From assembly GCA_019359415.1 (NCBI GenBank), contig JAHHHH010000037.1:1-64000 (forward strand): a stretch of 64,000 nucleotides of DNA, in the 5' to 3' direction. Below, piece by piece: positions 1 through 64,000 of the stretch. The notes below the pieces were generated by a model that was not told where the DNA came from, did no database searches, and worked only from the letters and a program-made list of their open reading frames with translations. Origin of the DNA: Iphinoe sp. HA4291-MV1 (GTDB lineage: Bacteria; Cyanobacteriota; Cyanobacteriia; Cyanobacteriales; Nostocaceae). Both the position numbers and the translations under genes were made by a program. Numbering within the stretch: the stretch's first letter is position 1; every line of letters starts with the position of its first letter.

Positions 1-713
1 AGGCAAAGCTGCACTATTGAAACCTCGGTTTTAACTGTCAGGACACTTTAAATGTACCTGCTAATAGGTCGCCTATTGACTGTTTCTTTCATTCGTAGCG
101 GGTGGTGTGCCGCCAGTGCGCCTGCTCCTAAGAGAGACGCACTCGCGTTGGCGCAGCCTGTTAAATACTTAAGCAAGTGGACCGACTAGAAAAAATCGAG
201 CCAGCCTTTATTCAACTAGTGCAAGAAGGCAGCTATGCTGGAGGCAGAAGGAAACAAAGGTTGTACAGTAAGCTTTTTAACCTTTTTTAACTGGATAGTT
301 ATTTCCGCCACGCTGCACTAGTTTTTTCCCAAAATCTATTGTAGAGGTCGTCCCCGCTGGAAGGGCACAGGACTTGCCCTAGCTCGGTTTTTTTGGTGTT
401 GATGTGCTTAGTTTATCACTTCCACTAGTGATTATTACAAATAACTGACATCTTTAATCTAATTTTTTACGAAAAAACCTCGTCCTTGTACTGAATTAAA
501 GTTTTGAAAATTACTATTTTCAAATAAAAATGCTGGAACCTTAGTAAAGTCCAGCTTTTAGCCATGACATAAACAAAAATAATTGTTGAAAAACAATTTA
601 AAGAATTCAAGTAGTTTTGTTTTCTTCCTGGTATACCAGCGATTAGTCTGAAGAAATAAGGGCAGATTTTTTCTGTATCTAGTTGAACCGCACTAGTTTT
701 CTATATTCAATAC
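1..713. other. Intergenic region without a recognisable gene
   Basis: I find no convincing gene here. A 37-residue open stretch on the plus strand (177-290, GTG start) has ordinary-looking composition but matches nothing I recognise and may be a gene remnant. Positions near 135-162 hold a CGCACTCGCG-type dispersed repeat fragment also found near 55.1 kb. A hairpin with a T-run near 354-394 is listed separately. The rest is AT-rich. Confidence 0.5.
354..394 (+). terminator. Possible rho-independent terminator
   Basis: AGGGCA (362-367) pairs with TGCCCT (375-380). A weaker outer CCG/CGG pairing extends the stem, and seven T residues follow at 388-394. It would end a rightward transcript, yet no intact plus-strand gene lies upstream in the window, so it may belong to a remnant or a small RNA. 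Confidence 0.4.
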
Positions 714-1511
714 TCAATCCCCAATTCCTTCAAAAAAGACTAAGCCAAGACGGCTGGATGTCAAAAGTTGCTTAAAAGCTAACCAAAGAAATGGTGGAAT
801 AGTCTTGGTATAGCGTCCCCAGAGGCGACGCGGTTCTTGTATCCACCGATAGAGCCATTCCAAACCTAAATCCCGCACCACACGCGGTGCTCTTTTATGG
901 ATTCCTGCATACACTGAGAAAACACCACCCAACCCAATCATCACTGCCTGAATTTTATCCTTGTGCTGAGCCATCCAATTTTCTTGTTTTGGACACCCTA
1001 AACAGACAAATACTAAACCCGCACCACTGGAATTGATTCTTTCTATCAGTGCTTTATCTTCGGCTGATGTCATCGCACAAAAAGGCAAGGGTTCCATCGC
1101 TGCAATCTTCAGGTTAGGAAATTCCTGATTTAACCTTTGTCTCATGCGAGAAAGAATCTCTGTTTGAGAACCCACAAAAAAAACACTGACATTCAATTGT
1201 TGAGCCAGTGCACAAGATGCTAGTAAAATATCCATTCCTGGTACGCGCTCTTGATATCTTGCCCCTAAAAGCTTCATCATCCATACCAGAGGCATACCAT
1301 CAGGAGTGACTAGGTCTGCATTCTTTAGTACAGTACCAAAGTCTGGATTCCAATAAGCCTCCATCAGCATATGTACGTTTGCAACACACACAGTTTTACT
1401 ATCCCGTGCGATCGCCCATCGTAATATTGTTCGTATCTGTTCATCAAAGCCTAAGGCAGTAATCGGAAAATCTAGCACTCTTTGAGTCGGTAGAAAAGCT
1501 CTTCCTACCAT
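714..1511 (-). CDS. WecG/TagA/CpsF family glycosyltransferase
   Basis: Probable glycosyltransferase of the WecG/TagA/CpsF family (GT26), which adds an N-acetylmannosamine-type sugar to a lipid-linked precursor on the cytoplasmic side of the membrane. The 265 residues span a complete family domain. Visible hallmarks are TPDGMPLVW near residue 70, PGMDIL near 90, GCPKQENWM near 175, GLGGVFSVYAG near 195 and the C-terminal GLEWLYRWIQEPRRLW signature. An AAGGAG Shine-Dalgarno lies 6 nt before the ATG. It stands alone here but fits functionally with the exopolysaccharide locus at 27.5-46.6 kb. The exact sugar donor cannot be read from the sequence. Confidence 0.93.
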   Translation of the reverse strand: MVGRAFLPTQRVLDFPITALGFDEQIRTILRWAIARDSKTVCVANVHMLMEAYWNPDFGTVLKNADLVTPDGMPLVWMMKLLGARYQERVPGMDILLASCALAQQLNVSVFFVGSQTEILSRMRQRLNQEFPNLKIAAMEPLPFCAMTSAEDKALIERINSSGAGLVFVCLGCPKQENWMAQHKDKIQAVMIGLGGVFSVYAGIHKRAPRVVRDLGLEWLYRWIQEPRRLWGRYTKTIPPFLWLAFKQLLTSSRLGLVFFEGIGD

Positions 1512-1928
1512 AAGTCACTCCTTGTGTCTCAACAAATAACAAAATATCTTCCTGACCATTGCAAATATTGAAACGTGTTAGCCTATCTCACTTGACTCAC
1601 TCGTTTCAACTCTTGATTTCTGGTCGAAAGTTAACACATGGAGATGCACTCGCTTTTAAAGTTAATCGCCGATTTCCCTGGTATTAATTTATTCACACAT
1701 TAGCCTGTATAGAATCTACTCTAAAATCCTGCTTTATCAGGCATTCTCTGTTAATCTTTACATGAAATTCATATTTTCTTTTTCTTTCGTTTATTTTTTC
1801 TTAAAAAAGAATTTTTAAAAAAAGAATTCTCTAAGGAAATAGGGAACAGAAGATAGGATCAGAAAAACCTGTCATCTGTACCCTGTAACCAGTACTCTAT
1901 AATCTGCACCCTGTATGTAACTTGTGCC
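1512..1928. other. Intergenic region with short degenerate repeats
   Basis: It lies between the WecG-type gene and the MscS gene, both leftward. It is AT-rich, with degenerate heptamer-like repeats (variants of ACCCTGTA) near 1875-1920, typical of cyanobacterial spacer DNA. No open frame worth calling. Confidence 0.5.
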
Positions 1929-3548
1929 TTATGACTGACTGCTGTTGCCATCCAGCGCAGATTTATGTAGTTGAAAATCGTTCACCCAAATTGCTTGTTG
2001 AGGCACAGGAATGGAAATTCCGGCTTGGTCGAAGGCGATTTTTAGGCGGCGACGATACTCTCGTGCTACATCCCATTGCTTAAGAGGCTGTGTCTTGATC
2101 CACACGCGAATGATCAAACCTCTCTCACCAAAATTCTCTATTCCCAAAACTTGAGGAGTTTCCAAAATTGGATTCTGCCATTTTGGGTCTTGGTCCATAT
2201 CTAAAGCGACAGTTTCAATCAATTTCATTGCGTGGTCAATATCGGTGTGATAAGCAACTGGGATAGTTAAATCAGCGCGTGACCAACGACTAGAAAGATT
2301 GGCAACAATTTTGATTTCGCTATTGGGAATTGTGATCAGTCGTCCTTCTGCATCCCGCAGCTGAGTCATCCTTAGGTTTAGATTTTCTACCAAACCTCCC
2401 ACATCTCCCACAGCAATAACATCACCCAAGGCGTACTGGTCTTCCACGATAATGAGAAAGCCATTAATCGCGTCTTTAATTAGGTTTTGGGAGGCAAGAG
2501 ACAAGGCAACACCGATTAAACCGGCACCAGCTAGCACGGGTGCAAGTTCTATACTCAATGTTGCTAGAAATAGTAGGATACCAACTCCCGCCCAGACAAT
2601 GGTAACAATACCTTTGCTAACACCAGAAATGGTAGAAACTCGCAACTGTAGACGTTCAGAAGTTTCAGGAGTTAGTAAAGTACTGCTGTTAATAAAAGCA
2701 GTGGTAAAGCGGTCAATGAGAGCATAGCTAAGACGTACTGCCACATAAGTTCCCAGAACCACAACACCAAGGGTCAAAGGAATTCGCGCCGCTGAGATAA
2801 TGACGACCTGAAGAAATCGCGTGTAGGGAAATAAACCCAGTATGAAGCAAGTTCCACCTCCCCAAATCGTTGCTTGTGCAAGTTGAGAAAGTCGTCGCTT
2901 GACTTCTTGAAAATGTTGATGTTGCTGTTGAGTTAGCTGTGTCGTAATAGGTCTAGCTTCTGCTGAGCTTGGAGGTGGCGGCTGTAACGGGTATCTTTTT
3001 GAGCGGCGTTGCCAGTTATAAACCCCCCAACTCAATGCAATCATTCCCAGACCAGTTGCACCAGCAATTGCACCCTGGCGGATTAAATACTGGGGCTGTC
3101 GCTCTTGTCTTGCCTCCTTTAATTCGTCTGCTAGGCTTTGAGCGATGAGATTTGCTGCGTCTGAGGGACTTGCTTGTCGCAGGTTTGCATCATCAGAAGT
3201 AACGGTCATTAGATATAGACCGTTGATGCTAATGGTTGGTGAAGAACCTGAATCATTAACCTTTATCTCAAGCTTGGCATTACGGTCTTGAAAGTAATCT
3301 TGGCTAATTTCAGTCAAATTTCGTTCAATTGGTTGTAAACGCTCGGAAATGTTCTCCTTTCGACCTGCAATCTGAAACAAACGGCGACCATCTAAATAAA
3401 CCCAGCGAGGAACAACTCTATTATCTGATTCACTACTCCGATTGGTGGGAAGTTGCACCGAAAAGGGAATCTGCGCTGTAACTGGAGGCATCGCTCCTAT
3501 TGTTATCACTGTAGAAGAAAGAGCTACTGCCAAAAATTGAAAGCGCAC
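1929..3548 (-). CDS. MscS-family mechanosensitive ion channel
   Basis: Membrane channel of the MscS family that releases solutes under hypo-osmotic stress. The N terminus looks like a signal peptide (hydrophobic run ending near PPVTAQ), followed by a periplasmic domain to about residue 155, then several transmembrane helices between about 160 and 375. The pore-lining helix is the Gly/Ala-rich VLAGAGLIGVALSLASQNL, followed by the MscS beta domain (LITIPNSEI) and a C-terminal alpha/beta domain. I prefer the GTG at 3548 because a perfect GGAGG lies 7 nt upstream. The in-frame GTG at 3554 is only 1 nt from that site. Two direct-repeat blocks sit just upstream. Confidence 0.92.
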   Translation of the reverse strand: MRFQFLAVALSSTVITIGAMPPVTAQIPFSVQLPTNRSSESDNRVVPRWVYLDGRRLFQIAGRKENISERLQPIERNLTEISQDYFQDRNAKLEIKVNDSGSSPTISINGLYLMTVTSDDANLRQASPSDAANLIAQSLADELKEARQERQPQYLIRQGAIAGATGLGMIALSWGVYNWQRRSKRYPLQPPPPSSAEARPITTQLTQQQHQHFQEVKRRLSQLAQATIWGGGTCFILGLFPYTRFLQVVIISAARIPLTLGVVVLGTYVAVRLSYALIDRFTTAFINSSTLLTPETSERLQLRVSTISGVSKGIVTIVWAGVGILLFLATLSIELAPVLAGAGLIGVALSLASQNLIKDAINGFLIIVEDQYALGDVIAVGDVGGLVENLNLRMTQLRDAEGRLITIPNSEIKIVANLSSRWSRADLTIPVAYHTDIDHAMKLIETVALDMDQDPKWQNPILETPQVLGIENFGERGLIIRVWIKTQPLKQWDVAREYRRRLKIAFDQAGISIPVPQQAIWVNDFQLHKSALDGNSSQS

Positions 3549-3560
3549 TTTCACACCTCC

Positions 3561-3651
3561 TTGAGCAAAATGTCCTTGAGCAAAATGTACAGTTGAGTAC
3601 TCTTGGAGTTATGCTCCAAAATCAACTCTTGGAGCATAGCTCCAAAATCAA
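3561..3651 (-). repeat. Two short direct repeats in the mscS leader
   Basis: A 15-bp unit (TTGAGCAAAATGTCC type) occurs twice at 3561-3590, and the copy nearest the gene carries the Shine-Dalgarno site. Immediately beyond, a 26-bp unit occurs twice at 3600-3651, each copy containing a small hairpin TTGGAG-N5-CTCCAA. They probably arose by slippage. An effect on translation of the channel gene is only a possibility. Confidence 0.6.
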
Positions 3652-5253
<1,602 letters not shown>

Positions 5254-5323
5254 GTGTAGCCTAGAATTTTGAGCGATCGCCTTTGGCGGGCACTCCGTGC
5301 CATCGCTCTTCTAGTACTTGGGT

Positions 5324-5355
5324 GGAATAGGCAATTGACCTATCCCGCTTTTTTT
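5324..5355 (+). terminator. Rho-independent terminator after ahcY
   Basis: GGAATAGG (5324-5331) pairs with CCTATCCC (5339-5346) with one mismatch, followed two bases later by seven T residues (5349-5355). Placement 71 nt after the ahcY stop fits termination of that gene. Confidence 0.7.
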
Positions 5356-5436
5356 GCAAGAAGTGCGATCACATCTATAACGGTTCTCGCGCTTAATGCA
5401 ATACAAATAATAATTCTCAATTGTATACACTATAAG

Positions 5437-5463
5437 GTAGGGGCACAGCATGCTGTGCCCTAC
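5437..5463. repeat. Dispersed palindromic repeat (GCACAGCATGCTGTGC)
   Basis: Near-perfect palindrome with a single unpaired G and arms reading GTAGGGGCACAGCA and its complement. I recall this type of element from intergenic DNA of cyanobacterial genomes. It lies between the convergent ahcY and DAHP synthase genes. Confidence 0.6.
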
Positions 5464-5516
5464 AAACGACACGGCAATTGCTTGTGGCGATCGCTTTATT
5501 GTGGACTACTCATATT

Positions 5517-6389
5517 TCAAGCAGCACAACAAATAGGGGCAGGTTTGAAACCTGCCCCCATGTCTTCTGATATTCTCCTTCCAACAGATGCTGCTACAAG
5601 CCTTAAGCTATGAACCAAATTCACCATATCTTCTAAAGACAGCGCTTGACGTGCGTCAGAAACAGATTTTTCTGGTTCTGGGTGACACTCAATTATCAAC
5701 CCATCTGCCCCACAAGCCACAGCCGCTTTGGCGACAGGTGCCACGAGTTCTCGTTTACCGACTGCATGAGATGGGTCTACAATCACAGGTAAGTGAGTTA
5801 TCTGCTTGAGAACTGCCACTGCTCCCAAATCTAGTACGTTGCGGGTGTAATTATCGAAGCTGCGGATACCTCGTTCGCATAGCACGACATCAGGATTTCC
5901 GTGACTTAAGATGTATTCAGCTGCCATAACGAATTCTTCAATTGTCGCTGCTAAGCCACGTTTGAGAAGTATCGGCTTACCCGCTTGTCCTAATGCTTTA
6001 AGTAAGTCAAAGTTTTGCATATTGCGGCTACCCACCTGAAGCATATCAACATGGGCAGCGATCGCTTCTATTTGAGAAATTGACATGACTTCGGTGACGA
6101 CTGGGATATTGTGATGCGATTGCACTTGAGCCAAAATTTCCAGTCCTTCTTCTCCCATTCCCTGAAAAGCGTAGGGAGAAGTGCGAGGTTTATAGACACC
6201 GCCACGTAACGCCTGTATGGGTGCAGCAGATAGCTTTTGGGCTATTGTTTCCATTTGTTCTGCGCTTTCCACAGCACAAGGTCCACCGATAATTACCAGC
6301 TCTGTACCACCAAAGGCAACTTTCTTTGAAAGATTAACGATTGTTTGATGGTGAGGATGAGATTTTGCAGCTAGTTTAGCATTGTTCAT
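5517..6389 (-). CDS. aroF: 3-deoxy-7-phosphoheptulonate (DAHP) synthase
   Basis: Condenses phosphoenolpyruvate and erythrose 4-phosphate, the first step of the shikimate pathway. It is the short KDO8P-synthase-like type (about 275 residues before its tail). Motifs: IGGPCAVES, RGGVYKPRTSPYAFQG, LLKRGLAATIEE, LCERGIRSF, VDPSHAVGKRELV and IECHPEPEKSVSD, carrying the usual metal and substrate residues. GGAG lies 9 nt before the ATG. The last about 14 residues (GAGFKPAP region) are encoded by a palindromic dispersed repeat that supplies a new C terminus. The gene is preceded by a roughly 350-nt leader with a leader peptide and two terminators, so it is very likely controlled by transcription attenuation. 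The gene symbol varies between annotations (aroF, aroG, aroA-beta type). Confidence 0.95.
   Translation of the reverse strand: MNNAKLAAKSHPHHQTIVNLSKKVAFGGTELVIIGGPCAVESAEQMETIAQKLSAAPIQALRGGVYKPRTSPYAFQGMGEEGLEILAQVQSHHNIPVVTEVMSISQIEAIAAHVDMLQVGSRNMQNFDLLKALGQAGKPILLKRGLAATIEEFVMAAEYILSHGNPDVVLCERGIRSFDNYTRNVLDLGAVAVLKQITHLPVIVDPSHAVGKRELVAPVAKAAVACGADGLIIECHPEPEKSVSDARQALSLEDMVNLVHSLRLVAASVGRRISEDMGAGFKPAPICCAA
5536..5558. repeat. Palindromic repeat inside the end of the DAHP synthase gene
   Basis: Eleven-base arms GGGGCAGGTTT and AAACCTGCCCC flank a single G, forming a perfect hairpin. It lies inside the reading frame and encodes the final GFKPAP-type residues. I recall this palindrome as a common intergenic repeat in cyanobacteria. 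Confidence 0.75.
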
Positions 6390-6441
6390 GGTTGGATTCT
6401 CCGAAAAAACAAGTCAAAAATAAGAATGAGAGGTTGACACT

Positions 6442-6474
6442 AAAAAAGCCCGGAACCTTTGCTGTTCCGGGCTT
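6442..6474 (-). terminator. Attenuator terminator in the DAHP synthase leader (3:4 hairpin)
   Basis: On the minus strand an 11-bp perfect stem (AAGCCCGGAAC / GTTCCGGGCTT) with a 7-nt loop is followed at once by six U residues. It lies 53 nt before the start codon and after the leader peptide stop, so it must be read through for the gene to be expressed. Its 5' arm can instead pair with GTTCTGGG at 6503-6510. Confidence 0.9.
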
Positions 6475-6519
6475 GAAAGATTCATCGACATGACGCTATC
6501 TACCCAGAACTTGTTCGGG
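6449..6519 (-). promoter_or_regulatory. Alternative hairpins of a ribosome-mediated attenuator
   Basis: Four segments on the minus strand can pair in two exclusive ways. Segment 1 CCCGAAC (6513-6519) pairs with segment 2 GTTCTGGG (6503-6510, one bulged U). Segment 2 pairs over all eight bases (one G-U) with segment 3 CCCGGAAC (6464-6471), which blocks segment 3 from the terminator with segment 4 GTTCCGGG (6449-6456). A ribosome stalled at the aromatic codons up to Trp14 would cover segment 1, free segment 2 and prevent termination. Confidence 0.85.
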
Positions 6520-6562
6520 ACCAAAAATAAAAGCCATAAAACCAGCTACTGAAATAGGTCAT
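6500..6562 (-). CDS. Aromatic leader peptide (Phe/Tyr/Trp-rich)
   Basis: Twenty-codon open frame reading MTYFSSWFYGFYFWSRTSSG then TAG, with four Phe, three Tyr and two Trp codons, ending 110 nt before the DAHP synthase gene. AAGGAG at 6578-6583 is the ribosome site. Spacing to the ATG is 15 nt and to the adjacent in-frame GTG (6563-6565) 12 nt, so initiation could be at either. The composition matches the three end products of the pathway. By analogy with enterobacterial trp and phe leaders it should act as a translation sensor rather than as a product. Codons 14-16 (TGG TCC CGA) overlap RNA segment 1, and codons 18-20 overlap segment 2 of the attenuator. Confidence 0.85.
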   Translation of the reverse strand: MTYFSSWFYGFYFWSRTSSG

Positions 6563-6587
6563 CACGATGAAATTTCACTCCTTAAAA

Positions 6588-6617
6588 AACAAAAACCGCA
6601 GAGTATGCTCTGCGGTT
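6588..6617 (-). terminator. Upstream terminator hairpin in the DAHP synthase leader
   Basis: Ten-base perfect arms AACCGCAGAG and CTCTGCGGTT with a 4-nt loop, followed by a U-rich tract (UUUUUGUUUUUU). It precedes the leader peptide ribosome site by only a few bases, so no separate promoter fits between them and the transcript must pass through it. Its outermost 5' four bases also belong to the upstream helix at 6614-6664. Confidence 0.85.
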
Positions 6618-6664
6618 CACCGGGCAGTTTCCATGATAGAAACTCGATTCACTCCCGGTGAACC
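6614..6664 (-). ncRNA. Structured 5' leader element, unknown class (riboswitch-like geometry)
   Basis: On the minus strand GGTTCACCGGG (6654-6664) pairs perfectly with CCCGGTGAACC (6614-6624). Inside is a 6-bp helix AGTTTC/GAAACT with a 7-nt loop and an asymmetric 9/1 internal loop. The 3' arm shares its last four bases with the base of the next terminator, so forming this helix fully would shorten that terminator from 10 to 6 bp and detach it from the U-tract. I do not recognise a known riboswitch class. It could be a regulatory leader or the body of a terminated small RNA. Confidence 0.65.
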
Positions 6665-6752
6665 ACCCTAAACCAAAAATAAAAATAGGAATTATTGCAA
6701 ATCATTTGTCAGGCGTTTTGTTGAATAACTTAATTTACACTCATGTTTTATG

Positions 6753-6781
6753 ACGCTAGCATAGAAAACGAGTCGCGTCAA
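6753..6781 (-). promoter_or_regulatory. Candidate promoter for the DAHP synthase leader
   Basis: TTGACG (6776-6781) and TAGCGT (6753-6758) on the minus strand are separated by exactly 17 nt, and a TG dinucleotide one base before the -10 gives an extended -10. Initiation would fall near 6746, about 360 nt before the start codon, leaving room for both terminator hairpins and the leader peptide. Confidence 0.55.
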
Positions 6782-7047
6782 GACCATCACAATTAAAAAA
6801 AAGCGCTAAACTTAGTACAATTCTAGAAAACAAGGCATATTGCTAGCTAGCTATAAACATCTTTATTTCATGGCTGATGGAGAAATAATGAATATATGAA
6901 TCCTGAATGAGGAATTGGATTATTTTGACCTCACCATTGACTTAATTAACACTTAAAGATAACTGAGTATTAAGCTGTAACACATTCAATTTGCATACAG
7001 CTAGGAACTAGACCAATTGCTAGCATTGATTTTTTTCCGGAGTAACT
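6782..7047. other. Divergent intergenic region
   Basis: AT-rich spacer between the DAHP synthase promoter and the rightward zinc-ribbon membrane protein gene. No further structure is evident apart from the GGAG before 7048. Confidence 0.4.
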
Positions 7048-7554
7048 TTGAATTTTGAATTGCTTATTATGCCCAGTTCCAAAATCTTAACCACATCTTT
7101 TGATTATCAAGGAGTTTATCCCTGCCCAGTCTGTCGTGTTGGTAAAATTAGTCATATGCCATTAATGGAGGCTATGTCTTGTGACTTCTGTCAACAAATT
7201 TTTACTGTCAACGTAGAACAACAGCAAATTAAAATGCCATCCAGACAACCGCCTCTAATTTGGCGTTGGAATGGCTTTCATTGGACAGAAGCCCAAATAG
7301 AAGGTGTAGAATTCGGATGGGGCTATGTGATAGCAGCAGTTGCTTTTGTACTCCTACCAACTACTTTAATTGGGATAGTCGCTTATAATTTCCCACCCAA
7401 TCCAGAAACTCCCCTGTCTTGGATACCGTATATTTGGACAGCTTTAACCTTCTTGTCACATCTAGCAATTATTATTTGGCTTTTGATTGAAGTTTATCAA
7501 ATTCCAGTTAGTGCATATTGGCGAGCGATACAACAGCGTTGCCTTGGTCGCTGA
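7048..7554 (+). CDS. Small zinc-ribbon membrane protein, function unknown
   Basis: Uncharacterised 168-residue protein. The N-terminal third carries two cysteine pairs, CPVC near residue 25 and CDFC near 48, spaced like a zinc ribbon. Two strongly hydrophobic segments near residues 92-115 and 130-155 should cross the membrane, leaving the ribbon in the cytosol. The TTG at 7048 has CCGGAG 5 nt upstream, while the in-frame ATG at 7069 lacks a ribosome site. I keep TTG with reservation because this stretch is also a TTTTGAATT-type repeat. It is monocistronic as far as visible. The function is not predictable. Confidence 0.7.
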   Translation: MNFELLIMPSSKILTTSFDYQGVYPCPVCRVGKISHMPLMEAMSCDFCQQIFTVNVEQQQIKMPSRQPPLIWRWNGFHWTEAQIEGVEFGWGYVIAAVAFVLLPTTLIGIVAYNFPPNPETPLSWIPYIWTALTFLSHLAIIIWLLIEVYQIPVSAYWRAIQQRCLGR

Positions 7555-8046
7555 TACTTAGAAGTAAGCTGGAGGAAAGAATGATTTGAATAGCTTATAG
7601 TGTATAAGTTAACAACAGATGTTGGAAAATCTCAACAAAGCTTAATTTCCAGGTATAGCAGCTATCAAAGCATTGGAAAAACCGTCGTAAACTCAGAAAA
7701 GTTACAAAAGAGAAAGTCAAGTTAAAAAATATTAAGTAATATGTCATTTTTAAGAAAATAAAGAAGCAATTCAAATTTAAATTACACAAAGCATAGAGTT
7801 TGATACTTTTTGTAGGATGCTTGTTGTATTCCGTCAAAAGACGGTGTCTGTTAGCATACAAATATGCTGTAGTAAAAAAGAAAGTGACTACCGCTCAAGT
7901 GTTATCTTAAGCTTAGGGAAATGATACTAAGAAGTCTCAGCTTTTAGTTAAAGTTGTCCAACCAACAGCAGAAAAGTTTGACAAATGATTCAGCCGTTAA
8001 ATGGCTGCATCACTCATAATTAAGATAATTTCCATCGAAACGTCTT
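7555..8046. other. AT-rich intergenic region
   Basis: No supported gene. A leftward open frame (7595-7861) has biased, hydrophobic, low-complexity composition and no ribosome site, so I regard it as spurious. No palindromes or tandem repeats stand out. Confidence 0.5.
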
Positions 8047-8694
8047 ATGAGCCAGTTGGAGCAGTACTATAGATTGTTGGAATTAGAGCCTGGGGCAACA
8101 TTTGACGAAGTGACCCAAGCTTATAAAGATTTGGCTTTTGTATGGCATCCTGATCGCCTCCCAAAAGACAATACCCGCTTACAAGAGAAGGCGCAAAAAA
8201 AGCTACAAGAAATTAATGAAGCTCGTGAAAAATTGCGTTCCTTACAAACTAGGTGTCAAAGGTTACATCATCCAGCACCATCTTCACAGAAAAACCCAAC
8301 TCAAAAAAACTATCAACCACCGAAGCCAAACCCAGACTTAAGTGGACAAGACTTTAGTCACGCAAACTTACAAGGCAAAGATTTATCTGGCAGAAACTTG
8401 AGTTATGCGAACTTGAGTGGTGCGGATCTCAGTGATACTTTTATGCACAAAGTGAATCTTAGAGGTGCAAATTTGTCTGAGGCAAATTTATTTAGAGCTA
8501 ACCTACTTTTAGCAGATCTGAGGGAAGTCAATTTACGGTCTGCTAATTTAATTGGAGCAGATTTGAGTGGAGCAGACTTGCGGGGAGCAAACTTAATGGG
8601 AGCGCGTATGAAGTCTGGTGACCGACTTCTTGTTAAACTGGTTGGAGCTAACTTAGCTGGGGCAATCATGCCTGATGGCAAAATTTACGGTTAA
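8047..8694 (+). CDS. J-domain protein with C-terminal pentapeptide repeats
   Basis: Residues about 3-65 form a J domain (YYRLLELEPGATFDEVTQAY, then the catalytic HPD in WHPDRLP), which stimulates Hsp70/DnaK ATPase activity. After a Pro/Gln-rich linker (about 70-95), residues about 95-210 are A(D/N)LxX pentapeptide repeats (ANLSGADLS type) forming a right-handed beta-helix that may bind a client or partner. No zinc-finger or DnaJ C-terminal domain is present, so this is a class C co-chaperone. The combination occurs in cyanobacteria. It is followed after 9 nt by the epimerase gene and probably cotranscribed with it. Confidence 0.9.
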   Translation: MSQLEQYYRLLELEPGATFDEVTQAYKDLAFVWHPDRLPKDNTRLQEKAQKKLQEINEAREKLRSLQTRCQRLHHPAPSSQKNPTQKNYQPPKPNPDLSGQDFSHANLQGKDLSGRNLSYANLSGADLSDTFMHKVNLRGANLSEANLFRANLLLADLREVNLRSANLIGADLSGADLRGANLMGARMKSGDRLLVKLVGANLAGAIMPDGKIYG

Positions 8695-8703
8695 ATTAAG
8701 ACA

Positions 8704-9534
8704 ATGAACGTTGCGATTATTGGTTGCGGATATGTCGGTTGTGCAATTGCTCGATATTGGCAACAAAAAATGACTTGTGTAGTCACTGCTACCACAACCA
8801 CCTCTGAACGTGTCCCTGTGCTGCAAGCAGTAGCCCAACGAGTTGAAGTCGTCAAAGGAAATGACCCAGAAGGTCTAAAATCAGTCCTGAAAAATCAAGA
8901 TGTTGTACTTTTGAGTGTTGGTGCAAAAAGTGCCAATACTGATATTTACGAAGAAACCTATCTACACACTGCTAAAACTTTAGTCTCTGTCCTGAAACAG
9001 ATTTCTAGCGTACGGCAATTGATATATACAGGAAGCTATGCCATTTATGGTGACAGAAACGGAGCGTGGGTGGATGAAGAATCACCAGCTGCACCTGTTA
9101 ACCAAAATGGGCAAATTATGAACGATACGGAGCAAGTTTTACTATCAGCATCCAGTGAAAACCTTCGTGTTTGTATTTTGCGATTGGGAGGAATTTACGG
9201 TCCAGGGCGAGAACTGGTAAAAATATTTGGTCGATACGCTGGCGCAACTCGACCTGGCAATGGTAAGGATACAACAAATTGGATTCACCTTGATGACATT
9301 ATTGCTGTTATAGAGTTGGCCCGTAAGCATCAACTACAAGGCATTTATAACTTAGTTGATGATGCCCATCTCACAACAGGAGAATTACTTGAACGTGTGT
9401 TTGAAACGCACAATCTACCCAAGGTGACATGGGATTCTTCCCAAGAGAGTAAGCGTCCATATAATGCCAAGGTATCTAATAAAAAGATAAAAGATGCAGG
9501 ATACGAATTGATTTATCCACAGATGATTTTCTAG
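8704..9534 (+). CDS. NAD-dependent epimerase/dehydratase-like SDR protein
   Basis: Extended or atypical short-chain dehydrogenase fold of 276 residues. The nucleotide-binding motif is at the very N terminus (VAIIGCGYVGCAIARYW), followed by an SDR core (YTGSYAIYGD near 116 and RLGGIYGPGRE near 160). The family resembles YeeZ-type proteins whose substrates are unknown. It begins 9 nt after the J-domain gene and precedes the hydrolase gene by 20 nt, so the three probably form an operon. I cannot assign a sugar-nucleotide substrate. Confidence 0.82.
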   Translation: MNVAIIGCGYVGCAIARYWQQKMTCVVTATTTTSERVPVLQAVAQRVEVVKGNDPEGLKSVLKNQDVVLLSVGAKSANTDIYEETYLHTAKTLVSVLKQISSVRQLIYTGSYAIYGDRNGAWVDEESPAAPVNQNGQIMNDTEQVLLSASSENLRVCILRLGGIYGPGRELVKIFGRYAGATRPGNGKDTTNWIHLDDIIAVIELARKHQLQGIYNLVDDAHLTTGELLERVFETHNLPKVTWDSSQESKRPYNAKVSNKKIKDAGYELIYPQMIF

Positions 9535-9554
9535 CTGTTCTTAAATGCAGTCCC

Positions 9555-10469
9555 ATGATTACTCAAGATAAAACAGCATCTCCTACCCAGTTTTACACTT
9601 GGAAAAATTATCGCTGCGCCTACGAAGTTGATAACCCAAGTCATTCAACTCCTGAGGGTATTCCCCTATTGTTAATTCACCCTATTGGCGTTGGACTGTC
9701 GCGCCAATTTTGGCAGCGGTTTTGTCGTGAATGGTATCAACAAGGTCGCCGCAATCCTATTTACAACCCTGATTTGTTGGGATGTGGTGAAAGTGATATG
9801 CCCCATGTAGCTTATACTCCAAGTGATTGGGCAGAACAATTGCAACACTTTTTAAAAAAAATAGTACAAAAACCTGTCATTTTGGTTGTAAAGGGCGCTT
9901 TATTTCCAGTTGCAATAGAATTAGTTCAAAAGGAACCAAATTTCATTACCGGACTTGCATTATCTGGTCCTCCCGCTTGGGCAGTTATTACGAAAAAAAC
10001 ACCAGAATGGCAAGACAAACTCATTTGGAATCTATTGGATTCTCCTTTGGGTAATGCTTTTTATCATTATGCCCGAGGTGAAAAGTTTTTGCGTAATTTT
10101 TCAGTTCGCCAACTGTTTGACTCAACCGATGCTGTTGATGCTGAATGGATAAATACTTTGCAAAAAGGTGCAGAAAAGACAGCCAATCGTTATGCAGTGT
10201 TCTCTTTCTTAGCGGGTTTTTGGCGCAAAGATTACAGTCAAGCTATTGCTTCTATCAAACAACCAACGCTGGTAGTTGTAGGAGAAACAGCATCAAGTAT
10301 TAGCCAAGAAGGTAAACAAGAAAAACCAGATGAACGCTTGGCTGATTACCTCGCCTGTTTACAAAATGGTCGAGGGGTAAAAATTCCTGGTCGAAATGTT
10401 TTACCGTATGAGTCAACGGCTGAATTTGTTAGAGCGATCGCGCCTTTTATCAATGAAAATTTGAGGTGA
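9555..10469 (+). CDS. Alpha/beta hydrolase-fold protein, atypical nucleophile
   Basis: A 304-residue alpha/beta hydrolase fold. The oxyanion-side loop is visible as LLIHPIGVG near residue 38 and the following strand as NPDLLGCGESD near 75. At the expected nucleophile elbow, VILVVKGALFPVAIE replaces the usual GxSxG, so the catalytic serine seems absent. This makes it either a non-hydrolytic member or one with altered chemistry. C-terminal residues include DERLADYL and a possible catalytic region IPGRNVLPYE. It is third in the probable J-domain/epimerase/hydrolase operon. Substrate unknown. Confidence 0.82.
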   Translation: MITQDKTASPTQFYTWKNYRCAYEVDNPSHSTPEGIPLLLIHPIGVGLSRQFWQRFCREWYQQGRRNPIYNPDLLGCGESDMPHVAYTPSDWAEQLQHFLKKIVQKPVILVVKGALFPVAIELVQKEPNFITGLALSGPPAWAVITKKTPEWQDKLIWNLLDSPLGNAFYHYARGEKFLRNFSVRQLFDSTDAVDAEWINTLQKGAEKTANRYAVFSFLAGFWRKDYSQAIASIKQPTLVVVGETASSISQEGKQEKPDERLADYLACLQNGRGVKIPGRNVLPYESTAEFVRAIAPFINENLR

Positions 10470-10531
10470 GTTCTATTTGCAAATTTTGCCAGAACTCAAG
10501 CACCGAGGAATGAGCTTAGTAGGGGAGAATG

Positions 10532-10837
10532 TTAATCAAACTGAGAGATAACAACCTCTCTATCAGGGAAGCGAGCAATGATTATAAGACTTCCTCCAAG
10601 AGATTTGATGTATCGCGAAAGCGTAGATATTTGAATATCGTCTTGATGCTCAATCTTTGAAAGCGCCGATTGTACGACTCCCATATCCTTTGCAACATCA
10701 CTTTGAGTTAGTGCAAAGGATTCTCGAAGCTCTGAAAGTGTTAGGTGGAGCAGCGCAAGGTTTGCTTGCATCTGACTTTCTGCCCGTTGTTCAGGAGTCA
10801 TTCTTTTGCGAAGTTCATTAAATGGCTTCGTCTTCAT
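10532..10837 (-). CDS. higA: HigA-type antitoxin, XRE helix-turn-helix
   Basis: 101 residues with a Cro/C1-type helix-turn-helix near 55-75 (LTQSDVAKDMGVVQSALSKIE), the DNA-binding antitoxin of a type II pair. Its start codon overlaps the toxin stop by 4 nt (ATGA), the toxin-first order typical of HigBA. The protein should neutralise the toxin and autoregulate the operon. The N terminus has a basic helix, and the C terminus is a short beta segment (SLIIIARFPDREVVI). Confidence 0.88.
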   Translation of the reverse strand: MKTKPFNELRKRMTPEQRAESQMQANLALLHLTLSELRESFALTQSDVAKDMGVVQSALSKIEHQDDIQISTLSRYIKSLGGSLIIIARFPDREVVISQFD

Positions 10838-11193
10838 AGAAACCCTTCTGTTTTTAATTCCTCTAAGTGTTCGTCATACAGCGTATCTGCCTTTGGAAGA
10901 TTTTCCTCGTACCATCGAGCGTCTCCTCCCTTGTTTCCTCCAAAAAGAAGAATGGCGACTCTTGTTGGATCAAATGCATAGAGTATTCGGTACGGTTCTC
11001 CTTTGTGCTGTACTCTCAACTCTCTGATATGGGAATGACGTGAGCCGTTAATTTTTGAACTGTAGGGAAAAGAAAGCTTTGGTCCTCGTATCTCAAGCAG
11101 TCGCACGACTGCATCGATTGCAATCTGGGTGCTTTCTTCTAATTCAACCCACCACGCTTCAAACTCGTTCGTGAATTCTACCTCCCATGTCAT
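10834..11193 (-). CDS. higB: HigB/Gp49-type RelE-superfamily toxin
   Basis: 119-residue toxin of the RelE/ParE superfamily (HigB/Gp49 type, formerly DUF891), expected to cleave mRNA on the ribosome. Typical features are WEVEFTNEFEAWW at the N terminus, the basic strand SRHSHIRELRVQHKGEPYRILYAFDP in the centre (residues about 52-77) and ILLFGGNKGGDARWYEE near 83. It is the promoter-proximal gene of the pair. The intergenic region behind it (11194-11488) lacks genes. Confidence 0.88.
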   Translation of the reverse strand: MTWEVEFTNEFEAWWVELEESTQIAIDAVVRLLEIRGPKLSFPYSSKINGSRHSHIRELRVQHKGEPYRILYAFDPTRVAILLFGGNKGGDARWYEENLPKADTLYDEHLEELKTEGFL

Positions 11194-11488
11194 TTTTCTT
11201 TACATATATTCTAACAAAATATCACCTTTAACTCATATTATGACTGTGTGTGCAGGCAAGTAAAGAAGATATGCTGAAACTTGGCGATAGCCGTTCGCGA
11301 GTGCGTTCCGTAGGAAAGGCTTAAGCTCCGCTTATCGCCTTTAAGATTTCAGATTCAAGTCCGTTTTTAAATGTCAACTTGGCTATTGAGAGCCTGAACT
11401 CTCATGGCTACAATGCAAAACGCTTCTTTATGCGATCGCCTTCAACATCAAGTTGATGTTTTTTGAGCAACATCTTATTACTTTAGTA
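11194..11488. other. Intergenic region with a hairpin repeat
   Basis: GGCGATA near 11284 and TATCGCC near 11334 bracket a short GC-rich segment containing CGCGAGTGCG, a fragment of a dispersed cyanobacterial repeat. No gene seen. Confidence 0.45.
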
Positions 11489-12478
11489 TTATTTTGACAG
11501 ATTTGGTGCCGCGATTTCTGGCCAGCTTTCAAAATTGCGCCTAACCCAATCCATTCCTACTTCGTTGTTCAGCTTAATTTTTTGGGGTGTATTTGGATAA
11601 ATCTTCCGCAAGATATCAGCATCTTGCTCAACTATAACTTTGGCAAAGTTGAGAAACGTCTGCCCTAAAACATTAAATGCAGGGTTTTTCGCTATCCCAT
11701 ACATCAGTATGTAGGTTCGTGTCCGCGTTTGAGACTCTGGGACAAACAAGTGGATTTGGGCAACTTTACCCAGTCCGTTTTCCACATGAGCTATGACTAA
11801 GGATGGAAAGTGATTTTCCAAATGAGCTTTAAGGACTTTTGGTAGCAACAACAAACTTGGGTTTTTCAGTTTTTCACCCAAGCTAGCTGTTGCTGTTGGC
11901 AGATCATAAAACGCATGGGAGTGATGCCCATTGTCAATAAACGTCTCAAAATGCACTTCCTCAATCCTGAATAAAGGTCGATGAGTTCCGTTTTGGTGAT
12001 TGTAGTCGTGCATATTCAGCAGCATACTAAGCAAATCAGTCTCCACGCTCGTATCAGCCGTATGACCGATAAACTCATATTTAGAGGCAATTTCATTAAG
12101 GATATTGGGAATCGGTATTTTGGGTTCAAAGCCACCATATGACCAAATAAAATTATCTTGAATAATCAGTTCTAATGGTTCGAGTTGCGGTAGAGTTTTC
12201 TTGTTGGAACCTGGCAAAATTGTGCAACCTTCACCATCAAACTCAAGTGCATGAAAAGGACAGACGACAGCACTCGATTTATCTTCACGTTCTTGGCACC
12301 ATCCTTCAGATAGCATAGCACCCATGTGCGGACAGGCGTTGGGTAGAGCATTCACTCTGCCAGTTTTATCTTGCCAAAGTACATAATCAGTACCATAAAG
12401 AGATACTTTTTTTGGCTTGTTGACTTCCAACATAGACTTGTGTGCCAATAACCAGGGCGCACCAGTAAGCATAGACAT
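11489..12478 (-). CDS. Rieske [2Fe-2S] oxygenase, alpha-subunit-like
   Basis: Non-heme iron oxygenase of 329 residues. The Rieske domain (about 10-110) has both ligand pairs, CPHMGA near residue 49 and CPFHALEFDG near 73. The C-terminal catalytic domain follows, with candidate ferrous-iron His ligands in HDYNHQNGTH near 157. This resembles pheophorbide a oxygenase/ring-hydroxylating alpha subunits, but no reductase gene is adjacent and the substrate is unknown. GGAG precedes the ATG. It is transcribed divergently from the TetR gene across a 245-bp region containing a 28-bp dyad, so repression by that regulator is plausible. Confidence 0.88.
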   Translation of the reverse strand: MSMLTGAPWLLAHKSMLEVNKPKKVSLYGTDYVLWQDKTGRVNALPNACPHMGAMLSEGWCQEREDKSSAVVCPFHALEFDGEGCTILPGSNKKTLPQLEPLELIIQDNFIWSYGGFEPKIPIPNILNEIASKYEFIGHTADTSVETDLLSMLLNMHDYNHQNGTHRPLFRIEEVHFETFIDNGHHSHAFYDLPTATASLGEKLKNPSLLLLPKVLKAHLENHFPSLVIAHVENGLGKVAQIHLFVPESQTRTRTYILMYGIAKNPAFNVLGQTFLNFAKVIVEQDADILRKIYPNTPQKIKLNNEVGMDWVRRNFESWPEIAAPNLSK

Positions 12479-12581
12479 GGTGTTACACTCTCCTTATTTA
12501 CTGAAGTTCACGAATTGCCAATCCAAATATGACGCAAGCAGATTTGACTGGCGGTGGATGTACAACGTATATCTGACCTAT

Positions 12582-12609
12582 GTTGAAATGCCTCATAAGG
12601 CAACTCAAC
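12582..12609. promoter_or_regulatory. Candidate TetR operator: 28-bp dyad
   Basis: Arms GTTGA-N2-TGCCT and AGGCA-N2-TCAAC are perfectly complementary around a 4-bp centre. The dyad lies between the divergent Rieske oxygenase and TetR genes, 104 bp and 115 bp from their start codons. Size and symmetry fit a TetR-family site. No binding data exist, so this is inference from position. Confidence 0.6.
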
Positions 12610-12723
12610 TAGGCTCAGGTAGAATGAGAAAAATGTGACCAATTATTCGCTTTTATTTTAATTTATGAGTAAAAGTTCATATTTGTCAAGAGGAATGGTG
12701 GAAAGGGTGTAGAGAAGATAACT

Positions 12724-13638
12724 ATGAATTCGCCAACAAAGAAAAACGCATCTATGCGTCGTCAGCCTAAGCAAAAGCGCAGTCAGCAACGTGTTAATCG
12801 CATTTTAGACGCCGCAGCCGAGGTTTTTGATGAAGTGGGTTTTGAAGCGGCGACAACTCATGCGATCGCCACTCGTGCTGACACAGCCATAGGTTCGCTT
12901 TACCAGTTTTTTCCAGATAAATTGGCGATTTTTCATGCTTTGGAATTGCGTCATGTGGAGCGAGTACGCGCTGTGTGGGCACAACTGAGTAAACCAGAAA
13001 TCATTCAACTTCCTTTAGAAGGATTTATCCGAACTTTGGTAGCAGCATTCAAGCAACTTTTTGAGCAGCCCACGTCTCGGATTGTCTTTGTGCAATACTT
13101 TACTTCTCGATCAATCTTTCAAAGCATCGATGATAGCTTTACTGAAGAAGCGATCAACTTTATCGCAAAACTGCTGCAAGAACGTAATCTCGCCTTGAGT
13201 CCCGAACAGTGCCATTTACTAGGTGAAGTCTGCACCTATGCCTGTAATGCTTTGATACTCCATGCACTACGCAGCAATGAAACTCATCGCCAGCAGATTT
13301 TTGAGCAAATGGAGGCGCTGCTATTGGTGTACTTACGCCCCCATGTGGGAGATGAAAATTTGCACAGCCAAGTAATGATGGTAATGAAATGTCCTCACTG
13401 TAATGGAGAGCGCATCTCTAAAAATGGGCATCGTCATGGCAAGCAGCGTTACATCTGCAAAGACTGCGGTAAGCAATTCCCTGAAGCTTATTCATTGCAG
13501 GGATACGGTGATGAAGTGAAAAAGCAATGTCTGGAATTGTACTGCAATGGTGTTAGTTTTCGGGAGATTGAAAGAAGAACTGGCGTTTCGCATAATACGG
13601 TTATTTATTGGGTGAAGCAGACTGCCACCAGTTGCTAG
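12724..13638 (+). CDS. TetR-family regulator fused to an IS1-like InsA fragment
   Basis: Residues 1-217 are a full-length TetR-type repressor. The HTH lies near 25-70 (AAAEVFDEVGFEAATTHAIA then GSLYQFFPDK), followed by a helical ligand-binding domain ending near YLRPHVGDENLHSQ. From residue 218 the frame continues into a different protein: CPHC and CKDCGKQF zinc-ribbon pairs, a linker, and a helix-turn-helix GVSFREIERRTGVSHNTVIYWVKQ, matching the InsA half of cyanobacterial IS1-like elements, cut off just after WVKQ. The InsB half is missing. The fusion adds about 87 residues with a second DNA-binding unit. Whether it is functional or a recent accident is open. Confidence 0.88.
   Translation: MNSPTKKNASMRRQPKQKRSQQRVNRILDAAAEVFDEVGFEAATTHAIATRADTAIGSLYQFFPDKLAIFHALELRHVERVRAVWAQLSKPEIIQLPLEGFIRTLVAAFKQLFEQPTSRIVFVQYFTSRSIFQSIDDSFTEEAINFIAKLLQERNLALSPEQCHLLGEVCTYACNALILHALRSNETHRQQIFEQMEALLLVYLRPHVGDENLHSQVMMVMKCPHCNGERISKNGHRHGKQRYICKDCGKQFPEAYSLQGYGDEVKKQCLELYCNGVSFREIERRTGVSHNTVIYWVKQTATSC
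13384..13638 (+). mobile_element. IS1-like insertion-sequence remnant (insA head)
   Basis: The coding segment MKCPHC...WVKQTATSC corresponds to the N-terminal part of IS1-type transposase. It has an in-frame ATG of its own at 13384. No InsB and no clear terminal inverted repeats can be seen in the 150 bp that follow. It is a truncated element joined to the end of the TetR gene. Confidence 0.75.
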
Positions 13639-13791
13639 CATTGCACAAATTCACCTCATTGACTCTAGTAAACCTTTGAGAGTTAAGCTAGAAAAGAGTA
13701 GGAGTCACATACGCCTTATTCCTCTTATAGTATTGGATTTCAGAGTGATGAATCAAGTAAGAAGTCTAAAACTAGAATGTTGGAAGGCACG

Positions 13792-14832
13792 TTAAACTTC
13801 CTCTAGCCATGCCAAGATACTGTCTCTACTCTGGGCCAACCCCTTGTAAACTAGGGACTCCTGCGTCATAGACTGGATAGCAGAAGACAATTTGTGCCGT
13901 AAACTAGTATCTTTTTTAACTTCACAACAATCCCGAAAGTAGGTGCGGATGGTAAACAGCGCCGCGTCATATTCTGGTAGCCCCCAAATGACTTGTCGTT
14001 CAATTCTCAGGAACAATCGGGGGTTTTCTTGATGAAATTGTCTCCCTTGCCATTCGTTAATCGGTACATTGGGAGGTGGTTCGGGATGGTGGTTTAGGCG
14101 GGTGTCAGTACTCAATCCCCAAGCGAAGCGCACCATCGGTTCTCTCATGATCATCGTATTGACGATCGCACTCGCCCGTCGATTAATTTTATCCATACCT
14201 GCTACAGGTGAGTGTACTGTAACAAAGTCTTTGCCAATTTTTTCCTCGGCTGACCAATGATTGGGATAGCATAAATGGATTGCACTCAACCAATTGCTAC
14301 CATCTGCTGAACGACAAATAACTGTCATGTCTTCTTGCACTTGTGCTGCTATTGCATCAAGGGTGGAAGCGTAAGGTGGAAAGACTTGCTTGCTCTGGGT
14401 TTCGATTTGCTGTAACTGCCAATTGGCATCTAAGTAAAGGGTTTCTCCGGTAAGCTGGCTGTGAAAGACGAGTTCGCCACTGGGTAACCGTCTAGAGTGA
14501 AAGTGTCGAGGGTGTTCCTGGGTGAGACGGTCGATAATCAGATGAGCGATGCCACTTGCAACAGTATCAGAATCATGACAAGTTTGGTAATATTTGCTCA
14601 AACGTTCAGCACGAGCTAAGAGCTTAACTTGACGGTAGTGAGCAAAGTTACTATCAATTTGAAAGATCTGCTTGTCTGCCTCACCATTACCCAAACAACA
14701 ACCAAAGGGAATTAAACCTGGCTTAACCTCGTACCGTCCATGATTAAGAGGAAAATAGTAAGCTGAACTGTTAGATGCTTCGACTGTCTTGGCTTCTTGG
14801 AAGAAACTATCTGCAAGTGTTTGCATAACCAT
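13792..14832 (-). CDS. DUF3445 heme-dependent oxidative N-demethylase-like protein
   Basis: 346-residue member of the DUF3445 family, which includes the heme-dependent oxidative N-demethylase alpha subunit that converts dimethylamine to methylamine in some bacteria. Family features are PLNHGRYEVKPGLIPFG near residue 28, QIDSNFAHYRQ near 58, VTVHSPVAG near 203 and the RIERQVIWGLPEYDAALFTI stretch near 278. No partner subunits are nearby, so the substrate is uncertain. The Rieske oxygenase, TetR regulator and aldo/keto reductase around it suggest a local oxidative-catabolism group. A second start lies 6 nt downstream (MQTLAD). Confidence 0.82.
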   Translation of the reverse strand: MVMQTLADSFFQEAKTVEASNSSAYYFPLNHGRYEVKPGLIPFGCCLGNGEADKQIFQIDSNFAHYRQVKLLARAERLSKYYQTCHDSDTVASGIAHLIIDRLTQEHPRHFHSRRLPSGELVFHSQLTGETLYLDANWQLQQIETQSKQVFPPYASTLDAIAAQVQEDMTVICRSADGSNWLSAIHLCYPNHWSAEEKIGKDFVTVHSPVAGMDKINRRASAIVNTMIMREPMVRFAWGLSTDTRLNHHPEPPPNVPINEWQGRQFHQENPRLFLRIERQVIWGLPEYDAALFTIRTYFRDCCEVKKDTSLRHKLSSAIQSMTQESLVYKGLAQSRDSILAWLEEV

Positions 14833-15027
14833 TGTTGGTATGCTTTATTTGACTAACTACTATTATTATAGTTATCCATGTTGAGGTCACAAGTTGAGCG
14901 ATCGCGGTCATTTTGTACAAAAGTCTGATGAGATCGTTCAAGTTTTCAACGGCTAATTCTGTGTATCTTTATGAATGTGAACCATAGATGTTGATTCTGC
15001 TGAACCGAAATCAAAGGAGTAACATTC

Positions 15028-16140
15028 ATGTCTGTTGATACTTATTATACGCTGGGACGTTCCGGTCTACGAGTCAGTCGTCTTGCACTGGGTGCTATGA
15101 CTTTTGGCACTGAATGGGGCTGGGGAGCCGATGAGGATATGGCGCGTCAACTGTTCAACACCTACATTGATGCAGGTGGAAACTTCATTGACACTGCAGA
15201 TGGGTATACCTACGGTACGAGTGAGGCTTGGATTGGCAAGTTCGTTGCAGAACGTGAACTACGCGATCGCGTTGTTATTGCAACCAAGTTCACCTACAAC
15301 GCCGAACCAGGAAACCCAAACGCTGGGGGTAACGGACGCAAGAATATCCTTCGAGCAGTGGAAGGTTCATTGCGACGTCTCGGAACAGACTACATTGATC
15401 TTTATATTCTCCACACGTGGGATCAAATCACGCCTGCTGAAGAAGTGATGCGAACTCTTGATGATTTAGTCCAATCTGGAAAAGTTCGTCATGTCGGGTT
15501 GAGTGATACACCAGCTTGGTATGCAGCACGAGCACAGACGCTAGCAGAGTGGCGCGGCTATGAACCTCTGAGTACATTACAACTTGAGTACTCGCTTGTT
15601 GAGCGGAACATTGAACGTGAGTTCATTCCACTGGGTTTGGAACTCGGTATGGGCATTATGGTGTGGAGTCCTCTAGCAAGTGGTCTTCTCAGTGGCAAAT
15701 ATAAGCCGAGTGAGGGTGGATTCAGCGGAGGGGGACGACTAGATACAATGCGAGACACTCAGAATCCAGCATTCCAGAAAATCACAGAGCAAAACTGGCA
15801 GATAGTAGCAGAACTAGAAGTGGTAGCTAAGGAGCTTGGTCATAGTATGGCTCAAGTTGCAGTCAACTGGACGGTAAATCGACCTGGCGTTGCGAGCGTG
15901 ATTGTCGGAGCTACAAAGCTAGCGCAACTAGAAGACAATCTCAAAGCATTGGATTTTCAGATTCCAAATGAACTGAGCGATCGCCTTGAGGCAATTAGTC
16001 GTCCTGAAACTCAATTTCCCTACAGTTTCTTCGGTCCAGAGATTCAAGAAATGATTCATGGTGGTAAGCCAGTTGGTACCAAACCGACAGGATACTATCC
16101 CAACGTACTCATCGAATCTGCTGGTGCTGGAGTGTCTTAG
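15028..16140 (+). CDS. Aldo/keto reductase
   Basis: NAD(P)H-dependent oxidoreductase of the aldo/keto reductase superfamily, 370 residues, TIM barrel. Visible are LRVSRLALGAMTFGTEWGWG, the catalytic Asp/Tyr loop FIDTADGYTYGTSE (residues about 53-66), the Lys strand VVIATKF near 87, the HTWD loop (catalytic-His position) near 130 and the cofactor loop VIVGATKLAQLEDNLKAL near 291. A strong GGAG lies 8 nt before the ATG. It starts 195 bp from the divergent DUF3445 gene. Substrate unknown. It resembles the YajO/potassium-channel-beta-like subgroup. Confidence 0.94.
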   Translation: MSVDTYYTLGRSGLRVSRLALGAMTFGTEWGWGADEDMARQLFNTYIDAGGNFIDTADGYTYGTSEAWIGKFVAERELRDRVVIATKFTYNAEPGNPNAGGNGRKNILRAVEGSLRRLGTDYIDLYILHTWDQITPAEEVMRTLDDLVQSGKVRHVGLSDTPAWYAARAQTLAEWRGYEPLSTLQLEYSLVERNIEREFIPLGLELGMGIMVWSPLASGLLSGKYKPSEGGFSGGGRLDTMRDTQNPAFQKITEQNWQIVAELEVVAKELGHSMAQVAVNWTVNRPGVASVIVGATKLAQLEDNLKALDFQIPNELSDRLEAISRPETQFPYSFFGPEIQEMIHGGKPVGTKPTGYYPNVLIESAGAGVS

Positions 16141-16223
16141 AGCGGAACGCTGAGTAATTAATATCCAATTTTACAAGTGTGAGTCATCCCAATACGATTC
16201 GGATAAGCTCTTAAAGCTCTTGA

Positions 16224-16482
16224 TACTCATGGACGAGTGTTTAATACTCGCACAGGAGTGTTTGATGTTCGTGGACGAGTGTTTGATGTTCGTGAACGAG
16301 TGTTTGATGTTTGTGGACGAGTGTTGAATGTTCGCGGACGAGTGTTTGATGTTTGTGGACGAGTGTTGAATGTTCGTGGACGAGTGTTTGATGTTCGTGA
16401 ACGAATGTTTGATGTTCGTGGACGAATGTTTGATGTTCGTGGACGAATGTTTGATGTTCGCGGACGAGTGTTTGATGTAGAT
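16224..16482. repeat. 21-bp minisatellite array A (about 12 units)
   Basis: About twelve head-to-tail units of 21 bp, core GACGAGTGTTTGATGTTCG, run from 16231 to 16482 with point differences between units and degenerate ends. Because 21 is a multiple of three, several frames stay open on both strands (heptad translations such as FDVRGRV or SSTNIKH), but none has a ribosome site or normal protein composition, so I treat it as non-coding. It is related to array B at 49951-50220. Confidence 0.85.
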
Positions 16483-16504
16483 GTAGGGCGATCGCTCGTC
16501 TAAG

Positions 16505-16663
16505 ATCTTGCACCAGCTTTTGAATCTGCCAAGAAATTTATTTCTTGGCTCAAAGCTCAAGTAAGCTAAAGCTTACTGAATATACATACTAGTCCGTTTT
16601 AACGGACTTTGGCTATAAGCCTTGAACTGAAGTTCAAGGCGTACTCAGGGGAAGGTGCAAGAT
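16505..16663. mobile_element. MITE-like element, copy A (159 bp)
   Basis: Perfect 10-bp terminal inverted repeats ATCTTGCACC/GGTGCAAGAT are flanked by a direct CTAAG on both sides (16500-16504 and 16664-16668), the mark of insertion. The interior is a string of hairpins: GCCAAGAAA/TTTCTTGGC, GTCCGT/ACGGAC, and GCCTTGAACT/AGTTCAAGGC. No coding capacity. A diverged second copy lies at 47246-47400. Confidence 0.82.
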
Positions 16664-16775
16664 CTAAGTCGTCGGGAATACATCAGTTATGATGAAAGTC
16701 TGTACTTTTCCGGGATCTAGGGTGCTGGGATTGAATTTTCTTCATAATAAAAGTGTGATTTCTTGCGCCCTAACC

Positions 16776-19700
16776 ATGAACGAACAGCGTCAGCAAGCCT
16801 ATCTCGACTTGATTGGAAAACTGCTGAATTGTCCTAGCTCGGAAGAATTACTAGAGATTTTAAAAGCTAACCAAGACTTACTTGATGCTGACTTCTTGCT
16901 CATGCTGGAAGCTAGGGCGGAGTATATGTCACAGCAGGAAGATGAAAATACAGCGAGTTGGTTGAGAAATCTGGCAAATCAGTTGGGGGAAGAGTTGAAT
17001 TTATCCTCATCAACTATTGTGAACATTTCAGAAGAGGACTTACAAGCTTATTGGCAATTCTTGATGGAGGTGCTGCGAGCAACTGCAGAAAGTGGAGGTG
17101 ATGGGCGGGTAGTTTACTCGTTGCTGGCAAACAACACACAATATCTCAATCTGAATTTAGCAGAAGTCTTGCGGCTTTGGGCGACAAATAATAAACTGGC
17201 GGAAGTGGAGACAGATGAAGCACAATACATCGCCGCAGTTATTGGTGACTTTAGTAATGTGATTCAGCAATTTCCCTTGGGTGACAAAGCCAGCAACATG
17301 GAAATTGCTATTGCTGCTTATGAAGTCGTGTTAACCGTGTTCACCCGCGATGCCTTCCCGCAGGATTGGGTGACGACGCAAAATAACCTGGGGAATGCTT
17401 ACCGTAACAGAATATTGGGCGAGAAAGCACAGAATTTAGAAGAGGCGATTACATCTTATACTGCTGCTTTGGAAGTAACAACCCGCGACGCCTTCCCCCA
17501 AGATTGGGCTCGGACGCAAAATAATTTGGCGATTGCTTACTCTGACAGAATACGCGGGGAGAAAGCACAAAATATAGAATTGGCGATCGCATCCTACACG
17601 AATGCTTTGGAAGTAACAACTAAAGACGCCTTCCCGCAAGATTGGGCGACAACGCAAAATAATTTGGGGAATGCTTACTCTGACAGAATACGCGGGGACA
17701 AAGCACAAAATATAGAATTGGCGATCGCATCCTACACGAATGCTTTGGAAGTAACAACTAAAGACGCCTTCCCGCAAGATTGGGCGATGACGCAAAATAA
17801 TTTGGGGAATGCTTACCGTAACAGAATACGCGGGGACAAAGCACAAAATATAGAATTGGCGATCGCATCCTACACGAATGCTTTGGAAGTAACAACTAAA
17901 GACGCCTTCCCGCAAGATTGGGCGATGACGCAAAATAATTTGGGGAATGCTTACTCTAACAGAATACGCGGGGACAAAGCACAAAATATAGAATTGGCGA
18001 TCGCATCCTACACGAATGCTTTGGAAGTAACAACTAAAGACGCCTTCCCGCAAGATTGGGCGACAACGCAAAATAATTTGGGGACTGCTTACTGTAACAG
18101 AATACGCGGGGAGAAAGCACAAAATATAGAATTGGCGATCGCATCCTACACGAATGCTTTGGAAGTAACAACTAAAGACGCCTTCCCGCAACAATGGGCG
18201 ACAACGCAAAATAATTTGGGGAATGCTTACTCTGACAGAATACGCGGGGACAAAGCACAAAATATAGAATTGGCGATCGCATCCTACACGAATGCTTTGG
18301 AAGTAAGAACTAAAGACGCCTTCCCGCAACAATGGGCGACAACGCAAAATAATTTGGGGACTGCTTACTCTGACAGAATACGCGGGGACAAAGCACAAAA
18401 TATAGAATTGGCGATCGCATCCTACACGAATGCTTTGGAAGTAACAACTAAAGACGCCTTCCCGCAACAATGGGCGACAACGCAAAATAATTTGGTGGCT
18501 GCTTACTCTGAGAGAATACGCGGGGACAAAGCACAAAATATAGAATTGGCGATCGCATCCTACACGAATGCTTTGGAAGTAATAACTAAAGACGCCTTCC
18601 CGCAAGATTGGGCGATGACGCAAAATAATTTGGCGATTGCTTACTCTGAGAGAATACGCGGGGACAAAGCACAAAATTTGGAATTGGCGATCGCATCCTA
18701 CACGAATGCTTTGGAAGTAATAACTAAAGACGCCTTCCCGCAACAATGGGCGACAACGCAAAATAATTTGGCGGCTGCTTACTCTGAGAGAATACGCGGG
18801 GACAAAGCACAAAATATAGAACTTGCGATCGCATCTTACACTGCTGCTTTGGAAGTAACAACCCACGACGCCTTCCCCCAAGATTGGGCGAAGACGCAAA
18901 ATAATTTGGCGATTGCTTACCTTTACAGAATTAGAGGGGAGCGGGCTGAGAATTTAGAGCAGGCGATCGCTTGTTTGCAAGAAGCTCTGAAAGTTTATAC
19001 TTTTGACGCTTTTCTCCAAGATTGGGCTGCAACGCAAAATAATCTCGCTATTGCTTACAGTGACAGAATCAGAGGTGATAGAGCCGAAAATTTAGAAAGG
19101 GCGATCAGCTGTTATCGAGAGTCCTTAAAAATTCTTACTCTTGACGCTTTTCCCTATGACTGGGCAAGGACGCAAAATAATCTGGGTGCTGCTTACAATA
19201 ATAGAATTAAAGGAGAGAAGGCAGAGAATATAGAAACCGCAATTTCCTGTTATAAAGAGTCCTTAAAAGTTCGTACTTTTGATGCTTTTCCCTATGACTG
19301 GGCAACCACTCAAAATAATCTAGGCAATGCTTACAGCAACCGCATTTGGGGAGACAAAGCAAATAATATAGAAAGCGCGATCGCCTGTTACCAAAAAGCT
19401 TTACAAGTTTATACCCGTGAAGGTTTCCCGATTGATTGGGCAAGAACACAATATAATTTAGGGAATACTCTTAGAGAGCGTTTTAAGCTTCTCGGCAAAG
19501 TAGAAGATATCCAACAAGCAATTGCAGCTTATAAACTTGCGAGCGCAGTTATTCAAGAAACAGAAAATAAGGGATTACTTTTCAATTACTCATATCAGTT
19601 AAGAAAAGCTTTAGTTGAAGGAGGATACTATACAGAAGCAATTGAAAACTTGCAAGCCTCTCAGCAAATTTATCAACAACAAAAAGATATCGCTAGTTTA

Positions 19701-19982
19701 GCCTCAACTTTATTTGAACTTGCCCGTCTCTACCATCTGACTGGAAGACTAGAACAAGCTAGGCTCTATTTTAAGGATTCTTTGCGGCTATTTCGTCGTT
19801 TACAGGATGAGGATAAAATTGCTGCTGCTACGACAGCACTTGGCAATTTAGAAATACAAATAGGCAAGATACCCCAAGCTTTTATCCATTTAAGAGAGGC
19901 ACAAAAATTTTATCAAGAAAAAGACAATTCAGAGCGACTAGAAGAAATCAATCATTTACTACAAATTTTGCAACAAGCTTAA
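16776..19982 (+). CDS. Giant tetratricopeptide (TPR) repeat protein
   Basis: About 1068 residues. A roughly 165-residue N-terminal region (starting MNEQRQQAYLDLIGKLL) precedes sixteen tandem 46-residue TPR-like units with consensus elements AIASYTNALEV and DAFPQDWATTQNNLGNAYS, followed by more diverged TPRs to the C terminus. TPR arrays form superhelical scaffolds for protein binding. Units 3-11 are nearly identical in DNA (138 bp each, each holding a GCGATCGC site), indicating recent expansion or gene conversion. I choose the ATG at 16776. A start at 16689 would add 29 atypical residues. The ATPase gene follows after one nucleotide, so the two products probably work together. Confidence 0.88.
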   Translation: MNEQRQQAYLDLIGKLLNCPSSEELLEILKANQDLLDADFLLMLEARAEYMSQQEDENTASWLRNLANQLGEELNLSSSTIVNISEEDLQAYWQFLMEVLRATAESGGDGRVVYSLLANNTQYLNLNLAEVLRLWATNNKLAEVETDEAQYIAAVIGDFSNVIQQFPLGDKASNMEIAIAAYEVVLTVFTRDAFPQDWVTTQNNLGNAYRNRILGEKAQNLEEAITSYTAALEVTTRDAFPQDWARTQNNLAIAYSDRIRGEKAQNIELAIASYTNALEVTTKDAFPQDWATTQNNLGNAYSDRIRGDKAQNIELAIASYTNALEVTTKDAFPQDWAMTQNNLGNAYRNRIRGDKAQNIELAIASYTNALEVTTKDAFPQDWAMTQNNLGNAYSNRIRGDKAQNIELAIASYTNALEVTTKDAFPQDWATTQNNLGTAYCNRIRGEKAQNIELAIASYTNALEVTTKDAFPQQWATTQNNLGNAYSDRIRGDKAQNIELAIASYTNALEVRTKDAFPQQWATTQNNLGTAYSDRIRGDKAQNIELAIASYTNALEVTTKDAFPQQWATTQNNLVAAYSERIRGDKAQNIELAIASYTNALEVITKDAFPQDWAMTQNNLAIAYSERIRGDKAQNLELAIASYTNALEVITKDAFPQQWATTQNNLAAAYSERIRGDKAQNIELAIASYTAALEVTTHDAFPQDWAKTQNNLAIAYLYRIRGERAENLEQAIACLQEALKVYTFDAFLQDWAATQNNLAIAYSDRIRGDRAENLERAISCYRESLKILTLDAFPYDWARTQNNLGAAYNNRIKGEKAENIETAISCYKESLKVRTFDAFPYDWATTQNNLGNAYSNRIWGDKANNIESAIACYQKALQVYTREGFPIDWARTQYNLGNTLRERFKLLGKVEDIQQAIAAYKLASAVIQETENKGLLFNYSYQLRKALVEGGYYTEAIENLQASQQIYQQQKDIASLASTLFELARLYHLTGRLEQARLYFKDSLRLFRRLQDEDKIAAATTALGNLEIQIGKIPQAFIHLREAQKFYQEKDNSERLEEINHLLQILQQA
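17275..19488 (+). repeat. Sixteen tandem 138-bp repeats in the TPR gene
   Basis: The repeats encode the 46-residue units. The central nine differ at only a few positions, mostly in the DW/QW and YSDR/YSER positions. Such homogeneous tandem DNA is prone to copy-number change, which would lengthen or shorten the protein in frame. It also keeps a long spurious frame open on the opposite strand. Confidence 0.88.
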
Positions 19983-19983
19983 G

Positions 19984-21237
19984 ATGTCAAGACTCAGCCA
20001 CTATCAATCAACTCTCAAAAAATGGGGGCTTCAAGAAAATCCGTTTCGGGCTACTCCTCCAGATGATCCTCAGAAACTCGCGCAAATTTTTTATGGACGA
20101 GATAGTGCTTTAGAAGTGGCTATTCCTGCACTTTATGAAGGACGTAATATCCTCGTGAGGGGAGCTTGGGGAATTGGAAAAACTGCCTTAATTCTCAATT
20201 TAATCTATCAGTTACAGCAGGAAGTAGCAGAGTTAGATGAAAAGATGTTAGTTCTCTATCTCAGCAGTATTCCTGGAGAAAGCCCAACAGAGTTTTATCG
20301 TGCTTTACTATTAGCTGTCGCAGATAGTTTAGCAGACACCGATGAAGAAGCCCAAGACATTGCTAATACAGTTTTAGGCTTCTCAGTACAACGCACTAAA
20401 ACCACAACTGACGGACAAGTTAAATTAGGATTAGTATCTTTCGGAATCAAGCAAGAATCTCCGTCTAATCAACTGACTCCTACTACTAATGCCGAACCCT
20501 ATCCCTTGCTAATTCGTTTACTTAATCAAGCAGAAGAAATTTATCCTCGTATTGTCATTGCAATAGACGACTTTGACAAAAAAGACCCAATTGTAGTGCA
20601 GAGTATTTTAGAAGGTAGCTTGGATCTATTCCGCATGGGGAAACACAGGGGATTTATCATGACGGGAAGGGGATTTACCGACCTCCAAGAAGCAACATTA
20701 AAAGCTCTCGGCATCTTTTCTGAAGATATTCCCCTTGAACCAATGAGTCAGGATGCTTTACGTCAAATTGCTATTAACTATCTCAACAGTGCCAGAAAAT
20801 CTCAGCGAAGTGACCCTCATCCTTTTAAAGAAGAAGTGATCAAATTAATTACTGGTTATGCTCAAGGAGTTCCTCGACAGTTTAACACTATCTGTGAAAA
20901 AGTATTACGTAAGGCAGCTTCAGCAGGATATGAAATTATTGATGAAACTGCCTTTGGTTCAATTTGGCAAACTCTCCAGCAAGAATTTACCTATTCTCTC
21001 AGTCCTCAGCTTCGTCATCTGCTATACGTTGCTTATCAAGCAGGTGGAATTAGTGAAGATATTTCTGATCAAGATTTAGATAAACTTGATGCTGTAACCT
21101 TTGTGGCGCTCTTACCCCAACTTAAATCTATGGAAGAACAAGGACTGTTAATCCGTCAAGAAGATGAAAGCGGTTTTCGTTTTTTTCCCTCTCAATTATT
21201 TCAACCTGAATTACGTCCTGAATCTAAATCCGAGTAA
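19984..21237 (+). CDS. AAA-type P-loop ATPase paired with the TPR protein
   Basis: 417-residue cytosolic ATPase. Residues about 10-30 carry a GLQENPF motif common to Orc1/Cdc6-like and ExeA-like ATPases. The Walker A GAWGIGKTAL is near 59-68, Walker B IVIAIDDFD near 187-195, a sensor-type arginine segment MTGRGF near 222, and a C-terminal winged-helix-like region follows. The protein starts 1 nt after the TPR gene stop, indicating translational coupling. A nucleotide switch alongside a TPR sensor array is reminiscent of STAND/NLR-type receptors split over two polypeptides. That role is inference and no effector domain is visible in either protein. Confidence 0.85.
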   Translation: MSRLSHYQSTLKKWGLQENPFRATPPDDPQKLAQIFYGRDSALEVAIPALYEGRNILVRGAWGIGKTALILNLIYQLQQEVAELDEKMLVLYLSSIPGESPTEFYRALLLAVADSLADTDEEAQDIANTVLGFSVQRTKTTTDGQVKLGLVSFGIKQESPSNQLTPTTNAEPYPLLIRLLNQAEEIYPRIVIAIDDFDKKDPIVVQSILEGSLDLFRMGKHRGFIMTGRGFTDLQEATLKALGIFSEDIPLEPMSQDALRQIAINYLNSARKSQRSDPHPFKEEVIKLITGYAQGVPRQFNTICEKVLRKAASAGYEIIDETAFGSIWQTLQQEFTYSLSPQLRHLLYVAYQAGGISEDISDQDLDKLDAVTFVALLPQLKSMEEQGLLIRQEDESGFRFFPSQLFQPELRPESKSE

Positions 21238-21269
21238 GGGTTAGAACAAGTTATCCTACTCACACGACA

Positions 21270-21710
21270 TCAATAGTAGGAATAATTTTGCTCTGCGATC
21301 GCCCTTGATGGACACTCCCTGCGATCGCGCAAATTTTTTGGACAACCAGAAAAATTCACCTGGAGACGCTGGTTAATTTCATGCTTTTTTCTGGTATAAT
21401 TACATATTGATTCATACTCTGCACTAGCAGGTTGCGGTGTATTAAAATCCAAGCTTAGCTTTCGCTTCCTCCCAACTGATATGATAGTTTCTCCCCGTTC
21501 CGCTTGGGCTATGCTTTCTTGTAGCTGATGGATAAACTCATGGTCAGAGAGGACAGACAGCGTTTCCATAAGAGATTCAAATTGGTCGAAACTTAGTGCA
21601 GCCATCACGGGTTTACCATGCTTGGTGATTATGACTGGCTCGTCCTTTAACTCATCTGGTAAATTCAACAGTTGTTGTTGAGCTTCTGTAATAGTTAAGT
21701 ATTTTGGCAT
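21270..21710 (-). pseudogene. Phd/YefM-type antitoxin gene with a frameshifted C terminus
   Basis: Residues 1 to about 75 are a normal Phd/YefM antitoxin ([37 protein letters not shown]). Antitoxins of this family in cyanobacteria typically end in a motif like [11 protein letters not shown]. Here that exact motif exists in the next frame (stop at 21442-21444), displaced by what looks like a 5-bp ATCAT insertion after the GETI codons. The annotated frame therefore runs on through 70 unrelated residues. No complete RelE/ParE toxin follows. A short MNQYVI-like start near 21390-21409 could be a toxin remnant. Probably a decaying orphan antitoxin. Confidence 0.75.
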
Positions 21711-21919
21711 ATGGAATTAGTATACATTATAATATACATTTTCTTGTAGCATTAAAGTACCTCCCCTTTCCTATCTTCACTTCACGTCCTTTACATCTAC
21801 GCGCATCTATGGGAAAGACTTAGCCAAGAAACACGACTCACACAATTTCCTGTAAGAGCGATGACCTTTGCGCTAAAGTGTCAAATGCAAGTACAAGCTC
21901 TAGCACTGAGGAGGAAGCG

Positions 21920-22927
21920 ATGAAAGCAGTCTTAATGACAGCAGCTGGCAATCCCGAAGTTCTGCAAGTACAGGATGTGCAAAATCCTGCCGTTCCTGTG
22001 GGAGAAACAGAACTTCTGGTACACTTACGAGCAGCAGGTATTAACCCTATTGACACGAAACTTCGTAAACGTGGCACTTTTTATCCCGATAAAATGCCTG
22101 CTATTTTGGGATGTGATGGTGCAGGTGTTGTCGAAGCTGTAGGTGCTGGCGTTCAGAAATTTCGCGTAGGTGATGAAGTTTATTTTTGTCATGGTGGCAT
22201 AGGTGGACACCAAGGCAATTATGCTGAATATACGACAGTTGATGAGCGATTTGTTGCCCGTAAACCGGCTTCTGTATCGTTTGCAGAAGCAGCAGCAGCG
22301 CCGTTAGTGCTCATCACCGCTTGGGAAGCTTTATACGAACGGGGACGCTTGGAACCTGGAGAACGGGTATTGATTCATGCTGGTGCTGGTGGCGTCGGTC
22401 ATGTAGCAATTCAATTGGCGAAGCTCAAAGGTGCTGATGTTTGCACGACTGTGAGTAATCAGGAAAAAGCAGATTTCGTTCAGAAACTCGGTGCTGACTA
22501 TGTCATTCTTTACAAAGAAACAGACTTTGTGCAAGCAGCACTAGATTGGACAAACGGGGAAGGTGTAGATTTAGCTTTTGACACCGTGGGTGGAGAGACT
22601 TTTCATAAAACTTTTCCAGCAGTGAGAGTTTATGGTGACATCGTAACCATTCTAGAACCAGATGCCAAGACTGTTTGGAAAACTGCCAGACAACGTAATC
22701 TCCGCATTGGTTTAGAATTAATGTTGACACCAATGTCGCAAAGAATTGTAGAAGCGCAACAGCATCAAGCAGAAATTTTAGAACAGTGTGCGAAATGGAT
22801 TGATGCAGGCAAATTGCAAATCCAAGTTAGTCATACTTTTTCACTAGAAGAAGCACGATCAGCTCACCATTTGCTAGAAACTGGATCTATGACAGGTAAA
22901 ATTGTTTTGCTAGTAGAAGATAATTGA
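21920..22927 (+). CDS. Quinone oxidoreductase-like medium-chain dehydrogenase
   Basis: Zinc-independent NADPH:quinone reductase type (MDR superfamily), about 335 residues. The N-terminal catalytic half shows PVGETELLVHLRAAGINPID and ILGCDGAGVVEAVG, and the Rossmann half shows GERVLIHAGAGGVGHVAIQLA. The zinc-ligand cysteines of alcohol dehydrogenases are not in place. The ATG at 21920 follows GAGGAAG closely and gives the canonical MKAVLMT start. An upstream in-frame start at 21878 is less likely. Reduction of quinones or enones is the expected chemistry, substrate unknown. The next gene is 184 bp away behind a dispersed repeat. Confidence 0.92.
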   Translation: MKAVLMTAAGNPEVLQVQDVQNPAVPVGETELLVHLRAAGINPIDTKLRKRGTFYPDKMPAILGCDGAGVVEAVGAGVQKFRVGDEVYFCHGGIGGHQGNYAEYTTVDERFVARKPASVSFAEAAAAPLVLITAWEALYERGRLEPGERVLIHAGAGGVGHVAIQLAKLKGADVCTTVSNQEKADFVQKLGADYVILYKETDFVQAALDWTNGEGVDLAFDTVGGETFHKTFPAVRVYGDIVTILEPDAKTVWKTARQRNLRIGLELMLTPMSQRIVEAQQHQAEILEQCAKWIDAGKLQIQVSHTFSLEEARSAHHLLETGSMTGKIVLLVEDN

Positions 22928-22958
22928 TACGAATACTGTTTTGGTAAATTCTCATTTA

Positions 22959-23072
22959 CTCGTTCCCTGGCTCTGCCAAGGAATAAAAACTAGGAGGCTC
23001 CGCCTCGCCACATACAAATGGAGGCAGAGCTTCTTTGAATGCATAACCAGGCAAGAGGAGCCTGGGAACGAA
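22959..23072. repeat. Dispersed palindromic repeat (CTCGTTCCC...GGGAACGA type)
   Basis: The ends CTCGTTCCCTGGCTC (22959-22973) and GAGCCTGGGAACGAA (23058-23072) are inverted copies, with smaller palindromes inside (AGGAGGCTCCGCCT). I recall this family as common in cyanobacterial genomes. A minimal version sits in the purD gene at 53106-53127. It lies just before the pentapeptide gene and is open in that gene's frame, so it could be misread as an N-terminal extension. Confidence 0.75.
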
Positions 23073-23111
23073 GCTATCTGGGTAGATTGGCTCAAAACAG
23101 CTGGCTGGTTA

Positions 23112-25265
23112 ATGACCTTGTGTACACTGTTATTTTTTTCACTATCCTTACCTGCGTGGGGCGCACCTACACAAACAGAACGCACTCCTTTAACCATAGA
23201 ATTGTTGCAAGAGCGACTGCATACACCCGTTATCCGCGAAGGCAATGTTGTAGTAGATTTACAGCAGACGCTGATAGATTTACGACCAGAAAATGCAAGC
23301 TTTCGGGATATGTTCTATCAAATTTTGCGAAAAGAACTGCAAAAAGCAGGCTCAAAACCTTTGGGTTTGGATTTGAGTCATTCTCTTATTCAGGGAGATT
23401 TTTCTGGCAGTGATTTAGGTTTGAGAACACCTCTATATGCTCAAGCTATTGCCCCTATTTTCACCTCAACTGAACAAGAACAACTAGAACGTCTACGCGG
23501 GGTTTGCTTGGAGTCGCTTGCCTTGACTTTACCTAGTTCCAAAGATTGTAAGTCACTTTTGGCAACTGAGTTACCTTCATCCAGTGAAATCAGTGTTTTC
23601 CGTGGTTCGCTAACACTGGTAGAAACTCGCTTTAACGGAACCGTGCAATTTGTTAATACATTTTTTCTTCAATCTGTGGATGCCCAAGGTGCTATTTTTA
23701 ATCAACAAGCAAATTGGACTGAAACAAGATTTAGCCGTACAGCTAGTTTTGCTAGTGCAGCTTTTAAGAAAGAAAGCCAGTTCCAAGGCAGTATATTCTT
23801 TGATAAAGCTAATTTTAAACAAACGCAATTTCAGCAAAACACAAATTTCCAAGACAGCAATTTTGGGGATACAGCCAATTTCAATCAGGCAAATTTTAAG
23901 CAGTTGGCTAAATTCAGTCGCGTACAATGGCAAGGAAATGCTGATTTTTCTAATGTACGTTTTTCCGAGCAAGCACAGTTTACTAAAGCTATTTTCAAAC
24001 AGTTTCTCTTCTTTGTAGAAGCAACATTTGAGCAAGCTGTGAGCTTTCGGGAATCACAGTTTAACCAACTCGTGAATCTGCAAGGTGCTAGCATTGTCAA
24101 CCAAGCAGATTTTAGTGATGCTGGATTTGCAAAAGCTGCTTGTTTAAATATCTCCGGCTTGATTTTTAACTCTAATCAAGCAAAAATTTTAGGCAATCCA
24201 GGTCAAATTGGCAAAATGCTTGTCGTACCTAGTTTACTAGGTAATCAAAGCGTCTTGCGGAATTTAGGGCAAAATTTCCGTCAGTTGCAGCAAATTGGCG
24301 ATGCTAATCAGTTGGAGTACACAAAGCAGCGTCTGCGACTGAAGGATTTAAGCCGTCGTTTGGTTGGTACAAATATAAACAGTGCTTCCCAAGAACGTTT
24401 GATGAATTTGGGTTTTTCGGCAATTCAAGCAGAAGCGATCGCTCACCGTCGTCTTCAACAACCATTTCATAACAAAAGTGAGTTACTCGCTCTAGCAGAT
24501 ATAGATTATGACACATACACGCGAGTCAGTTCTGAGTTAATCGTTGGCGAATCCCTCTCACCATTTGGGTGGTTACTGGAAGCATGGAGTTGGCTAATGT
24601 TGAGTTTGTTGCTGCTGCTTTCTGGGTATGGTACGAATTTTTGCTTAGTGCTTGGTATCGGATTGATTGCGATCGCCTACTTCGGATTACTGTTTTGGCT
24701 TATTGATCGTTTCCGCCGCTTGCTTCCAGTACCAATTATTCCTACAAGCTACGAAACCGCTTGGATGCTGACTAGTTTTAGCCTACTTTTACTGTTCGGG
24801 ATCTTAGCTATCTTTCGCACAGCAGAACAGTCTTGGCTAACACTGGGGTGTCTTTTCATCATCATCTTCCCTTTGCCAACGGTTTGGTTATTCCAACTTT
24901 ACCAACAAGGTCGTTATCATAACTTGATGGACGTTTCCTACTTCACAGAAGATGGGACTTTGCGGCAATTACGATTACTCATTGGACGTTTGCCAGTGAT
25001 ACCCAGGTATGAATTGTTTCGTGAGCGATATCTACCTTTGTTGTGCGATCGCCGTTGGAATTGGCTCAATTATTACGACTTTAGCCTCAACAACTTTCTG
25101 AGATTAGGCTTTAATGACATTCGCTTGCGAGACGAACACCTTCCAGGCATCATCGCGACACTGGCATGGTATCAGTGGATTTTGGGTATACTTTACATCA
25201 CTCTCCTTTTGTGGACTCTTTCTCGCACAATTCCGGGATTGAACTTGCTGATTTACTTGAAGTAA
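23112..25265 (+). CDS. Large pentapeptide-repeat membrane protein
   Basis: About 717 residues from the ATG at 23112, which gives a signal peptide (MTLCTLLFFSLSLPAWGA). Starts further upstream would lie in the repeat element. A periplasmic region with degenerate pentapeptide repeats (ANFKQTQF, ADFSNVRF, ATFEQAVSF) spans about residues 170-335. A helix-hairpin-helix-like stretch (LGFSAIQAEAIAHRRLQQPF) follows near 430, then four to five transmembrane helices (about 480-600) and a final one at the C terminus. No enzymatic motif is visible. Two exact or near-exact pieces of this gene are repeated at 25963-26219. Function unknown. Confidence 0.82.
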   Translation: MTLCTLLFFSLSLPAWGAPTQTERTPLTIELLQERLHTPVIREGNVVVDLQQTLIDLRPENASFRDMFYQILRKELQKAGSKPLGLDLSHSLIQGDFSGSDLGLRTPLYAQAIAPIFTSTEQEQLERLRGVCLESLALTLPSSKDCKSLLATELPSSSEISVFRGSLTLVETRFNGTVQFVNTFFLQSVDAQGAIFNQQANWTETRFSRTASFASAAFKKESQFQGSIFFDKANFKQTQFQQNTNFQDSNFGDTANFNQANFKQLAKFSRVQWQGNADFSNVRFSEQAQFTKAIFKQFLFFVEATFEQAVSFRESQFNQLVNLQGASIVNQADFSDAGFAKAACLNISGLIFNSNQAKILGNPGQIGKMLVVPSLLGNQSVLRNLGQNFRQLQQIGDANQLEYTKQRLRLKDLSRRLVGTNINSASQERLMNLGFSAIQAEAIAHRRLQQPFHNKSELLALADIDYDTYTRVSSELIVGESLSPFGWLLEAWSWLMLSLLLLLSGYGTNFCLVLGIGLIAIAYFGLLFWLIDRFRRLLPVPIIPTSYETAWMLTSFSLLLLFGILAIFRTAEQSWLTLGCLFIIIFPLPTVWLFQLYQQGRYHNLMDVSYFTEDGTLRQLRLLIGRLPVIPRYELFRERYLPLLCDRRWNWLNYYDFSLNNFLRLGFNDIRLRDEHLPGIIATLAWYQWILGILYITLLLWTLSRTIPGLNLLIYLK

Positions 25266-25273
25266 TACTTTGG

Positions 25274-25411
25274 TGAAGCCAATAGTTATGACCTGTCGAT
25301 TAACCGCTATAAAGAAAGTATGAGCCGCCCAAGGTGATTTTGCAGAAGCTGCGAGATTTAGAAGATGAAATAGGGGGAGATTTGGATGCTTTGGAGGAGT
25401 TGCTGGGATGA
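25274..25411 (+). pseudogene. C-terminal remnant of a type I restriction methyltransferase (HsdM)
   Basis: The stretch ANSYDLSINRYKE followed, after a one-base frameshift in the CGCCCAAGG segment, by KVILQKLRDLEDEIGGDL and a LEELLG stop closely resembles the C-terminal end of HsdM subunits (family pattern DLSINRYKE...PPKVILxKLRxLExEI). Only the last roughly 45 codons survive and they are frame-interrupted. The stop overlaps the following gene region, the usual spacing in type I R-M operons. No HsdS or HsdR remains. Confidence 0.75.
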
Positions 25412-25429
25412 GCCGTCAGGAATTTTCCG

Positions 25430-25744
25430 ATGACAAGATTTTATTTGAAGTCTGAGACTCCGCTTGGCTTTTATGTCCGCACGACAGTCAGTTATTGGGA
25501 ACTCATTACAACCGTTAAGCACCCCATTATGCGAGGACGGGAAGTTGATATTCAAACTACACTCAGCGAACCCGATGAAATTCGTTTGAGCAAAAGCGAT
25601 CAACAGGTTTACTTGTTTTATCGTTCGGATGGTGAGAAGCGATGGGTTTGTGCTGTGACGAAACGGCTCAACGGTGAAAGTTTTTTGATAACAGCATATA
25701 GAACAGGTGCGATTAAAGAAGGAGAAGTTATATGGCACAAGTAA
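25430..25744 (+). CDS. DUF4258-like small protein (putative toxin-like)
   Basis: 104 residues. The segment TVKHPIMRGREVDIQTTLSE with DEIRLSKSDQQVYLFYR and RWVCAVTKRLNGESFLITAY resembles the DUF4258-type family, small proteins often found beside type I restriction genes or paired with DUF2283 proteins. It overlaps the next gene by 13 nt, so the two are translationally coupled. A toxin-antitoxin role has been suggested by such pairing in other genomes, but nothing in this sequence proves it. It sits directly downstream of the HsdM remnant. Confidence 0.75.
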   Translation: MTRFYLKSETPLGFYVRTTVSYWELITTVKHPIMRGREVDIQTTLSEPDEIRLSKSDQQVYLFYRSDGEKRWVCAVTKRLNGESFLITAYRTGAIKEGEVIWHK

Positions 25745-25944
25745 AAGTGTTTCACGACAAAACTGGGAATACTCTCGTTGTCTGGTTTGGCAATCCTGAA
25801 GATGAATATGAGGTTGAAGAAACCGGGGACGAGGTGGTGTTGATGAAGGACAAAGACGGGAAGGTTATTGGTTTTGAAAAGCTCAATTTTATCTCTGCTG
25901 CATCTGAACCTATAGAAGTGGCGTTTGAGACGTTTGCAATATAG
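25732..25944 (+). CDS. DUF2283 family protein
   Basis: 70 residues, a complete DUF2283 domain: KVFHDKTGNTLVVWFGNPED, then EVEETGDEVVLMKDKDGKVI and GFEKLNF. GGAG precedes the ATG. The gene overlaps the DUF4258-like gene by 13 nt. DUF2283 proteins are compact beta-rich proteins of unknown activity and frequent partners of small toxin-like proteins, so an antidote role is a reasonable guess only. Confidence 0.82.
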   Translation: MAQVKVFHDKTGNTLVVWFGNPEDEYEVEETGDEVVLMKDKDGKVIGFEKLNFISAASEPIEVAFETFAI

Positions 25945-25962
25945 TGACTTTATGGAGCTTAA

Positions 25963-26219
25963 CCGTCAATTGCAGCAAATTGGCGATGCGAATCAGTTGG
26001 AATATACAAATGTTGTGCGTAAACGCTGCATCGGTGAGGGAGTCGCAGTCTTGGCGGTTCCCGTCGATTGCGAACTCCCGAACCCGTTCGCCCTTGGCGT
26101 TCCCGAAGGGTAGGGCTTGTCGTCAGACATCGCCGTTGGAATTGGCTCAATTATTACGACTTTAGCCTCAACAACTTTCTGAGATTAGGCTTTAATGACA
26201 TTCGCTTGCGAGACGAACA
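25963..26219 (+). pseudogene. Duplicated fragments of the upstream pentapeptide gene
   Basis: Positions 25963-26010 match 24278-24325 at 44 of 48 bases, and 26129-26219 are identical over 91 bp to 25048-25138. The roughly 720 bp that separate these parts in the parent gene are replaced by about 118 bp of repeat-like DNA (containing TTGGCGTTCCCGAAGGG). The fragments are out of frame with each other. A partial gene copy has collapsed here. Confidence 0.88.
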
Positions 26220-26310
26220 GTTGAAGCAACAACTAGAAGATGAGCTTTTCGAGCAATTGTTAGAAGAGAAAATTCAAAATATTAATGTCAAGCTTCAGGT
26301 AAAATTTTAG
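26220..26310 (+). pseudogene. C-terminal coding remnant, possibly a peptidyl-prolyl isomerase tail
   Basis: Thirty codons (LKQQLEDELFEQLLEEKIQN then INVKLQVKF stop) follow directly on the duplicated fragment. They end 9 bp before the truncated exporter gene. In cyanobacteria a SurA-like peptidyl-prolyl isomerase often precedes such exporters and ends with similar Glu/Gln-rich residues, so this may be its tail. The match is from memory and weak. Confidence 0.35.
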
Positions 26311-26319
26311 TGATAAATT

Positions 26320-26607
26320 ATGAACTTACGCTGGGAAGAGTTGCCTTTTTGCTTGCTAACTCCTGAGCAGCAAATGGAATTGAAAAATCAAGCAAAAACT
26401 GGTCATTATCAGACAGGAAATATAATTTGGTCTACAGATGAACCTGGAAGCCAATTTTTAATTATTTCAGGAAATGTGCGTTTTAGAGAAGATGGAAAAC
26501 CTCAGTCATTAGCAACTTTAAAATCAGGAGATTGGTTTGGGGATTTACTAGAGTTTTCTGGACAATTTAAAGCTGTGGCAAAAGATTCTGTGGAGGTGGT
26601 AAGCTAA
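26320..26607 (+). pseudogene. Truncated head of a peptidase-type ABC exporter (cyclic-nucleotide-binding-like domain)
   Basis: 95 residues resemble the N-terminal cyclic-nucleotide-binding-like domain found on cyanobacterial HetC/SunT-type peptidase ABC transporters: LLTPEQQMELKNQA, IIWSTDEPGSQFLIISGNVR, SLATLKSGDWFGDLLEF. The frame stops after EVVS, exactly where the peptidase, membrane and ATPase domains should begin. Beyond the stop lies a fragment of an HlyD gene on the other strand, so a deletion or inversion joined the two. Probably non-functional. Confidence 0.75.
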
Positions 26608-26616
26608 GAACTGTTT

Positions 26617-26762
26617 TCTCCCGCATTACAATGTCTCCAGTAGCACGCATACTAGGAGTTATCATTTTATATCCATCCCCTACTTTCAAGACAAATTTAT
26701 TGAGTTTAATCCTGGTCGGAGAAACTCCCTTACCCGAATTTTTATCCTTAGTAACTGCATTA
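26617..26762 (-). pseudogene. C-terminal fragment of an HlyD-family adaptor
   Basis: The minus-strand translation AVTKDKNSGKGVSPTRIKLN and then ITPSMRATGDIVMREKTVLS aligns with the C terminus of the intact HlyD protein at 27537-28748 (AVVKDKNSGKEVYPTRIKLH and LTPGMNANGEIVMRQKSILS). It is a paralogue, not a recent copy, and only about 48 codons remain. It abuts the exporter head, suggesting a lost secretion cassette. Confidence 0.85.
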
Positions 26763-26849
26763 AGCTAATGTCAACGACTTCGCCATCAATACAATATTAT
26801 TTGAAAATAGTAAAAACGTTTTACGGGGTAGGAAATTGCAAGGGAAAAA

Positions 26850-27467
26850 CTAACTCTGTAAGCCAGCTTCAAAAATTTCTTGTACGGTTAAATTCAATTC
26901 AGGAAATGTAGGTGACACAATGCGTTCCCCTTTCCTAAACTGGCTAACTTGGTATTCACCTTCCACCAGTTGATAAATTGAAATAGTTGGTTGTTTGGGG
27001 TTACCGATAAACCGCCTTCCACCCAAGCCAAGATAATCGACAATCCAATATTCGGGAATACCAATTTCCTCATAATCGCCAGCTTTATCAAGATAATCAT
27101 CGCGCCAGTTAGTACTGACAACTTCTACAACTAATGGAATTGATTCACCGTAACTAACTGTTGATTGATTTTTCCATCTCGGTTCTGTTGCTAAATTAGG
27201 ACGGTTTAACAACAGTATATCTGGCGAGTAACCTGTTTCACTGTCAGGCGGTTTGACTAAAGCTGTTTTGGGTATTCGATAAGGCAAGTTTAAACGGGTA
27301 TATTCTGTAACTAATTTTTCAACCAAAAAACCAACAATATCTTCATGGTCGCCTAATGGTTGTGACATCTCAACAATTACCCCGTTGTGTAGTTCATAAC
27401 GTCCGTTGTCTGGTTTCCAATTTACAAATTCTTCAAACGTTACTAGTTTGGGTAGGGCTTGAGTCAT
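26850..27467 (-). CDS. Uma2 family endonuclease-like protein (DUF820)
   Basis: 205 residues of the Uma2/DUF820 family, a PD-(D/E)XK nuclease-fold group hugely expanded in cyanobacteria, with unknown biological targets. Features: TFEEFVNWKPDNGRYELHNG near the N terminus, SPDILLLNRPN near 75, and the catalytic-type segment SIPLVVEVVSTNWRDDYLDK near 108-127 with the IPEYWIVDYLG strand. Many genomes carry dozens of paralogues. No partner gene is evident. It lies between decayed exporter remnants and a 15-bp-stem hairpin. Confidence 0.9.
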   Translation of the reverse strand: MTQALPKLVTFEEFVNWKPDNGRYELHNGVIVEMSQPLGDHEDIVGFLVEKLVTEYTRLNLPYRIPKTALVKPPDSETGYSPDILLLNRPNLATEPRWKNQSTVSYGESIPLVVEVVSTNWRDDYLDKAGDYEEIGIPEYWIVDYLGLGGRRFIGNPKQPTISIYQLVEGEYQVSQFRKGERIVSPTFPELNLTVQEIFEAGLQS

Positions 27468-27491
27468 ATATACCTCAGATAACTCTTGTTC

Positions 27492-27524
27492 AGATCCCCG
27501 ACTTCTTTCAGAAGTCGGGGATCT
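27492..27524. repeat. Perfect 15-bp-stem palindrome
   Basis: AGATCCCCGACTTCT and its exact complement are separated by TTC. It lies between the HlyD stop and the Uma2 start, both leftward. No U-tract follows on the minus strand, so it is better seen as a dispersed repeat (the CCCCGACTTC palindrome type common in cyanobacteria) that may also act as a transcript end. Confidence 0.7.
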
Positions 27525-27536
27525 TATTTCGACGAT

Positions 27537-28748
27537 TCACTTAACAGAAAACACCTCATCAAATTTGCGAGTAACCGGCTCAATCAACAAGCTCAAAATC
27601 GACTTTTGCCGCATCACAATTTCCCCATTAGCATTCATCCCAGGAGTTAATGTCTTATCTTGACCCCGCCTTCTAATGGTGACTTTATGGAGTTTAATCC
27701 TGGTTGGATAAACCTCCTTGCCCGAATTCTTATCCTTCACAACTGCGTAGGGACTAACGTAAACCACAGTCCCTTCAATCACACCATATTCTTGATAAGG
27801 AAAAGCTTCAATCTTCACCTTTGCATTCATCTTTTCATCAACAAATCCCCGATATTGATTTGGCAAATCAACTTCTAGCAAAGGTTCTTTCCCTTCTGGC
27901 AAAATTGACAATAACTCCTCACCAGGTTGCACTGTTCCCTGACTTGGATTGACTTTGATGTTATAAACTCTGCCAGCAATTGGAGCTGTAATAGTTTGAT
28001 TTTGCCGCTGATTTTTAGCTTGAGCTAGTTGCCTTTCAACAGACTGCAATTCCTCACGGCGCTTGCTCAAATCAGAAAGGGGTCCAGTTTTATAATTTTG
28101 CTTCAGTTGCTGGATATTTTGCTCTTTGGCAGCAATACTTTTTTCTAAGTCTTTGACTTTATCTTGAGCATGTTCGTAATCTTGTCGCGGGATAGCACCC
28201 CTGAGACTACGCAACCTATTGACATCCCGTTGAGCCGCTTTAAGATTAACTCGCAAACCGGAAAGTTCAATTTCTGCCTGCTTAATGCTTGCTTTCTGGC
28301 TTTCTTCTGCTGCTTTGCTACGACTCTGGATGTCTTGCTTAATCAATTGAGCTTGGTTGTTTAGCCTTTGAATATCCGCTTGGGACGATTTTGAGTCCAG
28401 TGCTACTAAAATGTCACCTTTTTGTACAGGCTGACCTTCTGTAACCTTAGTTTTGTTGATATATTTAATTTTGCCACTACTAGGCGATCGCACTGGCTGC
28501 ACGTCTTGCTCACCCGGAATTAACTTACCTGGAGCCACAGCCACTTCATCGACTTTACTCAAACCAGCCCAGGCGATCGCGCCAAACACTGCTAAACTTA
28601 AGGTTACGCCTACCAATCTTGTGTATAGCGGGGGTAGCCCTTGCACTGCCTTACCTAATTCATAATCTAGGTAAGCATCTGGTGGGTTAGCAAATTGCTC
28701 TCTTGTCTGCCGTGCTTGAGCAGGAGATGAGGCTGAGGGCTGCTTCAT
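27537..28748 (-). CDS. HlyD-family membrane fusion (adaptor) protein
   Basis: 403 residues. A short cytoplasmic N terminus is followed by one transmembrane helix near 45-65 (LVGVTLSLAVFGAIAWAGL), a lipoyl half-motif (VRSPSSGKIKYINKTKVTEG), a long coiled coil from about 110 to 235, the second lipoyl half (ITAPIAGRVYNIKVNPSQG) and a C-terminal beta-barrel (TRIKLHKVTIRRRGQDKTLT, MNANGEIVMRQ). Such adaptors bridge inner-membrane exporters to an outer-membrane channel. It starts 12 nt after the Wzc kinase gene and no ABC exporter is adjacent, so it may serve polysaccharide export or an unlinked type I exporter. Confidence 0.92.
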   Translation of the reverse strand: MKQPSASSPAQARQTREQFANPPDAYLDYELGKAVQGLPPLYTRLVGVTLSLAVFGAIAWAGLSKVDEVAVAPGKLIPGEQDVQPVRSPSSGKIKYINKTKVTEGQPVQKGDILVALDSKSSQADIQRLNNQAQLIKQDIQSRSKAAEESQKASIKQAEIELSGLRVNLKAAQRDVNRLRSLRGAIPRQDYEHAQDKVKDLEKSIAAKEQNIQQLKQNYKTGPLSDLSKRREELQSVERQLAQAKNQRQNQTITAPIAGRVYNIKVNPSQGTVQPGEELLSILPEGKEPLLEVDLPNQYRGFVDEKMNAKVKIEAFPYQEYGVIEGTVVYVSPYAVVKDKNSGKEVYPTRIKLHKVTIRRRGQDKTLTPGMNANGEIVMRQKSILSLLIEPVTRKFDEVFSVK

Positions 28749-28760
28749 AATTCTTGCAGC

Positions 28761-30950
28761 TTATTGTACAGTTCTCGCAGATTCTTTTATAGTATCACTT
28801 GCTTGGGTGTAGTATTCCTCGGTAAAGTAGTAGTGGCTCAAACTTAAATTTTTAGGAAGAACTGCATTCACCACTTGTCCCAAGACATTCTGACCAGATT
28901 TTTCCAAAAGCTCTTTCGCAAAAGCGGCATTAACAGAATCAACAACCCCAGGTCGAACGACCAACAAAACACCGTCAGCCATTTGACCCAGAGTAGCAGC
29001 ATCAGCGGCAACTGTTAATGAGGGAGCATCAATGATAACAAAGTCGTAGTTGGCAGCAAAATTTTCCATCAACCCAGCCATTCGTTTCGAGTCGAGGAGC
29101 GATGCTGGAGAGGGAGGCACGACTCCAGAAGTGAGGACATATAAATTATCCATGACTGATGCTACTGCTGTCCAGATTTCAGCCTGACCGACAATCACAT
29201 TACTCAAACCTGGGCTATTTGGCAGTTCCCATATGTGATGCTGAACTGGACGGTGCAAATCCCCATCTACCAGTAAAACTTTACGCTCTCTTTGAGCCAT
29301 TGCTATAGCTAAATTGGCTGCAACTGTTGACTTACCTTCTTTGGGTACAGAGCTGGTAACAACGATAACTTTTATCTGTTTATCAGCACTCGTATACTTC
29401 AAATTCGCCCGCAGCATCCGGAAAGCTTCACTAATTGGGGAACGAGGAAGATCCCTAACAACAAGCTGATACGTTAATTCTGACTCTTGATTGCCGCGAG
29501 TAGATTTTTTAGACTTACTAAAGGCAGGAATAACCCCTAATAAGGTCAATCCCAGTAATTCTTTTGCCTCATCAACAGTCTTGATTGATTTATCTCTTGC
29601 TTCCAAAAGATATATAGTCGCTAAGGAAGCTAAAATAGCTAGTAGACCTGAACTCAGATATGCAACTATAGGAGAAGTAATAGGCTCTAGAGGGACTTGA
29701 GCCTTGGATATTATGCTGGCGTTACCTAAGTTCTGATTTTCTGCTATTCGGCTCTCTTGTAGCTTTTGTAGCAGAAGTGAATAGGTCGATTGGGCTGCTT
29801 GTACTTTGCGTTCTAACTGGCGCTGTTGTTGCTCCAATTTGGGTAGACTGTTAAGCCGTTGCTTATAAGTAGCTTGCAATTTAGATAAAGTAGCGACTTG
29901 ACTAGCTAAACCCTGACGGGTTGATTCTAATTTGACGAGATCAGCAGTGAGTTGTTGCTTTAGCTGTCCAACCTGGAAGTTACCATTCTGTTTTAGTTGA
30001 GTCGTTCCTGCAACCTCTTTTACTCGCTGTTGTAGTATTCCTTTTAAGGCATCTAACTTACTTTCTAAACTAATGATTTCAGGATGGGTTTCTTGGAGAA
30101 GTGTGCGCTTAGTTGCAAGTTGAGACTCTAGCTGCTGGATTTCTTTGATGGTATCTTGCACTCCAGAAGATTGGCTAAGGGAAGCTGTTACTACCGCCTC
30201 TTGGGGATTCATGCCCAATTGCTTGCGAATCGTTTCTGCCTGGGAGTCGATATCAGCAATTTGAGATTGAGTTGCAATAATTTGCTTTTGCAAGTCTGTA
30301 ATCACTTCAACTGCCTTATTTGCTTCTTCTTGCAGAGCAACAATTTTGTTCTTTTCTTTGAACCGGGCTAGTTGAGCTTCTGCTTGGCGGACAATCCATT
30401 CAGCTTGTGGTATCTGTTTTTCTATAAATTTGCGGGCAGCCGCCGCTTGGGTTCTGTTGTAAGATACATTGTGTTCTAAATAGACAGCTATCAGCGTATT
30501 AACAACCTGTGCAGTTCTTTCAGGGTTCGTATCCTTGTAAGAAACTTTGAGAACGTCAGTTTTCTGAATATCATTTACAGTCAACCGTTGAAGAAATTCC
30601 TTGAGTTTTAGGGGTTCGCCTTTGTTGTCTTTCAGGCTTAGTCTGTCTATGGTAGTTTTTACCACAGGCACAGAAAGTAAAACTTCTGCCTCTGTATTTA
30701 AAGGATTAGTTTTATCTTGCACTAGTGGTTCTAACTTGCCTATTTCTGTTCCCACTCCTGTTAGGGAAGAAGTCGTATTTATCCTTTGAAACCGCAGCTT
30801 TCCTTCCGCTACATAAGAAGGTTTTCTCAAAAATGAAACCATTAAAGAAATTAAAAAAGTTGTACAAAAGATTCCTAAAACAGGCACCCAACGGCGCTGC
30901 AGAATTGGCAAATATTTGTCAAATCTTGAAAGAGATTCCTGTGATGCCAT
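28761..30950 (-). CDS. Polysaccharide co-polymerase/tyrosine autokinase (Wzc type)
   Basis: 729 residues controlling chain length and export of exopolysaccharide in the inner membrane. Wzz domain with TM1 near 17-37, a long periplasmic coiled coil (about 160-400), TM2 near 430-450, and a C-terminal BY-kinase with Walker A VPKEGKSTVAANLA, Walker A' KVLLVDGDLHRP and Walker B-like DFVIIDAPSLTVA. A tyrosine cluster near the C terminus (SHYYFTEEYYTQ) is the likely autophosphorylation site. It lies near the end of the leftward exopolysaccharide locus, 12 nt before hlyD. Confidence 0.95.
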   Translation of the reverse strand: MASQESLSRFDKYLPILQRRWVPVLGIFCTTFLISLMVSFLRKPSYVAEGKLRFQRINTTSSLTGVGTEIGKLEPLVQDKTNPLNTEAEVLLSVPVVKTTIDRLSLKDNKGEPLKLKEFLQRLTVNDIQKTDVLKVSYKDTNPERTAQVVNTLIAVYLEHNVSYNRTQAAAARKFIEKQIPQAEWIVRQAEAQLARFKEKNKIVALQEEANKAVEVITDLQKQIIATQSQIADIDSQAETIRKQLGMNPQEAVVTASLSQSSGVQDTIKEIQQLESQLATKRTLLQETHPEIISLESKLDALKGILQQRVKEVAGTTQLKQNGNFQVGQLKQQLTADLVKLESTRQGLASQVATLSKLQATYKQRLNSLPKLEQQQRQLERKVQAAQSTYSLLLQKLQESRIAENQNLGNASIISKAQVPLEPITSPIVAYLSSGLLAILASLATIYLLEARDKSIKTVDEAKELLGLTLLGVIPAFSKSKKSTRGNQESELTYQLVVRDLPRSPISEAFRMLRANLKYTSADKQIKVIVVTSSVPKEGKSTVAANLAIAMAQRERKVLLVDGDLHRPVQHHIWELPNSPGLSNVIVGQAEIWTAVASVMDNLYVLTSGVVPPSPASLLDSKRMAGLMENFAANYDFVIIDAPSLTVAADAATLGQMADGVLLVVRPGVVDSVNAAFAKELLEKSGQNVLGQVVNAVLPKNLSLSHYYFTEEYYTQASDTIKESARTVQ

Positions 30951-31031
30951 AAAGAAACTTTTTTTACTTGCTTAGTCTTGATAAATACATACATTACTAA
31001 ATATGGAAACTAGTATAGTCTAAATGCTATA

Positions 31032-32183
31032 TCAGAAATAAATTTTTCGAGTGTCAGAAGATATTGCTGCGATCGCCTGAATCACTCGGTCTAAGTCTTC
31101 AGTTGTGAGATTAGATCCAGAAGGTAAGCAAAGACCCCTTGCAAATAAATCTTCAGCCACTTCACCTCCTATACATTCACAACATTCGGCAAACACAGGC
31201 TGTAAGTGCAACGGCTTCCACACAGGACGTGTTTCTATTTGCTCCAAGGCAAGTGCTAAACGGACTTGTTCTCTATCTGCCCCAAACGCCTTGGGGTCTA
31301 TTGTCAGACAGGTCAGCCAGCGGGTAGCATATCCAAAAGTGGCTTCTGGCATGAATTCTATTCCTGGTAGATTTCCCAAAGCACAGGCGTAAATTTCATA
31401 GTTGTGTCGCCTAGCGGTGACTCGCTCGTTCAAAACACGCAACTGACCACGACCAATGCCAGCCAAAACATTGCTCAGTCGGTAGTTGTAGCCTATTTCC
31501 GAGTGTTGGTAATGTGGAGCCGGATCGCGTGCTTGGGTTGCTAAAAAACGGGCTTTTGCCACCAGTTGTGCATCATCGGAAACCAACATTCCGCCGCCAG
31601 AGGTTGTGATGATTTTATTGCCATTGAAGGAGAAAATGCCAATGCGCCCGAAAGTTCCAGGAGAACGCCCTTTGTAAGTAGCTCCCAAAGATTCGGCAGC
31701 ATCTTCAATTAAGGGAACCTCATACTGATGACAAGCTTCCACAATCGGGTTAATATCGGCACTTTGACCGTACAAATGGACAACGACAACGGCTTTGGGT
31801 AATTTGCCAATGTGTGCGTGTTTGTCTAACGCTTCCCGTAACAAATCGGGATTCATGTTCCAAGAAGTGCGATCGCTATCAATGAATACTGGTTTTGCCC
31901 CTAAGTAGGTAATTGGGTTGGCGGTGGCTGCGAATGTCAGGGTAGAGCAAAAAACTTCATCCCCAGACTCAACACCAATTAATCGTAAAGCCAAATGGAG
32001 CGCCGCTGTACCAGAACTCACAGCAGCTGCATAACCTGCTCCAGTGACTTGACAAAATTCTTGCTCGAAAGCATCTATATGGGGACCAACAGGAGCTATC
32101 CAGTTCGTGTCAAACGCTTCTAGGACGAATTCTAGTTCGCGATCGCCCATATGAGGTGTTGATAGGAGAATTGGTTTCGTCAT
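31032..32183 (-). CDS. DegT/DnrJ/EryC1/StrS family sugar aminotransferase
   Basis: PLP-dependent aminotransferase that typically converts a nucleotide-linked keto sugar to an amino sugar. About 383 residues from MTKPILLSTPHMGDRELEF. An ATG at 32201 would add six residues, but AAGGT sits just before the later one. The PLP-binding segment SSGTAALHLALRLIGV near 62, the Asp region IEDAAESLGATYKGR near 160, and the Schiff-base lysine in FSFNGNKIITTSGGGM near 185 are present. This is the canonical member of three related enzymes in the locus. GDP-perosamine-synthase-like chemistry is possible, substrate unproven. Confidence 0.93.
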   Translation of the reverse strand: MTKPILLSTPHMGDRELEFVLEAFDTNWIAPVGPHIDAFEQEFCQVTGAGYAAAVSSGTAALHLALRLIGVESGDEVFCSTLTFAATANPITYLGAKPVFIDSDRTSWNMNPDLLREALDKHAHIGKLPKAVVVVHLYGQSADINPIVEACHQYEVPLIEDAAESLGATYKGRSPGTFGRIGIFSFNGNKIITTSGGGMLVSDDAQLVAKARFLATQARDPAPHYQHSEIGYNYRLSNVLAGIGRGQLRVLNERVTARRHNYEIYACALGNLPGIEFMPEATFGYATRWLTCLTIDPKAFGADREQVRLALALEQIETRPVWKPLHLQPVFAECCECIGGEVAEDLFARGLCLPSGSNLTTEDLDRVIQAIAAISSDTRKIYF

Positions 32184-32207
32184 TTTTACCTTGTCATTCA
32201 ATCAGAT

Positions 32208-33326
32208 TTAAGCTCGATACATTGGAAAATAATTATTCTTTGGTATCCACTCGTATCCTGTAGATTTCATCATAGTCATTTTATTGTTAACTAATTTATC
32301 GTACAAGTCGGAACAAAATATCCGGAATCCTACAAAAAAAGGTATATTTCCATTTGGAGCAAATGCCAGTTTATATTGATAAATTCCATCCTCGCCTTCA
32401 TACCCTCCTCCTAAGATAAAACGATGTTTTCCCTGATTTTTAGCCCAGAGAATTATCTCGTACTTTAACAAATCGTTTGGACGGAGGTCGAAGCAACTGC
32501 TGTCAGTTCCTCCAAGGAATGAATAAACATTATGAGCTGACACCAAAACTAACTCTGTGGAAATGATCTTTTCATTGTGGATGGCATGAAAGTACATGAA
32601 TTGCCCAGGAAGTGTTTGATGAATTTGCTCGAAGTAGGAGCGCGGGAAATAATATCCTTTACTGGCGTTACGTCGTGTCATGGTATCTTCGTACAGACTC
32701 AAAAAATCATCAAGCTTTTTGCCTGTTGAGTCTAACTCCACCTGTACCCCATTGCCCTTGGCTCTATTAACGTTTTTTCGCACCTTATGCTTAACATCCA
32801 TCCAAAGAGAATCTGTGTCAAGGTCTAGGCTGCGGACAACATTTTGCTGTCTGTGTTCCTCCTTACCTGGATAACTCAATAAAGTGTCGCGAAATAAAGA
32901 GAATCGTACAAACTCAGACACTATGTTTTGCTGGGTTGCCCAACCGTCAAAATTTGCCCAAAATTTCTCTGCGATACTCTGGACATCTCCATGTCCCCAC
33001 ACGTACGGTCCACCATATCCATATGGTGTGATAATGTCTGCCACCGGACCAACATCTGAACTCCACAAAGGTTCAAAAGTCAAGTCCCGAAGAATAAATG
33101 GATAAAGGACGCAGGTGTCAGTTGTTTGCCAGCAAGCACAGTAGGCGCGACTTTTTTTGCCATCTGTGTAAAGCTTCACATAATTTGGATGGGCGTGGAC
33201 TTCTCGCTGGGACCATGACTCCCACAACGCTATCCACTCTTCGGTATCCTGCAAATTAGCAGTGTCCCAAACTTGAAAACAAGAGTGCTGATTCTTAAAA
33301 GCTTCTGTGCCAATTTTAACTTGCAT
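32208..33326 (-). CDS. FemAB-like GNAT acyl/aminoacyltransferase
   Basis: 372 residues with the double GNAT fold of the FemAB/BioF2-like family. The C-terminal half contains the typical MTRRNASKGYYFPRSYFEQI, STELVLVSAHNVYSFLGGTD and LLKYEIILWAKNQGKHRFILG segments. Members transfer amino acids or acyl groups to peptidoglycan or polysaccharide precursors. Within this locus it probably modifies the amino group made by the neighbouring aminotransferases. The DegT gene follows within about 25 nt. Donor and acceptor are unknown. Confidence 0.85.
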   Translation of the reverse strand: MQVKIGTEAFKNQHSCFQVWDTANLQDTEEWIALWESWSQREVHAHPNYVKLYTDGKKSRAYCACWQTTDTCVLYPFILRDLTFEPLWSSDVGPVADIITPYGYGGPYVWGHGDVQSIAEKFWANFDGWATQQNIVSEFVRFSLFRDTLLSYPGKEEHRQQNVVRSLDLDTDSLWMDVKHKVRKNVNRAKGNGVQVELDSTGKKLDDFLSLYEDTMTRRNASKGYYFPRSYFEQIHQTLPGQFMYFHAIHNEKIISTELVLVSAHNVYSFLGGTDSSCFDLRPNDLLKYEIILWAKNQGKHRFILGGGYEGEDGIYQYKLAFAPNGNIPFFVGFRIFCSDLYDKLVNNKMTMMKSTGYEWIPKNNYFPMYRA

Positions 33327-33352
33327 AAAAAATTTACTTTCAATTCTTTAAT

Positions 33353-34462
33353 TTAAGTGGCAGCAATATGGTCATACGTTTTGAGAAATTCAGTAATATT
33401 TGACACTATCCGCTCAATATCATCCAAAGAATAACGCTGATCAGTGGGGATTGTCAAAATACGATTTGACAAATCTATTGCCATAGAATCATTTGCAGAA
33501 AATCCTTTAAAAGGTTGTTGCCAATGAACTGTGGCAAAAATATTTTGACTAATTAAGAATTTGCGTAGACCTTCGCGAACTTCATTATTTGCACAAACAA
33601 GAATGCTGTTAAAAGGTACTGCTCCACTGGACCAGGTTGTGAAAAGAGGTTTACAGTTGGAATGGGTCTCGGTTAAGAGCAAATAGAAAAATTGCTTGAT
33701 GTTTAATTCTCGTTTTTTCCTCAACTCGGAAATATTCAAGTAATTCAGAATGTTAGAAGTGAAGCTTGAAGCCGCAGAACTAGTTTCCGCATTTAGAGCT
33801 TGTTCCCCTTCAATTTGAAACATTCGATAGGCATCTTTGGAAATATTTGCACCACTTAAATAAGCTCGCTTCAATAGCATTGCAATAAGTTTTTTATAAG
33901 CACCTGATGGTTCACCTAAAGCAGGTTGTGGCAGTTGAAGCTTTTGCGGAGACCAGATAATTGCTCCGTCAGGAATTGGCAGTGTTTTTCGCACAGATGC
34001 CATAGCGTAATGAGCCGTACTTTGCTGTGCCCAAGGCGAGATTGGGTCGTGGGTATGGTCTTCTATTAAGATAATGTCTTTATGCTGGCTAGCCCAATCT
34101 TGCCAAACTTTTCCTTCTTTGATACCAAAGAGATTGACTGACAGTACTAAATCCCCTGGCAAAGGATTGAGGGAGTTAAAGTCGGGAAGTAGTTCGGTAG
34201 GCATATCGCGATACCAACATAACTCGAACACTTTGCTGAGATCGGCTGCGACATCCATGCAGAAGAACGAAGGCAGATGCAACCTTAATCTACTTTGATG
34301 ACGTTTAAATAGAGGTGGAAGAGATAATAGTATGGAACGACCTGTGGAAAACAGTTTGTGTGTTTCGGGAAAAAAAGTTTTTGATAGCGATGATGTGACA
34401 GTATCATTCGACCAATCAAATTCAGAGCCTACTTCCCATCGTTTTTCTTTAAGCACGCTCAA
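33353..34462 (-). CDS. PLP-aminotransferase-like protein (divergent DegT)
   Basis: 369 residues with weak similarity to DegT-type PLP enzymes: RSILLSLPPLFKRH near 42 in place of the usual SGTAAL segment, ILIEDHTHDPISPW near 132 as the cofactor Asp region, and ASVRKTLPIPDGAIIW near 155 with the likely Schiff-base lysine. The start is TTG overlapping the stop of the upstream gene (TTGA), showing tight coupling with 34459-35496. Its N-terminal glycine-rich PLP phosphate loop is poorly conserved, so it may be a degenerate partner of its neighbour. Function in sugar amination is inferred from context. Confidence 0.72.
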   Translation of the reverse strand: MSVLKEKRWEVGSEFDWSNDTVTSSLSKTFFPETHKLFSTGRSILLSLPPLFKRHQSRLRLHLPSFFCMDVAADLSKVFELCWYRDMPTELLPDFNSLNPLPGDLVLSVNLFGIKEGKVWQDWASQHKDIILIEDHTHDPISPWAQQSTAHYAMASVRKTLPIPDGAIIWSPQKLQLPQPALGEPSGAYKKLIAMLLKRAYLSGANISKDAYRMFQIEGEQALNAETSSAASSFTSNILNYLNISELRKKRELNIKQFFYLLLTETHSNCKPLFTTWSSGAVPFNSILVCANNEVREGLRKFLISQNIFATVHWQQPFKGFSANDSMAIDLSNRILTIPTDQRYSLDDIERIVSNITEFLKTYDHIAAT

Positions 34463-35496
34463 ACACCTCCTGCGATTTTACTGTTAGTCGTCGCAGATAA
34501 AAATTTGATACATTCTGCAAGTTGATTGACCATAACTTTCAACGCATCTGATTCCACATCTTGGTGAACGGGAAGATTGAGAATGTGTCGAGCCAACTGG
34601 TGTGAGACTGGAAACTCTTCTAAGGTGATCTGCTCAATCATTGTGTGGTACAAGCTGACAACTCCAAACCCTGCTTGGTTCATCGCAAAATAAAGTTGAT
34701 CTCTCGACACGTTACGAATCAGTACAGGATAGGTTTGCGGCACTTCACCCGCTTGAGGTTTATCCCAAAGTGGCTCCACTTCGTCTCGTAATGGCTCTAA
34801 AAGCTGGGAAAGCAGTTCTGCGTTTTGGCATCGACGATGGGATATTTCCTTGATGTCGTATTCCCAAGGCGAAGGGAGGTGAATTTCAGCCCAAAGCTCT
34901 GAGTTGAGCAAAGACTCTTGTCCCGAGTTGACAACAAGCATCCCACCTTCTTTAAGCGGTAGCATCTTGTGAAGCGAGAAAATGCAAGCATCGCCTAGAC
35001 GACCAGATGCACCTCCGACTAAATCTGTCAACATGGCGTGTGCTTCATCTTCTAATACCAGAGCACCATAACTGCGAGCCAACTTGATCGCCTTGACGTA
35101 GTTGGGGTCTACATAGCCGAAATAGTGAATCAAGACCAATACTTTGACTTTGTGAGTTTGAAAAAGTTGCTCTAGGTGATCCAAGTCAATATGCAGTCGG
35201 CGATCAACTTTGTAGAAGGCGTAAGACAGCCCAAGTTCCGCAATCGGATCAAAAACACCAGAACCTTCGCGTGATGACCACCCTATGTAAGCAGGTAGCA
35301 GCACTTTCTCATCTGCCTGGGGTAACACAGCTTTGAGGAATGCGAAGAAAGCTGAACGGGCGTTAGTGAATGTGAAACATGACCTACGAAATCCATTGGA
35401 TTGATGTGCCAGTTTTTCGATATACACAATTAGTTCTCCTGAATAAGTTATTGGCAAATAAAAGGTGTTCCAAATGATTTTTTCAGGTTCTGTCAT
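34459..35496 (-). CDS. DegT-like PLP aminotransferase
   Basis: 345 residues. FTNARSAFFAFLKAVLPQAD near 43 is the cofactor-binding helix, VLEDEAHAMLTDLVGG near 146 carries the Asp, and FSLHKMLPLKEGGMLV near 172 carries the Schiff-base lysine. The family resembles DegT but is shorter. It overlaps the sugar transferase gene by 14 nt upstream and the divergent aminotransferase by 4 nt downstream. Two coupled PLP proteins suggest a heterodimer or sequential amination steps during sugar synthesis. Confidence 0.82.
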   Translation of the reverse strand: MTEPEKIIWNTFYLPITYSGELIVYIEKLAHQSNGFRRSCFTFTNARSAFFAFLKAVLPQADEKVLLPAYIGWSSREGSGVFDPIAELGLSYAFYKVDRRLHIDLDHLEQLFQTHKVKVLVLIHYFGYVDPNYVKAIKLARSYGALVLEDEAHAMLTDLVGGASGRLGDACIFSLHKMLPLKEGGMLVVNSGQESLLNSELWAEIHLPSPWEYDIKEISHRRCQNAELLSQLLEPLRDEVEPLWDKPQAGEVPQTYPVLIRNVSRDQLYFAMNQAGFGVVSLYHTMIEQITLEEFPVSHQLARHILNLPVHQDVESDALKVMVNQLAECIKFLSATTNSKIAGGV

Positions 35497-36148
35497 TTAA
35501 GCTTTCAGTTTGTGTACCTCGAAATTCTTCCATTGCAATGTAACCCTGTTGGCTAATTCCTTCTTTTTTGATAACTTTCCAAATCGTAAGAATTAAAATC
35601 TTCAAGTCTAGCCACAAACTCCAATGATCGACATACCAGACATCAAGTTGGAACTTCTTTTCCCAAGAGATGCTATTGCGACCGTTGATCTGTGCCCAAC
35701 CTGTGATACCTGGTTTCACTTCGTGGCGACGTGCTTGTTCTGGGGTGTAGCGCTCTAAGTATCTTGCGTGTAGAGGGCGGGGACCAACAAAGCTCATCTC
35801 ACCTTTGAGAACGTTCCACAGCTGAGGGAGTTCGTCCAAACTCGTTTTACGCAGAAAATAACCAACAGCTGTGATGCGTTGGTCATCAGGTAGTAGTTTG
35901 CCTTGAGAGTCACGATTATTGGTCATGCTGCGAAACTTATAGAATTTGAAAATGTGGCTACCTTTACCAGGACGGGCTTCGGTGTAAAAAATTGGACGAC
36001 CTATTTGAAAATAAACAGCGATCGCAAGTACCAACATCACAGGAGAAAAAACTAACAGAGCGATCGCTGCGACAAATCTATCTAATACAAACTTGATTAA
36101 TCTGCTATGTTTTGTTAAACGAACATTCTGAAACTGTTGAGCAAACAT
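35483..36148 (-). CDS. Priming sugar transferase (polyprenyl-phosphate glycosyl-1-phosphate transferase)
   Basis: 221 residues of the bacterial sugar transferase family (WcaJ/EpsL/PglC-like catalytic core). One hydrophobic membrane-reentrant helix (residues 18-48) is followed by the conserved PIFYTEARPGKGSHIFKFYK, FRSMTNNRD, LRKTSLDELPQLWNVLKGEM and FVGPRPLH, ending in GITGWAQINGRNS. It transfers the first sugar phosphate onto undecaprenyl phosphate to start repeat-unit assembly. A perfect GGAGG lies 5 nt before the ATG. Confidence 0.96.
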   Translation of the reverse strand: MFAQQFQNVRLTKHSRLIKFVLDRFVAAIALLVFSPVMLVLAIAVYFQIGRPIFYTEARPGKGSHIFKFYKFRSMTNNRDSQGKLLPDDQRITAVGYFLRKTSLDELPQLWNVLKGEMSFVGPRPLHARYLERYTPEQARRHEVKPGITGWAQINGRNSISWEKKFQLDVWYVDHWSLWLDLKILILTIWKVIKKEGISQQGYIAMEEFRGTQTESLNDRT

Positions 36149-36342
36149 AAATACCTCCTTAATTTTTTTCAGAAATCAGAAATATTATTTTTTTTAGCCC
36201 TAACAAGGAAAGCTTATCTTCTTTGTTTTTAATCAGCATAAAAATCTAAAAAATTTATAGAAAAAATATTTTTTGAATCAAAATTCCGGGTATTTTCGGT
36301 TGCGTAAAATTGGGAGATATTACCTTCATTTTTGTCATTTCT

Positions 36343-37506
36343 TCAGGGAAACAAAACCCCTAATTCTAGATAGAATTTCTCAAGTCGTTGGAAAACGAGC
36401 CGCTCATCGTACTCAGCCTCAACCCGTTGACGACCTGCTCTCCCATAAGCTTGTTGCAATTTAGGATTAGACAATAATGCTCCCAAAGCCTCAGCTAACT
36501 TTTCACTATTTTGAGAAGGCACAATGAAGCCTGTTTTTCCACTCACTACCGCTTCTCGACAGCCTCGAATATCTGTGGCGACAACTGGTAAACCCATCGA
36601 CATGGCTTCCAGGATAGAACGTGGTAATCCTTCATGAGTGAAGGTAGGTAGGGTAAAGATATCTAGAAGACCTAAAAGCTCTGGTATATCTTGGCGATCG
36701 CCTGTCAGGGTGACGTGACTCTCAATTCCAAGGGTGTGAATTTTTTCGAGCAGTTCCTTTTGGAAAGGTTCAGGATCAGTGTTAAGTTGAGCGCCAATCA
36801 CCAGAATGTGCAAATTAGGAAACTGAGGGAGAAGCTTGGCTGCAGCTTCAATCAGGTATCCACTCCCTTTCTTGCGGGTTAAACGCCCAACAGTGCCAAC
36901 TATCAAATCAGCAGTTTCAGGAATACCTAAGGATTTGCGTAATTCTTTTTGACGAGTAGAATCGAGGCGATCGCACCCAAAGCGATCAATATCTACACCG
37001 TTACCTAAGTAACGTAGTTTCTCTGGTGGACAAAGACCAAATTTTTGAGCTGCAGCGATATCTTCATGATTTTGGCTAAGAATCAGATCAGTTATTAAAG
37101 CAGTGAGCTTCTCAACTCTAAAGTAGAAACGATATTGACTAGGAGAAGATAAATCGTGGAACGGAAAACCATGAGAAGTGTAAACAATACGTTTGACTTC
37201 AGCTAGTCTTGCTGCAATGCGTCCTAAGACAGCAGCAATTGGAGTATGGACATGAACAAGGTCATATTGATTCTGTCGAATAATGTTCGTCAGTTGATAG
37301 ACACTTCTCAAGTTAGAAAATAAAGAAATACTCCTGTCAATCTGAACTGGATGTACTTTAAATCCATGTTCTTGTAGCTCTTTCAATTCTGGTCCCGGAG
37401 AACAAGCTATTCCTACTGTTAGTTTGCGGGACAAGAAGTATTCAAGCTGAGGTTGTAAAAGGATTTTGGCAGTGGGTGCAATTGCACAAATATGCAAAAT
37501 TTTCAT
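36343..37506 (-). CDS. Glycosyltransferase family 4 protein
   Basis: About 387 residues with a GT-B fold. I choose the ATG at 37506, giving MKILHICAIAPTAK. A longer TTG frame reaches 37536. N-terminal domain: LVHVHTPIAAVLGRIAARLA. C-terminal nucleotide-sugar site: VGTVGRLTRKKGSGYLIEAA near 205, then FTHEGLPRSILEAMSMGLPVVATDIRGC near 290-317 with the EX7E motif. It adds one sugar of the repeat unit on the cytoplasmic face. Substrate not predictable. Confidence 0.93.
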   Translation of the reverse strand: MKILHICAIAPTAKILLQPQLEYFLSRKLTVGIACSPGPELKELQEHGFKVHPVQIDRSISLFSNLRSVYQLTNIIRQNQYDLVHVHTPIAAVLGRIAARLAEVKRIVYTSHGFPFHDLSSPSQYRFYFRVEKLTALITDLILSQNHEDIAAAQKFGLCPPEKLRYLGNGVDIDRFGCDRLDSTRQKELRKSLGIPETADLIVGTVGRLTRKKGSGYLIEAAAKLLPQFPNLHILVIGAQLNTDPEPFQKELLEKIHTLGIESHVTLTGDRQDIPELLGLLDIFTLPTFTHEGLPRSILEAMSMGLPVVATDIRGCREAVVSGKTGFIVPSQNSEKLAEALGALLSNPKLQQAYGRAGRQRVEAEYDERLVFQRLEKFYLELGVLFP

Positions 37507-37574
37507 TGAATTTTTCTCTGCTAAATTTCTACTCAATATTTTCCGTAATCAGGAATTCTGCTTGACTTGTGAAG

Positions 37575-38774
37575 TCATGTCACGCATTGCGTGTCAACTG
37601 TTCTGTTGAATTTTTCAGCCAGCACACTTTCATACAATTTTTCATATTGAGCAACAACAGTTTCTAGAGAAAAGGATTCAATAATTCTGATTCGTGCAGC
37701 TTTTCCTAAAGCTTGCTTATTTTCTATATCTAGAAGTATCAACTCTTGCCAAGCATTAGCTAACGCCTCGGAGTTTCGTGGAGGTACGACTCGTCCTGTG
37801 TCACCGACAATCTGAGCTGAATCACCGACATCTGTCACTACGCACGGTACACCGCAGGACATAGCCTCGCCTATAACTAAAGGAAATGCTTCGCCATAAG
37901 CAGAAGCTGAAGTCACAATATCTAGCGCTGCAATCAGGTGAGGCATATCGCTGCGCTCTCCAAGTAAATGGACTTGATGAAAAATTCCTAAATCCTGAAT
38001 TAATTGATATAATATGGGATTTTGTTGCTCAACTTTTGAACCAACCAGAACAAAGTGTACGTCGGGAAAATCTTTTAATAGCAATGCAGCTGCTCTGAGA
38101 AAATTAGCATGGTCCTTCATTGGATGATAGCGACCTATCAACCCAATTAGAAAAGATTCATTTGATAAACCTAGTTCGGAACGAAGGTTTAATCTAGCTT
38201 CAAACGATGGTTTAAAGAGTGATGTGTCAAATCCGTTGGGAATTATGCAGCTATTTTCACGGCAATAATCAATTGCTTCATGCTGCATTTTACTATTAGA
38301 AGATACATAAATAATTTTCTCTGTTAATTTAGAAGTTTTTGCAGAAAACTTAATAATTTCTGCAGTCATTCTTTTCTCAGATTTTAATGAATGAATTGAA
38401 TGATGAATTCCCCATAAAACAGGTATTTTCTTGAAGGAAAAAAGACCAGCTAATTGTGCTGCTAAATTGCCATGATACATCCATCCCTGAATGAGATCAC
38501 CTTTGAGGTGATGCACTGTGTGGAGCAACCGCCAAAGAACAACGGGTGTAGGCATTCCTCGTTTCATGCCGATAGTATAAACAGGTATGCCTAAGGCTTC
38601 GATGCGATCGCCCAATGTGCCACGATCCATTAAAGAAACTACAATTGGCTGAAAACACAGTCGGTTTATCTTAGACAGTAAATTGTAGAGCATTCTCTCT
38701 GCCCCACCTACTGAAAGTCCAGTAATAATATGTATTGTTACCAAATCTTTGCGTAAATTAAGGTTATCGTACAC
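37575..38774 (-). CDS. Glycosyltransferase family 4 protein
   Basis: 399 residues, GT-B fold. ITGLSVGGAERMLYNLL at the N terminus is the acceptor-side glycine loop, LIGLIGRYHPMKDHANFLRA near 210 starts the donor domain, and SASAYGEAFPLVIGEAMSCGVPCVVTD near 290 contains the EX7E signature. The GTG start lies within the end of the polymerase gene (11-nt overlap), so the two are translationally coupled. It is the second of three retaining glycosyltransferases here. Confidence 0.93.
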   Translation of the reverse strand: MYDNLNLRKDLVTIHIITGLSVGGAERMLYNLLSKINRLCFQPIVVSLMDRGTLGDRIEALGIPVYTIGMKRGMPTPVVLWRLLHTVHHLKGDLIQGWMYHGNLAAQLAGLFSFKKIPVLWGIHHSIHSLKSEKRMTAEIIKFSAKTSKLTEKIIYVSSNSKMQHEAIDYCRENSCIIPNGFDTSLFKPSFEARLNLRSELGLSNESFLIGLIGRYHPMKDHANFLRAAALLLKDFPDVHFVLVGSKVEQQNPILYQLIQDLGIFHQVHLLGERSDMPHLIAALDIVTSASAYGEAFPLVIGEAMSCGVPCVVTDVGDSAQIVGDTGRVVPPRNSEALANAWQELILLDIENKQALGKAARIRIIESFSLETVVAQYEKLYESVLAEKFNRTVDTQCVT

Positions 38775-40137
38775 AGCTTTTACCTCTATTTATTTTATGA
38801 TTCAAATGTGAAATTATGGATACTTTACTGACAAACAAAAGTAAAAGAATAGTTGACAGAATAGCCCAGAAACTATCTTGAAAAAAATCTTGTGGATTTC
38901 CAAATATCTGGAAGTTTAGCCATACTTCCGCTAAAAAAACATAAATGAATGGCATATACAATATATCATTAAGGTGATTGGTCAAAATGCTTTGTAAGTA
39001 TCGACCAATCCATCCAGAAATTATACAAGTAATAATGAGTCCCGGCCATGACATAGAGTAGATTCCAAAAGCAAGGAAGCCGGGTTGTATGTTATAGTCA
39101 TTTGTTTTTACAATATAGTAAGTATTATAATAAGAAATCGTTTCTGGTATCTCTAGACCTGTTAACTTTTCTGGCAACAAAGAAGCAAAACCATATAACC
39201 AATCCCAAAAAAATCGCGGTTCATAAACTTGAGTAAAAGCTGTATCTAGCGAATAAACTGGATAAGCAAAATTCTTGATCAATGCGTAAAAATTAAACTC
39301 ACCGCTATCTGGCTGATTACTCTTAGTTTCTATAAACTTATCTACTACGGCAGTCAAACCATCTGGTAGTGCCGTTAGGCTAAAGAAAATTATTTTCCCA
39401 TAAAAAATAAAAACAGTGGAAACACATGTAATAAGAATGATCAACACCCAAGAGAATTTTCCTGTTTTCAGGACATACCCTAAATAAAATACAAGAAGAA
39501 AGTTAATCAAAGCTGCACGAGCGCCGGATAGGAGAAAAGCCAGTAATGAAACAATTAATGAAATCAGAAATAGAGTGCTTATAAACAATCTTCCTTTTTT
39601 TAGTTTATGAGAAATGACATAAGAACCTAATAAATAAGAAGCAAAAAAGGAACAATACAAAAATCTTTTAAAAAATAATAATCCTCCAGTATGTTCTTCT
39701 GCCCCTGCTCGGATTAAGTTTGTTTTTGATAGGGTCACGAGAAAGCCGCCGTACTGCGAGCTGTATATATACATTGAAAGGCAAGTAAATAAAAGCAAGA
39801 AAATAGCAAATATAATAACACTCTTGTGACTACGGCTTTTAATAACAATATTTTTCCCCAACTTTTCGGCTGATTTTGAATAGAAGCCGATAAGAACTAA
39901 AAAATATCCTGCAAATATTGCTAAAGCAGTTTGTAAATTACTGATGTAAAACGTATCATTAAACCACATTTCTGATGAATTTCCCAAAGCTGCATCCAAA
40001 AAAAATGCAGGCAAGGGATACATGAAGCAATAATTAAGATTAAACAAAGTGATAAAATCAATTTTTGTGACTTTCTTTCGAGTAATTTCTAAAAATGCTA
40101 TAAAAACCATTAGTCCTAGGTAAGCTAGGGCTAGCAT
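38764..40137 (-). CDS. O-antigen/oligosaccharide repeat-unit polymerase (Wzy-like)
   Basis: 457 residues with about 11-12 hydrophobic segments and large periplasmic loops, for example after TALPDG (about 250-340). The composition and a LLSGARAALINFLLVFYLG segment near 203 fit Wzy/oligosaccharide-repeat polymerases, which have low sequence conservation. It would join lipid-linked repeat units in the periplasm under control of the Wzc-type protein. GGAGG lies 7 nt before the ATG. The assignment rests on topology and position. Confidence 0.85.
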   Translation of the reverse strand: MLALAYLGLMVFIAFLEITRKKVTKIDFITLFNLNYCFMYPLPAFFLDAALGNSSEMWFNDTFYISNLQTALAIFAGYFLVLIGFYSKSAEKLGKNIVIKSRSHKSVIIFAIFLLLFTCLSMYIYSSQYGGFLVTLSKTNLIRAGAEEHTGGLLFFKRFLYCSFFASYLLGSYVISHKLKKGRLFISTLFLISLIVSLLAFLLSGARAALINFLLVFYLGYVLKTGKFSWVLIILITCVSTVFIFYGKIIFFSLTALPDGLTAVVDKFIETKSNQPDSGEFNFYALIKNFAYPVYSLDTAFTQVYEPRFFWDWLYGFASLLPEKLTGLEIPETISYYNTYYIVKTNDYNIQPGFLAFGIYSMSWPGLIITCIISGWIGRYLQSILTNHLNDILYMPFIYVFLAEVWLNFQIFGNPQDFFQDSFWAILSTILLLLFVSKVSIISHLNHKINRGKSCVR

Positions 40138-40228
40138 AGAATTTCCTCCTGGTAACTTGGTTTGAATACAGCTGTAAATTCTTCATGACAAAAGCAGCCG
40201 CAAATGCGTATTGCACATCAGTTAGTAT

Positions 40229-41320
40229 TCAAGGGTAGCCCAACAGTTCTAAATATTTAGAAACTGCTCGTTCAGTGGAAAAGTGCATTGCTCTATGCAT
40301 TAATGCATCCTGATTCACAGGAGTCTCTAGCACTTGTAACATGGCTGTAGATAGTGCTACAGCATCCCCAACTGGCACCAAAACTCCATATTTTCCGGCT
40401 TCTAAAATTTCTTTCGGACCATTAGGACAATCTGTAGTAACGACAGGACAACCGCAAGCCATAGCTTCTATTAACACATTTCCCAATCCTTCCCAGCGAG
40501 AGGAAAGTATGAATGCACTAGCGTTATGCATATAGGCGTAAGGATTTTCGACAAACCCAAGCAGGGCAAAATCTTCAGCGATTCCTTGCATCTGAATCAT
40601 TTCTTCTAATTCAGTTCGACACTCCCCTTCGCCTAAAATCAGTAGACGAGCCAATCTTTGTTTTCTTAACAGTGCAAAAGCTTTAATGAGAGTTGGGAAA
40701 TCTTTCTGCTGTGTTAACCGTCCTACAGCCAAAAATACAGGAGGAGTTCCTTTTTGAAACCAGGGATGATCTAGGGGAGCTTTTGCTTTAGTCAGCAAAT
40801 CATTATCAACAACTGGATTGTAGATGACACTGACCTTTCCTTCTGGAAAACCGAGTTGCAACTCCAAGTCTTGTGCCACGCCTTTAGAAACCCCCACAAT
40901 AGCATCTGCGCTAGGATAAAGCCATTTCATAAACGGTGGTACAAATTTAGCCCGCATTAACTTTGACTTCTCGACTGATAAGGTGTTATGTTCTACCAAA
41001 ACCACTTTCGTGTTAGTGTGAGCAAGCTTTTTGGCTAACAGTGCCACTACATTTGCATGACTCATATGTGACAATAGGGCAAATGGTCTGTGTTGTTGTA
41101 AGTAACGCGACAAAGGTAGCATAGCCTTTACGACTCGTCCTGCTGCCAAATCCACTACACGCACTTGCTTGGGTATTTGATTCAACAACGGTCCCTTTGC
41201 ATTAGCTAGAACTAAATCTAAAGATATATTGCGTTCTAACATTCCTTTGAGAAGATTAACTGTTACCCGTTCTGCGCCACCGCCATGCAAAGTAGGAAGA
41301 AAAAAAGCAATACGTTTCAT
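40229..41320 (-). CDS. Glycosyltransferase family 4 protein
   Basis: 363 residues. FFLPTLHGGGAERVTVNLL marks the N-terminal GT-B domain, FLAVGRLTQQKDFPTLIKAF near 192 the donor domain, and SSRWEGLGNVLIEAMACGCPVVTTDC near 272-297 the EX7E signature. Related to GT4 enzymes such as GalNAc transferases of capsule clusters. It lies between the polymerase and the flippase in the locus. Confidence 0.94.
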   Translation of the reverse strand: MKRIAFFLPTLHGGGAERVTVNLLKGMLERNISLDLVLANAKGPLLNQIPKQVRVVDLAAGRVVKAMLPLSRYLQQHRPFALLSHMSHANVVALLAKKLAHTNTKVVLVEHNTLSVEKSKLMRAKFVPPFMKWLYPSADAIVGVSKGVAQDLELQLGFPEGKVSVIYNPVVDNDLLTKAKAPLDHPWFQKGTPPVFLAVGRLTQQKDFPTLIKAFALLRKQRLARLLILGEGECRTELEEMIQMQGIAEDFALLGFVENPYAYMHNASAFILSSRWEGLGNVLIEAMACGCPVVTTDCPNGPKEILEAGKYGVLVPVGDAVALSTAMLQVLETPVNQDALMHRAMHFSTERAVSKYLELLGYP

Positions 41321-41465
41321 AAAGAATCTCTTCTAATTCCATTATTTGTTTTTGTGTTTTTAAGCTTTTGAAGAAATGAGGATAGATGAACTTTGGTAGA
41401 TAAACTTCTAAAGATGTCATAAGGTATTGGAGTAGATGATAGTCAGTGTTTAGTAGATTGCTCAT

Positions 41466-42875
41466 TTAGTTTTTGCTGTTTCTGTTTTTTATATCTCCTA
41501 AATTTAGCTCATTTGTGTTCTTATAATTCAGTTCTTTGTTAGCAAAGAATAGCAAAAATAAAAAAGAAAATACATATACACAACTTGTAGATAAAGCGAT
41601 ACCTTGAATTCCTATCCATTGCATAAATAAATAATTGAGAACTATATTTGTGATTAAATTTAATCCAGTTACCCATATTAATATTTGATTTTTACCCATA
41701 GTAATGATTAACTTTAATAACAAAACATTACCTAGGTAAAAAGGTATTTGGAATGCAAAAAAAGATTGAATTTGAGCGACTAAATGAGTGTCTTCGGATG
41801 TAAACGAACCTCTTTGGAAGACTAGCTGAACTATAGGCTCAGAAAACATAAGCATGAGTCCCATGAGTGGGACAGAAGTCAAAAATATCAGCCGTATGTA
41901 ACTCTTAAGAGTACGGCGTAACTCTGTCCAATCCTGACAAGCAACCATCTTTGAAAAATAGGGAATCACAGCAGCGGTTAATGCCGTACTGATGAGACCA
42001 ATTGGGGATGCAACCACCCTATAACCGTAGTTGAGTGATGCTACACTTCCAGGTAATAACATTGCTGCCATCGACTGATCGACTACACTGGAACTACAGA
42101 TTAAAAAAGCTCCGGCAATTGTCGGCAGATATTGACTCGTAACCTGACGCAAGTGAGCGTTAAACCCATACAATTTTGGCAGCAAGAAAACTCTTTGCCG
42201 ATTTAGTGCTGCTCCTAAAATAAGCATTTCCAATACAGCGCCACCGACTAGTCCTGCGGCTAAGGCAAACACTCCCCAAGACTTATATTCTAAGAGCAAT
42301 AGAATAGTAAGAGCTGGAGTTAGAATTGGGGATAGAGCTGAAGCAGCAAAATGCTCTCCTGCATTCAAAACAGCACCCCAGATGATAATAATTACACTTA
42401 CCAGATTACAAGGTGCGATCGCATAAAGTAGATGAATTGTTAAGTCTAATTTTTTTTGGTCAAACCCTGTCGCCATCCAAGGTAAATAAACTGGTGCAGC
42501 AACAACGATTAGTATCGTCGTGATTCCTAATAGCCCCAAAGCCCAAGCTATCACTCCAGAAAGTAGCTTTTGAGCTGTTTGTTTTCCTTCTTGCTCTAGT
42601 ACTCGAATATAGTTAGGTATGAGAGCGGCACTCAAAGGATCAACCATCACATTAAAAATAAAAGAAGGAACCACTAAGGCAATTAAAAATGCATCTACAG
42701 TATCCCCGGTGCCAAACTTCCAAGCAACTACCAATTCTTTAACAAAAGCCGCCACTTTAACCAATGCTGTCAATAAACCAACTGTGACAGCTGCGCCAAA
42801 TATTTTGCGACTGATAGAGCCGCTTGTCAGATTTTTCCAAGAAGTGAGTAACTTTTGCACTTGCCAAATTTTCAT
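41466..42875 (-). CDS. Lipid-linked oligosaccharide flippase (MVF/MurJ-like)
   Basis: 469 residues with about 13-14 transmembrane helices of the MOP superfamily, MVF/MurJ branch. AAFVKELVVAWKFGTGDTVDAFLIALVVPSF (about 45-75) and LIPNYIRVLEQEGKQ near 88 match MurJ-type proteins. Inside a capsule locus this protein most likely acts as the Wzx-equivalent moving lipid-linked repeat units across the inner membrane rather than as the peptidoglycan flippase. CGGAG precedes the ATG. No other flippase gene is present in the locus, which supports this role. Confidence 0.9.
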   Translation of the reverse strand: MKIWQVQKLLTSWKNLTSGSISRKIFGAAVTVGLLTALVKVAAFVKELVVAWKFGTGDTVDAFLIALVVPSFIFNVMVDPLSAALIPNYIRVLEQEGKQTAQKLLSGVIAWALGLLGITTILIVVAAPVYLPWMATGFDQKKLDLTIHLLYAIAPCNLVSVIIIIWGAVLNAGEHFAASALSPILTPALTILLLLEYKSWGVFALAAGLVGGAVLEMLILGAALNRQRVFLLPKLYGFNAHLRQVTSQYLPTIAGAFLICSSSVVDQSMAAMLLPGSVASLNYGYRVVASPIGLISTALTAAVIPYFSKMVACQDWTELRRTLKSYIRLIFLTSVPLMGLMLMFSEPIVQLVFQRGSFTSEDTHLVAQIQSFFAFQIPFYLGNVLLLKLIITMGKNQILIWVTGLNLITNIVLNYLFMQWIGIQGIALSTSCVYVFSFLFLLFFANKELNYKNTNELNLGDIKNRNSKN

Positions 42876-43017
42876 TAGGGATAACTCCGAAGTTTTAGGT
42901 TTTGGCTCCTTAGTTGGTTGACTATTCTATTGCTACAGCAAATTCGGGTACTGGGTAACTTTCTACCTGTAGTCATCCTGTTCCAATCACAACAATAGAA
43001 TCATCTTGGGCAAGTAC

Positions 43018-44448
43018 TTAACGAGAACGAAAGAATTTTTTGCCTGAATAGTCATCTCCTGTGCTTGAATCAACAATTACGCTGCGTAATAAGGAGTTAT
43101 AGCCTGTAGATGCTTCCCAAACATTTTGATTGGCAAGTCTGATTGAATATTCCGGGCGATTATATAATCTGGGGGTTGGATCGGGTAGATTTAATAACAC
43201 CTGATATTCTCCTTCGGGCATGTTTGCTGGCAGACCACCTGTAATTTGTAAGACATTTGTAGTGCCAGGCATCCACATTTGTGGGTTCTCGTTTACTGGC
43301 AAAAAGTACTCTTTTAACGTTTCAAGATTACGTAGAATCACTTCGAGTTTGCGTGGGTTATAGGGGCTAGCCCACCCATCATTGATAATTTCAAAGTTCA
43401 TAGAAAATTTGCCACCAGGTTTTACCCTTAACGGGGTTACTGACTTTAACAGCCGGAAGTGGTAACCTAAACGACGTTTGATTTTTTCCAAACACCCTTG
43501 TTTTTCCCAATCTTCTATGATTTCTGCCCCATCAGAAGGGTTAAAATTTAATGTACTCCAACGCATTCGTGCTAATTCTTTTAAAGCATTTGGACAATTA
43601 TCATATTCACTGGCATGACAAAGTTCCCCGCCCTGTACTACATAACGATTGTCAAGATTTAAAAACGTCTTTTGGCGATCTATTTCATTCAAGTCCAGAC
43701 TATTATACGTACCCCCATCATCAATATCAGCTAAGAAACAATCGTTATGGGCACCAGTTCTAGCTCGATAACTACCGTTGAAAGCTTCTTTCGGCTCGAG
43801 AGGATTTTCATTATTAAATGCATCTCTTTTATAATATGGATATCTGATAGCAACCATTCGCTTAGGTGGCAACACAGAGAGTGCTTTAAACAAGACTGCT
43901 TTCCTAGCCTCAGGGTCTTCGCGTAAGCCGTTTGAAGATCTATTCCACTCTCCCCAAAAGCCAATAAAACCTGCTTCCAAGAAAGCAATCACATCATAAT
44001 TAGCTTTCAAGACAGGCTCTAACTGATCGAGATGAGAATTTATTCTAGCTAGTGGAGCATCCTGACCACCTCCCAGCCAATTGTATGAGAACCGGATAAT
44101 CATTTTTACTCCAGCTTTTCGGGCTGTTTCACAGTCATTTGATACCATATCAAGAAAAGACTGAGAAAGTGGTTTGTCTTTGAATTCTGCAATTAAGTAA
44201 ATCCGGCGAATTAAAGTCATATTCTGACTTTTAACTTCTTGCAGTTTAGAGAGTTCTAAGGGAGAACTCGGCTGATTACCAATAGGGTGAAACCGAATAT
44301 AAAAGCCTCTTTCGGGATTGGGAAAATTTTCCTCACTGCGTTCATACACTGTGGTAACGCTGGAAGAATTTGTGAGCATATTGCTTTGACATATGAGTCC
44401 TACGCTGACAATGATTAACGATAACTTTATGTATTTGACTATTCTCAT
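43018..44448 (-). CDS. DUF4874/DUF4832 domain exported protein
   Basis: 476 residues. A signal-type N terminus (YIKLSLIIVSVGLICQS) is followed by a DUF4874 TIM-barrel-like domain (ENFPNPERGFYIRFHP near 40, RKAGVKMIIRFSYNWLGG near 110, IAFLEAGFIGFWGEWNRSS near 154) and a DUF4832 domain with a C-terminal beta-sandwich (about 345-450). The fold and acidic residues in the barrel resemble glycoside hydrolases, so it may trim or modify the exported polysaccharide outside the cytoplasm. No catalytic activity is established for the family as far as I know. Confidence 0.85.
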   Translation of the reverse strand: MRIVKYIKLSLIIVSVGLICQSNMLTNSSSVTTVYERSEENFPNPERGFYIRFHPIGNQPSSPLELSKLQEVKSQNMTLIRRIYLIAEFKDKPLSQSFLDMVSNDCETARKAGVKMIIRFSYNWLGGGQDAPLARINSHLDQLEPVLKANYDVIAFLEAGFIGFWGEWNRSSNGLREDPEARKAVLFKALSVLPPKRMVAIRYPYYKRDAFNNENPLEPKEAFNGSYRARTGAHNDCFLADIDDGGTYNSLDLNEIDRQKTFLNLDNRYVVQGGELCHASEYDNCPNALKELARMRWSTLNFNPSDGAEIIEDWEKQGCLEKIKRRLGYHFRLLKSVTPLRVKPGGKFSMNFEIINDGWASPYNPRKLEVILRNLETLKEYFLPVNENPQMWMPGTTNVLQITGGLPANMPEGEYQVLLNLPDPTPRLYNRPEYSIRLANQNVWEASTGYNSLLRSVIVDSSTGDDYSGKKFFRSR

Positions 44449-44553
44449 TACATCTACTTAAATGCCTCCTATTTTCACTATTTTTTAAACATTTTTTCAA
44501 ATATTTTGATGTCTCTATGTTTTTTTGACAACCCATTTATGACCCTTGTAGTT

Positions 44554-46563
44554 CTACTTTTGCAATAGATTCACTTTTGGCATAACCATAACAGCACTAT
44601 TTGTTGTTAGGGTATCTACTGGCAAATGCTTTTGTACGTATTTTGGTTTGTAACCTGGCACCAGTTGCTTAAGCAAAAGCAAGATAGAATTGACGTCATT
44701 CTTTGTCGCAGCTTTACATAAAAAGTCTACAAAAAAGTTTAAATTTTCTGGAACAATCCGACTAGCATTTTTCACAATAAATAATTTTTCGTGTTGTGTT
44801 GGTTTGTACTCCTCTCCTGGGATAAACAACTCCTCAAATAATTTCTCTCCTGGTCGTAACCCTGTGAATACGATGTCAATGTCTTTGTTGACTTCGTATC
44901 CCGAAAGGCGAATGAGTTCCTTTGCTAAATCAACAATTTTGACTGGTTTGCCCATATTCAGCATTAACACTTCACCACCACGACCAAGTACCGCAGCTTG
45001 CAAAACAAGCTGTACTGCTTCTGGAATGGTCATGAAATAACGACAGATTTCCGGATGGGTCACTGTTACTGGACCACCCGCAGCAATTTGTTTTTGGAAG
45101 GTGGGAACAACGCTACCACGACTGCCCAAAACATTGCCAAAACGCACCGCAACATAAGGATAACCACTTTGTCTTGCTGCTTGCAGTACCAACATTTCGG
45201 CGACTCTCTTACTAGCACCCATGACGTTGGTAGGATTAACAGCTTTGTCTGTGGAAATCATCACGAAATGTTTAACTTTGTATTGCAGCGCCAGCTCTAG
45301 TAAATTTTTTGTCCCAAGCACATTGTTCGTGATTGCTTCTGGTAGATTTAATTCCATCAGAGGGACGTGCTTATGAGCCGCAGCATGGAAAATAACGTCA
45401 GGTTGGAATTGCTCAAAAAGATGTTTTAGGCGTCCTTGAAAGCGAATATCAGCAATGAAGGCAAAAAGACGTGGGATCTGTTTTTGTACTTTGCTATCGT
45501 TTTTGAGTGCCTGAGCAACTTGTTCTAGTTCTTGTTGAATATTGAAGACAGAATTCTCTCCGTGTCCCACAAGTATCATGGCTGCAGGGCAACATTTGAA
45601 AATTTGACGACAAATTTCGCTACCAATTGACCCGCCTGCGCCTGTAATGAGTACTTTTTTGTCTTGGAGGAAATGGGAAACTCGCTCAATCTCCGTCTGT
45701 ACAGGTTCGCGTCTGAGCAAATCTTCAATTCTCACATCTCGAATGCTGTCTACTCGCACACGACCATTGAGGATTTCATGTATTCCAGGTAAAGTGCAAG
45801 TTTGAATTCCAATGGCGTCGCAGATATCTACGATTTCCCGAATAACTTGTCCAGCAACCGAAGGCATCGCAATAATAACTTGATAGATCTCAAGAGATTT
45901 CACAATATCAGGAATTTGGTAGCGATCGCCTACTACAGGAATACTCCGAATATGTGCATGTAATTTTTGAGGATTGTCGTCAATGAAGGCAACAGGATAA
46001 AAACCCAGTTGGGGATTTCTCTGCATTTGTTCCACTAGAGAAACCCCTGCACTTCCAGCACCAACTATGAGCACGCGTTTCTGTAAGTTCAATGCTGCAC
46101 GTCTGTGGCTAATTCTTTCCACAACTCTAATACTGAAACGCAGTGCCACAATGAAAATAAACGAAAGTATCCCATCAATAAGTGGCAGTAATTGCGGTAC
46201 TTTATCGACCATTAGATATGTGTAAACCAAAACAAATAATAGGGTTTGGATGACTACCGCAACCGCCATCAATAGAACCACGTATATCAGTTCTTCAATA
46301 CTGGCATAGCGCCAGTAACACCTGTACAAACCAAAACTCCAAAAAACGCAAAGTTTGACTTGTAAAAATAGTATTGTTACCAGTGCTAGCTCCGATGAAT
46401 AGGAGGCAATATCAAGATTGCCATCTAAACACAAAAGCAGAGCTAATAATGGTGTTATGGAAAAAACAATGATATCAAAAATGAATAAATGGCGGTTTCT
46501 CAGTTTTAGCAGTATGTTTAATAAACCGTTATTCGATTTTTGCTCAAGACTTTCAGAATTCAT
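44554..46563 (-). CDS. Membrane-bound nucleotide-sugar dehydratase/epimerase (CapD/WbpM type)
   Basis: 669 residues. Four transmembrane helices (about 28-150) precede a first Rossmann domain (VLIVGAGSAGVSLVEQM near 165) and a catalytic extended-SDR domain (VLITGAGGSIGSEICRQIF near 308, HAAAHKHVPLMELNLPEAI near 393, STDKAVNPTNVMGASKR near 436). The usual YxxxK tyrosine is replaced by Met, as in this subfamily. Such enzymes make UDP-4-keto-6-deoxy-GlcNAc, a substrate for the DegT-type aminotransferases of the same locus, so the pathway from amino sugar to aminoacylation is coherent. It is the first gene of the leftward locus. Confidence 0.94.
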   Translation of the reverse strand: MNSESLEQKSNNGLLNILLKLRNRHLFIFDIIVFSITPLLALLLCLDGNLDIASYSSELALVTILFLQVKLCVFWSFGLYRCYWRYASIEELIYVVLLMAVAVVIQTLLFVLVYTYLMVDKVPQLLPLIDGILSFIFIVALRFSIRVVERISHRRAALNLQKRVLIVGAGSAGVSLVEQMQRNPQLGFYPVAFIDDNPQKLHAHIRSIPVVGDRYQIPDIVKSLEIYQVIIAMPSVAGQVIREIVDICDAIGIQTCTLPGIHEILNGRVRVDSIRDVRIEDLLRREPVQTEIERVSHFLQDKKVLITGAGGSIGSEICRQIFKCCPAAMILVGHGENSVFNIQQELEQVAQALKNDSKVQKQIPRLFAFIADIRFQGRLKHLFEQFQPDVIFHAAAHKHVPLMELNLPEAITNNVLGTKNLLELALQYKVKHFVMISTDKAVNPTNVMGASKRVAEMLVLQAARQSGYPYVAVRFGNVLGSRGSVVPTFQKQIAAGGPVTVTHPEICRYFMTIPEAVQLVLQAAVLGRGGEVLMLNMGKPVKIVDLAKELIRLSGYEVNKDIDIVFTGLRPGEKLFEELFIPGEEYKPTQHEKLFIVKNASRIVPENLNFFVDFLCKAATKNDVNSILLLLKQLVPGYKPKYVQKHLPVDTLTTNSAVMVMPKVNLLQK

Positions 46564-47245
46564 GAATAAGCCTGTGTAGTCATTTTGAAGAAAGTGGTGT
46601 TGCAGAGTGGAACTTATGAAACAAGGTAACTCTGATTTAAACCTTTGTAAACTTCTCGGTGGTTGGTTAGGCTTTGACGCAGCTAGACGAATAATTTATA
46701 TTTTTTTTCATCATTTATGTGATTCATCAACGACGAGAAAGATATTTATATCTGTCTTGAAAGTTTACTTTCATTCTTTGCTGTGAGTGATTACTTTCTC
46801 AGTAGCAAAGACGCTACGCGCCGAGAGTACCTGTCCGCAGGACTTACGACGGCACTATCCCTTGGGCAATCGCGCACATAGGAGTCTGGCACGTACCTCA
46901 TACCACACTCTAAAGTAAATTTCCTTTTGGGAAGCCGCCTTTATACATCTATGGTTAATCGCTAAAGCCAGTTAAAACTGACTAAAAGACTTATCGTCCA
47001 TAGCAACTTTTAACTCGTTTTCATAGGTTTAAGTGCCCATCCCAAACTTTAGTTTAGGGCTTGGGACAAGATGTGAAAATACAAACTCTAGCCGTGAAAG
47101 TCAAATATATTATAGGGTTTAGTGCTTATACCAATGGTGTAAATCTTTGAAAGTTGTAGATTTACAAAAGTCTAAAACACTAGGTACTGTAAAAGTGGTG
47201 GGCTTTGCTTTAATGCCTGTCACAAAAGTGAGTTATCTATTCCAT

Positions 47246-47400
47246 ATCTTGCACCAAACTTTCTGATAGCCAATAAATTTATTTATTGACTAATAGCCAA
47301 TGTAAACTTTTAGCTTACTGCACTGGAATTTCCGTTTTAACGGACTTGGGCTATTAGCCTTGAACTTAAGTTTAAGGCGTTTATGGGTGAAGTGCAAGAT
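47246..47400. mobile_element. MITE-like element, copy B (155 bp)
   Basis: Its left end is ATCTTGCACC and its right end GTGCAAGAT, the same terminal inverted repeat as copy A at 16505-16663. The interior aligns along its length, including CCGTTTTAACGG and GCCTTGAACTTAAG. Stem positions differ from copy A in a compensating way (AAGAAA/TTTCTT versus AATAAA/TTTATT). No target duplication is obvious here. Confidence 0.8.
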
Positions 47401-47841
47401 AGGAGTTATACTAGTTTGCCATGTTTGCACCACAACTAAGATTTCCTCTGACTAAGAGGAAAAAGGGGAACACAGAACTAAGGAGCTTTTAGCCGTTACA
47501 CTTTGCAACGGAATAACTTTTGTGTCTTTAGAGTAGTCATGGAATTTCCACTCTCGATCAACCTTTGAAAGCATTTAAGCTTTTGAGAAAAGAGAGTTGT
47601 TTACTTGTCTACTACTTCTTACTATGAGATGAAAGCACTGTTATAAATCAGACACATGTTATAAGCTACAATAAATTCAAGTATTTTAAACCAAGCTTTA
47701 AGAAAAAATTATATTTAATAATAATTAAATTTACATATAAATTAACTAAACCGTATGCTAATTAAGCATTTCCTGTATGAAATCATTCGGTCATATGACT
47801 AAAGTATTTATAAAAAATCTATAAAGAAAAAGTTTAAAGAA

Positions 47842-47996
47842 GAATTCAGGAGTCAGAATCAATCAGTGGGGGATTGGTGACCCTTCAGGTGATTGTAGAC
47901 CACCAAATCTGCGATTTGGTGGGGGTCTTAAACCCATTCATTCAACCGAGCGTCGTACAGAATTCATACTGAATTGTGACTGCTGACTCAGGAATT
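47842..47996. repeat. Dispersed palindromic element with GAATTC..GAGTCAG ends
   Basis: The ends GAATTCAGGAGTCAG and CTGACTCAGGAATT are related inverted sequences. The centre holds the hairpin CACCAAATC-TGC-GATTTGGTG (47901-47921). I recall this kind of element from many cyanobacterial spacers. Non-coding. Confidence 0.65.
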
Positions 47997-48214
47997 GCTG
48001 TTTTGATAAAATATCAGCTTTCACTGGATGGCGTGAGATATATTGTGTATGCACGAAAACTCCTTAAAAGAGGTGAGTTATCTCTTGTAAAAGAAGCTTG
48101 ATCGCCAATCTTCGATTAGCTCCCTGAACTTCGTTCAGAGGAAGCACCAAGTGCTTTGAGGCAGGCTGTTTTCACAGAAGAACACACAGGCGCGTAGAAC
48201 GGGCGATCGCCTTC

Positions 48215-48745
48215 TTACGAAACCTTTGCTTCCAAAGACTTCAGCAATTCAGTGTTCACACCAGACTCACGAGTTAAAGCAATTTTGCCAGTGCGAGCGA
48301 CTTCTTTGAGACCAAATTTTTGCAGCACTTGTACGATTGCCACCATTTTACCTGGATCTCCCACAACTTCCAAAGTCAGAGAATCTTCTGCCACGTCTAC
48401 GACTCTCGCTCGGAAAATCTGAGATAGTTCGACAATTTCTGAACGGTTGCTGCTTGTTGCATTCACCTTGAGCAACATCAATTCTCGCTCAACGCAAGGA
48501 ACTTCCGTAACATCCTGCACTTTCAAAACGTTGATGAGTTTGTAGAGTTGCTTAGTGAGTTGTTCAATCACACGGTCATCACCCGGAACTACCATTGTAA
48601 TCCGAGAAATTCCTGGTTGCTCAGCAGGACCAACGGCAAGGCTTTCTATGTTGAAGCCGCGACGGGCAAATAAGCCAGAAATACGGGAAAGAACTCCCGC
48701 TTCATCTTCGACAAGCACTGATAAGGTATGTTTCATCGTCGCCAA
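48215..48745 (-). CDS. ilvN: Acetolactate synthase regulatory (small) subunit
   Basis: 176 residues. The N-terminal ACT domain ([31 protein letters not shown]) binds valine for feedback control, and the C-terminal domain ([20 protein letters not shown]) contacts the catalytic IlvB subunit. Together they catalyse the first step of branched-chain amino acid synthesis in the cytosol. Full length. The catalytic subunit gene is not adjacent, as is common in cyanobacteria. The symbol ilvH is used equally. Confidence 0.96.
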
Positions 48746-48787
48746 CAGAGGCTAAAAGTTGGTTGAATGTCATGCTGATGTAATCCC

Positions 48788-49405
48788 TTATTGTACCTGA
48801 TCTCGTGATTGGAATCGCAATAAGTCGTCTTGTGTATTACAGTTAAAAAGCATTTCTGGATCTGGTAAAGGCAAAGCTTGCACGGGATGACGCTTCAGCC
48901 ACTCCTGAAATGAGCGTCCCCCTTGGTTAATATACTCCATTAAACTTGGTAAACAGCGACGGCGATAGAAACCGCACAGCGGTTCCCATCCTTTAGCTTG
49001 GGGAACTAGAGCAGCGATCGCTTCATCCTCCACACTATCCAACGTAGCTGCCCATTCTTGCAATATCTCAAGGCGCAAGTTGGGTAAATCGCAAGCTAGC
49101 AGCAACACCCAATCTGTTTGTATAGATGTTAGCGCTTGAGCAAATCCAATAATTGGTCCATGTGGTTGTTGTTCACTGCCAGTTTCACCAGACAAAGGCA
49201 CTTCTTTGATAAACTGAACTGTAGATGGTAACAAATGTTTATAGCGTTCTTGCCAGGGTGTGACTACGTAAACTGTATCAGCACAACTTTCAGCAATTCG
49301 ACAAATCAATTGCAACAGGGGTAAGCCTTGAATGGGAATCAACGCTTTATCGCGTCCCATGCGAGAACTCTTTCCGCCTGCTAAAACTATGCTTGAAAGG
49401 TGCAT
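48788..49405 (-). CDS. mobA: Molybdenum cofactor guanylyltransferase
   Basis: 205 residues. Nucleotidyltransferase fold with the GTP-binding signature SSIVLAGGKSSRMGRDKAL at the N terminus, the metal-binding LLACDLPNLRLE near 100, and PLCGFYRRRCLPSL near 145. It links GMP to molybdopterin to make the guanine dinucleotide form of the cofactor. Length and motifs are complete. It stands 42 bp from ilvN but need not be functionally linked. Confidence 0.93.
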   Translation of the reverse strand: MHLSSIVLAGGKSSRMGRDKALIPIQGLPLLQLICRIAESCADTVYVVTPWQERYKHLLPSTVQFIKEVPLSGETGSEQQPHGPIIGFAQALTSIQTDWVLLLACDLPNLRLEILQEWAATLDSVEDEAIAALVPQAKGWEPLCGFYRRRCLPSLMEYINQGGRSFQEWLKRHPVQALPLPDPEMLFNCNTQDDLLRFQSRDQVQ

Positions 49406-49570
49406 TCGCTTAACTGGTAACTGATAACCCTTCGGGAACGCCCGTCGCCTACGGTAAGTCCTGCGGAGGCTTGAGCCAGCGCTGGCTCACTGATAACTGG
49501 AAATAGACATCTCCAAAATAGTAACATTCTGTGGTAAAAGAACATCAGAGAGCTTTTTTGACACAGAAAT

Positions 49571-49654
49571 ATGAGCGACATACTGAACCACATTGAAGAG
49601 AATCCTAAAGAAACAAAGCGGTTAATTGGTCTGGAGTATGAACAGTTACAATAG
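49571..49654 (+). pseudogene. N-terminal remnant of an IS transposase
   Basis: 27 codons beginning MSDILNHIEENPKETKRLIG and then EYEQLQ stop resemble the first residues of cyanobacterial DDE transposases that start with a similar LIGxxYEQLQQL helix. The rest of the transposase is missing and no inverted repeats were found. Low-level recognition from memory. Confidence 0.5.
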
Positions 49655-49789
49655 ATTCAGGTATGTGGACTTATGCTGTTGAGATGGAAATGGGACTATC
49701 ACCAGAAATAGGTAGGGTAGGTTCTCAGACAACAATTCTGCTGTATGAAACAGAAATTCAGATGTAATGAATTGATGAGCTATCCTACC

Positions 49790-49924
49790 ATGCCTACTCT
49801 TTCTACTGTTATGACTACTCGACTACTCTTTCTAAAGACTCCTGATTTAAAAAGCCTTTCTGAACAACTAGGCGAAGCTTTAAAAGTTATAAGCCAACCT
49901 GTGAAACCTGCTTCTGGTTCTTAA
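49790..49924 (+). CDS. Small hypothetical frame (44 residues)
   Basis: Short frame beginning MPTLSTVMTTRLLFLKTPDL and ending in a Pro/Ser-rich tail. It has no clear ribosome site and matches no family I know. It may be a fragment of a larger protein lost beside the transposase remnant. Listed for completeness only. Confidence 0.25.
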   Translation: MPTLSTVMTTRLLFLKTPDLKSLSEQLGEALKVISQPVKPASGS

Positions 49925-49950
49925 AATTGGCAAACGTGAGATATCTCCTT

Positions 49951-50220
49951 TCGTCCATGAGTATTTGGAACTCATGAGCAAGTATTTGGAACTCGTGAGC
50001 AAGTATTTGGAACTCGTGAGCAAGTATTTGGAACTCGTGAGCAAGTATTTGGAACTCGTGAGCAAGTATTTGGAACTCATGAGCAAGTATTTGGAACTCA
50101 TGAGCAAGTATTTGGAACTCATGAGCAAGTATTTGGAACTCATGAGCAAGTATTTGGAACTCGTGAGCAAGTATTTGGAACTCGTGAGCAAGTATTTGGA
50201 ACTCATGAGCGAGTCTTTTG
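49951..50220. repeat. 21-bp minisatellite array B (about 12 units)
   Basis: Twelve 21-bp units with core GAGCAAGTATTTGGAACTC and alternating GTG/ATG at one position, running directly up to the zinc-ribbon gene and open in its frame (heptad KYLELVS). The units are nearly identical, with only that G/A change until the last degenerate unit. Related to array A by a shared pattern GTGNNCNAGTNTTTG followed four bases later by TC, and by a 13-bp inverted match at the array borders. Confidence 0.88.
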
Positions 50221-50279
50221 TACCCATTCTCCTAAGGAAATGGCTAAAATCAAAATGTTTGCTCTTTAACGCTACGCTA

Positions 50280-50651
50280 GTGGACACTGCAACTTGCCCT
50301 CGCTGTCATCAACCCTTGAATTCCCAAGCTGTCACCTGTCCTCATTGTGGTACTCAGTTGAAAGCTTACGGACATCCTGGGATTCCCTTACATCGCGCCA
50401 TAGAGAAGGAGTATCTCTGCGACAGCTGCACTTACCACGCTGACGATACTTGCAATTTTCCCCAGCGTCCTTTTGCCAAAGAATGCATTCTCTACCAAAA
50501 TATAGAAGAGAGTAAGCAAGAGTTGCAGCAGCAGCGTTACGCCAACAGCTTTGGTGCAACTGTGAAAAATTGGATGAAACGCAATCAAGCTTTACTTTTG
50601 CTGTTGGCTCTGTTATTCATCTGTTTGATTATTACTCTGTCAACGTCTTGA
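50280..50651 (+). CDS. Zinc-ribbon, single-pass membrane protein
   Basis: About 123 residues from the GTG at 50280. An N-terminal double zinc ribbon (CPRCHQ then CPHCGTQL) is followed by a second Cys-rich set (YLCDSCTYHADDTCNFPQRP with a later KEC), a helical linker, and one C-terminal transmembrane helix (ALLLLLALLFICLIITL). Conserved small cyanobacterial protein of unknown function, likely tail-anchored with the ribbons in the cytosol. The frame is open upstream through the entire 21-bp array, which could add about 100 residues of KYLELVS heptads if a start at or before 49965 is used. No good ribosome site marks either start. Confidence 0.75.
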   Translation: MDTATCPRCHQPLNSQAVTCPHCGTQLKAYGHPGIPLHRAIEKEYLCDSCTYHADDTCNFPQRPFAKECILYQNIEESKQELQQQRYANSFGATVKNWMKRNQALLLLLALLFICLIITLSTS

Positions 50652-50722
50652 TAATGAAGGACAAGGGGGACAAGGGGAAGAATTTTCTTCTATCTCCCCA
50701 TCTCCCCATCTCCCTCATCTCC

Positions 50723-52654
50723 TCAAACCGCAGGTGGTAACTTCCCAACGTGAGACGCTTGTTCATCAAACACTGCCAAGTCAAACCAAAAAGTGGTGCC
50801 AACACCAACTTCACTGACCAAATGAACTTTACTGTGATGCTTTTCTATGATATTCCTCACAATAGATAGCCCTAGACCTGTGCCTTCTAGGGTGTGAACT
50901 CGGTTTTCTACCCGGAAGAAACGGTCAAAGATGGCTGCTTGGTCTTCTGGGGCAATGCCAATACCAGTGTCGGAAATTTCTATCCGTACTTTGGGTACCT
51001 GACTACTATGAGAGCTGGACTTTGGTTGAAGTTGGTAGGTGCGGAGGGCAACTCTTCCACCTGTCTTAGTAAACTTTAGGGCATTACCAACCAGATTAGC
51101 CAAGACTTGCAGCAATAAATCATAGTGACCGACGACGAGGGGCAATTGAGGTGCAACTTCCTGAATCAGTTCAATGCCTTTGTCCCTAGCATTGAGTTGG
51201 TAAGTACGCAGTATTTGCTCGATCGCCTGCGCCAGATCCACCCCATCCAAATGATAATTGCGACCAGATTCTAGTTTTGACAAATCCAAAACATCGTTAA
51301 CTAAACGAGCTAGTCTATCGGTTTCATGATTAACAGTTACCAAAAACTCCTGCCTTTGTTCAGTACCTAAGTCTTCGCCGTAGTCGTGCAAAGTCTCGAT
51401 AAATGATTTGATGTTAAATAAAGGCGTTCGCAATTCGTGGGAGACGTTACTGATAAACTGGCTTTTTGCCTCGTTGAGTTCTACCTCGCGGGTGATATCT
51501 TGCACGGTAATAGCAACACCTTTGACACTCTCTCTTTGCTGATCAAGAACTGTTGTTAGGAGAATGCGGATAGTGCGCTTGATGGGTTGAGTCAGCGGTA
51601 TACGGAATTCAGCACTTTCGTATTCCCCCGCTGCTATTTCATACAAGGGGCGGGTAATTTCTATTTCCACCGCCGCAGGCAAGTGATGTAAAACATTTTC
51701 GCCTACAACCTCAGCTCCTTCCCAGCCAAAAATTCTCCGTGCTGTGGGGTTGACTAAAATCACTTGCATACTATTATCAATAAGGACTGCTCCATCAGCA
51801 ATTGTGGAAACTAGGGTTTCTAGCTTGGCTTTTTCCGCCGTCAGTTCCTCAATATTTTGTTCTTCATAGCGCTCCAAGCGCTCTGCCATCTCATTAAAAT
51901 TGAGAATTAACTCCCCAAGTTCGCCTCCTAGTGGTAAGCCAATTCGCTGTTTGAAATTTCCCGCAGCAATTTCTTTTACCCCCACTAGCAACTCTTTAAT
52001 TGGCTTAGTGATTGTCAAAGCGTTAATCACCCCTCCCAAAATCACCATGACCCAAATTGAGATAAAAACAGCAATGGTGACATCACGGGTGAAATTTGTT
52101 GAGATCACTGCGGCTGGGTTGGGGTTGATACCAATTGCCAACACACCCAGGTATTTGCCATCCATTGTCAGTGGAACAAACACATCGGTAACTTCCCCAT
52201 CGGGCGATTGATGTTGTCGCACCATTGGCTTTTCTGCATCAGCAGCATAATCCTCTGGCAGTTCTATTCGCCGTTTAATGGCAAGAGATGTTCCCACCTC
52301 CGGGTCCCAAAAGGGAATACCGAAATAGATGTTCCCCGTTTCATCAGCATAGAGCATATAACGCACGCTAGAGGTGCTGCTGTAAAAGCGGTGGGAAAAT
52401 TGCGCTACCTCGGTGAGATTCTCCTCAGCAATGAGCGGAGCAACGTTAACCGCAAGCAACAGCCCAAGGTCACGACCAAAGCGAGTATCATTCAGACGTG
52501 CATCCTGCTGAATTGTATTCACCGCCCAGAAGGTCAAACCACTCATCACCAGAGAGACCACCAAAGTGGCGGCTGCTAAAAGTTTAGTCTGGAGAGTGAA
52601 CTCCGACCACCAATTGACAATTGCTTCTCTGATTGTTTTTAAAAGAGTTAGCAT
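50723..52654 (-). CDS. nblS: NblS (Hik33/DspA) sensor histidine kinase
   Basis: 643 residues. TM1 near 28-48, an extracytoplasmic sensor domain to about 190, TM2 near 195-220, a HAMP domain (LTITKPIKELLVGVKEIAAG), a PAS domain near 280-390 (ADGAVLIDNSMQVILVN), HisKA with the H box FISNVSHELRTPLFNIKSF near 410, and HATPase with the N box LLQVLANLVGNALKFT and G box ISDTGIGIAPEDQAAIF. This architecture matches the near-universal cyanobacterial kinase that controls light, nutrient and stress responses, including phycobilisome degradation, through RpaB. It is supporting evidence for a cyanobacterial source. Confidence 0.95.
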   Translation of the reverse strand: MLTLLKTIREAIVNWWSEFTLQTKLLAAATLVVSLVMSGLTFWAVNTIQQDARLNDTRFGRDLGLLLAVNVAPLIAEENLTEVAQFSHRFYSSTSSVRYMLYADETGNIYFGIPFWDPEVGTSLAIKRRIELPEDYAADAEKPMVRQHQSPDGEVTDVFVPLTMDGKYLGVLAIGINPNPAAVISTNFTRDVTIAVFISIWVMVILGGVINALTITKPIKELLVGVKEIAAGNFKQRIGLPLGGELGELILNFNEMAERLERYEEQNIEELTAEKAKLETLVSTIADGAVLIDNSMQVILVNPTARRIFGWEGAEVVGENVLHHLPAAVEIEITRPLYEIAAGEYESAEFRIPLTQPIKRTIRILLTTVLDQQRESVKGVAITVQDITREVELNEAKSQFISNVSHELRTPLFNIKSFIETLHDYGEDLGTEQRQEFLVTVNHETDRLARLVNDVLDLSKLESGRNYHLDGVDLAQAIEQILRTYQLNARDKGIELIQEVAPQLPLVVGHYDLLLQVLANLVGNALKFTKTGGRVALRTYQLQPKSSSHSSQVPKVRIEISDTGIGIAPEDQAAIFDRFFRVENRVHTLEGTGLGLSIVRNIIEKHHSKVHLVSEVGVGTTFWFDLAVFDEQASHVGKLPPAV

Positions 52655-52947
52655 CTTAAAAAGTTATTATGGTGCTGACAATGAGGGTCATAGGAAAGTG
52701 TATGGTTTACCTAATACCTATCAAGGTTTGACTTATTAGGGCAGGGATAGTTATGTATTTCTCCCTATCAGGGATTGAAACCACCCCAATAAATAAAAAT
52801 TAACAGTTTATAGACAAACAAGTAAGGAGAAATGGGGAATGGGCAATGGGCAATGGGCAATGGGCAATGGGCAATGGGCAAGGCTCGACGATTTCCAATT
52901 TCCAATTCCCAATTCCCATCTCATCTCCCTCATCCCACCTTCTCTTC
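52655..52947. other. Intergenic region with heptamer tandem repeat and hairpin
   Basis: Upstream of nblS and downstream of purD. It contains seven AATGGGC-type heptamers and, at 52762-52781, a CRISPR-repeat-like end TCCCTATCAGGGATTGAAAC with no neighbouring repeats. No gene seen. Confidence 0.5.
52831..52879. repeat. Heptanucleotide tandem repeat (AATGGGC)7
   Basis: Seven consecutive 7-bp units, AATGGGG then six AATGGGC. Short tandemly repeated heptamers of this kind are a known hallmark of heterocystous cyanobacteria. Confidence 0.9.
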
Positions 52948-54240
52948 TTACCTGACTTGGTGACCGATATCTCGTCGGTAATACATTCCTTCAAAGTGAA
53001 TACACTGTATCCCAGAGTACGCTTGGGTAAGCGCTTGTTCAAAGTTTTCTCCCACTGCGGTAACGTTTAATACTCGACCGCCGTCTGTTACCAGTTGTTG
53101 TCTCGTTCCCAGGCTCCCGCCTGGGAATGCTTTTGTCCCAGCGTGAAATACGGTGGTTCCCAGTGCCTCTGCCTGCTCAATGCCAGTAATAGCCTTTCCT
53201 TTCTCGTATACTCCAGGATAACCACCAGAAGCCGCAACGACTGTGACAGCAGTACCCTGCTTCCAAGCGATGGGTGGCATTTGAGCCAAACGTTGCTCAA
53301 CACAAGCCAAAATTAACTCTTCTAAGGGTGTTTCCAAAAGTGGTAGCACTACCTGAGTTTCTGGATCACCAAAGCGACAGTTAAATTCCAAAACCTTAAA
53401 GTCACCTTTGGGAGTTATCATCAACCCAGCGTAAAGCACACCTCGATAGTCAATGCCTTTTGCCAAGAGTGCAGCGATCGCTTTTTCCAAGACTTCCTTT
53501 TGAATTTCTGCTATCAACTCTGGCGTAGCAATGGGCGCTGGAGCATAAGCTCCCATACCACCAGTATTTTCCCCTATATCGCCCTCACAAATCCGCTTAT
53601 GGTCTTGAGCGCTCAACAACGGACGAATTGTCAACCCATCGGTCAACGCTAAAACAGAAACCTCTTGCCCAGTTAAACATTCTTCAATGACAACAAATCT
53701 TCCTGCACTGCCAAATTCTCCGCCAAACATGGCATCAATCGCTATTTGTGCCTGTTCTACCGTTTCAGCAACTATAACACCTTTACCAGCCGCTAAACCA
53801 TCGGCTTTAACAACAATAGGTGCTCCCTGTGCTCTCACGTAAGATTTTGCCGCTGTTGCTTCCGTAAATACCACAGCCCGTGCCGTCGGAATTCCTGCTT
53901 CTTGCATCAAAGCTTTTGCCCAAGCCTTACTTGCTTCGATCTGCGCTCCTGCTTTCGTTGGACCAAAAACCATCAGACCTTGTGATGTGAGATAATCTGT
54001 AATGCCTTTTGCCAAGGGCACTTCTGGACCCACCACGACAAGAGAAATGTCCTGCTTTTTGGCAAATTGAGTGATCCCCTCAAAGTCATCTACCGCCAAA
54101 GGTAGGTTTTGGCAGCGTTCCATACTTGCCGTACCCCCATTTCCTGGTGCACACACAACTTGCTCAATTTGCTTTGATTGCAACAGTTTCCAGGCTAGAG
54201 CGTGTTCTCGCCCTCCATGACCTACAACTAAAACTTTCAC
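52948..54240 (-). CDS. purD: Phosphoribosylamine-glycine ligase (GARS) with an inserted repeat
   Basis: ATP-grasp enzyme of purine synthesis joining glycine to phosphoribosylamine. About 430 residues. KVLVVGHGGREHALAWKLL at the N terminus, PTKAGAQIEASKAWAKALM near 104, VVKADGLAAGKGVIVAE near 145, ENTGGMGAYAP near 220 and VLEFNCRFGDPETQVVLPL near 290. The GTG at 54240 has GAGG 6 nt upstream. Near the C terminus the residues AFPGGSLGTR interrupt the normal HAGTK...QQLVTDGGRVLNVTA sequence and are encoded by a palindromic dispersed repeat (53106-53127) inserted in frame. The gene is essential for purine synthesis, so the insertion must be tolerated. Confidence 0.95.
   Translation of the reverse strand: MKVLVVGHGGREHALAWKLLQSKQIEQVVCAPGNGGTASMERCQNLPLAVDDFEGITQFAKKQDISLVVVGPEVPLAKGITDYLTSQGLMVFGPTKAGAQIEASKAWAKALMQEAGIPTARAVVFTEATAAKSYVRAQGAPIVVKADGLAAGKGVIVAETVEQAQIAIDAMFGGEFGSAGRFVVIEECLTGQEVSVLALTDGLTIRPLLSAQDHKRICEGDIGENTGGMGAYAPAPIATPELIAEIQKEVLEKAIAALLAKGIDYRGVLYAGLMITPKGDFKVLEFNCRFGDPETQVVLPLLETPLEELILACVEQRLAQMPPIAWKQGTAVTVVAASGGYPGVYEKGKAITGIEQAEALGTTVFHAGTKAFPGGSLGTRQQLVTDGGRVLNVTAVGENFEQALTQAYSGIQCIHFEGMYYRRDIGHQVR
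53106..53127. repeat. Dispersed palindrome inserted in purD
   Basis: TTCCCAGGC-TCCC-GCCTGGGAA, a 9-bp-arm hairpin identical in core to the ends of the element at 22959-23072. It lies within the purD coding sequence and keeps the frame. Confidence 0.85.
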
Positions 54241-55604
54241 TGATATCCTCTTGAATTTCTTGCAAGCGAGAATGCCCAGTGGCGACTCGCCGTACAATTT
54301 TTTCATCAATTTTGATAATTGTGCAAGTCCCCTTATCTGCTCTGGCTTATGGAAGGTGACTAAAGTGACAACACGACTTGTGTGAGTCTCAATCATGGTA
54401 GTACAAGAACTGCTTATAAGTAGCTGGACAAAAATATTTACAGTCCAAGAGCGAGCGGAGCCTGCGCTTTGCGCTTACGCTTCATTCGCTCTGGGACATT
54501 GTGTAATTAATTCTGTCCGACTACTTATTTAATTTGACCCACTTACTTATTCAGGTAAAAAGACTAACCTTAAGTTTTATAAACAAAATTGATTGTTCGC
54601 TTAAGAAGTATGGGATGCTCTTAATGGTGCGCTCAAAATGAGAAGTACTACTGAAATAGTGCACTCGGAGCGAAAAGTACATACAGTGAATAAGTTATCA
54701 AAGCAACTACCAAGAAAGTAAAGATAAATAGCTCAAGTAATGGGTGCACCAAGCTCATAGCAGCAACTGCACGCTTTCGGAAGAGATCAAAGTGAAAAAC
54801 TTTCGAGACAAAAAGAATAACTTAGACTTAGAGGTTGTTTGAAAAGTCTAATATATTACTTGCCCAAGCGACTAGAAGTCGCACGCCAGTTGCTACAACG
54901 GGGGGAACCCCCCGCAGTCGCCACAACGGGGGGAACCCCCCGAAGCTTTGAGCGGAGGTTTCCTCCGCTCAAACTTCTCTCCGCAAGGCGCTGCTCTCCG
55001 CAACGCACTGGCTCGGCTACACAGGCAAAACCCACGGAGGTGGGTTTAAAACACCTGATTTTGCGTGTTTTCCACGCAGGCGGTGAGTCCAGCGCTCTTG
55101 GTAGGGTTTCCCTCTCAATAGCCCAGACGCACTCGCGTTCCGCAGGCGACTGGCGAACCCGAACGCGAGTGCGTCTGGTGACAGGAGAAGGGACTTTGTT
55201 TGTGTAGTAGCAAGTTATATTCGCCCAATACTTTTCAAACATCCTCTTAGAGGCGGAATCAGGATGAATATTCCCCCAAATCGCTACTATAAGTAGCAGT
55301 AAAACTCCTGAGATTTCCTTCCTACTTAATAGTAGGAAGTCACTCGCAAAATATCTGTACAAATAAAATCTTTGGAAATGAAGGTAAATAAAAATGCTGA
55401 ATATTCCTAAAGGCTTTGCCAGTATACGGTGAAAAATTTTGAACTGACTGAAAGAGTAGGTATCTAGAACTGTAGAAGGCAACTTTAGTCGTCTTCAAAC
55501 AGTTACCAAGTCTCCTTCTGTGAAGAGGTATCGGGAAATACTGAGTAAATATAACAACACAGAAGTGAGAGCTAAAAAAATTAATTTTGCGAAATGACAC
55601 AACT
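54241..55604. other. 1.36-kb gene-free region containing a MITE
   Basis: Lies between the divergent purD and copper oxidase genes. 54831-55246 is an IS-derived MITE (separate entry). 54445-54500 contains a CTTACGCTTCATTCGCTCTG repeat piece. 55460-55492 (TAGAAGGCAACTTTAG) recurs at 58506-58537 and marks the left edge of the tandem duplication. Long frames reading leftward here are artefacts of repeats. Confidence 0.55.
54831..55246. mobile_element. MITE-like element, 416 bp, with IS-type ends
   Basis: Terminal inverted repeats GAGGTTGTTTGAAAAGT (left) and its near-complement at the right end (one mismatch) are flanked by TTA on both sides (54828-54830 and 55247-55249), fitting a 3-bp target duplication. 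The interior holds nested repeats: two copies of ACAACGGGGGGAACCCCCCG, GAGCGGAGG/CCTCCGCTC and CGCACTCGCGTT pieces. No transposase. These ends resemble those of IS5-like elements of cyanobacteria, from memory. Confidence 0.75.
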
Positions 55605-57113
55605 ATGGTTCTAAATCAAGCAGACAATGGAACGCTCATAGCCCAGGCTTCTGGAGGGGGTAGCTGGCAATTATTGTCGTACTCCTGTCCGATCAATCCT
55701 ATCAATGCCGCTCTGTTGCGTACTGGCAAGATATTATTTCTTGCAGGGTCAGGAAACAATCCAAATAATGTAAATGAGCCTAAGGGCGCTGCTGTCTTAA
55801 ATTTGACTAACGGTACCTTCACCCGTCCAACCACCCCGTTGGATGGTGCAGGGTCGCCTATTGATTTTTTCTGCTGTGGTCACTCATTCCTATCGGATGG
55901 TCGCCTCATGTGTGTTGGTGGTAATGACCAATACGATCCATTTGTTGGCTTGCCGGTTGCTCTGATATTTAATCCCAGCAATGACCAATGGGTCAAGGAA
56001 TCAAACCAGCCGGATGGTGCTCGCTGGTATCCTACTGTGATCACCATGGGCGACGGTCGAATTGTAACAATGTCTGGTATCGATGAGACTGGCGCTCAGC
56101 TCGACAATTACCCAGAACATTATTCCTCTGCAACTGGTTGGAAATATTTTTCTGGAGCAGAACAAAATTGGCAATACCCGACCAGTCGCTTTCCAATGTA
56201 CTTACACCTGTTCCTCATGCAGAATGGTAAACTTTTCTATTCGGGTGCCTGCTTTCAATCCACTGACCAGTTCACAATTGGTCAGGCAGGAGCATACATA
56301 CTCACCCTACCTGCAAATTATCAGGGACAGATCACAGAAACGCCAGTGAATGGGTTGACAGCTCGAGAATACCTCAATCAAGCAGCCAGTGTGCTGCTAC
56401 CACCAGCCCAAGACCAGAAGGTCATGATGATCGGCGGTGGTAATGGTTATTACGGTCAGACGACGAACAGGGTTAACATTATTGATCTTAAGGTGAGTTC
56501 CCCAGCTTACACGGTAGGACCGTCGCTAAATTTCGCTCGTATGCACCATAACGCCGTCTTGTTACCTAATCGCACCGTATTTGTTTGTAATGGCGGTGCA
56601 ATGGGTGAAGATGTGAATCAAGGAACACGGACACCAGAAATCTACAATCCAGCCACAAATACTTGGACAACAGCAGCAGCGGCGCAGAAGACTCGTTTAT
56701 ACCATGCATTGGCGATACTCCTGCCAGATGGCAAAGTCCTCACTACCGGGGGAAACCCTGAGCGGGGAACTGAGGACAAGAGTATTGAACTTTATAGTCC
56801 CGCTTATATGTCGCAAACGCGACCAACGATTAGTAGCGCTCCCACATCAGCGACTTACGGCAACACAATCACAGTCGGGACATCCCAAGCGAGGGATATC
56901 AAATGGGTCCATCTAATTAAACCCATGGCAACAACTCATGGTCTTGACACAGAACAACGGCTAGTAGACTTGCCTATAGCCTCTCGGACTAGCAGTTCTC
57001 TCAGTGTCACGATCACGAATAACCGCAACATAGCACCGCCTGGCCACTACATGTTGTTTATTTGTAACAACAATAACGTTCCGTCACAGGCAAAGTGGAT
57101 TCAAATGACCTAG
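55605..57113 (+). CDS. Copper radical oxidase (glyoxal/galactose oxidase-like), copy 1
   Basis: 502 residues of the galactose/glyoxal oxidase family, which oxidise alcohols or aldehydes with a Tyr-Cys/copper centre. Kelch-type propeller segments followed by a C-terminal DUF1929 beta-sandwich (THGLDTEQRLVDLPIAS). Likely active-site residues: the Cys of FFCCGHSFLSDGRLMC near 90 and the Tyr of GARWYPTVITMGDGR near 135 (the crosslink pair), Tyr-His of TRLYHALAILLPDGK near 365, and the His of TTHGLD near 440. No signal peptide is encoded, which is odd for this family. It is paired with the Tat-exported protein that follows and duplicated downstream (copy 2 at 58567). Confidence 0.86.
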   Translation: MVLNQADNGTLIAQASGGGSWQLLSYSCPINPINAALLRTGKILFLAGSGNNPNNVNEPKGAAVLNLTNGTFTRPTTPLDGAGSPIDFFCCGHSFLSDGRLMCVGGNDQYDPFVGLPVALIFNPSNDQWVKESNQPDGARWYPTVITMGDGRIVTMSGIDETGAQLDNYPEHYSSATGWKYFSGAEQNWQYPTSRFPMYLHLFLMQNGKLFYSGACFQSTDQFTIGQAGAYILTLPANYQGQITETPVNGLTAREYLNQAASVLLPPAQDQKVMMIGGGNGYYGQTTNRVNIIDLKVSSPAYTVGPSLNFARMHHNAVLLPNRTVFVCNGGAMGEDVNQGTRTPEIYNPATNTWTTAAAAQKTRLYHALAILLPDGKVLTTGGNPERGTEDKSIELYSPAYMSQTRPTISSAPTSATYGNTITVGTSQARDIKWVHLIKPMATTHGLDTEQRLVDLPIASRTSSSLSVTITNNRNIAPPGHYMLFICNNNNVPSQAKWIQMT

Positions 57114-57280
57114 CGTTTTCTACCTAAGGGTCTGTAGTTCAGTAGTACTGTCAAGTTAACCAGCACACAACTTCATCTTTGCGGATGATGTCAATCATTT
57201 TTTCGCAGACATTGGGTCAGTGTTGGCATTTACTTGAGACGACCTTTGAATAACAAGATTTAGTTACCAAGAGTTCAAAT

Positions 57281-58156
57281 ATGAAGCTGAAGCTAACACG
57301 ACGACAATTCGGTCAGCTGATGATTGCAAGCACAGCAGTAGCTGGGCTTGGGTATCTCGGCAAAAAGACCTTTGCACAAACGCCCTTGATTACCTCCTCG
57401 ACTATCTATGGTGCACACCCTGACCGTCAACGCGGAGGACTTGTGCTACAGTCCTTAAACTTGACAACCAAACAAATTCAGGATATTGGGACTGTTCCCA
57501 TAGAGCGTGGCGAACGATTGGAGAGTTTGACTTACCTAGCTCTCAACACATTTCTACTAACCATTGGTCCTGTCACAGCCAGCAAAAAGGAAAACGATCC
57601 CCCTCGCCTTGTAACTGTCATTCTGGGTCAGATTCCAGTAAGTGTGCCCGTCCCTGGATTCAATAAGCTGGAGACACTTAGGAGTGTGCGGGTTACCAAT
57701 GACGGCTCGCTCATCGCTCTAGTCCATAGAAAAGACAAAAAGTCAGCCAGACTAGTCAATCTCAACGCCAGGACAGCCGCTATTAGCAACAGAGATAATA
57801 TCAAACTGCCTGAGAACGAGCGGTTTGATAATCTAGTCCAGCTACCGAATGGAATAACTTATACGACGATTTTTGGGTTACAAGGTGATACAAGTTTGGT
57901 ACCGTTGAACCTGGAAACAGGACAGGTGAGCCAAGGAGTGCAATTGAAAATTAATGGTACAGTTTGGAATAATGGCTTTACCAGCCTAGCTAGCGCTCCA
58001 GGAAACCTAATATACGCGGTTGGTAACGGGAGACATCTGACGCCTAATAACCTATACACCATCGATCCGAGCACTGGAGCCATAACTCTGGTACAACAAT
58101 GGGATGCCGTGAAGATTGCGACTAATGTTGGTGGTATTCTTCGTGGCTTATTATAG
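57281..58156 (+). CDS. Tat-exported beta-propeller-like protein, copy 1
   Basis: 291 residues with a twin-arginine signal peptide (LTRRQFGQLMIASTAVAGLG then AQT). The mature part has repeated beta-rich segments (GGLVLQSLNLTTKQIQDI, SLNVTNDGSL-like and YTTIFGLQGDTS) suggesting a propeller, but no catalytic motif is recognised. It follows the copper oxidase gene by about 170 bp, and the same order is conserved in the second copy, so the two probably act together at the cell surface or in the periplasm. Function unknown. Confidence 0.78.
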   Translation: MKLKLTRRQFGQLMIASTAVAGLGYLGKKTFAQTPLITSSTIYGAHPDRQRGGLVLQSLNLTTKQIQDIGTVPIERGERLESLTYLALNTFLLTIGPVTASKKENDPPRLVTVILGQIPVSVPVPGFNKLETLRSVRVTNDGSLIALVHRKDKKSARLVNLNARTAAISNRDNIKLPENERFDNLVQLPNGITYTTIFGLQGDTSLVPLNLETGQVSQGVQLKINGTVWNNGFTSLASAPGNLIYAVGNGRHLTPNNLYTIDPSTGAITLVQQWDAVKIATNVGGILRGLL

Positions 58157-58566
58157 GGAGTTTACGCTATCAACAATTTGTTGCTGATAGGTGTTTTGCA
58201 TCAAGTCACGATCGCGACATGATGATAATTCCAGCCAGAATCATGGCTAATCCAATCCAATGATTCTGGCTAAAATGTTCTCTGAAAAACCAACTACCAG
58301 AAATCGCAATCAGAGCAAATCCTATGCCAGCAAAAACTGGGTAAGTAGTGAAAATTTTGGAGATGATCTTAATAGCAGGCTAAATACTGTATACCATAAA
58401 TGAGGTACGGAATTTGCTGTTCGGATAAACTTTGTCCAGGGTCATCAAAATTTTGACTTCCGACCCCTTTTTACGGTTATGTGTACTAAAGATGCTCAAC
58501 CTAATTGGGTATCTGGAATTATAGAAGGCAACTTTAGCTAAACCACTCTAGCAAAGTAACACTACT
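58157..58566. other. Duplication junction region
   Basis: Holds the 3' end fragment of the SMR gene (58206-58345, minus strand), then about 160 bp of unique DNA, then the recurring TAGAAGGCAACTTTAG segment near 58521 that precedes the second oxidase copy. No intact gene. Confidence 0.7.
58206..58345 (-). pseudogene. 3' fragment of the SMR transporter gene
   Basis: Nearly identical over 140 bp to the last 46 codons of the intact SMR gene at 61364-61717, including the stop codon. The match breaks off abruptly after GGGTAAG. It is the truncated remnant left when the oxidase/Tat module duplicated with part of its right neighbour. Confidence 0.92.
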
Positions 58567-60174
58567 ATGCTTCTAAATCAAGCAGACAATGGAACGCTCA
58601 TAGCCCAGGCTTCTGAACTGGGTAGCTGGGAATTATTGCCTGACAACTGTCCAATCAATCCTATCCATGCCGCTCTATTGCGTACTGGCAAGATATTATT
58701 TATTGCTGGATCGGGAAACAATCCAAACAATGTTGGTAATACCGATGTTGTCTCAAAGGGGTGTGCTGTCTTAACTTTGGGTAAGAGTACCACCGCTACC
58801 TTCTTCCAACCAATGATCCCAGTGACAGATAACGGTCCTATTGATTTATTCTGCTGCGGTCACTCATTCCTGGCAGATGGTCGCCTCATGTGCGTTGGTG
58901 GTACCGCTAGTTATGACCCATTCAAGGGCTTGGTATCTGCTCTAGCCTTTGATCCCAGCACTGACCAATGGGTCAAGGAGTCAAACCAGCCGGATGGTGC
59001 TCGCTGGTATCCTACTGTGATAACGCTGGGTGACGGTCGAATCGTAGCGATGTCTGGTATCGATGAGAATGGCGGACTACTCGATACTTACCCAGAAAGT
59101 TATTTGCCTGGAACTCCAAGTGGAACTTGGAGCTATTTTTCTGGACAAGAACAAAATTGGCAAGACCCGACCAGTCCCTTTCCAATGTACTTACACCTGT
59201 TCCTCATGCAGAATGGTAGACTTTTCCACTCAGGAGCCTGTTTTCAACTACCTCAATGCCCGCCCCTGCCCGAAGACCCTGAATGCCAGAGAATAAAAAA
59301 TCAGGTAGAAGGACGACCATACATACTCACTCTGCCGAATGGTTATCAGGGAAAGATTACAGAAACATCGGTGAGTGGGTTGACAGATCAACAATACCTC
59401 AATCAAGCAGCTAGTGTGCTGCTACCGCCAGCCCAAGACCAGAATATCATGATTATCGGCGGTGGTGATGGTTATTACGGTCAGACAACGAACAGGGTCA
59501 ACATTATTGATCTTAAGGCGAGTTCTCCAAGTTACACAGCAGGACCATCGCTCAATTTCGCTCGTATGCACCATAACGCCATCTTGTTACCTAATCGCAC
59601 CGTGTTTGTTTGTAATGGTGGTAATATGGGTGAATGTTATGATAAAGACCAAAATAAAAATGGTGTAGATCTAGAGCATTGTGGAACACGGACACCTGAA
59701 ATCTATAATCCAGCCACAAATACTTGGACAAAAGCAGCAGCGGCGCAGAAGACTCGTTTATACCATGCATTGGCGATACTTTTACCAGATGGCAGAGTCC
59801 TTACCACTGGGGGAAACCGTGACCGGGGAATTGAGGAAAGGAGTATTGAAATTTATAGTCCTGCGTATATGTCGCAAACACGACCAACGATTAGCAGCGC
59901 TCCCACATCAGCGACTTACGGCGGGACAATTATAATTGAGACATCCCAAGCGAGCGATATCAAATGGGTCCATCTGATGAAACCAATGGCGACCACCCAT
60001 GGTCTTGACACAGAACAACGGCTAGTAGACTTGCCTATAGCCTCTCAAAATAGCAGTTCTCTCAATGTGACGGTCACAAATAACCGCAATATAGCACCGC
60101 CTGGCTACTACATGCTGTTTATTGTTAACAACAGTAACGTTCCGTCACAGGCAAAGTGGATTCAAATAGCCTAG
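58567..60174 (+). CDS. Copper radical oxidase (glyoxal/galactose oxidase-like), copy 2
   Basis: 535 residues, strongly similar to copy 1. It retains the same candidate active-site residues (LFCCGHSFLADGRLMC, GARWYPTVITLGDGR, TRLYHALAILLPDGR, TTHGLDTEQR). It differs by two short insertions: about 20 residues with cysteines (LPQCPPLPEDPEC and a following QR) near 225, and about 12 residues (CYDKDQNKNGVDLEHC) near 360, each capable of adding a disulfide if secreted. No signal peptide. The paralogues have therefore diverged by insertion as well as substitution. Confidence 0.86.
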   Translation: MLLNQADNGTLIAQASELGSWELLPDNCPINPIHAALLRTGKILFIAGSGNNPNNVGNTDVVSKGCAVLTLGKSTTATFFQPMIPVTDNGPIDLFCCGHSFLADGRLMCVGGTASYDPFKGLVSALAFDPSTDQWVKESNQPDGARWYPTVITLGDGRIVAMSGIDENGGLLDTYPESYLPGTPSGTWSYFSGQEQNWQDPTSPFPMYLHLFLMQNGRLFHSGACFQLPQCPPLPEDPECQRIKNQVEGRPYILTLPNGYQGKITETSVSGLTDQQYLNQAASVLLPPAQDQNIMIIGGGDGYYGQTTNRVNIIDLKASSPSYTAGPSLNFARMHHNAILLPNRTVFVCNGGNMGECYDKDQNKNGVDLEHCGTRTPEIYNPATNTWTKAAAAQKTRLYHALAILLPDGRVLTTGGNRDRGIEERSIEIYSPAYMSQTRPTISSAPTSATYGGTIIIETSQASDIKWVHLMKPMATTHGLDTEQRLVDLPIASQNSSSLNVTVTNNRNIAPPGYYMLFIVNNSNVPSQAKWIQIA

Positions 60175-60452
60175 TACAGGTCGGCGTAAATAAACCACCC
60201 ATTCCAAATCGATGAAACGCTTACGCTGTCTTCATTTTGAATTTTGAATTTTGAATGAGCGAATTCCGCCTTGCGGTACTAGGGTCTTTTATCTAAAGAT
60301 TTATAATACAGTGATACTGTCAAGTGAATAAGCGCACAATATGATTGTTGCCAGTAGTGTCAATCATTATTTTTGCAAACATTGGCTAATGCTGACACTA
60401 TTACTTGAGATTACCTTTGCATAATCAAGATTTAGTTACCAAGAGTGCAAAT
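60175..60452. other. Intergenic region between copy-2 genes
   Basis: Shares patches with the equivalent spacer of copy 1 (TACTGTCAAGT near 60315 and 57148) and carries a short TTTTGAATT tandem repeat near 60234. No separate gene. Confidence 0.45.
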
Positions 60453-61313
60453 ATGAAGCTGAAGCTAACACGACGACAGTTCGGTCAGCTAGCGATCGCA
60501 AGCACAGCAGTAGCTGGGCTTGGGTATCTTGGCAAAAACACCTTTGCACAAACGCCCTCGATTATCTATGGTGCACGTGCTGACCGTAAAGCCGGAGGGC
60601 TTGTCCTCCAGTCCTTAAACTTGACAACCAAACAAATTCAGGATATCGCGACTGTTCCCATAGAGCGTGGCGAACGATTGGAGAGTTTGACTTACCTAGC
60701 TCTCAACACATTCCTACTAACCATTGGTCCTGTGGGAGGTAGCAAAAAGGAAAACGATCCCCCTCGCCTTGTGACTGTCATTCTGGGTCAGATTCCTGTA
60801 AGTGTGCCCGTCCCTGGATTCAATAAGCTGGAGACACTTGGGAGTGTGCGGATCACCAATGACGGCTCGCTCATTGGTTTAGTCCATAGAAAAGACAAAA
60901 AGTCAGCTAGGCTAGTCAATCTCAACGCTACTACAGCCGCGATTAGCAACAGAGATAATATCAAACTGCCTGAGAACGAGCGGTTCGATAATCTAGTCCA
61001 GCTCTCGAATGGAATAACTTATACGACGATTCTTGGGTTCCAAGGTGATACAAGTTTGTTCCAGTTGAATCTGGGAGGAGGACAGGTGAGCCAAGGAGTG
61101 CCATTGAAAATTAACAATACAGCTTGGAATAGTGGCTTTAGCAGCCTAGCTGGCGCTCCAGGAGACCTAATATACGCGCTTGGTGCCCCTAGGTATATAA
61201 CACCTTATAATCTGTACACCATAAATCCGAGTACTGGAGCCATAACTCTGGTGCAACAATGGAATGTTGTAAAGATTGCGACTAATGTTGGTGGTATTCT
61301 TGGTGGCTTGTAG
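60453..61313 (+). CDS. Tat-exported beta-propeller-like protein, copy 2
   Basis: 286 residues from the ATG at 60453, which starts the twin-arginine signal LTRRQFGQLAIASTAVAGLG. A start at 60405 would add 16 residues before the Tat signal and is unlikely. It is highly similar to copy 1, with a deletion of a few residues after the cleavage site. The region following its stop continues into the intact SMR gene. Confidence 0.78.
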   Translation: MKLKLTRRQFGQLAIASTAVAGLGYLGKNTFAQTPSIIYGARADRKAGGLVLQSLNLTTKQIQDIATVPIERGERLESLTYLALNTFLLTIGPVGGSKKENDPPRLVTVILGQIPVSVPVPGFNKLETLGSVRITNDGSLIGLVHRKDKKSARLVNLNATTAAISNRDNIKLPENERFDNLVQLSNGITYTTILGFQGDTSLFQLNLGGGQVSQGVPLKINNTAWNSGFSSLAGAPGDLIYALGAPRYITPYNLYTINPSTGAITLVQQWNVVKIATNVGGILGGL

Positions 61314-61363
61314 GGAGTTCTACACCATCAACAATTTGTTGCTGATAGGTGTTTTGCATCAAG

Positions 61364-61717
61364 TCACGATCGCGACATGATGATAATTCCAGCCAGAATC
61401 ATGGCTAATCCAATCCAATGATTCTGGCTAAAATGTTCCCTAAAAAACCAACTACCTGAAATCGCAATCAGAGCAAATCCTATGCCAGCAAAAACTGGGT
61501 AAGCGGTTGAGACTGGCAACTTTTCCAACGCTTTAGCAAATAGTACTACGTTGATCCCGTAGAATACTAGCCCACCAAGGAACCAAGGAGATAAAAGCAA
61601 TGATAGTAAACCGGAATCAGTAGGTTCCAAGCGCGATCGCTTTAAAAGTAAATTACCAATACAAGTATTAACAGCAGCAACAAAGACGAAAATCCAAGGT
61701 CCCCAAAAAGAATTCAT
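61364..61717 (-). CDS. SMR/EamA-type small membrane transporter
   Basis: 117 residues with four transmembrane helices, the size of small multidrug resistance (EmrE/ArnE-like) proteins. IGNLLLKRSRLEPTD near 20, a second helix ending FYGINVVLFAKALEKLPVS, AYPVFAGIGFALIAISGSWF, and a final GLAMILAGIIIMSRS. The TM1 glutamate of EmrE is not evident, so this is closer to ArnE/ArnF-like lipid-sugar flippases or undefined EamA members. It is 14 bp downstream of the epimerase gene, suggesting cotranscription and a role with sugar-lipid metabolism. Confidence 0.85.
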   Translation of the reverse strand: MNSFWGPWIFVFVAAVNTCIGNLLLKRSRLEPTDSGLLSLLLSPWFLGGLVFYGINVVLFAKALEKLPVSTAYPVFAGIGFALIAISGSWFFREHFSQNHWIGLAMILAGIIIMSRS

Positions 61718-61731
61718 TTAGCAATACCTAA

Positions 61732-62763
61732 CTAAGAAATTTGCCTCAGCAGCCACAATAGTTTTTCTTTCACTGGACGACGATGAACTGAATTAGCATT
61801 TTCCACGTTAGCCAGTTTTTGTTTGTTAGCTTTGAACCAGTCGTAGCTTTCACACAACATTTGATTATTGGAATATTTCGGCTTCCAACCCAATTTTAAT
61901 AAAGGGTCAACGTCAAAATATATCTCCTTATGATAAGTCAGATAATGGAAGGGCGCTAAAGGACTTAAGCCTAGCAAATCTAAAAATCTTAATGTCCCAA
62001 TTGAGGGTCCTACAGGAAGACCTATAACTTTAGATTCACTTCCAGCATATGCAATCAGATGTTCTAGTGCTTGGCGCAGTGTATTGTAGCCATCTGTCCC
62101 AACATTATAAGTACCAGACTTGCCTAAGTCGAGTGCTAACATATAAGCATCCATGAGATCTAGGGGGTGAATAAACTGAAACAAGTTATTACCGTCGCCA
62201 ATAACATAAACGTTTCTTCCCTCTTCAATCCACTCAAATAAGATTTGAAAAATACCTAATCTACCCTCTCCTAAAATAGCTCGTGGACGGAGTGTAATCA
62301 GCGGTAAATTAGCTTTTTCGCAAATTTCATCTACAACTAATTCACCAGCAAGTTTAGCTTTGCCATAAATTTCAATTGGTTTTGGTGGGGTATCTTGGGT
62401 AATTGGACTTGTTTTGACACCGCCAAAAAGAGCACTGGAACTTGTGTGTATGAAACTCTTCACATCAGCCTTGACTGCTTCTTCAGCTACGATGCGACTC
62501 CCTTCAACATTCACTTGCCAAAATTTCTTACCTGCTTTCGTCAGCGGATTTAAAGCTGCATTGTGATGTACGATGTCTATACCTTTCATTGCTGCTGTGA
62601 CACTGGCGCGATCGCAAATGTCGCAGTTCACAAATTCAATTCCTTTTGGTCTTGTTGGATCTTCCCAAATGTCGAGAACTTTTACGGATTCACCTCGTTC
62701 ATAAAGGCGTCTTGCAATTAAGTTGCCTAAGTATCCAGAACCGCCAGTGACTAAATGTTTCAT
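61732..62763 (-). CDS. NAD-dependent epimerase/dehydratase (extended SDR)
   Basis: 343 residues. The N-terminal MKHLVTGGSGYLGNLIARRL is the nucleotide-binding motif, HTSSSALFGG near 113 and YGKAKLAGE near 140 include the catalytic Ser/Tyr/Lys (YxxxK), and RPRAILGEGRLGIFQIL follows. It resembles 3-beta-hydroxysteroid dehydrogenase/UDP-sugar epimerase types. It is followed by the SMR transporter and lies near two other leftward genes, one of them another epimerase, suggesting a sugar-lipid or glycosylation function. Confidence 0.9.
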   Translation of the reverse strand: MKHLVTGGSGYLGNLIARRLYERGESVKVLDIWEDPTRPKGIEFVNCDICDRASVTAAMKGIDIVHHNAALNPLTKAGKKFWQVNVEGSRIVAEEAVKADVKSFIHTSSSALFGGVKTSPITQDTPPKPIEIYGKAKLAGELVVDEICEKANLPLITLRPRAILGEGRLGIFQILFEWIEEGRNVYVIGDGNNLFQFIHPLDLMDAYMLALDLGKSGTYNVGTDGYNTLRQALEHLIAYAGSESKVIGLPVGPSIGTLRFLDLLGLSPLAPFHYLTYHKEIYFDVDPLLKLGWKPKYSNNQMLCESYDWFKANKQKLANVENANSVHRRPVKEKLLWLLRQIS

Positions 62764-62872
62764 AAGTTTAACTAGTTTTGAGAAAGATGTATGATGAAAT
62801 CCTCACGCATTCGGCGGAGCCGTTCTCGCAGAGTAGACGCAAAGGCGCAGAGAATTAAGAGACAAAGCACTG

Positions 62873-63478
62873 TCATTTTCTAATTGTGCAATGCTCTATT
62901 TTTGGTTGGTTAATATTAGTGTTGTGCAAAGAAGTTTTCCACTTTAACCACCTGCCGAGATTGTAGATTAGGCTAGTGAGTTCGTAGAGGTTTTGAATGA
63001 TTGGATAATTATAGAACCATAGGCGCGAAACAATTTTGCGATGGACAGCTTTGGGACGACATCTGATAACTGACTGTACATGGAAACCACATAGTCGAAA
63101 CAGGATGGTGCTACGGAGACAATGAGGAGCATTACAATATAAATTGACTTTTTCTAAAGGCCATTGTCCCTGTTTTTGCAACCAGGTTCGTAAGATTATG
63201 GCATTATCAAAAGTATCAAGGTAGGTTGGGTGACTGATATCTGGCGGGACAAAGACATTCAAATCTGGTCGCTTGCTCATAAGATATTCTGCTGCATATT
63301 GTTCCTCTGAAGCAGGATAGTTGAACCGATTTCCTGGTGCTAGAAAAACCTGTCCATTTAGCGGGACAGTATGAATGACTTGAGTTAGTAGTGCCTCGTA
63401 ATAATCAGACAATAGACATTGTTCACTTTTCTCATTTGTCTGAGCCAGTCCTTCAGGCACAACAATGTGAGCAATCAT
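62873..63478 (-). CDS. YdcF/DUF218-like protein
   Basis: 201 residues resembling the DUF218/YdcF family: VFLAPGNRFNYPASEEQYAAEYL near 45-67, ISHPTYLDTFDNAIILRTWL near 83, and a strand VNLYCNAPHCLRSTILFRLCGF near 110. Family members may bind S-adenosylmethionine or act in envelope biogenesis, but activity is unproven. It sits between two epimerase genes, so a role in envelope sugar synthesis is plausible. I see no membrane segment in it. Confidence 0.7.
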   Translation of the reverse strand: MIAHIVVPEGLAQTNEKSEQCLLSDYYEALLTQVIHTVPLNGQVFLAPGNRFNYPASEEQYAAEYLMSKRPDLNVFVPPDISHPTYLDTFDNAIILRTWLQKQGQWPLEKVNLYCNAPHCLRSTILFRLCGFHVQSVIRCRPKAVHRKIVSRLWFYNYPIIQNLYELTSLIYNLGRWLKWKTSLHNTNINQPKIEHCTIRK

Positions 63479-63517
63479 TAAATAATCATATCTCCATTTC
63501 TAACATTAGGCTTCTTC

Positions 63518-64000
63518 TCAAAAATCGTTTTTTTTGCGTCTTTGCGCCTTTGCGTGAGACAAAAAATATTTACTATGTTCTGGTTGCTGAGATAACCATT
63601 TCAGACTTCTGCGCATTCCTTCTTCCAAACTGACTTTCGGGTTATAGCCGATTTCTCGTTGTGCTTTGGCAATAGAACAAGCAATCGTTTTATTCATCTC
63701 TGAGAGAACATGAAACTTTTGATTATAAGTTCCGATTTTCTGTAGTGAAGCATCAACAAATAAAGCTATTTCGCTGACAAAGCCTGGTAACTTTAAATTA
63801 TTTTTAGCACATTTTTGGTGAAATTCTGACTCTAATAAAAACTTGACAGTCTCAATGACTTCATTCATTGAGTAAGGACGCTGATCTGCAATCCAGTAAA
63901 TCTCTCCATTTGCTTTTTCGACTAAACCAGCAAGAATAAGACCTTGACAAAGATTTTCAATATAAGCCATTGAGCGCGGATTATTTCCTGTTCCTACAAT
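63518..64000 (-). CDS. NAD-dependent epimerase, 5' end beyond the window
   Basis: Only the C-terminal 160 or so residues lie in the window. The frame is open to the edge, beginning with IVGTGNNPRSMAYIENLCQG, typical of an extended SDR such as 3-beta-HSD/epimerase proteins. Later: IYWIADQRPYSMNEVIETV and SKAQREIGYNPKVSLEEG-like C-terminal signatures. The last residues (SHAKAQRRKKNDF) come from a widespread CACGCAAAGGCGC-type repeat that supplies the stop. Partial. Confidence 0.85.
   Translation of the reverse strand: MVGTGNNPRSMAYIENLCQGLILAGLVEKANGEIYWIADQRPYSMNEVIETVKFLLESEFHQKCAKNNLKLPGFVSEIALFVDASLQKIGTYNQKFHVLSEMNKTIACSIAKAQREIGYNPKVSLEEGMRRSLKWLSQQPEHSKYFLSHAKAQRRKKNDF

Follow-up and report, generated by a model that had tools for sequence, protein, structure and literature searches.

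The DAHP synthase gene in the window, the whole stretch of 64,000 nucleotides that was analysed, is very probably regulated by two ribosome-mediated transcription attenuators, which stand in tandem on one transcript and would sense the charging of Phe, Tyr and Trp tRNAs. The original prediction placed a single aromatic leader with mutually exclusive antiterminator and terminator before this gene, and both the sequence and the comparison with relatives support it. The leader proposed at this locus is real, but it is half of the system, belonging to the second of two predicted attenuators in tandem.

The gene (5517..6389, minus strand) encodes a type I beta DAHP synthase of 290 aa, with 405 bits to NF006421 and 368 bits to TIGR01361. 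Its only domain is PF00793, plus NeuB, without the ferredoxin-like domain PF18152, and its closest solved chain is 1vs1. The genome (G000, 7.36 Mb) had five further full-length paralogs, and a sixth additional match is a 44-residue piece at a contig end. PF18152 was present in all five paralogs, and the window enzyme is the only one of the six without it. A simple scan found no aromatic leader with hairpin upstream of the five paralogs: one of them (L003) follows a 21-codon ORF with six aromatics, but no hairpin was there, and the other four had nothing. Elsewhere in the window, two overlapping small ORFs (10532-11193, minus strand) resemble by eye a RelE/HigB-type toxin and an XRE antitoxin.

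Leader peptide 2, the one already predicted, is MTYFSSWFYGFYFWSRTSSG followed by TAG (6500..6562, minus strand, ATG at 6562-6560 and stop TAG at 6502-6500), and an in-frame GTG at 6565 is an alternative start. The sequence bears out its 20 codons on the minus strand with nine Phe, Tyr or Trp. The AAGGAG named ahead of it, a putative ribosome binding site, is present at 6578..6583 (read 6583-6578 on the minus strand) but lies 15 nt from the ATG (12 nt from the GTG), which is a long Shine-Dalgarno spacing; an AGGAG was found 9-15 nt upstream of the usual leader 2 start in 75 of 95 regions. The location given for the whole element, 6449..6562, was correct, but the U-run of terminator 2 extends to 6442, so that span ends just short of it. 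The leader 2 region folds with a z of -4.84, and none of 200 shuffles was equally good. When the intergenic sequence was dinucleotide-shuffled 3000 times, 85 of the shuffles contained a short ORF with at least nine aromatic codons. The peptide by itself is thus only moderately unlikely, and it is its conservation that decides.

Leader peptide 1, MICNNSYFYFWFRVVHRE followed by TGA (6649..6705, minus strand), was overlooked by the original prediction. It contains six consecutive aromatic codons, Y F Y F W F, and a run of this length came up in 7 of the 3000 shuffled sequences. It has its own alternative hairpins and a terminator ending at 6591, and its region folds better than 200 of 200 shuffles (z -4.09). 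The aromatic run alone was rejected as something special, with 23 matches to four Phe/Tyr codons followed by Trp in the genome versus 18 for the reversed control; among 22 placeable matches, four fell in an ORF that has a start codon and at most 45 codons, and leader 1 is one of these four.

Upstream of leader 1 there is a predicted promoter (6753..6781, minus strand), composed of a -35 TTGACG (6781-6776), a spacer of 17 nt and an extended -10 TGCTAGCGT with TAGCGT at 6758-6753; transcription is predicted to start near 6746. The pattern TTGAC[AG]-16..18-TAnnnT was found upstream of leader 1 in 88 of the 95 regions with at least 140 nt, versus 0.7% of mononucleotide shuffles, and most commonly ends 47-49 nt before the leader 1 ATG. 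Because this conserved promoter-like site is upstream of both leaders, both are placed on one predicted transcript.

Orthologs were taken from 80 named loci (the best 80 of 552, in which the nearest named relatives were Brasilonema and Scytonema, with which the host probably belongs) and from 31 of 60 relatives. From 110 upstream regions we left out four with less than 150 nt upstream, one masked region (L013) and eight exact repeats, and 97 distinct regions could be assessed; the patterns for calling leaders were written after a first look at the regions. Leader 1 was present in 97 of 97, and so was leader 2, 95 times by pattern and twice by eye, in L020, where it ends SSR, and in L114, where no stop codon stands behind arm 2 and the peptide extends to 44 aa. 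Phe, Tyr and Trp were all present in leader 1 of 96 of 97 regions and in leader 2 of all 95 counted, and Trp stood at the leader 1 core in 95 of 97. The enrichment of the leader ORF in the regulated amino acids, which marks an attenuator of the trp/phe type, is therefore found for both leaders in all 97 regions. From the stop of leader 1 to that of leader 2 the distance was 142-361 nt, commonest 146, and from the leader 2 stop to the gene 75-352 nt.

The reading frames were kept as well. The ORF block of leader 1 was 54, 57, 60 or 63 nt, a multiple of three in 49 of 49 aligned sequences, and the frame of leader 2 was kept in 48 of 49, the exception (L113) having an intact ORF of 19 codons that is shifted in the alignment. 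Unlike these ORFs, the spacers between the blocks vary freely in length. In distant relatives the aromatic composition is kept while the order drifts (AYWLFSFFFF, RYFYFYFFW), which is expected for codon reading. Two loci (L142 and L136) have an earlier stop codon in leader 1, behind YP or YK, and a ribosome there would still cover the antiterminator arm.

An unequal codon use was also observed in the leaders. The ratio of TTT to the other Phe codon was 124 to 2 in leader 1 and 143 to 28 in leader 2, compared with 423 to 184 in the window genes and 87 to 179 in the DAHP synthase genes, and Tyr is TAC or TAT according to position (window 6705-6500, minus strand). This is a constraint on synonymous sites, although one tRNA presumably reads both codons of Phe, and likewise of Tyr.

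The four segments claimed for element 2, with 1:2, 2:3 and 3:4 pairings, could be located on the minus strand as described. Arm 1 is CCCGAAC (6513..6519), in which the consensus fold pairs CCC.G with C.GGG, and arm 2, GTTCTGGGT (6502..6510), is the 5' strand of the antiterminator in the 2:3 helix. Arm 3, AGCCCGGAAC (6464..6473), is common to antiterminator 2 and terminator 2, and arm 4, GTTCCGGGCT (6456-6447), forms the 3:4 helix and, with the U-run, occupies 6442..6456. The 2:3 helix was 94.6% paired, and 95.4% in a wider set with compensatory change in 3 of 9 pairs; it had 9 double-change cells versus 1.2 in shuffles in an alignment not fitted to the helix, and its count of pair types was not above shuffles (428 of 500 as high). 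The 3:4 helix was 89.2% paired, and 93.3% in the wider set with 4 of 10 pairs compensatory; in an alignment fitted to the helix it had 21 double-change cells versus 5.8 in shuffles. Arms 2 and 3 change jointly in distant relatives, for example in L184, L181 and L114. The check proposed earlier, a search in other cyanobacteria for a conserved aromatic ORF and covarying arms, thus returned the ORF in 97 of 97 regions together with covariation. A long-range helix of leader 2 between the start region, TTCATCGTGATGAC (6558..6571), and the segment behind the stop, GTCATGTCGATGAA (6481..6494), is partially supported and may form: its sub-helices were paired in 71-88% of cells, and the structure with terminator 2 included had 41 double changes versus 17.9 in shuffles.

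In element 1, the 5' arm of antiterminator 1, GGTTCACCGGG (6654..6664, minus strand), lies within the end of leader 1 and has two alternative partners. One is GTGAATC (6646..6652), which overlaps the leader 1 stop codon and pairs with GGTTCAC in a competing 1:2 hairpin. The other is the 3' arm CCCGGTGAACC (6614..6624), and this pairing takes AACC from terminator 1, AACCGCAGAG-CATA-CTCTGCGGTT with its U-run (6591..6617). Antiterminator 1 was paired in 96.5% of cells, and in 95.3% in the wider set that included more distant relatives, and in both sets 4 of its 11 pairs showed compensatory change. In that wider set, whose alignment was fitted to the tested structure, the whole of element 1 had 36 double-change cells, where shuffles gave 10.4 and slid controls no more than 12. 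The 1:2 hairpin was paired in 97.4% of cells and 96.3% in a second set, with little covariation. In two sets, of 49 and of 35 distinct sequences, the first 8 pairs of terminator 1 were 100% paired; 6 of these 8 pairs were invariant, and with a terminator so nearly invariant little covariation can come from it.

Mutually exclusive antiterminator and U-run terminator, with an arm at the end of the ORF, as in attenuators of the trp/phe type, are therefore present here. The overlap of antiterminator and terminator is only 4 nt in element 1 and 9 nt in element 2. Hand-made consensus sequences of the two elements align with common GTTC..CCGGG and CCCGG..GAAC pieces, which is at most a suggestion of a common origin.

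Covariance models of both elements were run on 386 cyanobacterial genomes, drawn as a sample. There were matches to model 1 in 38 of them and to model 2 in 37, while a DAHP synthase ortholog (E at most 1e-105) was found in 38. Among these 38 genomes with the gene, 37 had model 1, 37 had model 2 and 36 had both. The matched genome identifiers agree across the model and gene searches, the genomes not listed being assumed the same. Each model gave one match per genome; a weak second copy may have escaped notice, since scoring covered only 7-8 of the first-look candidates in each genome. At 72 loci covering all matched genomes, the gene or a piece of it adjoins each match, so elements and gene are linked one to one. 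The matches also lie in further families and orders within the class (f29, f30, f33, f37).

A few genomes depart from the common arrangement. G161 (L145) had the gene with element 1 only, and G187 (L175) with element 2 only. In G034:C48 (L185), element 1 runs directly into the interior of a DAHP synthase remnant, at about residue 46; element 2 and the start of the gene have thus been lost by deletion. In another locus, L231 (G418:C1:3950000-3957500), a segment of about 5.8 kb divides the DAHP synthase ortholog in two, with a 425-residue Phage_integrase ORF at one edge of the segment and identical YAFQG-coding DNA at both ends. We take this segment to resemble the excision elements of heterocyst-forming cyanobacteria.

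Switching was modelled with a nascent-RNA fold, in which the transcript reaches up to arm 3 only and a ribosome footprint of -18 to +12 is imposed. With the ribosome on the core aromatic codons, antiterminator 1 formed in 49 of 49 sequences at each codon tested, and for antiterminator 2 the count varied between codons from 33 to 48 of 48. A ribosome placed on the stop codon let neither antiterminator form in this fold (0), which is a statement of geometry because the imposed footprint covers the arm. In leader 2 of the window, the antiterminator reached 0.86-0.99 only when the ribosome was stalled in the first aromatic cluster (W F Y), and stalls at later codons gave about 0. In the same nascent fold of E. 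coli trpL, the expected number of 2:3 pairs was 9.63 for a ribosome on the Trp codons and 3.2 for one on the stop.

In the equilibrium model with no ribosome, antiterminator 1 formed in 49 of 49 sequences; antiterminator 2 did so in 32 of 48, the window sequence not being among them. Termination by default without translation through a protective 1:2 hairpin, a secondary feature, was not seen in this model. When the complete RNA was folded at equilibrium, terminator 2 was favoured despite a stalled ribosome. For at least one core codon, the antiterminator outweighed the terminator in 23 of 48 sequences for leader 2 and 43 of 49 for leader 1; for a stall on the last core codon the numbers were 1 of 48 and 10 of 49, respectively. 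The trpL leader shows the same bias to the terminator, and the complete-leader fold was therefore rejected as an uninformative test of switching; its outcome still counts against the model.

We propose that the system would work as follows. Each leader ORF holds Phe, Tyr and Trp codons, and when charged tRNA is short for any of the three, the leading ribosome would stall on those codons. The stall would leave the arm at the ORF end free, the antiterminator (a:a' in the first element, 2:3 in the second) would form, and RNA polymerase would pass. If all three amino acids are plentiful, the ribosome would arrive at the stop codon and cover the arm, and the terminator would form, so that termination would respond to the aromatic supply. 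The polymerase would have to pass both terminators before the gene, and for this reason basal read-through would be about the product of the two. It is possible, though doubtful, that each element responds to all three aromatics and that the two act multiplicatively, so that a synthase that has lost its allosteric domain is controlled by translation rather than by enzyme feedback. As part of this tentative extension, the leader may also read translation capacity together with tRNA charge, because the two elements differ without a ribosome, the first being open and the second closed in the window.

Stalling could also have another cause. As for TnaC, the conserved peptides with their FYFW core might arrest translation from within the exit tunnel, possibly together with a free aromatic amino acid, and not for lack of charged tRNA. 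In the closer set leader 1 indeed keeps the order Y F Y F W and leader 2 the order FYFW, at about 90-98% per position (n = 97). However, distant relatives reorder the aromatics while the content stays, Phe and Tyr are swapped at several positions, and the arm begins directly behind the codons, which fits a moving ribosome, so we regard such arrest as quite improbable. A structured RNA independent of translation, riboswitch or T-box-like, that binds an aromatic ligand or tRNA would look identical in its alternative helices and terminators alone, and the model lets antiterminator 1 form with no ribosome present. Against such an RNA speak the indels that keep the frame, the aromatic codons and the constant position of the stop codons next to the arm, and no Rfam family was found at gathering score: the 64-kb window had 0 matches, and the best for the leader region, rnk_pseudo, was sub-threshold (E 0.35, 20.7 bits versus 55 needed). 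We give this explanation hardly any weight.

It might also be that only one element regulates, the other being a relic, an ordinary terminator or the end of a small RNA. The genomes with the first element only (G161) or the second only (G187) are in line with this, as is the lost stop codon of leader 2 in L114; but both elements are kept in 36 of 38 genomes with the gene, with frame keeping and covariation in both, and a single working element is therefore unlikely. Tandem attenuation by codon reading remains the preferred explanation.

If it works as we suppose, it would be a conserved ribosome-mediated attenuation in cyanobacteria, with two elements in tandem and one common set of signals. 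The single-element genomes G161 and G187 are ready natural comparisons. It would also be a way to regulate the entry step of the shikimate pathway when the enzyme is without a regulatory domain, and might be useful for engineering aromatic production in cyanobacteria. In a literature search covering open-licence papers we found no described case of ribosome-mediated attenuation in cyanobacteria.

In the classic trp and pheA attenuation of E. coli, a leader ORF rich in the regulated amino acid is followed by arms with 1:2, 2:3 and 3:4 pairings and a terminator with U-run. The present locus, judged from its sequence, appears to fit this description: it has aromatic short ORFs, alternative arms and U-runs, and trpL gave the same nascent-fold pattern. 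It is unlike the E. coli leaders in having two elements in series, each with all three aromatics, before the first enzyme of the pathway and in cyanobacteria, and in a first element that the model leaves open when no ribosome is present.

The original prediction of enterobacterial-type attenuation on the first pathway enzyme is thus supported, but attenuation of DAHP synthase has precedents in two other lineages, as described in PMC11802643 and PMC8632094. In C. glutamicum, a leader with Phe-Tyr-Phe (aroR) precedes the DAHP synthase operon (aroF) and is released on Phe limitation (Neshat et al. 2014, as quoted in PMC11802643); this is one leader, with no Trp in the quoted motif and in an actinobacterium, in contrast to the tandem here. 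In Acholeplasma, uORFC-13-1 upstream of aroF is a predicted uORF with Phe codons, terminator and promoter, with 24 representatives that have at least one Phe; as described, it is one element in another lineage (PMC8632094). Tandem attenuators are described for mgtCBR of Salmonella, where two short ORFs in one leader mRNA read different signals, ATP and proline, which the authors call a singular example (PMC3641672). Unlike those, both cyanobacterial leaders would read the same three amino acids, each with its own intrinsic terminator. The variant proposed here combines two attenuators in series, three amino acids and the first enzyme of the pathway, in cyanobacteria.
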